From a virus: a stretch of 32,821 nt of DNA. The notes beneath the pieces are model-generated. The model did no database searches, had not been told where the DNA came from, and saw nothing but the letters and a program-made list of their open reading frames with translations. Positions within the stretch are counted from its first letter, which is position 1. Each line of letters opens with the position of its first letter. Of the stretch, positions 1 to 32,821 are shown piece by piece. Position numbers and translations under genes: made by a program. The stretch is taken from positions 1 through 32,821 of IMG/VR virus record IMGVR_UViG_3300044798_000178; one strand, given 5' to 3'.

Positions 1-6
1 CGAATC

Positions 7-498
7 ATGCATATTTGTAGCGCCTGTGCGCTGTTGGCTGGGAAAAACGAATCGGCGTGCGGCGTAGGTGTTGTGTGGAGTGAGGATACGTGCGATGTGT
101 GTGAGCGATTGCAGGTGGTGTGTGATCCTCGGTACTGGGGATACTTCACTCCGGAACAGATAACCCAGGCCAAATCCAAACTCAAGGAGTTTGGGCTAGA
201 TAGACACTCATTCGCCGATCCGGGGGATGTGAGACGTTTAATCGGAGTAATTCGGGAAGTTCTTGGGGAAGAGAACATGAGTTATATGCTTAAGCTCTGT
301 ATCAAAGGCATAGAAATTGATATGGATCGCGGAAAGAATATAGCGATGTTCGATTCTAGGCAACTGGCTTACTGGTATGGAAAAGACGTGGAATTTCTGA
401 ACTCAAAGAGGGAGCGGGAACGAAATGAAATCCTACAGCCAAAAACTCATCTCAGCATTGTCCAAGGTGGACGAGAACGCCTACTCGATAATTCTTAA
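7..498 (+). CDS. Cys-rich putative zinc-binding protein (possibly 5'-truncated)
   Basis: Unknown function, 163 residues from the first visible ATG. The N-terminal 40 residues hold two CxxC pairs (C4/C7 and C29/C32) plus C18 and C39, which suggests a small zinc-ribbon or treble-clef fold. The remainder is charged and mostly helical, without a motif I recognise. The reading frame is open up to the window edge and no ribosome site can be seen in the six bases before the ATG, so the true start may lie outside the window. The 3' end overlaps the next gene by 74 bases. Such a long overlap is unusual, but the SIS start downstream is well supported, so the last 25 residues here are encoded in dual-use sequence. 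Zinc binding is inferred only from the cysteine spacing. Confidence 0.55.
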   Translation: MHICSACALLAGKNESACGVGVVWSEDTCDVCERLQVVCDPRYWGYFTPEQITQAKSKLKEFGLDRHSFADPGDVRRLIGVIREVLGEENMSYMLKLCIKGIEIDMDRGKNIAMFDSRQLAYWYGKDVEFLNSKRERERNEILQPKTHLSIVQGGRERLLDNS

Positions 499-982
499 GG
501 CGCTGTTTAAGTGCATTGGGAACAACGGTCACATTTATGTGATAGGTAACGGGGGCAGCGCCGCCACAGCCAGTCATTTTGTGAATGATCTAACAAAGTT
601 GGTTTGGGATCAAACAGAGGTAGAAGTAAACGTGCGTTGTTTAAGTGACAACGTGCCCTTGATCACAGCTTTGGCAAATGATATTGCCTACGACGAGATA
701 TTTGCGTGGCAGTTGGCGCGATGTTTTACCTGCGATGATGTACTCATAGCATTTAGCGGCTCTGGGAACAGCCCAAATATCATCAAAGCTATAGAAGTGG
801 CCAATGAGGTTTTCTCGGCCCTAACAATTGGCATCGGTGGGCGCGACGGCGGAGAGATGTGTAGGACAACAGACTACTCACTTATAGTTTCAGACAACTC
901 AATGCAGATCATTGAAGACGTGCATCTTGCCATAAGTCATTCTCTTTGTACTGACATAATAGGGGTTATCAAAGGACTATAG
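425..982 (+). CDS. SIS-domain sugar-phosphate isomerase homologue (GmhA/DiaA-like)
   Basis: Resembles the sedoheptulose-7-phosphate isomerase (GmhA) branch of SIS proteins, which make heptose for LPS or S-layer glycans; DiaA, a replication-initiation factor, has the same fold. The 185-residue length is normal. Phosphosugar-binding motifs are GNGGSA at 41-46 and SGSGNS at 111-116, and a C-terminal EDVHLAISH lies at 164-172. Of the metal/catalytic positions of GmhA, both histidines are present (H51, H172). The Glu after the first His is Asp (D55), and the Gln of the second cluster is Glu (E164), as in several family branches. The start is supported by a purine-rich GGAG/GGGA stretch just upstream. 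In a phage it could alter host surface sugars or serve a modified nucleotide or glycan pathway; the substrate cannot be read from sequence. Confidence 0.82.
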   Translation: MKSYSQKLISALSKVDENAYSIILKALFKCIGNNGHIYVIGNGGSAATASHFVNDLTKLVWDQTEVEVNVRCLSDNVPLITALANDIAYDEIFAWQLARCFTCDDVLIAFSGSGNSPNIIKAIEVANEVFSALTIGIGGRDGGEMCRTTDYSLIVSDNSMQIIEDVHLAISHSLCTDIIGVIKGL

Positions 983-1019
983 GTAGCAATAAGCGCAGTA
1001 AAACTAGGTGCATTGCTAC
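983..1019 (+). other. 8-bp inverted repeat after the SIS gene
   Basis: GTAGCAAT at 983-990 is perfectly repeated in inverse at 1012-1019 with a 21-base loop. It directly follows the SIS stop codon. There is no clear T-tract (TTATT follows), so it could be a weak terminator, an mRNA-end hairpin or an operator for the next gene. Only the inverted repeat itself is observed. Confidence 0.35.
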
Positions 1020-1052
1020 TTATTATCCAGTAGCGCGGGAGGCTTATAGACG

Positions 1053-1925
1053 ATGAAAGAGCAATTCATTAACAAGAATTTTTCCAGCAGGTCACTTGAG
1101 CTTATAGCTGTAGCCAACGCGATTTGCGAGAGTTACGCACAGAGAGGGTACGACCTATCGTTGCGCCAGCTTTATTATCAGTTTGTCGCCAACCATGGTT
1201 ATGCGAATTCTGAGGCCAACTACAAGAAACTGGGCGGTGTGCTGGCGGATGCTCGAATGGCTGGACTGCTTGATTGGGACTACATCAAGGATCGTAGCCG
1301 AGAAACCATGCGCAACAGCCATTGGGATAATCCCGGACAAATTCTCAGTGCGGTTGCAACGCAGTTCAGAATAGATTCATGGCAGGATCAACCCCGCTAT
1401 GTTGAGGTAATGGTCGAAAAACAGGCACTCGAAGGAATACTTATTCCCGTCTGCAGTAAATTGGATATTTCTTTCACGGCCAATAAAGGCTACTCGTCTG
1501 CATCGGCGATGTACGAAACGGCACAACGACTCCTAAATAAAAGAAATGCTGGGGCCGAGACTCACATTATCTACCTCGGTGACCATGATCCAAGCGGCAT
1601 TGATATGACACGCGATGTAGAAGAACGGCTTTGCTTGCTCAGTGACGGAGAGGTAACAGTACATCGCATAGCATTGAATATGGACCAGGTTCGCCAATAT
1701 AATCCACCGGAGAATCCCGCGAAACTTACAGATTCCAGATCGGATTCCTATATTGAGCGATTCGGGGATTCCTCTTGGGAGTTGGATGCCCTCAGTCCTG
1801 AAATCTTAACTCAACTCGTGGAGGACGCGGTGCTAGAGCTGCGTGACGACGATATTCAACGTCCTTTCTTAGCGCAGCAAAAGCGATGGAGAGATGAATT
1901 ATTAGAGTTAGCATGTGCTTATTAG
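1053..1925 (+). CDS. TOPRIM protein resembling Topo VI subunit A/Spo11 (Mini-A-like)
   Basis: 290 residues that look like a compact homologue of the type IIB topoisomerase A subunit, the fold shared with Spo11. The segment SLRQLYYQF (36-44) matches the motif carrying the catalytic tyrosine (Y41 or Y42), followed by a winged-helix-like stretch ending LADARMAGLLDWD (64-76). The TOPRIM part has the glutamate in VEKQ (E122) and the metal-binding pair in GDHDPSG (D177, D179). Topo VI-A is normally about 350-380 residues and works with an ATPase B subunit; no B subunit lies in this window. Stand-alone short versions called Mini-A are known from mobile elements. Expected role: DNA cleavage via a 5'-phosphotyrosyl bond, in topology or recombination. 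A GGAGG at about 1038-1042 precedes the ATG. Assignment rests on motifs read by eye. Confidence 0.68.
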   Translation: MKEQFINKNFSSRSLELIAVANAICESYAQRGYDLSLRQLYYQFVANHGYANSEANYKKLGGVLADARMAGLLDWDYIKDRSRETMRNSHWDNPGQILSAVATQFRIDSWQDQPRYVEVMVEKQALEGILIPVCSKLDISFTANKGYSSASAMYETAQRLLNKRNAGAETHIIYLGDHDPSGIDMTRDVEERLCLLSDGEVTVHRIALNMDQVRQYNPPENPAKLTDSRSDSYIERFGDSSWELDALSPEILTQLVEDAVLELRDDDIQRPFLAQQKRWRDELLELACAY

Positions 1926-1936
1926 CGGGAATAACT

Positions 1937-2107
1937 ATGAGACATTTTCGACAGATTCTTGAAGAGAGATTGAGGTCGCTTGAGAGACAAGAACTTCGAC
2001 TTCTTAACTCTAACTCAGTTCGGCGATACCGGAAGAACCTAACGCAACAAAGGTGCATCAAGATTTTGTTGGGCCTTTTGAGGGGGCGCGACAATGCCGA
2101 TATATGA
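1937..2107 (+). CDS. Small basic protein of unknown function
   Basis: 56 residues starting at an ATG 11 bases after the TOPRIM gene's stop, with GCGGGA upstream as a weak ribosome site. It is arginine-rich and predicted helical (RQILEERLRSLERQELRLL near the N-terminus), which would suit a small nucleic-acid-binding or coiled-coil adaptor. Its 3' end overlaps the start of the zinc-ribbon gene by 14 bases. The frame extends upstream to 1913, overlapping the TOPRIM gene, but the internal ATG is the better start. Nothing in the sequence tells its function. Confidence 0.5.
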   Translation: MRHFRQILEERLRSLERQELRLLNSNSVRRYRKNLTQQRCIKILLGLLRGRDNADI

Positions 2108-2306
2108 ATACAGATGCAACTCTTGCGCACACGTATTCGATGTATTCCATACTACTATGCGCAAGGCTCGGCAATCGATCACCATGTCGCCTGTGCCCTG
2201 CCCCGAGTGCGGGTTCCCTTCCGCTATTCGAATCGTCAGCGGCAGTATAGGAATAGCTTTTAAGGGGAGGGGTTTTCATGTCAATGACTATCCGAGCGGG
2301 AGATAA
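2094..2306 (+). CDS. FmdB-type zinc-ribbon protein
   Basis: A 70-residue member of the FmdB/CxxC putative regulatory family. It begins with the diagnostic MPIYEYRC and has two zinc knuckles, C8-x2-C11 and C36-x2-C39. It ends with the family's GRGFHVNDY-type tail. These proteins are annotated as putative regulators in many bacteria and phages, but no biochemical role is firmly established. GAGGGGG about eight bases upstream sets the start. It overlaps the small gene before it and the methyltransferase after it, so the three are probably translated together. Confidence 0.85.
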   Translation: MPIYEYRCNSCAHVFDVFHTTMRKARQSITMSPVPCPECGFPSAIRIVSGSIGIAFKGRGFHVNDYPSGR

Positions 2307-2778
2307 TATCGTGCTTGATAATGTAAATTTTCAAACCCCAAATTGGTGCTGTCAGCACATGGCAAGTTTGATTCCCACTAACGCTGATTCTGTTTTAGAG
2401 CCAACAAAAGGCGCAGGAAATTTGGTTTTAGCCATTCAAAAAGCGGGATTTAAGGTGACGGCTCCCGACGATTTTTGGGACATGGATAAGGATGTAAGGT
2501 TTGATTGTGTTTGTATGAATCCGCCGTTCACTCCTATGGCGCAAGGCTATCAGATATTGTACAAATGCATGGAGAAAGCCGATTGCATTATTGCTTTGAT
2601 GCCATGGTTAACTATAATAAACTCAGAAAAACGCACAAAGTTAATAATGGACTTTGGGTTAAGATCAATAACTCACCTGCCTAGAAACACTTTTCCGGGC
2701 GCAAGGGTGCAGTGCTGTATTTTGGAGATGGATACGGCATATAGACACAGAGGAACCACACAGTTTGTAGTGCTATAA
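2278..2778 (+). CDS. Short class I SAM-dependent methyltransferase (NPPF, probably N6-adenine DNA)
   Basis: 166 residues with an AdoMet-binding motif I VLEPTKGAGNLV (39-50) and a catalytic motif IV MNPPF (80-84). Motif I before NPPF is the order of gamma-class N6-adenine DNA methyltransferases. It is much shorter than restriction-type enzymes and shows no target-recognition domain, so it is probably relaxed in specificity or needs a partner. A C-terminal MPWL...NTFPGARVQCCILEM segment fits the end of the Rossmann fold. A strong GGGGAGGGG lies 7-15 bases upstream; ATG 2278 or ATG 2284 could serve. Likely role: protecting phage DNA from host nucleases, by inference. The beta-class methyltransferase at 26420 is a separate type. 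Confidence 0.72.
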   Translation: MSMTIRAGDNIVLDNVNFQTPNWCCQHMASLIPTNADSVLEPTKGAGNLVLAIQKAGFKVTAPDDFWDMDKDVRFDCVCMNPPFTPMAQGYQILYKCMEKADCIIALMPWLTIINSEKRTKLIMDFGLRSITHLPRNTFPGARVQCCILEMDTAYRHRGTTQFVVL

Positions 2779-2796
2779 AACTGGTATTTTCACTGG

Positions 2797-2825
2797 TTGC
2801 ACTTAGGGTGTAAATGTGATATACT
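2797..2825 (+). promoter_or_regulatory. Extended -10 promoter for the 2858 gene cluster
   Basis: TTGCAC (2797-2802), a 17-base spacer, then TGA-TATACT (TG at 2817-2818, hexamer 2820-2825). ACTGGT occurs twice just upstream (2780-2785 and 2792-2797), the second touching the -35. Expected start near 2832, giving a 25-base leader with AAGAGGAG before ATG 2858. It probably drives the run of small genes up to about 8900. Confidence 0.75.
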
Positions 2826-2857
2826 ATTAGTGATGGATCGTAAGAGGAGACAAAACG

Positions 2858-3013
2858 ATGGATAGGTACAAAGTTGTGAAGGATGGTGTGGTTATGGCGA
2901 CGTTTTCCACGAAGTACCACGCCACTAAGTATGCAATAGCAATCGAAGGAATCGTGGAAGATTGTTTGCAGTCCCCGGAAGACGCCGAGAAACTGCAAGA
3001 GCACGTACAGTAA
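2858..3013 (+). CDS. Small protein, first gene behind a promoter
   Basis: 51 residues (starts MDRYKVVKDG), acidic toward the C-terminus, with no recognised domain. Support comes from context: a good promoter at 2797-2825, an AAGAGGAG ribosome site 8 bases before the ATG, and a stop at 3011 followed at once by the TTGGAGG site of the next gene. The N-terminal pattern of alternating valines and charged residues followed by a helix (HATKYAIAIEGIVEDC) suggests a small alpha/beta protein. First position behind an apparent early promoter often marks small host-takeover proteins, but that is inference only. Confidence 0.6.
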   Translation: MDRYKVVKDGVVMATFSTKYHATKYAIAIEGIVEDCLQSPEDAEKLQEHVQ

Positions 3014-3026
3014 TTGGAGGCATAAC

Positions 3027-3665
3027 ATGATCACCGCTACAGGATTAGAAATTGATTCCCAGACTGCTCTAAGCGAAAAATATGTTCGTGCCTATGATGT
3101 TGCTTGGGCACTACATAACACAAACATGTTTCATGGGCATTCCCCAGTACCTTGGGATTTGCTTTCCCACGCGGGTTTAGTCTACAGACTCTATGCTCAA
3201 GATGTAAAAGGGCAGGTGGACGTAAAGACAAGTTTGGTGCTACTGCTTAGCCGCGCCCCAGAAATTTATGATACATACCCTGACTTTTTGTGGGATATTT
3301 TGTCTAGGTTTGGGGTTTATGCCAAGGATGTGTTGGCGCGAGAGAATTACTTGTCTGCTATAGGGCGATACGAAAACGCGGCCACTGCGTTTGAATACTC
3401 CATACTCTTCCCACAGGCAAGCAATCCACCTAAGTCCGATTTCGTCGTGGGTTTGCCTACTATACTGGTCAAGGCCAAAGTTTCAGATTATATAGAGCTT
3501 CTTAAGCAACTGGCAATTACCAACAGTGTAACGGACATTGGCGCTCTGTTTCATTGCTCTGAGTTTTTACAGACCTATATTGACTTAGAGTATGCCCCAA
3601 AAGATGCCAACACTAAATTTGAGACTGCTCAAACAACCGGCGACGTAGAAGGACTAAGACTATGA
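3027..3665 (+). CDS. HD-phosphohydrolase-like protein lacking the HD dyad
   Basis: 212 residues. The region MFHGHSPVPWDLLSHAGLV (34-52) follows the pattern of phage and bacterial YfbR-like HD phosphohydrolases, in which a GH...P...L..H segment is followed by LLHDAPEAY. Here the second motif reads LLSRAPEIY (73-81): the His-Asp dyad is replaced by Ser75-Arg76, while the flanking APE-Y survives. Active relatives hydrolyse nucleoside monophosphates. This copy would lack the metal site and may be a binding or regulatory remnant. The last 130 residues are helical with no further motif. TTGGAGG at 3013-3019 supports the start. The stop overlaps the next start as ATGA. The homology is distant and read by eye. 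Confidence 0.5.
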   Translation: MITATGLEIDSQTALSEKYVRAYDVAWALHNTNMFHGHSPVPWDLLSHAGLVYRLYAQDVKGQVDVKTSLVLLLSRAPEIYDTYPDFLWDILSRFGVYAKDVLARENYLSAIGRYENAATAFEYSILFPQASNPPKSDFVVGLPTILVKAKVSDYIELLKQLAITNSVTDIGALFHCSEFLQTYIDLEYAPKDANTKFETAQTTGDVEGLRL

Positions 3666-3934
3666 TTGCTAGAGTTATAGTTCAAGAAAATGACATGGGA
3701 GAGAAGCACGTCACATTCACCCAAGACATGAATAGTCCGGTTAAGGACTTCTTGATTGACAATGATACGTGGAAAAACTCAAAGGTCACAGAAGGAAGAG
3801 CTCTGATTCTTAGTATGGATGAATTCACGGCTGACAATTTGTTAGACGAGTTTCACACAGCTTGGACTTCGCATCCGCCTATAAACATGGGCAAAACTAG
3901 AATAGATATAGGAGAGTACTATGAAGCTGTTTGA
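3662..3934 (+). CDS. Hypothetical protein
   Basis: 90 residues, acidic, with no recognisable family. It starts within the ATGA overlap of the preceding stop, a typical sign of translational coupling, and its own stop overlaps the next gene by 14 bases. Predicted mixed alpha/beta. The tight packing in a same-strand run of similar small genes is the main evidence that it is real. Confidence 0.6.
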   Translation: MIARVIVQENDMGEKHVTFTQDMNSPVKDFLIDNDTWKNSKVTEGRALILSMDEFTADNLLDEFHTAWTSHPPINMGKTRIDIGEYYEAV

Positions 3935-4268
3935 CGATGTAGTTGAGTGTTTACAGAAATATTACTTGGAGCGGGATTTTGATGCTCTGTTAGATGCCAT
4001 AAGCGTTATACAGGGTGAGCTTGCCATACCGCACTTGCAGGAAAGTATTATTACTGTTCCCCTTTATGTGAGTGAGGTAGAGGAACTTATCAAGGAGCAC
4101 GGATGTCTTCGCATAAGTTCAAGTGAGGCAGAGTCTAGCGGTTCCATCGAGGTAGATAGATTGGTTCGGGTGCATTCGGCGGAGGATGCGGGGGACTGCA
4201 TGATTTTGAATGTGGTTCACCTTGATGATTCCTATATTATCTTGGTTCCTGGGGGCGGAGCACAATGA
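3921..4268 (+). CDS. Hypothetical acidic protein
   Basis: 115 residues, strongly acidic, with an N-terminal helical half (MKLFDDVVECLQKYYLERD) and a beta-rich C-terminal half ending IILVPGGGAQ. No family recognised. ATAGGAGAG at 3908-3916 gives a good ribosome site, and the stop overlaps the next start as ATGA. It belongs to the operon running from 2858. Confidence 0.62.
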   Translation: MKLFDDVVECLQKYYLERDFDALLDAISVIQGELAIPHLQESIITVPLYVSEVEELIKEHGCLRISSSEAESSGSIEVDRLVRVHSAEDAGDCMILNVVHLDDSYIILVPGGGAQ

Positions 4269-4477
4269 TAGAGGTTGGAGGCGGCGTGGTTATTCAGGTT
4301 CCCGGCACTCGTTTTCGTGTAACTCTGGAAGTTATAGAGATAGATGAAAATTCTGACATGTTGAGAGTAAGGGGGGAGGGCGTTGAAGGTTGGATCACGC
4401 AGGGACAAGTTCAGGATGTGCTTACCCCAAGCAACTTCGCGTTTGATAACGCCATCAACATCATTGGAGAGGACTAG
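4265..4477 (+). CDS. Small hypothetical protein, probable beta-barrel
   Basis: 70 residues starting in the ATGA overlap with the upstream gene; GGGGGCGGAG just before is a strong ribosome site. The pattern VVIQVPGTRFRVTLEVIEI followed by MLRVRGEGVEGWIT alternates hydrophobic and polar residues as small SH3-like or OB-like barrels do. That is a structural guess; no family is recognised. The next gene's frame runs through its 3' half. Confidence 0.55.
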   Translation: MIEVGGGVVIQVPGTRFRVTLEVIEIDENSDMLRVRGEGVEGWITQGQVQDVLTPSNFAFDNAINIIGED

Positions 4478-4658
4478 CCTTTGGTGGTGGCAATGTGGTA
4501 GGAAGAGAAGATATGACACCAGAAAACTGGCGAGGGAGGCCAGAAATAAGTATGAACTAAAGTTTCGAGATAGAATGAAAATATACGTTTGTGACTTTTG
4601 TGGTGGATTTCATATCGCCCACAAAACCAGGAGAACACGCGATGAATGCAAGAAATAA
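4383..4658 (+). CDS. Small zinc-finger-like protein (start uncertain)
   Basis: The convincing part is the C-terminal half (residues 38-91). It contains a Cys in QCGRKRRYDT (C38), a basic helix, and then YVCDFCGGFHIAH (C69, C72, H76, H79), which looks like a compact zinc finger of the kind in small phage nucleic-acid-binding proteins. The first 37 residues overlap the previous gene in another frame and may not be translated. Candidate starts are TTG 4383 behind a G-rich purine run, ATG 4416, or TTG 4464. It overlaps the ribosome site and start of the peptidase gene. Confidence 0.5.
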   Translation: MKVGSRRDKFRMCLPQATSRLITPSTSLERTSLWWWQCGRKRRYDTRKLAREARNKYELKFRDRMKIYVCDFCGGFHIAHKTRRTRDECKK

Positions 4659-5160
4659 CAGCGGCCTAAATAAGATATTTGGTTGTCCCTACAAGTCAGA
4701 TATGACTGTAAATCATGAGTGGGAAAAGGAATATCTTGTTTCCGTAGATTTGCCGTTTCCTATGTTTTTAGCATGGGATATGGCAGTGAAGGTTACTAGG
4801 GTCACAGTAAATAGGGTTGCAGCTCCGCGATTCAAAAAGGCACTCCATAGTATATGGAACCAAGCGCAGTACATGGCTAAACAAAAAGGAATCGATCCCC
4901 TTACGTTTTTACATGAACTAAAGCTGGACCTTTGCGGGGGAGCATATAATTTTCGAGTTCAGCGTGGCAATAATAACATATCTATGCACGCTTATGGTAT
5001 AGCCATAGATATAGACTCAGCGAATCATGTTCTTGGAGACAAGAAGGCCACATTCCCAACTTGGTATATCTATTGTTGGGTTTCGGCGGGATTTACTTGG
5101 GGCGGTGCATGGACAGGACGTAGGGATAGTATGCACTTTGAAATAACAAAGGTGTTATAA
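4642..5160 (+). CDS. M15-family D-Ala peptidase, putative endolysin
   Basis: 172 residues from ATG 4642, which has AGGAG about 9 bases upstream; the frame is open further upstream but that start lacks support. Zn ligands follow the M15 pattern: H116 and D123 in SMHAYGIAIDID and H165 in DSMHFE. Upstream, YNFRVQRG contains the conserved Arg. M15 enzymes (VanY, phage T5 endolysin, Ply500) cut L-Ala-D-Glu or D-Ala-D-Ala bonds of peptidoglycan. No signal peptide, membrane segment or wall-binding domain is present, so it would act as a cytoplasmic endolysin needing a holin, or as a virion enzyme. The nearest holin candidate is the hydrophobic protein at 8965, not adjacent. Confidence 0.82.
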   Translation: MNARNNSGLNKIFGCPYKSDMTVNHEWEKEYLVSVDLPFPMFLAWDMAVKVTRVTVNRVAAPRFKKALHSIWNQAQYMAKQKGIDPLTFLHELKLDLCGGAYNFRVQRGNNNISMHAYGIAIDIDSANHVLGDKKATFPTWYIYCWVSAGFTWGGAWTGRRDSMHFEITKVL

Positions 5161-5190
5161 AACAAAAGTGTTATGCTTGGAGGTAGTAGA

Positions 5191-5772
5191 ATGATGTCGG
5201 TATCAGTATATTTGGCGGGAGCCATCAGAAGCGAAGAGGTTGGACGCAATTACGATGCGGCATGGCGAGAACATGCTAAAAATTGTATACTGAAAGCTAT
5301 TCCGGACGAGGACATACGCATCATAAGTCCGATGGCGTTTAAGTCGTTTGATGGGGAGGTGTGGAAGATTTTTGACATGTTCCCCATAGATGATCAGGCC
5401 ACACTGCAACAGGATATGACATGCATTGCGCAGTCTGACATGTTGCTTATGAACTTATTGCCGTTCGAGGAAAGATATTCTGTAAGGTTTGATGTGGCAG
5501 AAGTATTATCTATTCCTTTCGGGGAAGGCTGTCACCCTAATGTGGGAACATTTTCTGAGTTTGGTATAGCATTAGCAACACGAAAGCCTGTGGTTGTTGT
5601 TAGCAACGATGCGTATATCAAATCACACCCGTTTATGCGGGCGGGGGCCATAAAAATAGTTTCCACGGTAGATGAAGGCATAGATTATATTATTGGCCTT
5701 GTATCAGTGCTTTTGTCAAAGCCTGAAATTCATAAGGCACACGCAAGACGGCGGAGGCAAGGTAATGAATGA
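5191..5772 (+). CDS. Nucleoside 2-deoxyribosyltransferase-like protein
   Basis: 193 residues. N-terminal VYLAGAI (6-12), a central IAQSDMLLMNLLP (79-91) with D83, and GTFSEFGIALATRKPVVVV (119-137) with E123 match the nucleoside 2-deoxyribosyltransferase/DUF4406-like fold; E123 is the expected nucleophile position. Relatives swap bases between deoxynucleosides or hydrolyse the N-glycosidic bond; in phages they accompany nucleotide salvage or base modification. ATG 5191 is chosen over ATG 5173 because GGAGG (5180-5184) lies between them at ideal spacing. The 3' end overlaps the Gam-like gene by 8 bases. Substrate unknown. Confidence 0.72.
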   Translation: MMSVSVYLAGAIRSEEVGRNYDAAWREHAKNCILKAIPDEDIRIISPMAFKSFDGEVWKIFDMFPIDDQATLQQDMTCIAQSDMLLMNLLPFEERYSVRFDVAEVLSIPFGEGCHPNVGTFSEFGIALATRKPVVVVSNDAYIKSHPFMRAGAIKIVSTVDEGIDYIIGLVSVLLSKPEIHKAHARRRRQGNE

Positions 5773-6430
5773 GGAATTGATTGTAGTAGACGAAGAAACG
5801 ATGACTCTCATCAACACGGAAACAGGAGAGGTCGTAGGAGTCAAGGATACACCCCCAGAGGACGCAGCCGACGTTGACCTGGCTACGTGGTTAGGAGAGC
5901 GCAGAGATTGGCATAAAGGCAGATTATCTGGGATAAAAGCTGAACTGGCATCTAGGGTGGAGACGCTTAATCGAATCTATGGCCCCCAGATTAACCGCCA
6001 CGAGGCTTCTATGAAGTTTCTCGACTTCAGATACGGGCCAGTGCTCTTTGACCTGGCTAGGCGTATCATCGGAGACGGCAAAAAGAGATCGACAGCCGTA
6101 GGTTTACTGCTGTTAAAGATTCGAACCACCAGAGCCTCAATTGATGTTGTGGATAACGACAAGGCTGTGGGCTACTTTAAGGGGTTGCTGGATGCTTGGA
6201 GTAGTAAATTGACTAGACTATCTGCCGACCCGGACACAGAGGGCGTACGTAAAAGTTTACTTGAGGCGGACGCACGAATAGTGCAGCTTCGTAAATGTAT
6301 TAACGTCAAGGAATCAATCTACAAAAGCGAGATTCCTGAAGACTTAAAGAAACTGTTCACGGATGACAACCTTGAAGACACAGGGATCAAGGCAAATCTC
6401 GGGGGAGATGAATACCTGGAGATTGAGTAG
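5765..6430 (+). CDS. Mu Gam-like DNA-end-binding protein (putative host-nuclease inhibitor)
   Basis: 221 residues. After an acidic 40-residue lead comes a long helix (GRLSGIKAELASRVETLNRIYG) and then LLLLKIRTTRASIDVVDNDKAVGYFK. That layout, with a helical arm followed by a 'regular Lys/Arg strand, then V-V-D-x-x-K-A-x-x-Y' segment, resembles Mu Gam family proteins, Ku-like DNA-end binders that block RecBCD-type nucleases. The match is by pattern only. GGAGGCAAGGTA overlapping the preceding gene gives the ribosome site. It sits directly upstream of the DinG-type helicase cluster, which suits a DNA-metabolism role. Confidence 0.48.
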   Translation: MNEELIVVDEETMTLINTETGEVVGVKDTPPEDAADVDLATWLGERRDWHKGRLSGIKAELASRVETLNRIYGPQINRHEASMKFLDFRYGPVLFDLARRIIGDGKKRSTAVGLLLLKIRTTRASIDVVDNDKAVGYFKGLLDAWSSKLTRLSADPDTEGVRKSLLEADARIVQLRKCINVKESIYKSEIPEDLKKLFTDDNLEDTGIKANLGGDEYLEIE

Positions 6431-6460
6431 GGCTCCTGTTCAATAGAATGGAAACTTCGT

Positions 6461-6904
6461 ATGATCCGCTACGATCAAGGACTTGAAAATTGGACATTCA
6501 AAGAGGTTAAACAGCAGTGTCCGACCGCCCAGCAAAGGGTTTATTTGGCCCTTTTATCTTTGACACCCGCACAACTGGTTTTTGAGTTGCCCAGGGGTAG
6601 GAAGTTCTGTCATGAGCGTATAGACGCCGATACTTATGTCATAATTGGTAAGGTGATGGCGGCTATAATGGAAGAACACAATCTTATACTAACCCAAGAC
6701 GACGTTCTTCTTTGCTTTCTGCGCTTCAGGGAATTGATTTTTTTGTACGAGGCTACCCGACAGGGTGTGATGCTAACCAAAGTAACAGAGAATAGTATAG
6801 ACTATTATTATGTCGATGGCGATGAAAAGCCTGAAGATGCTGAACCGGAAACAGCAGTAAAATATGTCAAACGTATGAAACATTATCATGGGGGCATTAT
6901 ATGA
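6461..6904 (+). CDS. Hypothetical protein upstream of the DinG-type helicase
   Basis: 147 residues, mostly helical, with an acidic linker near the C-terminus (DGDEKPEDAEPE) and a basic tail. No family recognised. The ribosome site is weak (ATGGAAACTTCGT before the ATG). The stop overlaps the helicase start as ATGA, implying translational coupling and perhaps a partner role for the helicase. It follows the Gam-like gene after 30 bases. Confidence 0.6.
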   Translation: MIRYDQGLENWTFKEVKQQCPTAQQRVYLALLSLTPAQLVFELPRGRKFCHERIDADTYVIIGKVMAAIMEEHNLILTQDDVLLCFLRFRELIFLYEATRQGVMLTKVTENSIDYYYVDGDEKPEDAEPETAVKYVKRMKHYHGGII

Positions 6905-8916
6905 CTTCGGATGCGATCTTTGACCTGATAGCCAGAAATAGGTCAGATTATTCTGTGCGGGCTGGCCAAAAGGAGCTCAGCGATTTGATCTTACAAGCCG
7001 TCGAGATTCAAGTTGATGTGATTGCCGAGGCCCCAACAGGCTTCGGAAAAAGTTTTTCGGCCCTAATACCGGCCATCATAGAGGCACAAAGGGGCCACAG
7101 AACAGTCATAGCCACGGAAACTTTGAATCTTCAGGACCAGTACATCGGCCTAGACCTCCCATTTCTCCATAAAATCTGCTGTGACGCCGGGATACATTTT
7201 TCCTACGCTGTGGCAAAAGGAAGAAGTAATTTTGTGTGCCGTTTGAAGTTAGACGAAGATAACTTCGCAGGCTCTACACAAATGATGCAGTGGGCCAAAG
7301 CACAAGAGCTCGGTCGAGATACTGGGGATATGACTTCAGTGCCCTTTCAATTTCAAATGTCCGATTGGTACGGTGTTTCCGCCGAGGACGACTGTGAACG
7401 TGCAGCCTGCCCCTTCTATGGGAAGGGACGTAATGGGGAATCTGAGTGTTTCGTTTACGATGCCATCAGAAAGTTTCAAAGCGCCCAAATTGTAATTGCC
7501 AACCACACTCTCGTCTTAATAGATGCACAACTTGGTATAGGATCGTTGCTGGGCGCGTATGATACTTTGATTGTTGATGAGGCTCATGGTTTTGCTGAGA
7601 AGGCTCAGGATACCTGGGGCGTAACAATAAAACCTCGAACCGTTTCTAACACCCTAAAACTGATAAATAAGATACTCGAACGCCAGGGCGTAGATTACTT
7701 TGAGTCTGGGTATTTAACTCTATATCGTTCTCTGGAGGATGCAGTGTTTTCCCCGTTCGTTTCAATCCTGGGGGAGAGTAAAGCGTTGCGGCAAATACCC
7801 CAGGACATCGTAGAATCTTCCAAGGAAGCGGCCAAAAGATTGGCTGCGCATATTTCCCGAGCCAACAAAGATTTGAATGCGCTTATTGTGTGGGATGAAC
7901 AAAATCCTAAAACAATAGCCATTCGGACAGCGAAGGAACGTCTATCTAAGTTGACGGCGGATTTGGGGGCGGTGTATGGTGAGGGGATAGATGAGAATTA
8001 CAGAGATAATTGGTTGGTATTTTTTGAGACTGGATATACAGCCAAGCACGAAAAGTATGGCATATTAAAGTTGAGACCGATAAATGTGGCTCCGCTGATG
8101 CGGGGTAGAATATTTGACATACTATCCACCGGCGTATTTATGTCAGCCACAATGCGTATTGGTTCATCCTTTGGGTTTATGAAAAGGGAATTGGGTATGC
8201 CGAGCGATACCCTAGAATTTATAGGAGAGTCGCCGTTCAACTTTGAACAAAATGTGGTGGGATATTTTCCAAATCATTTGCCGGATAACAAGGATAAAGA
8301 GTATATATCTTCACTGGCAGAGGAGATTCAAAAGGTACTGGAACATACTAATGGTAAAGCCTTGGTGTTGTTCACCAACAATTCTCATATGAAGTTTTGC
8401 TATGAGGCTATTTTTAGGAGACTTAAGTATAAATGCTACATGCAGGGACAAGGAGCCAAAGCAACTTTGATAGAGTTGTTTAAGCATGATGTACACTCTT
8501 GCCTTTTTGCGACTCGTTCATTTTTTACTGGTGTCGATCTTCCGGGGGAAACATTATCTTGCGTGGTTTTGACAAAGGCTCCGTTTCAGGTTCCCAATGA
8601 CCCAATGTTCGCGGCTAAGGCAGACAAGATAGATTCCGAGGGGGGAGATAGTTTTAACGCCCTTTCCATGCCTTTGATGCTGTTCGATGTGCGCCAATCA
8701 TTTGGAAGGTTGATTCGAACCACGGATGACACAGGATTGTTTGCATTTTTAGATAGTAGGGCGATGAGAAAATCCTATGGGCAAAGAATTATCAACGCAT
8801 TGCCGACTATTAAAATCTTGAGCAGTCTCGATGGTACAGCGCAGGTCAGACCAGTTAAAAGATATACATATAATTCCGGGTCGTCGAAAAAAACTGCACG
8901 CTTGGAGGAGGATTGA
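6901..8916 (+). CDS. DinG/XPD-type superfamily 2 Fe-S DNA helicase
   Basis: 671 residues. Walker A is APTGFGKS (44-51) and motif II is VDEAHG (225-230). Between them four cysteines, C113, C165, C170 and C183, sit where XPD/DinG helicases hold a 4Fe-4S cluster. Motif III-like FMSATM and C-terminal motifs FFTGVDLPG and RQSFGRLIR complete the helicase core. These enzymes unwind DNA 5'-3' and resolve R-loops or G-quadruplexes; in phages they sit among replication genes. The length is close to E. coli DinG (716). The start is fixed by the ATGA overlap with the preceding gene. The next operon's promoter begins inside its last codons. Confidence 0.88.
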   Translation: MTSDAIFDLIARNRSDYSVRAGQKELSDLILQAVEIQVDVIAEAPTGFGKSFSALIPAIIEAQRGHRTVIATETLNLQDQYIGLDLPFLHKICCDAGIHFSYAVAKGRSNFVCRLKLDEDNFAGSTQMMQWAKAQELGRDTGDMTSVPFQFQMSDWYGVSAEDDCERAACPFYGKGRNGESECFVYDAIRKFQSAQIVIANHTLVLIDAQLGIGSLLGAYDTLIVDEAHGFAEKAQDTWGVTIKPRTVSNTLKLINKILERQGVDYFESGYLTLYRSLEDAVFSPFVSILGESKALRQIPQDIVESSKEAAKRLAAHISRANKDLNALIVWDEQNPKTIAIRTAKERLSKLTADLGAVYGEGIDENYRDNWLVFFETGYTAKHEKYGILKLRPINVAPLMRGRIFDILSTGVFMSATMRIGSSFGFMKRELGMPSDTLEFIGESPFNFEQNVVGYFPNHLPDNKDKEYISSLAEEIQKVLEHTNGKALVLFTNNSHMKFCYEAIFRRLKYKCYMQGQGAKATLIELFKHDVHSCLFATRSFFTGVDLPGETLSCVVLTKAPFQVPNDPMFAAKADKIDSEGGDSFNALSMPLMLFDVRQSFGRLIRTTDDTGLFAFLDSRAMRKSYGQRIINALPTIKILSSLDGTAQVRPVKRYTYNSGSSKKTARLEED

Positions 8917-8941
8917 CAAATGCCATTTGAGATGGTATACT
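8913..8941 (+). promoter_or_regulatory. Near-consensus extended -10 promoter
   Basis: TTGACA (8913-8918), 17 bases, TGG-TATACT (TG 8933-8934, hexamer 8936-8941). A second TATACT follows at 8948-8953. The -35 overlaps the stop codon of the helicase gene. AGGAGG at 8958-8963 follows. The strongest promoter in the window by consensus; it drives the 8965-10195 cluster. Confidence 0.85.
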
Positions 8942-8964
8942 TAGATGTATACTAAATAGGAGGT

Positions 8965-9357
8965 ATGGTCTTGGAAGCGCTATTTCAATTTCTAACGCAC
9001 TGGTGGCCAGTAATTACTATTGTGGCTGCCCTACTCCCATCCCCCATTGCTAAGGCTAGAATTTGGATTTCTAAAATTCTGCCCAAGGCATGGTCAGCCG
9101 CACTGTTGGCCGTTAATGCCCAGCAGGTAGCGGCAATTATTGCCCATTTAGCGCAGCCCGGAGGGTCGCACGATACTGCTGTTAGTTTGCTTGTTAGCTT
9201 AACTGCCAACACAGCTAATCCCATGTCCCCGGCTGTTGCCGATTGGGTTGTGATAGAAATTCAGAACGTATTTAGGGCACGGATAAATACCATGAAGGCA
9301 TATCCGACGATTATAGCGGATGCTTTAGAATGCGTCGAACGCAAGGGTGTAAAGTAA
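8965..9357 (+). CDS. Hydrophobic small protein, one predicted N-terminal membrane segment
   Basis: 130 residues. The N-terminus (FLTHWWPVITIVAALLP) is a plausible membrane segment, followed by an alanine-rich helical region and a conserved-looking core with no family I recognise. A class III-like holin or membrane-associated replication factor is conceivable but not shown. Start choice: AGGAGG (8958-8963) is only one base from ATG 8965 but seven bases from the in-frame TTG at 8971. TTG 8971 may therefore be the real start, removing two residues. First gene behind the promoter at 8913. Confidence 0.62.
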   Translation: MVLEALFQFLTHWWPVITIVAALLPSPIAKARIWISKILPKAWSAALLAVNAQQVAAIIAHLAQPGGSHDTAVSLLVSLTANTANPMSPAVADWVVIEIQNVFRARINTMKAYPTIIADALECVERKGVK

Positions 9358-9423
9358 GTGACATGTTTTCCACCATGATCTACTTGATCTGTGCATCTGT
9401 GGACTTGCAGTAAGGGTATAATA

Positions 9424-9576
9424 ATGCCAAAGGTGTGGAACCTGATGTATTATACCTGGGGCCGGAATAGCCCTCGAAAGGATTTGTTCGAATGGATGAA
9501 TTCACCCGGAATCCCCCGGCTAAAAACCGAGGGGAGATTCAAAGGCCGCTTCCGCTATGGACGAGTGATCAAATAA
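9424..9576 (+). CDS. Very basic 50-residue ORF
   Basis: 50 residues from ATG 9424, rich in Arg, Lys, Trp and Tyr, with AAGGG five bases upstream. Its last 85 bases overlap the next gene in another frame, so only one of the two may be used at full length. The composition (for example GRFKGRFRYGRVIK at the end) could be a nucleic-acid-binding peptide or a chance frame. The 66 bases before it hold no gene and no clear promoter. Confidence 0.35.
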   Translation: MPKVWNLMYYTWGRNSPRKDLFEWMNSPGIPRLKTEGRFKGRFRYGRVIK

Positions 9577-9878
9577 TCACCTACTCAGAGTTACAGAAAT
9601 TTTGTGACTCTGAGTACGGCCGTCGAAGCTCTAAGCTGTTGAAAAAGGTAAGGTATTATCTCGAACGTTTCGAGGGTGCGCAATCTAGGAATGCCGCGCT
9701 TCGAGTTCTTATGGATTTAGACGAATACGCGCTGGAGTTAAGTTGTTTTAATTCTGCGTGGGTCGATTTCAGTCTGGCCGTATTTGAGATGGCGATAGTG
9801 CCCTCTAGGGCCAGCGTCCCTTGGATGCACAAGTACCTAAGTAGTATATTTGATAGAACCATACGGGGGTTATCGTGA
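9492..9878 (+). CDS. Hypothetical helical protein
   Basis: 128 residues with AAAGGA about nine bases before ATG 9492. The first 25 residues are proline-rich and loosely structured; the rest is helical (YSELQKFCDSEYGRRSSKLLKKVRYYLERFEG) with a hydrophobic C-terminal third. No family recognised. It shares its first 85 bases with the basic ORF before it, and its stop overlaps the next gene's ATG as TGATG. Confidence 0.58.
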   Translation: MDEFTRNPPAKNRGEIQRPLPLWTSDQIITYSELQKFCDSEYGRRSSKLLKKVRYYLERFEGAQSRNAALRVLMDLDEYALELSCFNSAWVDFSLAVFEMAIVPSRASVPWMHKYLSSIFDRTIRGLS

Positions 9879-10195
9879 TGCCAGAAGATGCGTTGTTTGT
9901 TCCCCAAGAACGATATATCGAGATTGAAGTGCCCAACAATTATTCGTCCCTTTCTTACTACGAGACTGCCATTAAGGTAGGGATAGAAGAGTTGGAACGG
10001 GTAAGAGTATTTTTCCGAAAGATGGGGGAGGCGGAGGCAGGTATTAGAATATCGGATTCGTTACATGCTATGGAAGCACTTTTGGAAACCGTACAGACTG
10101 TCAAACGTGAAGTGGCCATGGAATACCAAACTTGGATTGTACAACAGCATGGTTCTGTTCCACAGGCTGCCATTATGCCGGAGGGGGAAAGTTAG
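9878..10195 (+). CDS. Hypothetical helical protein, last gene of the cluster
   Basis: 105 residues from ATG 9878 (a GTG one codon earlier, 9875, is also possible); GGGGGTT upstream is the ribosome site. Central helices (ETAIKVGIEELERVRVFFRKMGEAEAG and a following HAMEALLETVQTVKREVAMEYQ segment) suggest a helical hairpin. No family recognised. Its TAG stop overlaps the TAA stop of the convergent minus-strand gene by four bases. Confidence 0.6.
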   Translation: MPEDALFVPQERYIEIEVPNNYSSLSYYETAIKVGIEELERVRVFFRKMGEAEAGIRISDSLHAMEALLETVQTVKREVAMEYQTWIVQQHGSVPQAAIMPEGES

Positions 10196-10779
10196 GTTTT
10201 TTCCTCGCGCAATCGCGCATAAAGTGCTTCCAATTTATTTGGGGATAGTTTTTTTAGCGCGTCTTCAATGAGGTTTGTGGGGGACTCGTCTAACTCTGTG
10301 TCTTTTTTGTCTATCTCTATGCCCTGAAGTTTGATCAGCTTTTCTATTATCTGAAGTTTAGTGGTCAACAAACGACTATCTGCTTGACTACCAAATGCGT
10401 CTATATCACCTTTCAATTTTAGAAGCTCCGCGATCATTCTCCCTCGAACTATATCCCTAGCTTCCTCTGCAAGAGGTTTACCCAACGCTGCCCACTCTTT
10501 ATTAAGTTTTACTACCTCCTCCTCCACGACCTTTTCGGATATATTCAACAATGAGGCGATAACAGGAACAGGCATACGCCATAGTATTATCAACTGTTCG
10601 ATTTTTGTTTTGATGGGCAGGTTCGGTTTAACGGCATACTCAGTCCAGAGTAATTCTTCTTGTGTTTTTGGGGCTACCATACCCGGATCACGCGTGGGTT
10701 TGGGTTTAGGCTCTTCCACATCTACTATGGGGTATCCGTATCGGTCTACTTTTACTTTTGCTGTGTTAGATGGCCTCAA
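10192..10779 (-). CDS. HTH-like protein downstream of the primase-helicase
   Basis: 195 residues on the minus strand from a TTG codon overlapping the primase-helicase stop by 14 bases. AGAGGA lies about 11 bases upstream. After a proline/lysine-rich leader (1-45), the segment KIEQLIILWRMPVPVIASLLNIS (59-81) looks like a helix-turn-helix; long charged helices follow. This is the layout of terminase small subunits and some phage regulators, but the gene is far from the terminase and paired with replication genes. A replication accessory or regulator is equally likely. If TTG is not used, an internal ATG at residue 34 would give a 162-residue protein keeping the HTH. Confidence 0.6.
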   Translation of the reverse strand: MRPSNTAKVKVDRYGYPIVDVEEPKPKPTRDPGMVAPKTQEELLWTEYAVKPNLPIKTKIEQLIILWRMPVPVIASLLNISEKVVEEEVVKLNKEWAALGKPLAEEARDIVRGRMIAELLKLKGDIDAFGSQADSRLLTTKLQIIEKLIKLQGIEIDKKDTELDESPTNLIEDALKKLSPNKLEALYARLREEKT

Positions 10780-13528
10780 AATCGTGGATTCCTCTCCATT
10801 GTGCCGTATTTATGCCAAAGGCAGTCTGCACCTTCCTAATATCTATTTTAACACATTTCCCCAGTACAGGATGATTAGCCGTAAATTCTACAAAAGGTGA
10901 GTCCCCGTGAGTATGATGATCCTGTATGAGAGATATAAACGCAGCCTGATCTGTGAGGGTGGCAGACTCCGAAACTCTAATATGAGGTTTTATCAGACGA
11001 TACCAACGAGATATATCTACAAAAATGAAGTCGTTATCATTTATGTCATACACGTAAAGTGTGTTCTCATGAGACATCCTGGCTCTGTGCGCGTCAATTA
11101 TCACCCCATCGGTGACCTCAAAGAGATGTTGAATGGTTGCGCTGTCACTCTGCTCGGTTTTCAGCGTGGGATCACAACTATACAAATAGTCTAGTATTTC
11201 ATGCTTTTTTAGTGGGTAGGTTAAACTGTGCTCTCGATATATTTGAGCCAATATCATGTGCCCCACTATGTTAGCTGTGCAGCCTGTTCTTTTACGATCC
11301 TCAACTGTAGGGCAGGTCTCCTTGACCCATTCTTCCGCCCTCTCTATAATTTCTGCAATTTCTTGTGCATGATTACCGGCCCAACTGATTAAAATGGAGC
11401 CAAGCCATCCCTGGTGATTCGTATCGTGCAGCCACGCCCGCTTGACATCCAATTTATTCTGTTCAATTTCGGATAGGGCATGATACTTATTTATCCAAGA
11501 CCTGTTTAACGCTATGATCAGACTGCGATTCACTGAGGCCGGGTCAATGAATCCGTGTTCTCCTACTAGGCATAGAGGTGTTTGGAATACTGATTTAGTC
11601 AGCCCTCCGGACCCGTTGGACATGCCACGGCTTGATTGGAATCCGTCGTGAAGTCCTCGGATCATATTTACCATTTCCACCGTTTTAGGCTCTCTTGATC
11701 CTTGGTATTGTCTGAACTCATCTATAATTACCGGGCATATGTTGTTTGAGGACAGCCATGTTCTAATGGCAACTATGGACGTTGTATCAAAATCATGGGG
11801 ATGCTGACAGCCATAGTGCATCCCCAATACGCCTTCGATCAAATAACTCTTACCCGCTCCGGACAGACCTTTGATGGCTAACGTGGGAAAGCCGTTGCAA
11901 CGCCGTCGAATAAGCTCTTTTACTGAACATGACGCAAACCAACCTAATGCGGGCCATATAAATGTTGGCTCATGGTAAGTCGCGTAGTAATCAATAAACT
12001 TTTTCAGGTAGGCGGTAACGTCGTCAAATGGTATTTCCTGCCGTAGGATGTGGGGCGATGCGGCAGTATCTTCCCTGCCAGTCCATACATAGTTTTCATG
12101 GGGCACGCCGGGGAGCAACAAGGATGGCGTGCCTTTGTCTATATCCACCCACCCATAATACGTAGATTCTTTGACAACATAATCGGGACAAGTTGTTTGC
12201 AGATAAGCGATATACTCTGCCCACATTTTTGGTGCGGTAACCATAGTTCCAACAGGTACTTCCGGTATGGTTAAAAACTTTTGCCATTGACTGTGTTTTT
12301 CTGTTGATATTTCGATGCGGGTAGGTAGCTCGCCTTCCATACAAATTTCAGCGAGCCATGAGGACGAATTGGTAGCCGCCCTGATTATGCGACCATTTAA
12401 TTTGATAACGAAGTTGCTGAATAGTTCTTCCTTATCTTTCCCCGCATAGTACGTCTGCAGACCGCGCTCATAGAATGTATCATCCCCCTTTTTAGACTCA
12501 AGGGGGTTTATGTTCTCAGGAAAAAAGTCAAACCCACGCTTTTTGCAGTAAACAATCTTCTGTTTTACCCATACATCGATTGCTCGCTCAACTGCATCTG
12601 CTACACCTGCGTAATCCGTGTGTAATGTCGCCACAGAGTCCAGCTCAGCTTCATATGTTGAATCTATGTTGGCTGAGCGGTCTTCAGTGTCACCGAAGAA
12701 TTTTTGAACTTCTTTGCACAGTCTACGACAGGCTTCTTTATTGACTCCGTGTTTGCGGGCCGACCCCGCTAATTGGAGAATAATGAAATGTCTATCTCCC
12801 TTTTCCCAGATTTCAGTTAGGGTGCGGGTGCAGGCATAGGAGATCAGACGAGGAACTAGATCAGGATCGGGCACAAAACGTTTTTTTAGTTCGTCGAGGG
12901 TAAATTTCTGATCGGTCATTCGTGACTTAGCCATAAACGGATCAGATATATATTCGGGTTTGAGGTTTAAGGAGCCCGGGAGACGCATTAAACGGTGTGC
13001 AGTAACTACCCTATAGTCTCCACCATAATAATAGCAAATGTCGTACAGCAGTCCTGCTAGATGCTCAGTAAAACGATTCTTATCTCCCTTGAGATTCCAT
13101 GGTTTATCCAAACGCCAGAAAAGCTGTATGCCATTTAAGGATGAACGATTAAACGCGGATATTGCCTCGGAGTTTTTAAGTTCTGTGTAAAATTCCTCTC
13201 CGGGGATTCCAAGCTCTTTACAGTCATCAATATCGCACCAAACCGCTGAAAACTTAGAGACATTCTCAATGTTGTTATTTGCTTCGTTGGTTTTGACCGT
13301 CCCCATACAGAATTCCATACCCCACAAATGTCCCTGCTGAGCCCACCAAGTAGAATCTACTTTGCTCGGTCGAGAGAAGCATATGGGATCGTTTATAACC
13401 TTATTCTGTCTAGCTCCTGCGGGGTCAAGACGACTTCGGCGTATATAGATGTATCCGTCAGGTTCGTCGCCAAATAACCATTGCAAAAATTCGACAGCAT
13501 GTGTGGCGTCTGTCGCGGTCTTATTCAT
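10766..13528 (-). CDS. Primase-helicase (RepB-like AEP primase plus P-loop ATPase)
   Basis: 920 residues on the minus strand. The N-terminal part matches AEP/RepB-type primase signatures: VWCDIDD (96-102) for the metal-binding acids, GIQLFWRLDKPW (133-144) and RLMRLPGSLNLK (179-190). A middle region of about 300 residues is unassigned, with a DUF927-like beta-rich stretch possible. The C-terminal ATPase has Walker A GLSGAGKS (554-561) and Walker B CPVIIDEF (598-605). Together these suggest one protein that lays primers and unwinds the fork. GGAGG precedes the ATG, and a promoter lies 40-67 bases upstream, divergent from the SNF2-type helicase promoter. It is the only large leftward gene, so replication initiation appears separately controlled. 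Confidence 0.82.
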   Translation of the reverse strand: MNKTATDATHAVEFLQWLFGDEPDGYIYIRRSRLDPAGARQNKVINDPICFSRPSKVDSTWWAQQGHLWGMEFCMGTVKTNEANNNIENVSKFSAVWCDIDDCKELGIPGEEFYTELKNSEAISAFNRSSLNGIQLFWRLDKPWNLKGDKNRFTEHLAGLLYDICYYYGGDYRVVTAHRLMRLPGSLNLKPEYISDPFMAKSRMTDQKFTLDELKKRFVPDPDLVPRLISYACTRTLTEIWEKGDRHFIILQLAGSARKHGVNKEACRRLCKEVQKFFGDTEDRSANIDSTYEAELDSVATLHTDYAGVADAVERAIDVWVKQKIVYCKKRGFDFFPENINPLESKKGDDTFYERGLQTYYAGKDKEELFSNFVIKLNGRIIRAATNSSSWLAEICMEGELPTRIEISTEKHSQWQKFLTIPEVPVGTMVTAPKMWAEYIAYLQTTCPDYVVKESTYYGWVDIDKGTPSLLLPGVPHENYVWTGREDTAASPHILRQEIPFDDVTAYLKKFIDYYATYHEPTFIWPALGWFASCSVKELIRRRCNGFPTLAIKGLSGAGKSYLIEGVLGMHYGCQHPHDFDTTSIVAIRTWLSSNNICPVIIDEFRQYQGSREPKTVEMVNMIRGLHDGFQSSRGMSNGSGGLTKSVFQTPLCLVGEHGFIDPASVNRSLIIALNRSWINKYHALSEIEQNKLDVKRAWLHDTNHQGWLGSILISWAGNHAQEIAEIIERAEEWVKETCPTVEDRKRTGCTANIVGHMILAQIYREHSLTYPLKKHEILDYLYSCDPTLKTEQSDSATIQHLFEVTDGVIIDAHRARMSHENTLYVYDINDNDFIFVDISRWYRLIKPHIRVSESATLTDQAAFISLIQDHHTHGDSPFVEFTANHPVLGKCVKIDIRKVQTAFGINTAQWRGIHDFEAI

Positions 13529-13567
13529 TGTATTGAGATTGCCTCCGGCAGAAAGTGCCTAGTTACT

Positions 13568-13595
13568 ATTATACAGTATTCTGGGAGATTGTCAA
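13568..13595 (-). promoter_or_regulatory. Leftward promoter of the primase-helicase operon
   Basis: Reading the minus strand: TTGACA (13595-13590), 16-base spacer, TATAAT (13573-13568). Unlike the rightward promoters it has a 16-base spacer and its TG abuts the -10 directly. Expected start near 13561 gives a leader of about 33 bases carrying GGAGG before the ATG at 13528. Confidence 0.78.
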
Positions 13596-13609
13596 GGGAT
13601 CAGGAAAAA

Positions 13610-13630
13610 AACCCGTACAATCACTGGGTT
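13610..13630. promoter_or_regulatory. Small inverted repeat between divergent promoters
   Basis: AACCC (13610-13614) and GGGTT (13626-13630) form a 5-bp stem with an 11-base loop. The right arm runs into the -35 of the SNF2-type helicase promoter. On the minus strand it is followed by a run of Ts, so it could act as a weak leftward terminator or as an operator between the two promoters. Short, so possibly chance. Confidence 0.3.
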
Positions 13631-13657
13631 GACTTGAGATAGGATAGATGGTATACT
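13629..13657 (+). promoter_or_regulatory. Extended -10 promoter giving a leaderless helicase mRNA
   Basis: TTGACT (13629-13634), 17 bases, TGG-TATACT (TG 13649-13650, hexamer 13652-13657). The ATG of the helicase gene begins six bases after the -10, at or next to the expected transcription start, and no ribosome site fits in between. Confidence 0.82.
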
Positions 13658-13663
13658 GAGAGC

Positions 13664-15181
13664 ATGAAACGACCGCCTTGGTGGGAGAAACAAAAAGAGG
13701 CCCTACAGTTTGCTAAAAAACGAGCAGACGAAGGTAAAGGCGTCGCCTTGTTCGCAGCATGTGGAACCGGCAAAACCCGTGTAGCTATAAATTGGCTGCA
13801 ACACCTTTTTGTTCACAAAGATGTCAAATTAGTTTACATTGTGGCTCCGATAGCTGTGCTTCCAGTGTGGATTGATAATTGGTATGATTGGGCCACTGCC
13901 CCCGTAGCATTTATTGATTTGCATGAGACGGGATCGGCGGGGTTACGAAAAGCCCAAGAGTTGGCATCTGTGAGCGACTTCCCCGTAATATGCCTTGTAA
14001 ATTATGAGGCTGCGTGGCAAATAGGGCACAAGAGAATCGAACATATGCGGAACGGGGAACCGGTCAAAACGCTCGATAAAGTCGATACCACCATGAATGA
14101 TTTGAATTGGGATGCGGGTATCCTCGATGAGGTGACTGCCATAAAAACTCCGGGGTCTAAGGTATCGAAGTTTTTCAGGCGTAAGATGGCCCCACGGACT
14201 ACATATAAAATGGTACTGACGGGTTCTGCCTACACCAAAAGACCCTTAGATGTATGGGCTCCAGTAAACTATGCCTGCGGAGACGAGGTGTTTTCCAAGG
14301 CGTTTTTACCATTCAAGACCGAGTATGCGATCCCGCATCCGTATATTCGTGGAGCGGTCATTGGGTATCGGAACCTCGAAGATTTAGTTTTGCGGCTATC
14401 GAAAGTGGCGGTCATGCTTAAAAAGGAAGATATGTTTGATCTCCCCCCATTTGTACATGAGACCCGAATAATAGAACTTTCTCCGAGGTCTCGAAAAGTA
14501 TACAATGATATTCGGGATGAACAGGTAGCAGAGATTGAGGCGTCGGAGGAAGAATGGAAGGCTTTTAAGGCGGGGAAAACAGATGAACGTCCTAAAACGG
14601 TGACGGCGGAACATATATTCACTAGCATAAGAAAGTTGTCACAAATAACTGGTGGGTTCGTTTATCCGGACCCCGATGAGGATACCCCGGATATTAAACC
14701 GACCCCAGTTAGATTAGGAACCGAGAAGTTGAGCGTTCTGCTGGACATTTTGGAAGATCGGGACTCACCAACTATCGTAGTTACTCAAACCAACGAGGAG
14801 GAAAAAATAATTGCTGAGGCAGTAACTAAGAAATTTGGTTTTGTTCCTAAGATTTTGAACGGATCAGTAAAAGGTTCTATGGCCCGACACGATATGATCA
14901 AGCAAGCGGCCAACGACTTGTGTTTCATTGTCAAAGAGCGCGTGGGAGCTCGGGGGGTGGATATGCGCTATGCTGATATGACTATATTCTACGGCCATAG
15001 TTATGATTCCGAGTGCTATGAGCAAATACTAAGTAGAAATCATCGTGGGGGACAAACTAAAAATATCACGTACATGCATCTTATCTGCAAAGACACCATC
15101 GACGTAAGGATTATGAATGTCTTGCGGAGAGACCTCAAACTTGCGGCGAGCATTGAACACGATTGGAGAAAGTTATTTTGA
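13664..15181 (+). CDS. SNF2-type superfamily 2 helicase
   Basis: 505 residues. Walker A AACGTGKT (31-38), motif II GILDEV (152-157), motif III-like MVLTGSAYTKRP, and C-terminal motifs V (VGARGVDM) and VI QILSRNHRGGQ (454-464) are in SNF2 order. Phage members of this family are about this size and probably act as DNA translocases or fork-remodelling helicases. The ATG follows the promoter -10 by six bases and lacks a ribosome site, so the message is probably leaderless. The gene ends overlapping the TTG of the next gene. The VRR-NUC nuclease often found with this type of helicase in phages is encoded downstream at 19688. Confidence 0.88.
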   Translation: MKRPPWWEKQKEALQFAKKRADEGKGVALFAACGTGKTRVAINWLQHLFVHKDVKLVYIVAPIAVLPVWIDNWYDWATAPVAFIDLHETGSAGLRKAQELASVSDFPVICLVNYEAAWQIGHKRIEHMRNGEPVKTLDKVDTTMNDLNWDAGILDEVTAIKTPGSKVSKFFRRKMAPRTTYKMVLTGSAYTKRPLDVWAPVNYACGDEVFSKAFLPFKTEYAIPHPYIRGAVIGYRNLEDLVLRLSKVAVMLKKEDMFDLPPFVHETRIIELSPRSRKVYNDIRDEQVAEIEASEEEWKAFKAGKTDERPKTVTAEHIFTSIRKLSQITGGFVYPDPDEDTPDIKPTPVRLGTEKLSVLLDILEDRDSPTIVVTQTNEEEKIIAEAVTKKFGFVPKILNGSVKGSMARHDMIKQAANDLCFIVKERVGARGVDMRYADMTIFYGHSYDSECYEQILSRNHRGGQTKNITYMHLICKDTIDVRIMNVLRRDLKLAASIEHDWRKLF

Positions 15182-15432
15182 AAACACCAGCGAATGTAAC
15201 TATAGTAGACTCGGACGCCAACGAGTTTACCCGTTGTGGAGTTTACTATGACACAGGGATGATCACATGTAATCACCAAGGAGTCACGTTAATAGTAGAC
15301 CCCGCAAACTACTGTCCATCAGACCCCAAAAGAATGTGGGACGAGCGTGCGGGGGGCTGGAGCGATTTCTGCGTTAAGTCAGTGGTACTGGATTCCAAGA
15401 TTATAGTAAAGACTGGTAAAAATACCAGTTGA
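15178..15432 (+). CDS. Hypothetical protein with TTG start
   Basis: 84 residues from TTG 15178, overlapping the helicase stop (TTGA). TTGGAG about eight bases upstream is well placed; an in-frame TTG at 15163 is less well placed. Beta-rich (NVTIVDSDANEF, GVTLIVDP, VVLDSKIIVK), with four cysteines not in a clear zinc pattern. No family recognised. Its last codons contain a perfect hairpin and its stop codon lies inside the -35 of the next promoter. Confidence 0.55.
   Translation: MKTPANVTIVDSDANEFTRCGVYYDTGMITCNHQGVTLIVDPANYCPSDPKRMWDERAGGWSDFCVKSVVLDSKIIVKTGKNTS
15412..15429 (+). promoter_or_regulatory. Perfect 7-bp hairpin abutting a -35 box
   Basis: ACTGGTA (15412-15418), loop AAAA, TACCAGT (15423-15429); the last T is the first base of the -35 TTGACT. 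Lacks a T-tract, so an operator or mRNA 3'-end hairpin is more likely than a classical terminator. The ACTGGT half-site also occurs next to the -35 at 2797. Confidence 0.5.
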
Positions 15433-15457
15433 CTCAATTCGTTGGGTGTGCTATAAT
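15429..15457 (+). promoter_or_regulatory. Near-consensus extended -10 promoter
   Basis: TTGACT (15429-15434), 17 bases, TGC-TATAAT (TG 15449-15450, hexamer 15452-15457). Leader of about 25 bases with AGGAGG at 15478-15483 before ATG 15489. Strong promoter plus strong ribosome site suit a protein needed in large amounts. Confidence 0.85.
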
Positions 15458-15488
15458 ACTAAAGTGTATATAACCACAGGAGGCAATG

Positions 15489-16367
15489 ATGAGCGAGGAA
15501 ACACTGAAATTGAAACTTCCAACTGCAGCAAAGTTGGAACAGATCAGGGAGGCTCTAGTTGAGGATGAAGACTGGCGATTCGGACGAATAAAGATCGATG
15601 GGAAAAAGCCGCGGTACGAATTACCCGCCCCCACCCGAGAAGACGCAGACAACGTGGAAATCGCCAAAGAATTTCATGGCGTTGTGCTGGTAGCAAAGAA
15701 GAACTTCTATCAGTCTGACGAAGACAAAGAAGCGGGCAAGGAAAAACGAGAGAAGCGGGCACTTTATGTGCTTAGAACGGGCAAGTACTTGCCGGAGTTG
15801 ATGTATATCAGCCCCACAGCCCTTCAGAATTGGCGAATGTTCGTCAAACAGGTAGTTGAAAACGATCTGGGCTACTTTGATGTGCTCGTAGAGTTCACTG
15901 CGGAGCAAGTCAAAAGTCGTACTACTGGGTTCGTTTGGAGCAAAGCCAAGTTTTCTATAGTGCGCAGTCTGACTGAGGAAGAGCGGACTCATGTGGCAAC
16001 CATGAGAGAGTTGGTTCTGAGCCGGGTTCAGGAGTACGAGGACTCAGATAAGCTGGCTGAATACGAGGAGCGGGCTCTTAAGGCAGACAGAGTTAAGGTT
16101 GACACAGACGAGGGAGATGATAGCGTCACCGAGATCAACGTCTCAAAGCAGGCCAGAGCTATGGTCGAGGACGACGATACTCCTCCGGCAGCTTTGGTCA
16201 AAGAGTCGGAGAAGGCAGCTAAGAAGTCGGTTGACACCGATGAAGAGGAAGAGAAGAAACCGGAGAAGGTAACTAAGAAGTCGGTTGACACCGACGAAGT
16301 GGAAGAGAAGCCTAAGTCGAAGGGCCGAGCCGGATATCCGGATTTGGATGACGACGACGACCTGTAA
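15489..16367 (+). CDS. Putative single-stranded-DNA-binding protein with acidic tail
   Basis: 292 residues. The N-terminal 165 residues are beta-rich with basic stretches and aromatic positions (RYELPAP, NFYQSDED, ALQNWRMFVKQV), compatible with an OB-type fold. The last 75 residues are a disordered charged tail with two tandem copies of KKSVDTDE and a terminus PDLDDDDDL. Acidic tips of this kind are typical of SSB and T4 gp32-like proteins, where they recruit replication proteins. No OB domain can be proved by eye. ATG 15489 is preferred to 15486 for its spacing (five bases) from AGGAGG. It has its own strong promoter and its own terminator. Confidence 0.58.
   Translation: MSEETLKLKLPTAAKLEQIREALVEDEDWRFGRIKIDGKKPRYELPAPTREDADNVEIAKEFHGVVLVAKKNFYQSDEDKEAGKEKREKRALYVLRTGKYLPELMYISPTALQNWRMFVKQVVENDLGYFDVLVEFTAEQVKSRTTGFVWSKAKFSIVRSLTEEERTHVATMRELVLSRVQEYEDSDKLAEYEERALKADRVKVDTDEGDDSVTEINVSKQARAMVEDDDTPPAALVKESEKAAKKSVDTDEEEEKKPEKVTKKSVDTDEVEEKPKSKGRAGYPDLDDDDDL
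16219..16294 (+). repeat. In-frame 22-base direct repeat, 54-base period
   Basis: A 22-base identical segment at 16219-16240 recurs at 16273-16294, offset by 18 codons. It encodes KKSVDTD in the acidic tail of the putative ssDNA-binding protein. The flanking codons also repeat with a few changes. Looks like a recent tandem duplication in a linker, which could vary in copy number among relatives. Confidence 0.75.
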
Positions 16368-16382
16368 GACGCAGTGTTATAC

Positions 16383-16418
16383 ACCCCAGCGGGGAATGGA
16401 TTCCTGCTGGGGTCTTTG
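16383..16418 (+). terminator. Probable intrinsic terminator after the ssDNA-binding gene
   Basis: ACCCCAGC (16383-16390) pairs with GCTGGGGT (16406-16413); GGAAT and ATTCC extend the stem inside. The tail TCTTTGTT is only moderately T-rich. It would isolate the promoter-driven ssDNA-binding gene from the polymerase genes. Confidence 0.7.
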
Positions 16419-16436
16419 TTAAGCAGAAAGAAACTT

Positions 16437-16859
16437 ATGGCACAGACCCCAGAGGAAAGAAAAGCTGCACACCGTGAATCTAGTCGTAGATACCGGGAAT
16501 CTCACCGTCAGCAATCCAATGAAGTAAGTCAAAAATGGAATGAGGCACATAAGGAGCGTAAACTTGAGACAAATCGTAAATGGCGTGAGAATCATCGTGA
16601 GCAGGAGCGCGTCAGAAATCGTGAATACTACAGGGCTAACCAAGCGCAGCTTAAAGCCAAACTTTTAGCAAAGCAGGGTAGTGTATGTGCAATTTGTGGA
16701 GGTAACCGAGGGAAAAATGCACTAGACCTAGATCATAACCATACTACGGGAAAGATACGGGGTTTGCTATGCAGGCCATGTAATCTAGGACTTGGACACT
16801 TTGCGGACACCCCTGAATGGTTGCGCAAGGCAGCCGACTACATAGAGAGTGCGGAATAA
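16437..16859 (+). CDS. Endonuclease VII-like HNH endonuclease (copy 1)
   Basis: 140 residues. The C-terminal half is a recombination endonuclease VII-type His-Me finger: CAIC (C84, C87), LDHNH (D99-H102) and LLCRPCN (C112, C115, N116), closing EWLRKAADYIES. The first 70 residues are basic repeats of the type RxYRExHRxQ, likely a DNA-binding coiled arm. T4 endo VII cuts branched DNA, but many such phage genes are mobile, homing-like nucleases. ATG 16437 is chosen because the frame upstream runs into the terminator hairpin. It lies between a terminator and the polymerase gene, three bases from the latter's ATG. A second copy occurs at 28422 with a nearly identical nuclease core. Confidence 0.85.
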   Translation: MAQTPEERKAAHRESSRRYRESHRQQSNEVSQKWNEAHKERKLETNRKWRENHREQERVRNREYYRANQAQLKAKLLAKQGSVCAICGGNRGKNALDLDHNHTTGKIRGLLCRPCNLGLGHFADTPEWLRKAADYIESAE

Positions 16860-16862
16860 TTT

Positions 16863-19433
16863 ATGCGGAACCCCCAATGTAATCTTTGTAGATTTGGTAT
16901 CGACTGCGCCAAACCGCCTAAGAATCCGTGTTTGCTGCCCTCTGTAGAGGATATGACGCAGTGTGATGTGGTATTGGTAGTTGAACAGCCAACAATGCAG
17001 GACGATACCTACGGTAGCATTTACGTTGGTAAGGGTTTGGCAGAAATAAGAAAGTTTTTTGAGGACAGGGGTTTAAGTGTCTATTGCACGTATGCACTCA
17101 AATGTCCTAGACCGGCAAAGGACGTAAAGCCTGATGCAAAAGACATCAAAATTTGTGCCTCAGAATATTTGGCTAACGAATTGGTTAAAATCCGACCGAA
17201 GCATATTATTACCTTTGGTAGCAATGCTCATTATGGTGTGTGCCGTAAAAAGTGTTCGGCTGAGAAGGTGGGTAGTCGATATTTTGATGAACAGATACAA
17301 GCGTACATATATCCGACTAATCATCAAGCTCAGGGTCTTTATAATAAACAAGTCAAGGACGCGATATGGCTGCATATGCAGCAGTTTGTGGACTGGATTA
17401 ACGCTGGGGATACAGATGTGGGATTCAACCCACCAGTATATGTGGCGGATACCATCAAGTCGCTTAGAAGCCTACAGAAACGAATCAATGCTGCCGGAGG
17501 ACTTGTTGCTGTCGATACTGAAACCCAGGGTCTCAATGCTTATGCACCGGATAAAAATGTCCGCAGTATACAATTTTGTTTTGACCCCGATTTTGGCGGC
17601 GTATTCGTGCCTCTTGCGCTTGAAGATGACTGTTACTACACAAATAAAGAGCAAATTCATCATTTCTGGGAAAAGGAATCTTTGGGAGACGCCATTGAAA
17701 TTATTCAAGAGATTCTAAACGAAAGCGCCTGTATATGGCACAATGGTAAGTTTGATCGTATCTGGCTGCATGAGTGGGGAAATAGAATGTTTGGAAAACC
17801 TATTTTAGCCCCAAACATTTACATGGATACATTGCACGCCGCGCACATACTGGACGAAACCAGATCACTTAAACTAAAGTCTCTTATTACCTCAGACCTT
17901 GGCTATCCCACGTATGGTATTGAGGACAAGGTGACAAAAGATTTGGATGCCTTAATACCGTATGCAGCCAAAGATGCCGTGGCTACCCTACTTTTGGCAC
18001 AGAAGTACGCAAAGACGTTAAAAACGGAGGATATGAACAAACTTCGTAAGCTCTATACCAAGGTTATCCGACCAATGGACTCCATATTTACGGAGATGGA
18101 GCTTACAGGATGGCCGGTGGATTTGGATGCGTGTCTTGAGTTACACGAATTAGTTATTGCGGAGTTTGAGCTGGTAACTACTGAACTACACGCTATTTTG
18201 GAAGAGGCCAGCATAGAAACTACCCCCACCACATTTGGTAGCCCGAAACAACTTGCCAAGATAATTTTTGGCAATCTAGGTTACCCAATGAATCCGGATA
18301 AACGAGTATCAAGGACAAAAACCGGAGCTATAGCTACAGGAAGTGACGCCCTGTTACATCTAAAGGGAAAACCTTTCATCGACAAGTTGTTGGAATGGCG
18401 CGGACTTTCCAAGATGCTATCAACATACATTAGACCGATGATAGTGGCGGCAGAAACCCGAGGAAGAATAACTACGTCATACAAATTGACCGGCACAGTG
18501 ACGGGTCGTACGGCATCTGGTAAAGAGAAAGAGGGAGGATCGTCGTCGAAGGGCAACGGGAACGCCATGAATTTACAAAATCTTCCCTATACAGAGTACG
18601 GGCCGAAGAAGTTAAGTGTAAGAAAATGTATACGAGCCGCTGAGGGTTGGAGTATTCTGGAGGTAGATGAGAGTCAAGTTGAACTTCGTATAGCTGGGGA
18701 ACTTTCCAAAGACCCCCTGCTGCTTAAAACCTACCAAGAGGGCGGAGATTTGCATACGGTAAGAGCCATGAGAATGATGGGCCTTACGCCGGAGGAATGG
18801 AAACTGCTTTCTCCGGAGGTAAGGGAAGAAAAACGTAAAAAAGCTAAGCCAGCAAATTTTGGACTAATTTATGGAATGGAAGCTCCGAGGTATAAAGCGT
18901 ACGCTTTAATGGAATACGGAGTCGATGTTTCTATGGCGGAAGCCAGCAAAACCCGAACACAGTTTTTCTCAGATCATGGGGGTCTCGAACCTTGGTATCA
19001 TAAACAGGAGCGAGAGGCCATGCGTAAAGGTTATGTTGAGAGCCTGTCTGGACGCAAAAGACATTTGCCCAACGTAAACCTTGATCCAGATTCTAGCAGA
19101 GAGGCAAGAGCAAAACAGTCTGAGGCTGTGCGATACGCTATCAATGCCCCAGTTCAAAGTTTTGCCTCGGATTTGAAACTCATGTCTCTGATCGAAATAC
19201 ATGAATGGCTCAAACCCGAAGATGGTTATATCTTTGGTGAAATCCACGACAGTATTGTTTTAGCGGTGCGCAATGAGGCTTTAGAAGATGTAGCCCGAAA
19301 GGTAGTCGAGATTATGAGACATCCTAGACTGCTCGATGAGTTAGGTATTTGTTTAACTGTTCCACTTGACGCGGAGGCCAAAGCTGGTCCGTCCCTTGGA
19401 GAGGTAAAGGAGCTAAGTTATGCCATACATTAA
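16863..19433 (+). CDS. Family A DNA polymerase with N-terminal uracil-DNA-glycosylase-like domain
   Basis: 856 residues. Residues 1-180 resemble family 4 uracil-DNA glycosylases: CxxC at C6/C9 plus C81 and C98, the four positions that hold a 4Fe-4S cluster, motif VVEQPTMQDD (39-48) in place of GEAPG..ED, and YPTNHQAQ (150-157) near the HP motif position. A 3'-5' exonuclease follows (D218, E220; N294, D298; D371). The polymerase has motif A LEVDESQVELR (599-609), motif B with R658, K662 and F666 in NFGLIYG, and motif C IHDS (794-797). There is no 5' nuclease domain. Replicative enzyme of the phage; the fused domain may check for uracil in template DNA. The tail overlaps the next gene by 14 bases. 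Confidence 0.9.
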   Translation: MRNPQCNLCRFGIDCAKPPKNPCLLPSVEDMTQCDVVLVVEQPTMQDDTYGSIYVGKGLAEIRKFFEDRGLSVYCTYALKCPRPAKDVKPDAKDIKICASEYLANELVKIRPKHIITFGSNAHYGVCRKKCSAEKVGSRYFDEQIQAYIYPTNHQAQGLYNKQVKDAIWLHMQQFVDWINAGDTDVGFNPPVYVADTIKSLRSLQKRINAAGGLVAVDTETQGLNAYAPDKNVRSIQFCFDPDFGGVFVPLALEDDCYYTNKEQIHHFWEKESLGDAIEIIQEILNESACIWHNGKFDRIWLHEWGNRMFGKPILAPNIYMDTLHAAHILDETRSLKLKSLITSDLGYPTYGIEDKVTKDLDALIPYAAKDAVATLLLAQKYAKTLKTEDMNKLRKLYTKVIRPMDSIFTEMELTGWPVDLDACLELHELVIAEFELVTTELHAILEEASIETTPTTFGSPKQLAKIIFGNLGYPMNPDKRVSRTKTGAIATGSDALLHLKGKPFIDKLLEWRGLSKMLSTYIRPMIVAAETRGRITTSYKLTGTVTGRTASGKEKEGGSSSKGNGNAMNLQNLPYTEYGPKKLSVRKCIRAAEGWSILEVDESQVELRIAGELSKDPLLLKTYQEGGDLHTVRAMRMMGLTPEEWKLLSPEVREEKRKKAKPANFGLIYGMEAPRYKAYALMEYGVDVSMAEASKTRTQFFSDHGGLEPWYHKQEREAMRKGYVESLSGRKRHLPNVNLDPDSSREARAKQSEAVRYAINAPVQSFASDLKLMSLIEIHEWLKPEDGYIFGEIHDSIVLAVRNEALEDVARKVVEIMRHPRLLDELGICLTVPLDAEAKAGPSLGEVKELSYAIH

Positions 19434-19683
19434 GAAAGAAAAACGAGATAGTTTAGACGCAGCGGGTTTGCAGTTTTTGCCATCCGCCATTGAAACTACA
19501 GGCGATCTTAATTATGTCATTTCATACCTGGCAAGAAGGATGGTAGAGGCCCTGCCAAAGAAATCCTATGGGGGAATGTCAGCCATACGGGGAGCCATAT
19601 CCGACGCAGCAGAGGAATTTTATCGGAGGGTTATGGTTCCTTACGAGGATGAAAAAATTCAAGAGAACGGGGACGTTTACTAG
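19420..19683 (+). CDS. Small conserved phage protein (DUF6899-like)
   Basis: 87 residues starting MPYIKKEKRD and ending PYEDEKIQENGDVY, a beginning and end I recognise from a widespread small phage protein family (DUF6899-type). A central helical EALP...AIRGAISDAAEEFYRR segment fits it. No function is known. It overlaps the polymerase 3' end by 14 bases and is followed four bases later by the nuclease gene, so it is part of the replication operon; GGAGAGG about 13 bases upstream is a distant ribosome site. Confidence 0.78.
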   Translation: MPYIKKEKRDSLDAAGLQFLPSAIETTGDLNYVISYLARRMVEALPKKSYGGMSAIRGAISDAAEEFYRRVMVPYEDEKIQENGDVY

Positions 19684-19687
19684 AGCT

Positions 19688-19996
19688 ATGGCATTCGAAA
19701 GTAGCATTCAAGCTGCTATAATTAAGTACCTGAAAAGCAAAGGGGCAGTGGTACATAACATACAGGGCAATGAGTATCAATCAGGTGTGTCTGACCTTTT
19801 GGTGTGTTATCGAGGTAGATATATAGCCCTGGAAGTTAAGGGGCCAAACGGCAGTTTAAGTCCCCTGCAACGAGTCAGGCTTCGAAGAATACAAAAAGCT
19901 GGTGGAATAGGAGAAGCAGTTCATGGCAGAGAGAAAGTCAAAGAAATCCTTAAAACAATCGACTCCGGAGAAATTTGGATTAACGGCACATATTGA
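19688..19996 (+). CDS. VRR-NUC domain nuclease
   Basis: 102 residues, the usual size of phage stand-alone VRR-NUC proteins. The PD-(D/E)xK core reads GVSDLLV (33-39, D36), then IALEVKG (46-52, E49 and K51), with Q61 following. In FAN1 this domain cleaves structured DNA; in phages it is thought to process branches or flaps, often beside SNF2-type helicases, as in this window. ATG 19688 is chosen: the frame is open upstream to 19568 but lies inside the previous gene. It overlaps the Cas4-like gene by 74 bases. Confidence 0.85.
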   Translation: MAFESSIQAAIIKYLKSKGAVVHNIQGNEYQSGVSDLLVCYRGRYIALEVKGPNGSLSPLQRVRLRRIQKAGGIGEAVHGREKVKEILKTIDSGEIWINGTY

Positions 19997-20801
19997 TGGA
20001 CAAGAATTCCATCTTGGATACTCACGCATAGCCAAGTTCGAAGACTGTCCGCGTCAATATAAGTTTTCTTACGTCGATGGGATCAGAATTCCCGGCGGAC
20101 CTCCGATGCGTCGAGGAACAGCCTATCACGCAGCGTTGGAATTCTTATTGACATATAAGAAAGACCATGATGGAGAATTGCTGTCAGTGGAGCGGGCGGA
20201 AAAAGCTGCAATCCGCGCAGCAAAGGCCGAGAATCTAACGGAATCTGAGATTTATCGTGTAATCGATGCCGTCAGATTTTACCATGCCGAGATGTATTCT
20301 GAGCACCAACCTTTAGCCCTAGAAGAAGACTTTACTATAGAGCGGGGAGGGGTCAAACTCACAGGCAGAATCGACCTCGTGGATATGCGAGGAAGAATTA
20401 TAGATTTCAAATTTTCTGCTGATAAGTGGGCTGCTCCTAGAGCCAGGTACGGTTGTCAACCAATAATTTATCAATGGTGTGGGTTGGATTGTCTGCCTAA
20501 ACGTTATCCTACTTGGGAATACACCGGATTCTCATACGAGATCATAAAACTGTGGCCCATGCCTCTTATCCAACAGATACACATAGACCCTATTCCGCAG
20601 GATCAATCTGATTGGTGGGAAGAGCAGATAGCACAGATAGCGGCAACAATTAAGGCCGGATTGTTCCCGGCCAGACCCACAGAAAAGGGATGTGGTTGGT
20701 GTGGGCATAAGGCTCAGTGTAATCCGGCTATATGGAAGATACGAACAAATGATGTCGGAGAAACAGACGTAACGAGAGAGTTTGACGACGGTGCAATCTA
20801 A
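19923..20801 (+). CDS. Cas4/AddB-like PD-(D/E)XK nuclease with Fe-S cysteines
   Basis: 292 residues. YSRIAKFEDCPRQYKF (33-48) begins the fold with C42; GTAYHAALE (65-73) carries the conserved His69; TGRIDLVD (147-154) and IIDFKFS (159-165) give active-site D151, D161 and K163; QPIIYQW follows. The C-terminal CGWCGHKAQC provides C257, C260 and C266, which with C42 make a 4Fe-4S set as in Cas4 and AddB. Such phage proteins are probably recombination exonucleases; there is no CRISPR locus here. TAGGAGA nine bases upstream sets the start despite the long overlap with the VRR-NUC gene. Confidence 0.85.
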   Translation: MAERKSKKSLKQSTPEKFGLTAHIDGQEFHLGYSRIAKFEDCPRQYKFSYVDGIRIPGGPPMRRGTAYHAALEFLLTYKKDHDGELLSVERAEKAAIRAAKAENLTESEIYRVIDAVRFYHAEMYSEHQPLALEEDFTIERGGVKLTGRIDLVDMRGRIIDFKFSADKWAAPRARYGCQPIIYQWCGLDCLPKRYPTWEYTGFSYEIIKLWPMPLIQQIHIDPIPQDQSDWWEEQIAQIAATIKAGLFPARPTEKGCGWCGHKAQCNPAIWKIRTNDVGETDVTREFDDGAI

Positions 20802-20817
20802 TGGAGCGTGATCAAAA

Positions 20818-21414
20818 ATGTCACTGATAGTTGGTATAGCAGGAAAGAAACGATCAGGCAAAGACACTGTAGCCAAAATGATGTCGGATTTGGCGCAAGA
20901 GCTCGGTATAACAGCAGAAAGACGAGCTATGGCTGATGCACTCAAAGAAGAGTGCGCTACAATGATAACAAATGAAAGTCTTAGGTGCTCTGGAAAAGAA
21001 ATCGAACCGTTAGACATTGTAAAGAAAATGAATACGGATGATGCCAAGGAGGATTATCGTCTCTTGCTTCAATGGTGGGGAACTGAGTTTAAGCGGGGGA
21101 TGGTAAGAGATGATTATTGGACAAAATGCATGAAGGGGTGGATCAAGGAACACAAAACCTCTGAGATCATACTTATCCCCGACGTTCGATTCCCAAACGA
21201 GGTTGAGATGATAAAAGAACTGGGGGGTATGGTAGTTCTAGTTATTCGCCCCAGCGTAGACGTAACAGACGAGCACGTATCGGAAAGGGCCTTAGACAGT
21301 TTTAAGGGCTGGGACGGGGTAATTGTGAATGATTCGAGCCTTGAGGAACTAAGAGGGCAGATTTTCCGAGATTTTACAGATTTGCTTACTTGGGCAGGAA
21401 TGGCAACAAAATAA
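20818..21414 (+). CDS. Deoxynucleoside monophosphate kinase
   Basis: 198 residues. P-loop GKKRSGKDT (9-17) is near the N-terminus, then a lid-like region with QWWGTEFKRGMVRDDYW (approximately 83-99), and IPDVRFPNEVEMIKELGG (approximately 120-137), all typical of T4 gp1-type dNMP kinases. These phosphorylate dNMPs (in T4 also hydroxymethyl-dCMP) to feed phage DNA synthesis. The GGAG ribosome site lies about ten bases upstream. The stop codon TAA overlaps the next ATG (TAATG). It suits the polymerase operon context. Confidence 0.82.
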   Translation: MSLIVGIAGKKRSGKDTVAKMMSDLAQELGITAERRAMADALKEECATMITNESLRCSGKEIEPLDIVKKMNTDDAKEDYRLLLQWWGTEFKRGMVRDDYWTKCMKGWIKEHKTSEIILIPDVRFPNEVEMIKELGGMVVLVIRPSVDVTDEHVSERALDSFKGWDGVIVNDSSLEELRGQIFRDFTDLLTWAGMATK

Positions 21415-21842
21415 TGAGGCACGTCATTTTGCCGGTCTTAGCTCGTATTTCTTGCAGAAACAAAGTCCTGGCCGAACATCTACAAATTGGAGACCAAGTT
21501 CAAGCCTATGACTATCGTAGTAGCAAACTAATGATGACTACTATTATAGCCGTCAATCCGGTTGATCCAGTTCAAAAGATTTTAACTCCAATAAATGGTT
21601 GGAGAATTGTGGCGCTTGCCAATGAAACTGTAGCGTTGAGTCCACAGGGGGAATGTACGTTATCAGATAAACCGAGACAATTCATTGGTTTCTGCCAGAA
21701 AAATCCGATAAAGTTGTTGCTTCGAGGGGTCGGACCTTGTTTGGAGTACAATGAAGAGTGGGCGGCAGTAGAATTGATATGGGACGGGCCTCAGTACATT
21801 TGGGCCGAGGGCATACTGGTGGGCAATGCAAAACTTGATTGA
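21414..21842 (+). CDS. Hint/intein-like small protein, possibly degenerate
   Basis: 142 residues from the ATG in the TAATG overlap. The protein looks like a stand-alone Hint domain: C14, then LQIGDQVQAYD (23-33, like intein block A), a beta-rich middle, ELIWDGPQYIWAEG and a C-terminal ILVGN (134-138) resembling the intein end ILVHN. The block B TxxH is not visible (ANET instead), and the penultimate His is Gly, so splicing is unlikely. It may be an intein relic, an autocleaving domain or an unrelated beta protein. It overlaps the terminase start by 17 bases, and the terminase itself carries a full intein. Confidence 0.45.
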   Translation: MRHVILPVLARISCRNKVLAEHLQIGDQVQAYDYRSSKLMMTTIIAVNPVDPVQKILTPINGWRIVALANETVALSPQGECTLSDKPRQFIGFCQKNPIKLLLRGVGPCLEYNEEWAAVELIWDGPQYIWAEGILVGNAKLD

Positions 21843-24588
21843 TCAGCTTGTTAACCTGTGTATAACAAACCCAGCCAAGGGTGAAAAGTTGGCACGTGAT
21901 TATGGGGTATGGGACGCCGTTCATGCTGCCATTCTTCATCCCGCAAGGTTGATGCTCTGTCGGATAGACCCGAATCATTTCATTGAGTACGCATTCGTAG
22001 ACCCAGAAACCCGCAAACCTGTAGAACAACAGACATTTCATAAAGAATGGCAACAGCTTATCACGGATAATGATCGGATCATGATCATCGCCCCGCGTGG
22101 ACATGCGAAGTGCGTGATAAAAGGTACAAAGATATCGTTAAGAGATGGCAGTCGAATATGTGTAGAAGATATACCCCCCGGAAAAAGATTTGATTGTTTA
22201 TCCTGGTGCTCAGATTCCGGGTATTCTATACATCGAGCTAACGTTTGGCAAAACACCGTGCAACCCTGCTATCGTATTACTACTAAATCAGGTAGAACTA
22301 CAGGATACTCTGAAGACCACCCGTGTTGGACTGGAAATGGTTGGGTGGCAGCAAAGAATTTAATTTCTGGCGACACCTTTGCCGTTGCCAGAAATATACC
22401 GGGTGGGCACATTAAGTATTCTTTGGATCGTGCGTGGCTATTAGGATTACTTATAGGAGATGGGTGCTTAACCGTACCTAGTAATGTTAAACTAACATGT
22501 GCCGATACCCGTATACTTAAAAATATACCAGAACATGTGGCAAACTGTGGGTTTTCTTACAGACAAACGGGTAAAAAAGGTATTACTTTTGCCTATAATA
22601 TAACAGGGGGGGCCGTTCAATGGATCAGAGATTTCGGCCTCGATGGAAAATCATCACATACAAAATTTATACCCTCAGAGGTATTTACATGGAATAATGA
22701 ATCGGTTGGAGAATTTATACGTGGGTATTTTGAAGCTGATGGCTGTGTAACCCCAAAGGAGATAGCGTTTAGTTCAGTTAACTCTAAACTATTACTAGAT
22801 ACGCAGAGTCTTTTGTTGCGGTTTGGGGTTGTTTCCTCTTTACGTATTAAGAGGGCAACCTATAAAAATCAACCCTATAAATCATATATATTAGTAATAA
22901 ATGGAAGCTCCATGAAAACTTTTGCTTTCATTATTGGTGACAGGTCTGACAAGGGATGTAGACTACAAAATACGGTGGAATCACTGGGCCAATCTAACGA
23001 TAACATAGACCTTATACCTGAATCGGTGTTAACGCGGTTGAGAGTAAAAAGAGGTTGTGGATCGGATAAACTAGACGGATGTGATATTTCAAATCGTAGA
23101 AAACGCGGATGTCTTAGACGTAAAGTACAAACTCTTGCCTGCAAACAGAATCGGCAAGATTTATATAACGAGTCTGATTTATTTTGGGATGAGATAGTAT
23201 CTGTCGAATTTATTGGAGAACAACAAACCTATTCTATTGAGGTGGATAATACCCACGTTCATATTACAGATGATTTTATAACACACAACTCCTATCAGAC
23301 TATAGGTCGGGTAGTTTGGGAGCTGGGCCACAACACCGACTTAAGGATTAAAATCATAGGTTCGTCCGACGATAAAGCCAAAGAAATTTTAGGGCTGATT
23401 AAAGACACCATCAACAGTTCAAAAGTCCAAGAGGTATTTCCTAATCTGCAGATTGATTCAGATCGGGGGGACACCAAAGGTGCTTTCTTTCTAAAGAGAC
23501 ACATTTTACAGAGAGACCCTTCAGTGGAAGCCTCTGGTGTGCTATCCACGGGCGCTGGAGGTAGAGCCGACATCCTTATCTGTGACGATGTTGTTGACCT
23601 CAAAAACTCTGTAATCAATCCGGCTATGAGAGACCAAGTTACCAACACTATCAAGGAAACATGGTTCTCATTGGTTGCAGCTACAGGCAAGATTATATGG
23701 GTGGCCACTCCGTATCATGTGGCTGACGCCACACATAACATAAAAGAGACCGGAGTTTTCAAAGTTTGGTTACAACCGGCCATCACATATGAACCTCATT
23801 TTGATGACAATGGCGACCCCATTATCGATCTCAAAACCAATCAGCAAAAAATCACCAAAAAGATACTATGGCCTGATAAATGGCCGGAGAAAAAGTTAGA
23901 GGAACGAAGAAAAGACGTGGGGGAGCGGGTTTTTGCTCGTCAGTACTTGTTAACCGCCATGTCCGACGAGGAAAGAACATTCCCTGAGTACGCGCTAGAG
24001 AAGAGTTTTGATTTTACCTTGGCAGACATTGGAGAAGATATTGATGACGATTGGACTACATTCGGGGGGATCGACCTTGCATCAGCTTTGGGGAAGAAAA
24101 ATGCCTGGACGGTTATTTTTACGCTGGCAAAAAACCCACATACAAATAGACTACACATCAAAGAGATTTTCAGGCGTCGTATGAAATTCCCAGAGATAAT
24201 GAAAGCGGCCATAGAACAATATCGCAAACATGATTGGCGATTATGTTATGTAGAAAATAACCAATTTCAACAGGCTGTCATTGACGCCTTGGAAGCTGCG
24301 GATAAGACAATGCCGGTAGAATCATTTACTACCGGAGTAAATAAGGCCAACGAAAAGGTTGGGTTGCCTGCTATGTCAGTGGACTTTGAAAAGAATAGAT
24401 TTGCTGTTCCCGCTGCGAAGTTTCCATTGAATCCTGATGATCCTTCGACCTTGGCCGTATTTATGAACGAATTAAGAACTCATCCTGGGGGAGAGTTTAG
24501 TGATACGATTATGGCGTGTTGGTTTGCATGGTCGGCGGCAAAAAAGGGTCAAGGTGACTTTGAGGATGCTTACATGGCTTCCGTGTAA
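21826..24588 (+). CDS. Terminase large subunit precursor with intein in Walker A
   Basis: 920 residues as translated; 527 after removal of residues 96-488. The ATPase Walker A is split: APRGHAK (89-95) joins S489 after splicing to give RGHAKS. Walker B is ILICDD (583-588), with an IWVATP coupling motif (624-629) behind. The nuclease domain starts FGGIDLA (746-752, D750), continues with LCYVENN, and has SDTIMA near the end, as in RNase H-like terminase nucleases. It pumps phage DNA into proheads and cuts concatemers. Unspliced protein would have a broken P-loop, so packaging depends on splicing. It lies directly upstream of the portal's own promoter, standard head-gene order. No small terminase is recognised next to it. 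Confidence 0.92.
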   Translation: MQNLIDQLVNLCITNPAKGEKLARDYGVWDAVHAAILHPARLMLCRIDPNHFIEYAFVDPETRKPVEQQTFHKEWQQLITDNDRIMIIAPRGHAKCVIKGTKISLRDGSRICVEDIPPGKRFDCLSWCSDSGYSIHRANVWQNTVQPCYRITTKSGRTTGYSEDHPCWTGNGWVAAKNLISGDTFAVARNIPGGHIKYSLDRAWLLGLLIGDGCLTVPSNVKLTCADTRILKNIPEHVANCGFSYRQTGKKGITFAYNITGGAVQWIRDFGLDGKSSHTKFIPSEVFTWNNESVGEFIRGYFEADGCVTPKEIAFSSVNSKLLLDTQSLLLRFGVVSSLRIKRATYKNQPYKSYILVINGSSMKTFAFIIGDRSDKGCRLQNTVESLGQSNDNIDLIPESVLTRLRVKRGCGSDKLDGCDISNRRKRGCLRRKVQTLACKQNRQDLYNESDLFWDEIVSVEFIGEQQTYSIEVDNTHVHITDDFITHNSYQTIGRVVWELGHNTDLRIKIIGSSDDKAKEILGLIKDTINSSKVQEVFPNLQIDSDRGDTKGAFFLKRHILQRDPSVEASGVLSTGAGGRADILICDDVVDLKNSVINPAMRDQVTNTIKETWFSLVAATGKIIWVATPYHVADATHNIKETGVFKVWLQPAITYEPHFDDNGDPIIDLKTNQQKITKKILWPDKWPEKKLEERRKDVGERVFARQYLLTAMSDEERTFPEYALEKSFDFTLADIGEDIDDDWTTFGGIDLASALGKKNAWTVIFTLAKNPHTNRLHIKEIFRRRMKFPEIMKAAIEQYRKHDWRLCYVENNQFQQAVIDALEAADKTMPVESFTTGVNKANEKVGLPAMSVDFEKNRFAVPAAKFPLNPDDPSTLAVFMNELRTHPGGEFSDTIMACWFAWSAAKKGQGDFEDAYMASV
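22111..23289 (+). mobile_element. LAGLIDADG homing-endonuclease intein in the terminase ATP-binding loop
   Basis: 393 residues from Cys96 to Asn488 of the terminase ORF. Splicing features: N-terminal Cys; block B with SEDH (162-165) in place of TxxH; C-terminal FITHN and +1 Ser. Two LAGLIDADG helices, WLLGLLIGDGCL (204-215) and FIRGYFEADGCV (297-308), have both catalytic Asp residues (D212 and D305), suggesting an active homing endonuclease. The insertion is exactly between K95 and S489 of the P-loop. The coding sequence looks more A+T-rich than the flanking exteins by eye (not computed), consistent with recent arrival. Confidence 0.92.
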
Positions 24589-24591
24589 ACC

Positions 24592-24620
24592 TTGCCTTTT
24601 GGGGCGGAGTGTGGTATCAT
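24592..24620 (+). promoter_or_regulatory. Extended -10 promoter for the portal operon
   Basis: TTGCCT (24592-24597), 17 bases, TGG-TATCAT (TG 24612-24613, hexamer 24615-24620). Weaker in both boxes than the replication promoters, with the same geometry. It lies just after the terminase stop. Leader of about 24 bases contains AGGAG before ATG 24651. Confidence 0.65.
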
Positions 24621-24650
24621 GAATAGAATGTATAAACTAGGAGAACAAAC

Positions 24651-26420
24651 ATGGCATCGCCCATTGGACAATTTGATAGCAATATAGTTATGTATGGCGG
24701 CAATGCAGGTGGAATTGCACGAGCCGAATCTCCAAGTTGGGCTGTGAAACTTGGTAAATTCCTGAAAACCTTGTTTGATCCCGACACAGCTTCTCCCAAT
24801 AAACCGACAATGCACCCCGTATCAAACGTCGGAAACGATATGGTGTCAACCGCTGTCACCGACACGTCTTCCATATCGTACATGGCCAACGCTTGGCGCG
24901 TGTATCAGCACAGAAAGTCCATCTATCAGGATATTAACCGAATGGATCATGAAGATGAAATCGTGTCCACGGCCTTAGATATTATAGCCGATTGTTCGGT
25001 ATCATATTCCGAAGCCTCGGATTGTAAACCCAAGGTGACATCTAAAAATGACAAAGTGGAGAAAATTCTCTCGGCTCTCGTGCGTCGATTAGACCTTGCG
25101 GATGATATCTGGAATATCTGTCGGGACATGGTTAAACACGGCAATGAAATGAGAGAAGTTGTCATTGATCGACTGGCTATGCAGGTTGTGGCGTTCAAAC
25201 AGACAATCAGTTACCAAATCTATCCCACTACCAATAAACATGGAGACAAGATTCCCGGATGGACAGTCAAAACTGATGGGGATGTATATACAGGCAAAGA
25301 GTACTGTCTTGAGGAGTGGCAAATAGTGCCATTTATTTTTGGGGCGAAGGCCGGTTTCTTGGGTGTGCCCCCGTTGGCGTCCGCCAGGAGAAACTGGATG
25401 CGATTAAGCAAGATCGAGGACGGCATGGCCATCGCCCGCCTTGTTCGTGCCTACGATAAAATCGTGCATAGAATACCAGTCCGCCAGGACATGGCGCGTG
25501 ATGAAATTCTGTCGCGTATTCGTCAATATAAAGATGCAATTAGTAAGCGTAGAATACTGGACTCCAGCGGACTTATAACTCAGGTGGACGCCCCACTTGA
25601 TGTTCAGACGGACTTTTACTTGCCGGATGATGGTTCTGGTAGGGGTGGGGTAGCCACCCTCAATGCGAACAATACTCAGTTGGGCAATCTTAACGATGTA
25701 ACATACCAGCGAGAAAAGCTGCTATGCAGACTTCAAGTGCCCCTAGCCTATCTACAAATTACCTCGCAACAGAAAACACACATGACTGCGCAAGCCAAGG
25801 GGAAAAATGAGGTAGAATTGCAATTCGCTCGTATGTTACGCAGAGTTCAACGACATCTTAAGAAGGGCCTATTTCGTCTCTTTGACATCGAACTTATGTT
25901 GCACGGTATATCCCCGGAAGAAGGGCTGTATGATCTTGAGCTCACTCGGATAAATACTAACGACATTCGTGAGGACGCTGATATTGAATTGACTTATGCT
26001 CAAGCCGCTGTGTACTTTGTAGAGGCTTTTGGTAGTCTTCCTCCGGATTTGTTGGCTGATAAGTTCATGCGGCTCAACCCAGAACAGAAGGTATTACTTG
26101 ATACATTCTTGGGTAACTACGGAGATAGAATTGCTAAAGCTAGGGTTAGGGGCGTAGAAAATAAAGCCAAACCCAGCAGTGGGGGTGGAAAGGGCTTAGC
26201 TGAACGTTCTACGGAGCAACCTGCCGGTAAAATGCCAGCAAAGGGCCAGCAGTCTATACCACTTGACACGCTAGTAGATTTGTTCTATACTATAACTGAG
26301 GAAATCAATCAGGATTTCCGAGATCAAGGTATTGATGTCCCCGAGCTCGATGAGAGCCACAGAAATGTCATTCAGAGCAATCTGATAGAACTGTCAGGGA
26401 GAGACGTGGTAATCGAATAA
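24651..26420 (+). CDS. Portal protein (T4 gp20-like)
   Basis: 589 residues, close to T4 gp20 (524). After a flexible N-terminus, YQDINRMDHEDEIVSTALDIIADCS (92-116) matches the conserved start of T4-type portals, where monomers contact the head. A basic stem region, then LQVPLAYLQITSQQ and a long C-terminal helix region with low-complexity GGGKGLAE linker follow. The portal dodecamer forms the DNA entry channel and docks the terminase. AGGAG precedes the ATG; the stop overlaps the methyltransferase start as TAATG. Placed between terminase and capsid genes as expected. Confidence 0.85.
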   Translation: MASPIGQFDSNIVMYGGNAGGIARAESPSWAVKLGKFLKTLFDPDTASPNKPTMHPVSNVGNDMVSTAVTDTSSISYMANAWRVYQHRKSIYQDINRMDHEDEIVSTALDIIADCSVSYSEASDCKPKVTSKNDKVEKILSALVRRLDLADDIWNICRDMVKHGNEMREVVIDRLAMQVVAFKQTISYQIYPTTNKHGDKIPGWTVKTDGDVYTGKEYCLEEWQIVPFIFGAKAGFLGVPPLASARRNWMRLSKIEDGMAIARLVRAYDKIVHRIPVRQDMARDEILSRIRQYKDAISKRRILDSSGLITQVDAPLDVQTDFYLPDDGSGRGGVATLNANNTQLGNLNDVTYQREKLLCRLQVPLAYLQITSQQKTHMTAQAKGKNEVELQFARMLRRVQRHLKKGLFRLFDIELMLHGISPEEGLYDLELTRINTNDIREDADIELTYAQAAVYFVEAFGSLPPDLLADKFMRLNPEQKVLLDTFLGNYGDRIAKARVRGVENKAKPSSGGGKGLAERSTEQPAGKMPAKGQQSIPLDTLVDLFYTITEEINQDFRDQGIDVPELDESHRNVIQSNLIELSGRDVVIE

Positions 26421-27193
26421 TGCTAAAGGTCATAAACGAGGACTGTCTGACCGGGATGCAAAAGGTATTGGCGGATGGCTCAGTGGATGTGATCGTAACT
26501 AGCCCTCCGTATAATTTGGGAACCGATTACGGTGTTTATAACGACCGTATTTCTAGGAAGAAATATCTGGAGTGGATGCTTGATATAGCGTATGAAATGC
26601 ACCGAGTTTTGTCCTACTCCGGAAGTTTGTTTCTGAATCTAGGATCAAAGCCGACTGATCCTTGGGTGGCTTATGATGTTCTCAGTATGTTTCGGTACAT
26701 CTTTAAGCTCCAGAATACATTCATATGGGTTAAAAGTATAACTGTTGACGGACGATCACATGGGCATTTTAAGCCCCTGAACTCCAAAAGGTTTGTAAAT
26801 AATTGCTGGGAGTCTATATTTCATCTGACCAAAGACGGAAATGTTCCCTTGGATAGATTGGCTGTGGGGGTTCCCTACGAAGATAAGACAAATATGAGAC
26901 GTTGGAAGGGCAACGATGATCTTAGATGTCGAGGCAATGTTTGGTACTTGCCTTACGCCACCATACAGAGAAATGAAGAACGACCTCACCCCGCGACATT
27001 CCCCGTGCAACTGGCAAAAAACTGTTTACTCGTGCATGGAGTAGACCGCATTAACCTGGCCTTAGACCCGTTTTTAGGTATTGGAAGTAGTGCTAAGGCC
27101 GCACAGGAACTTGGTGTTGATTTTATAGGCTTCGAAATTGATTCTGCTTATTGCGCCGAGGCCCTAAAACTGATTGGAGAAAATCATGGATAA
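26420..27193 (+). CDS. Beta-class DNA methyltransferase (TSPPY)
   Basis: 257 residues. Catalytic motif IV VIVTSPPYNLG (24-34) precedes the AdoMet motif I DPFLGIGSSAKAA (216-228), the circularly permuted order of beta-class N4-cytosine/N6-adenine methyltransferases such as CcrM. Target recognition would lie in the middle (about 110-190). It sits inside the head operon, overlapping the portal stop and, by eight bases, the metallophosphoesterase start. No restriction partner is nearby, so it probably protects phage DNA or alters packaging or host regulation. Whether it methylates A or C cannot be read from SPPY alone. Confidence 0.85.
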   Translation: MLKVINEDCLTGMQKVLADGSVDVIVTSPPYNLGTDYGVYNDRISRKKYLEWMLDIAYEMHRVLSYSGSLFLNLGSKPTDPWVAYDVLSMFRYIFKLQNTFIWVKSITVDGRSHGHFKPLNSKRFVNNCWESIFHLTKDGNVPLDRLAVGVPYEDKTNMRRWKGNDDLRCRGNVWYLPYATIQRNEERPHPATFPVQLAKNCLLVHGVDRINLALDPFLGIGSSAKAAQELGVDFIGFEIDSAYCAEALKLIGENHG

Positions 27194-28418
27194 CAAAAAC
27201 TGGAAACCCACATCAATAGTTACATTCATTGAGGACTATCTAAAAGGTGCAACCAACTTTGAATTGGCCAAGACCCATGGAGGTAGTCCCGATCAGACAA
27301 AACGTTTAATCAAACGTCTTGTAAATGAAGAATGTCTTCCCACACGCATGGCCCTAAAAGATGATAACGAGACTGCACGAGCCTTTGAATACAAAGGACT
27401 ACGTGGAAGTCAAGATTTTCGAAAGTTCCTGTTGGTCGCCCGAACTATGGAAGAAATTCAGACGCAGTTCGGAGACATGGCTATTGAACTTATGGATGAA
27501 CAATATCCAGGATTAAGTTTGTTTTCGCAGATCAATAATTTCGGAAAAGAGATTTTCATTCTGTTGCCGGAAGTTGATCGAGATAGCATCAAGGTAAAAC
27601 CTCGTGAGTGGAAATACTACCATTCTGAGTCTAACGAAGGTAACTTTGTACAGCCCTACCAGTTAGTGCAGCTTCCAGACTCATTGTTTGCGTCCGGAGA
27701 AGTCCTTATAGCGCCTTTGTATGATGTCCATTTTGGACACATGGCCTGCAAACGCGCCAAGTTGCTGGCCTACTTACGGTGGATAGAGGAAACCCCGAAC
27801 GTTCTTACCTTTATCGGGGGAGACCTACTGGAAAATGCCCTGGACGACGGCAGGGGTATGTCTTACTCACAGGAAATTCCCCCGGATCAGCAGATAAATG
27901 AGATTTGTAAGCTCTTAGCCCCCATAGCACATAAAGTTTTATTTGCACTTCCAGGAAATCACGAACATCGAACACAAAAGCGTGCGGGCATCGATCCGAT
28001 GAAAATAGTTGCAAATACTCTGGATATTCCTCACTTCTCAGGTCCAGTTTACTGTAGTATCATGGGGGCTGGACATAAGTGGCGAATCTACGCAATGCAC
28101 GGATCGTCATTCGCCCAAACAAAGGGCGGGAAGATGAACGCGGCAGGTAAACCCAGAGTGTTCACGGACCTAGTAAATTTCTATGTCTCGGGCCATGTCC
28201 ACGATCCGGTCACTAACATGGAAACTTGCATATCTGAGGACCCAGTTTTATGTAGATTGATCTATAAAACTCAATGGACCGTGATTTGTCCAAGTTTCAT
28301 GCGCTGGGAAAACTCATACGCGTACCAAGCAGGCTGGCCACCCCCAGGAAAAGGCGGCGTAGCTTTGCGACTTTATGCCAACGGAGACTACAACGCAGCT
28401 CTCAGAGATGGCGGATAA
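27186..28418 (+). CDS. Calcineurin-like metallophosphoesterase with N-terminal HTH-like region
   Basis: 410 residues from ATG 27186 (TTGGAGAAA just upstream is the ribosome site). The five metal motifs are in order: YDVHFGH (D180, H182), GGDLLE (D213), GNHEH (N258, H259), MHGSS (H305) and SGHVHD (H337, H339). The first 50 residues (DYLKGATNFELAKTHGGSPDQTKRLIKRLV) look like a small HTH. Such phage enzymes may cleave phosphodiesters in nucleic acids or nucleotides; SbcD/Mre11-like activity is possible but no capping domain is seen. Embedded in the head operon, it may act on DNA or on host signalling nucleotides. Function not determined. Confidence 0.85.
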   Translation: MDNKNWKPTSIVTFIEDYLKGATNFELAKTHGGSPDQTKRLIKRLVNEECLPTRMALKDDNETARAFEYKGLRGSQDFRKFLLVARTMEEIQTQFGDMAIELMDEQYPGLSLFSQINNFGKEIFILLPEVDRDSIKVKPREWKYYHSESNEGNFVQPYQLVQLPDSLFASGEVLIAPLYDVHFGHMACKRAKLLAYLRWIEETPNVLTFIGGDLLENALDDGRGMSYSQEIPPDQQINEICKLLAPIAHKVLFALPGNHEHRTQKRAGIDPMKIVANTLDIPHFSGPVYCSIMGAGHKWRIYAMHGSSFAQTKGGKMNAAGKPRVFTDLVNFYVSGHVHDPVTNMETCISEDPVLCRLIYKTQWTVICPSFMRWENSYAYQAGWPPPGKGGVALRLYANGDYNAALRDGG

Positions 28419-28421
28419 GGT

Positions 28422-28967
28422 GTGGCACGAACAGAAGAAGAAAAGAAAATCGCAGACCGAGAAAAACGAAACAAGTGGAAAAATTCTCACCTGGAACAAG
28501 ACCGCGAATATAAACGTAAATCTCGAAAACTGCACCCCGAACCTAGCCGTAAATCAGCCAATAAATACTACTGGGATCATCGTGATGAGATTCGTGAGGC
28601 GAGACGAAAACACCGCGAAGAGCATATAGAACAATATCGTGAAAGGGACAATAAGTATCGTAAGGATCATCCGGAAGAAACGCGAGAATCTAGGCGCAAA
28701 TATAGGGAAGCGCACCCCGGATTGAATCGTATACGACAGTATGGAATGACTTTAGGAGAACATGAGCAGCGTTTAATAGAACAAAATGGAGTTTGTGCAA
28801 TTTGTGGGGGAAATCGAAGTAAACAGGTATTATGTATAGATCACGATCACCAGACTAATAATGTTCGGGGTCTATTGTGTAGAAAGTGTAATACCATGCT
28901 CGGTATGGCAGAAGACAATACCGAATGGCTTAGAAAAGCTGCTGATTACTTAGAATCCCATATCTAA
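28422..28967 (+). CDS. Endonuclease VII-like HNH endonuclease (copy 2)
   Basis: 181 residues from GTG 28422, three bases after the phosphoesterase stop; no ATG is available nearby. The nuclease core repeats copy 1 (16437): VCAICGGNR (C125, C128), IDHDH (D140-H143), RGLLCRKCN (C153, C156, N157) and EWLRKAADYLES. The N-terminal 100 residues are basic helical repeats of the type KYRxxHPExxRESRRKYRE, longer than in copy 1. Copies share nucleotide-level similarity over the core, so they are probably duplicates or independent arrivals of one mobile family. Followed by the terminator at 28986. Reading as a mobile endonuclease is inference. Confidence 0.85.
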   Translation: MARTEEEKKIADREKRNKWKNSHLEQDREYKRKSRKLHPEPSRKSANKYYWDHRDEIREARRKHREEHIEQYRERDNKYRKDHPEETRESRRKYREAHPGLNRIRQYGMTLGEHEQRLIEQNGVCAICGGNRSKQVLCIDHDHQTNNVRGLLCRKCNTMLGMAEDNTEWLRKAADYLESHI

Positions 28968-28985
28968 CAATATAACTCGCAGTAT

Positions 28986-29028
28986 AAGGCCAATTCCGTG
29001 GACTTACCTCTACAGAATTGGCCTTTTT
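28986..29028 (+). terminator. Intrinsic terminator before the capsid operon
   Basis: AAGGCCAATTC (28986-28996) pairs with GAATTGGCCTT (29015-29025), an 11-bp perfect stem with an 18-base loop and a run of five Ts (29024-29028). It ends the portal-methyltransferase-phosphoesterase-HNH operon. The next promoter overlaps it. Confidence 0.88.
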
Positions 29029-29038
29029 GTGGTATAAT
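29009..29038 (+). promoter_or_regulatory. Capsid promoter overlapping the terminator
   Basis: Perfect extended -10 TGG-TATAAT (TG 29030-29031, hexamer 29033-29038). The best -35 is TCTACA (29009-29014) with 18-base spacing, lying in the loop of the terminator hairpin. Leader of about 80 bases to ATG 29125. Confidence 0.68.
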
Positions 29039-29041
29039 AAA

Positions 29042-29059
29042 CCTAGTATATTTACTAGG
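29042..29059 (+). promoter_or_regulatory. 7-bp hairpin at the capsid mRNA 5' end
   Basis: CCTAGTA (29042-29048), loop TATT, TACTAGG (29053-29059). It begins four bases after the -10, so it either forms a 5'-terminal stem stabilising the capsid message or is an operator over the start site. Confidence 0.6.
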
Positions 29060-29124
29060 GACACCCCTAAAATGTGTTTATCTGGTAAACTATCAACAGT
29101 AATAACAAACGTGAGGTCGAAACA

Positions 29125-32100
29125 ATGATTCTAGCCCGACCGAAGGCCAGACTTTTGGTGACTCAGGTTGCCAAGCGCAAAGACGTGTCACCAAAGGAAG
29201 GCGAAAAAAAGTATGGGGAGGTAAAGTTTGCTGATTCGGTAAACAAGAAATACCCCCTAGATACCGAGGCGCATGTTAGAGCGGCGTGGTCATACATCAA
29301 TATGCCAAAAAATGCCGCTAAATACTCTGCCAGCGATTTGAAAACCATAAAGGGACGAATCAAGGCAGCTATGGGGCGTCATAGTATTAAGATTTCTGAC
29401 GGGGAGAAGCAAGCCTATGAAGCGTTGAACTATAGTACCGATCTTCCTGTTACCCAGGATCACTATCACATAGAGGGATCGATTGAAGAGCACCTATCCA
29501 AGATTTGTGCCGCTTTCTGTAATTGGAAGAAAGAACACCAACCTGAATTCGACAGTCGTTGTGGTGAGTATTACTGGGCAGCGATTCTCGGGGTACTTGA
29601 CGAGAGTATCATATTCTACGTAGACAACTACTCCAAGGGAATCGAGTATTACGAGGTTGGTTACACTACCGATACAAACGGAGAGGTGGCCATATCCGGC
29701 GACGTTGAGGAATGTGATGTTAAGTTGGTTATGACTAAACTAGACATTTCTGAAGAGGACGCCGAAGACAAAGAGGAGCAAAACGCAATGGCACAGAAAC
29801 AAGACAAAGTAGCTGATGGGAACGTCATCGCTGCTGCGGCTGCCGCTCCGGTTCCTGCTGGTTTCGGAGTCCCCGTGGTCACCGAAACAGGCAAGGGCAC
29901 TGAAGCCAATTCTGCCGGGTCTAGTGTAGAGGATATTAGTGACGCCAGCGTTACTAAACCTGTCACATTCTCAGATGAAAATGGCGCGAGCGCCGCCGCT
30001 GCCGATGGCAGCGAAGAAACGGACGTTGAAGAGGAGTTGGCAAAGACCAAGGCCGGTTACAAGGGTATGGACCCAGGTAAAGACGGAACTCCTAAAGAAT
30101 TCCCGGAAAAGCAGACCATCGAAGTTCCTGGAATCGCTGATATTAAGGATGATGCCCCGGTAGTGTATCCCACTCGTCAGTCTGTTCAAGGTATGCCCTA
30201 TGACCTTGGCGGGATGAGCATGTGTCATATTCAGTCCGTCAAGAAAAGTGCAGACGGTAAGACAATGACCATTCAGGGAATTGCCACCCGAGGTGACATA
30301 GTTAATCAGAGTGGTCAGGTTTATCCACTTTCCGTATGGGAAGCTAACTTGGCCAAGATGAATGAGCTGGCGTCTCAGGGTAAGTTCCTTGGAAAGCTGG
30401 AACATCCCGTTCAGGATCAAGGACTTGTTGACACCGCTATCAAGTGGGATAAATTCTGGCTGCAGGGCGCTGACCTGTGGTTTGATGCAACTGTCGTTCC
30501 TACCGAGCCTCATGGCAAAAATCTTCAGGCTTTGCTCGAAGCCAAGGTTCAGGTTGACATGAGCACTCGTGGATATGGGACTTTCAAAGTTCAAGATTGG
30601 CGGGGAGTCGAGCGACCCGTTATGCAGGATGACTTTATCTGCACTGCAATTGATGCGGTGTGGCAGGGAGCATCCACTGGCTCTGGCGTAAAAGCCGTCA
30701 GTTACCAGAGTACCCTAAAAGAAGGAGAAACAGTTACCGTGGACAAGATTCAAACAAAAGCTGCTGAGATCAGAGCTAAGGCCGAGATCAAACAAACCAG
30801 GGATGCTCTGCTCGCTGACGCCGGACTGAATGACATCGGTATGAAGGCTTACGCACAGGCATTGAATTCCGCCGCTACTATTGAAGACCTCATTGAAAAG
30901 TGTGAGGTTCTTCTGCCGAGTCTGCAGGCCGTCTTCGGCGCAAAGACCGAGGAAGTCACGCAGTCTAGCACTTATCAGCCTACGTTCTTCGTTAAGGCGA
31001 CTCAGGAAGAGTCCGCCCCGCAGAATGTTGGCGAGTTGCTTGACAGACTGTGCGCTGATCTTCCAGATCATTATCCGGGCCAGACCGCCATAAACACACA
31101 TATCCCTAATCATTTCCGGAGCCCCCGAGAGGCTTGCAAGCGGGTAATGATTAACGTGGCCCGCGAACAGCAGGGATCATTTAGTGGCAGAGACGCCGCG
31201 CTAGGTCTTCTCGCGCTTGAGCAGGGCAAGATTGATCGCGCCGCCGACATTCTCACTCAGAGTATTGACGCTACTGGTGGAACCACTGCCGACGGAAACG
31301 CGATGCCAGGTGGTGCTCCTTTGAGCAACTACCTGATCTTCCCGTTAATCCGCAGGGTGTATCCTCAGTACATCATGAACGAGATCGCCAGCATTCAGCC
31401 GATGGATAGGCCGGAAGGAAAAATCTTCTTCCTGGATCACTATCGAGCGAGTGATTCTCCCGCGACTCTCAGAGTTGACCTGAATACTTCGGCCAATCCG
31501 TTCAACAGTTCCTATTCGGACAACGCGACTGAAGGCGCTGCGGCTAATTACATTCGACTCAAATTGTCGAGTCAGACCATCACCGCCCACACTAAGAAAC
31601 TGGGAGCTGACTGGAGCATCGAAGAGATGCAGGACCTCCGAGCTTATCATGGTTTGGACGCTGCGCAGGAGCTTCTTGGCGGCATCGCCCGTGAGATGGC
31701 TCTTGAATGGAACAAGGAAGTTCTGGATGATATGCTTGCGCAGGCGACGGCTTCGGCTCGAACCTTCGGACAAGTCATGCCCGCCAGTTTCAGCACCACT
31801 CAGAAGGACTGGGACGAGTATATTTGGGTATACATCCAGGCCCTCGATAACGACATCTTTAGCAAGAGGAATGGCCCTATGACTCACATCATCGCTGGTG
31901 TGGACGCGGCCCTTGCTCTGGCGAAGTCTATGAGAGGCACATTCACCATCGGCGGTCCCGAGGGGAATGCCTCTGAACTTGAGATGTATCCGGGAACCTC
32001 GTTCTTCGGGACCCTTCGGACTCCGAACGGGAGTGCCTACAAGGTATTCAAGACCAACTTCTGGGGCACGGGAACTACTAATGGTAGCAAAATCCTTGGT

Positions 32101-32295
32101 CTCCGGAGAGGTTCAGAGTGGTCGGACACCCCGTATATCTTCGCCCCCTACACGGATTATGTCACTCCTATGCTCACCGATCCGGCTGACTTCAGCCAGA
32201 AGCAGGGTATCATTTCCAGGGCAGCCAAGAAGGTTGTTGTCCCCGACGCTATCGGTTATCTAACCGTATCTGCCGGACAGGGCGTAGTTCTCTAG
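29125..32295 (+). CDS. Prohead protease-scaffold-major capsid polyprotein
   Basis: 1056 residues in one open frame. Residues 40-85 resemble a DUF6582/ChaB-type domain seen in phage protease ORFs (YPLDTEAHVRAAWSYIN). Residues 100-210 are unassigned; 230-345 are low-complexity Ala/acid linker. Residues 365-520 form an S80/T4 gp21-like prohead protease, with H427 in GKLEHP and S480 in DMSTRGYG as likely catalytic residues. Residues 540-680 are helical, scaffold-like. From about 735 (FPLIRRVYPQYIMNEIASI) to the end the sequence is T4 gp23-like capsid, including WSIEEMQDLRAYHG (830-843). In T4 these are three genes (21, 22, 23). Self-cleavage would release capsid; the sites are not identified. It has its own promoter, 5' hairpin and terminator. 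GTGAGG before the ATG is a modest ribosome site. Confidence 0.88.
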   Translation: MILARPKARLLVTQVAKRKDVSPKEGEKKYGEVKFADSVNKKYPLDTEAHVRAAWSYINMPKNAAKYSASDLKTIKGRIKAAMGRHSIKISDGEKQAYEALNYSTDLPVTQDHYHIEGSIEEHLSKICAAFCNWKKEHQPEFDSRCGEYYWAAILGVLDESIIFYVDNYSKGIEYYEVGYTTDTNGEVAISGDVEECDVKLVMTKLDISEEDAEDKEEQNAMAQKQDKVADGNVIAAAAAAPVPAGFGVPVVTETGKGTEANSAGSSVEDISDASVTKPVTFSDENGASAAAADGSEETDVEEELAKTKAGYKGMDPGKDGTPKEFPEKQTIEVPGIADIKDDAPVVYPTRQSVQGMPYDLGGMSMCHIQSVKKSADGKTMTIQGIATRGDIVNQSGQVYPLSVWEANLAKMNELASQGKFLGKLEHPVQDQGLVDTAIKWDKFWLQGADLWFDATVVPTEPHGKNLQALLEAKVQVDMSTRGYGTFKVQDWRGVERPVMQDDFICTAIDAVWQGASTGSGVKAVSYQSTLKEGETVTVDKIQTKAAEIRAKAEIKQTRDALLADAGLNDIGMKAYAQALNSAATIEDLIEKCEVLLPSLQAVFGAKTEEVTQSSTYQPTFFVKATQEESAPQNVGELLDRLCADLPDHYPGQTAINTHIPNHFRSPREACKRVMINVAREQQGSFSGRDAALGLLALEQGKIDRAADILTQSIDATGGTTADGNAMPGGAPLSNYLIFPLIRRVYPQYIMNEIASIQPMDRPEGKIFFLDHYRASDSPATLRVDLNTSANPFNSSYSDNATEGAAANYIRLKLSSQTITAHTKKLGADWSIEEMQDLRAYHGLDAAQELLGGIAREMALEWNKEVLDDMLAQATASARTFGQVMPASFSTTQKDWDEYIWVYIQALDNDIFSKRNGPMTHIIAGVDAALALAKSMRGTFTIGGPEGNASELEMYPGTSFFGTLRTPNGSAYKVFKTNFWGTGTTNGSKILGLRRGSEWSDTPYIFAPYTDYVTPMLTDPADFSQKQGIISRAAKKVVVPDAIGYLTVSAGQGVVL

Positions 32296-32326
32296 GCTAG
32301 AACAGAACCCTAATTAGTTGATCTAA

Positions 32327-32369
32327 AAGTCTCCACGGAAAACATTTTTCTGTGGAGACTTGCTTTTTT
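32327..32369 (+). terminator. Intrinsic terminator after the capsid gene
   Basis: AAGTCTCCAC (32327-32336) pairs with GTGGAGACTT (32352-32361), with GAAAA/TTTTC extending the stem inward; six Ts follow at 32364-32369. Strong Rho-independent terminator. Confidence 0.92.
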
Positions 32370-32388
32370 ATACAATATGTGCTATAGT
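32360..32388 (+). promoter_or_regulatory. Extended -10 promoter overlapping the capsid terminator
   Basis: TTGCTT (32360-32365) in the terminator's right arm and T-tract, 17 bases, TGC-TATAGT (TG 32380-32381, hexamer 32383-32388). ATG 32395 begins six bases after the -10, so the message is probably leaderless. Confidence 0.72.
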
Positions 32389-32394
32389 ATAGGT

Positions 32395-32544
32395 ATGAAG
32401 GGTAAATACGTTACAGATCAACAAATTGAACGCATTAAACAGGCTGCGTTGGATGGCACTACTATGAAGGACCTGTCTGCTGAACAAGACCGAAAATACC
32501 AAGTTTATCAGAAATTCCTCGCAGACCTCGACAGTTCCCCCTAA
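32395..32544 (+). CDS. Small HTH-like protein on a leaderless message
   Basis: 49 residues. VTDQQIERIKQAALDGTTMKDLSAE (6-30) resembles a resolvase/MarR-style helix-turn-helix half, ending in a charged helix. It may be a small DNA-binding regulator or head-completion helper; neither is shown. The ATG follows the promoter -10 by six bases, with no ribosome site. The stop lies just before another promoter's -10 box. Accepted because promoter and frame fit exactly; the small size keeps confidence moderate. Confidence 0.55.
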   Translation: MKGKYVTDQQIERIKQAALDGTTMKDLSAEQDRKYQVYQKFLADLDSSP

Positions 32545-32556
32545 ACATGCTATAAT
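32528..32556 (+). promoter_or_regulatory. Extended -10 promoter giving a second leaderless message
   Basis: TCGACA (32528-32533), 17 bases, TGC-TATAAT (TG 32548-32549, hexamer 32551-32556). ATG 32562 follows the -10 after five bases. The -35 lies inside the preceding gene's last codons. Confidence 0.76.
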
Positions 32557-32561
32557 ATAGT

Positions 32562-32756
32562 ATGAGCAACGTGTATGTCTATAATGCTGGAAACGCCCCA
32601 GCACATTACGGGTCTAGTTTGATTATCCCGGCACGTGGTTACGCGGTAGTATCTTCAGAGGATGCGGAACAACTAAGAGATGGACTTCCCATACAAGTTG
32701 AGGGCGACCCCGATTTTGTTCCGCTCTGGAAACAATGTAAGGAGAAAATGTCATGA
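32562..32756 (+). CDS. Small hypothetical protein in the head region
   Basis: 64 residues. VYVYNAGNAPAHYGSSLIIPARGYAVVSS (4-32) is beta-strand-rich, followed by an acidic helix and EGDPDFVPLWK. Small phage head-decoration or neck proteins can look like this, but no family is recognised. ATG 32562 follows the promoter -10 by five bases without a ribosome site (leaderless). The stop overlaps the next start as ATGA. Confidence 0.62.
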   Translation: MSNVYVYNAGNAPAHYGSSLIIPARGYAVVSSEDAEQLRDGLPIQVEGDPDFVPLWKQCKEKMS

Positions 32757-32821
32757 GTGTCGTAAGTTCTATTCCGGAAGTAACTCAGTGGCTTGGTAAA
32801 GCAACCACTAAACTTGAGGGG
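32753..32821 (+). CDS. 5' end of a head/neck-region gene, cut by the window edge
   Basis: Only the first 23 codons are in the window (starts MSVVSSIPEV), with no recognisable motif. AAGGAGAAA about five bases upstream and the ATGA overlap support the start. By position it should be a head-completion, neck or tail gene, but this cannot be tested here. Confidence 0.6.
   Translation, partial: MSVVSSIPEVTQWLGKATTKLEG

Follow-up and report, generated by a model that had tools for sequence, protein, structure and literature searches.

A UDG-derived domain with an altered but conserved pocket on the family A DNA polymerase of a bacterial virus

The window, that is, the whole 32,821-nt stretch analysed here (IMGVR_UViG_3300044798_000178, from a virus of bacteria), encodes a family A DNA polymerase that combines a domain of the uracil-DNA-glycosylase (UDG) superfamily, a 3'-5' exonuclease and the polymerase in one chain. 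The reading we favour, with modest rather than strong confidence, is that of a replicative polymerase whose UDG-derived accessory domain does not excise uracil and would instead aid template grip or processivity. The original prediction implied that the fusion itself was novel, which is contradicted by a published description (PMC7412058), a solved structure (9QHS) and its wide occurrence in phages. What is new is a variant of this known fusion with a fixed, distinctive pocket. The features concerned are the following, with residue equivalences taken from an alignment to Thermus thermophilus (Tth) UDG.

16863..19433, + strand: UDG-like domain, 3'-5' exonuclease and family A DNA polymerase (856 aa; full-length AlphaFold2 model, pLDDT 91.5, pTM 0.90)
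16863..17408, + strand: UDG-superfamily domain, residues 1-182 (PF03167 above cut-off; model pLDDT 91.2; Foldseek top matches 1ui1/1ui0)
16878..16889, + strand: Cys6 and Cys9 (CxxC), the first two of the four cysteines (kept in L113, L015 and L016)
16983..17006, + strand: motif 1, Glu41-Asp48, EQPTMQDD (Glu41, Gln42, Gln46, Asp47 and Asp48 invariant in the 4 clade members)
17091..17093, + strand: Tyr77, replacing the uracil-binding Asn (Tth N80, UdgX N91; Tth alignment; Tyr in 4/4 clade members)
17103..17105, + strand: Cys81, Tth C84 column (Tth alignment; invariant in the 55-sequence alignment A4)
17154..17156, + strand: Cys98, Tth C100 column (Tth alignment; invariant in alignment A4)
17322..17324, + strand: His154 of motif 2, Tth H155, with the next Pro replaced (Tth alignment; His in 4/4 clade members)
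17448..18020, + strand: 3'-5' exonuclease domain (PF01612, 1.6e-16)
18204..19397, + strand: family A polymerase domain (PF00476, 1.2e-70)

Pfam, phmmer and Foldseek agree on the UDG-like domain that the original prediction had placed on this polymerase. The Pfam UDG profile (PF03167, cut-off 24.3) matches residues 33-166, scoring 32.9 bits in the whole protein and 37 bits when the N-domain is taken alone, and is followed by DNA_pol_A_exo1 at residues 196-386 and DNA_pol_A at 448-845. With the N-domain as sole query, phmmer retrieved T. thermophilus UDG at 6.5e-8 and the phage polymerase structure 9QHS at 2.9e-6; the UDG match is far beyond chance. AlphaFold2, run on the N-domain with 54 relatives, gave a confident model (pTM 0.89), for which Foldseek against the PDB returned the T. 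thermophilus family 4 UDG as best match (1.3e-11; TM to 1ui0 of 0.78/0.76), followed by the family 4 UDGs of T. maritima and Sulfolobus, then UdgX and then 9QHS. By both profile and alpha/beta UDG fold, residues 1-182 belong to the UDG superfamily. The relatives' N-terminal domain is not something else either, as 55/55 domains of alignment A4 match Pfam UDG. In the full-length model the polymerase part is Klenow-like, and the pTM of the whole chain suggests that the UDG-like domain has a fixed placement.

Judging from sequence and model, this N-terminal domain is descended from a family 4-type UDG. It shares with that family (UDGa, T. thermophilus 1UI0) the fold, the four-cysteine layout, the Glu, the acidic pair and the His, and differs in its Tyr for the uracil-binding Asn, its broken HP motif and its fusion to a polymerase. 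The four cysteines (C6, C9, C81, C98), the motif 1 reading VEQPTMQDD and the motif 2 region PTNHQAQ are all as originally described. Against the family 4 signature, motif A reads VEQPT instead of GE(A/G)PG, the Asn of the TN strand is Tyr77, and motif B reads HQ instead of HP, with the His retained and the Pro gone. The family 4 model TIGR00758 scores the window domain at 58.2, below its cut-off of 125.3; the relatives L002 and L020, both with a canonical triad, score above it. The four cysteines suggest that a 4Fe-4S cluster probably stabilises the domain. UdgX identity, hinted at by the Gln that follows the motif 1 Glu in both (EQP), was rejected: TIGR03914 gives 28.3 against a cut-off of 189.95, no KRRIH R-loop with its cross-linking His was found between C81 and C98, and the window, unlike UdgX, lacks the TN.

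Compared with Tth UDG, the window protein keeps Glu41, an acid at position 47 (Asp), Asp48, the Lys preceding the third Cys and the His of motif 2, and the motif 1 alignment places Tyr54 as the aromatic where family members stack on uracil. The changes comprise Gly40 to Val, Gly42 to Gln, Gly44 to Thr, Asn80 to Tyr77, Asn89 to Asp87 and Pro156 to Gln155. Tyr77 and Asp87 were absent from the original prediction, and Tyr77 is the most telling of the changes: it sits where the TN(I/A)VKC strand has the Asn that hydrogen-bonds uracil. The corresponding Asn of UdgX forms bidentate bonds with uracil, and both N91A and H178A abolish activity, although N91A still folds (PMC10776899). According to PMC10359453, Q53 dampens uracil excision. 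Taking the alignment together with the published mutants, the domain of the window's clade probably no longer removes uracil, since its uracil-reading residue is now a bulky Tyr. The earlier preference for binding over classic excision is therefore still favoured, mainly through Tyr77 and the retention of the domain in triad-less lineages; the motifs on which it had been based are weaker evidence, since none of Glu41, the acidic pair, the aromatic and His154 has been lost.

The altered positions are shared by close relatives. The window lies in a deep clade of its own on the polymerase tree, together with L113, L015 and L016 (domain identity to the window 41-69%). Identity to the window is 69% for L015, 69% over the domain for L113 and 53% for L016-L019, which form one lineage. 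The clade has a signature of its own, with the start MRN..C.LC, then EQ..xQDD, TYA.KC and NHx or DHx, which means that the pocket is altered but conserved. Between the window and L015, the UDG-like domain has a dN of 0.24, compared with 0.19 for the exonuclease and 0.25 for the polymerase (dS is saturated, and dN is given without dN/dS). The closeness of the first value to that of the polymerase domain argues that the UDG-like domain is constrained and not drifting. A bacterial or prophage origin was considered and rejected, as a scan of genome contigs gave no relative.

A wider survey assembled 77 near-full-length polymerases from viral contigs and annotated phages, with the whole polymerase and a full-length alignment as queries; a UDG-only alignment was too heterogeneous to scan the collection, and a single-protein UDG query against it returned no relatives. 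An N-terminal UDG-profile match was found in 77/77, although weakly in about 12 (31-68 bits). The triad E41/N80/H155 is complete in 30 of the 77, lacks one residue in 8 and lacks two or three in 39, column assignment being less certain in degenerate relatives. The strict four-cysteine set occurs in 60/77, some of the remainder being truncated contigs, and it is retained in 27 of the 39 relatives that have lost two or three triad residues. Seven members (L053, L059, L062, L063, L065, L068 and L092) have a weak UDG-like N-domain in which the cysteines and most catalytic residues are lost. A tree of the polymerase portion requires at least 11 changes of the complete triad and at least 8 of the cysteine set. 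Since the domain is kept through at least 11 triad changes, uracil excision cannot be the sole reason for its retention. Domain identity lies below polymerase identity by 5 points in canonical pairs and by 17 points in non-canonical pairs; the larger gap fits a relaxed yet continuing constraint, although harder alignment may widen it. A single polymerase family thus spans canonical members (L002, L020), members with an altered pocket (the window) and triad-less members (an actinophage lineage).

Similar domains occur well beyond this set. The UDG-like profile also matches the SPO1-like polymerase (1.4e-44), phiLo, Bacillus phage BSTP5 and an Edwardsiella phage (1.2e-15), and structure comparison with viral models places a UDG-like domain on many phage polymerases. 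A T5-like polymerase (L110 1491-3968) matches the C-terminal half of the domain only (1.2e-12), a possible remnant. In PaBG-group ('Lupandier') jumbo phages, gp205 has the same domain order as the window's polymerase (UDG, 3'-5' exonuclease, polymerase), and uracil repair was proposed for the domain (PMC7412058). That protein belongs to a distant lineage, its authors assume uracil excision, and the Tyr at the uracil-binding position belongs to the window's clade. The Thermus phage phiLo polymerase (9QHS, titled 'phiLo family-A DNA polymerase with modified template') is matched by both sequence and fold in its N-terminal UDG-like domain; it differs in its length of about 1,175 aa, its extra insertions and its intact GEAPG, TN and HP motifs. 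The SPO1-like polymerase (Goe2, L109) shares the N-terminal UDG-like domain but lacks the four-cysteine set, reads QENP, TSIVKY and IHPN at the motifs, and has its reading frame split by an HNH gene. The link between UDGs and the SPO1 polymerase is an old one, since some family 4-type proteins of the PDB still bear the name 'Phage SPO1 DNA polymerase-related protein'; papers on the phiLo structure or the SPO1 domain were not found in the open-access literature covered. The current assumption for the fusion is uracil repair, and the present survey argues that excision is not the whole explanation.

The genomic neighbourhood links the fusion with the pyrimidine metabolism of phages through its close pairing with an upstream dCMP deaminase. 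A deaminase (PF00383) is present in 42 of 50 fusion-polymerase records, and in 38/38 records where Pfam locates both, it lies 99-736 bp upstream of the UDG domain and on the same strand. These deaminase-upstream records include L002-L010 and the viral contigs L020-L098, and the deaminase is often flanked on its far side by a thymidylate synthase-like gene; a thymidylate synthase-like match occurs in 33/50 fusion records. Among control phages whose family A polymerase lacks the UDG-like domain, 2/11 have the deaminase (Fisher p 6e-5), a value that is indicative only because there are just 11 controls and neither set is phylogenetically independent. Neither deaminase nor thymidylate synthase was matched in the window fragment or in its longer relatives L016/L019, which are incomplete contigs. 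The same two longer relatives are the only records with a trimeric dUTPase (PF00692, 2/50). As they represent one lineage of incomplete contigs, this deaminase/dUTPase contrast is one suggestive case and no trend. A link between the fusion and the absence of any dUTPase was weakened by matches to PF08761 (dUTPase_2/MazG-like) in 17/50 records, which mean that other dUTP-cleansing enzymes may be present. In literature that was partially covered, neither the upstream-deaminase pairing nor the recurrent loss of the triad within a single polymerase tree was found. The window itself has nucleoside 2-deoxyribosyltransferase-like and deoxynucleoside monophosphate kinase genes (5173-5772 and 20818-21414), with possible nucleotide-pool functions.

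Under the favoured explanation, the UDG-like domain would survive as a folded accessory module that packs against the polymerase, with the Fe-S cluster probably adding stability. There it may contact DNA or a replisome partner and so improve template grip or processivity. Loss of the chemistry with retention of the domain points to such a role beyond excision. An analogue is the poxvirus holoenzyme, in which E4 is crucial in associating the template with the enzyme (PMC10115419). As described there, the poxvirus UDG (D4/E4) likewise serves as a polymerase accessory, but it is a separate protein joined via A20/A22 to a family B polymerase; in the window, the module would sit on one chain with an unrelated polymerase. 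What counts against the accessory explanation is that Glu41, the acidic pair, the stacking aromatic and His154 are kept and conserved beyond the needs of a purely structural role. The same residues lend some weight to a tentative alternative, to which we give clearly less credence, namely a retuned pocket that still flips out and recognises a base (uracil, or a deaminated or modified one) and responds either by excising it or by a stall signal to the polymerase. The conservation of Glu41, Asp47-Asp48 and His154 alongside a distinctive new signature is expected of a specialised and not of a decaying pocket, a structure of the phiLo polymerase contains a modified template, and dCMP deaminase and thymidylate synthase-like genes are usual in fusion-bearing phages; against this, no such modification genes were found in the window fragment or the two longer relatives. 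Archaeal family B polymerases possess a read-ahead pocket. We regard it as unlikely, though worth stating, that the altered conserved pocket acts as a reader that binds a uracil-like or modified template base without excising it and restrains or steers the polymerase; if true, the domain would be the family A counterpart of the archaeal pocket, derived from a retired glycosylase.

Ordinary family 4-type excision, cleaning the template near the fork, would fit the canonical triad of about 30 relatives, the tested pair of which (L002 and L020) passes the family 4 cut-off, and the persistence of the key acidic and histidine residues in the window. For the window itself such activity is improbable, given the Tyr in place of the uracil-binding Asn, the Asp at N89, the missing Pro of HP, the TIGR00758 score less than half of its cut-off and the dUTPase seen in the window's clade. 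Least credible of all is an inert leftover on its way out: other lineages, in which the domain evolves faster than the polymerase, have repeatedly lost the chemistry, and the half-domain match of the T5-like polymerase would suit such decay, but the constraint within the clade equals that of the polymerase domain, motif positions are invariant, the fold is confidently predicted and none of the 77 near-full-length relatives has dropped the domain.

Other genes in the window include a terminase large subunit split by an intein that carries a LAGLIDADG domain (21826-24588) and a 1056-aa ORF that matches both a head maturation protease and a major head protein, a protease-capsid fusion (29125-32295). 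In addition, two endonuclease VII-like genes, whose N-terminal parts are charged and repetitive, are located at 16374-16859 and 28422-28967.
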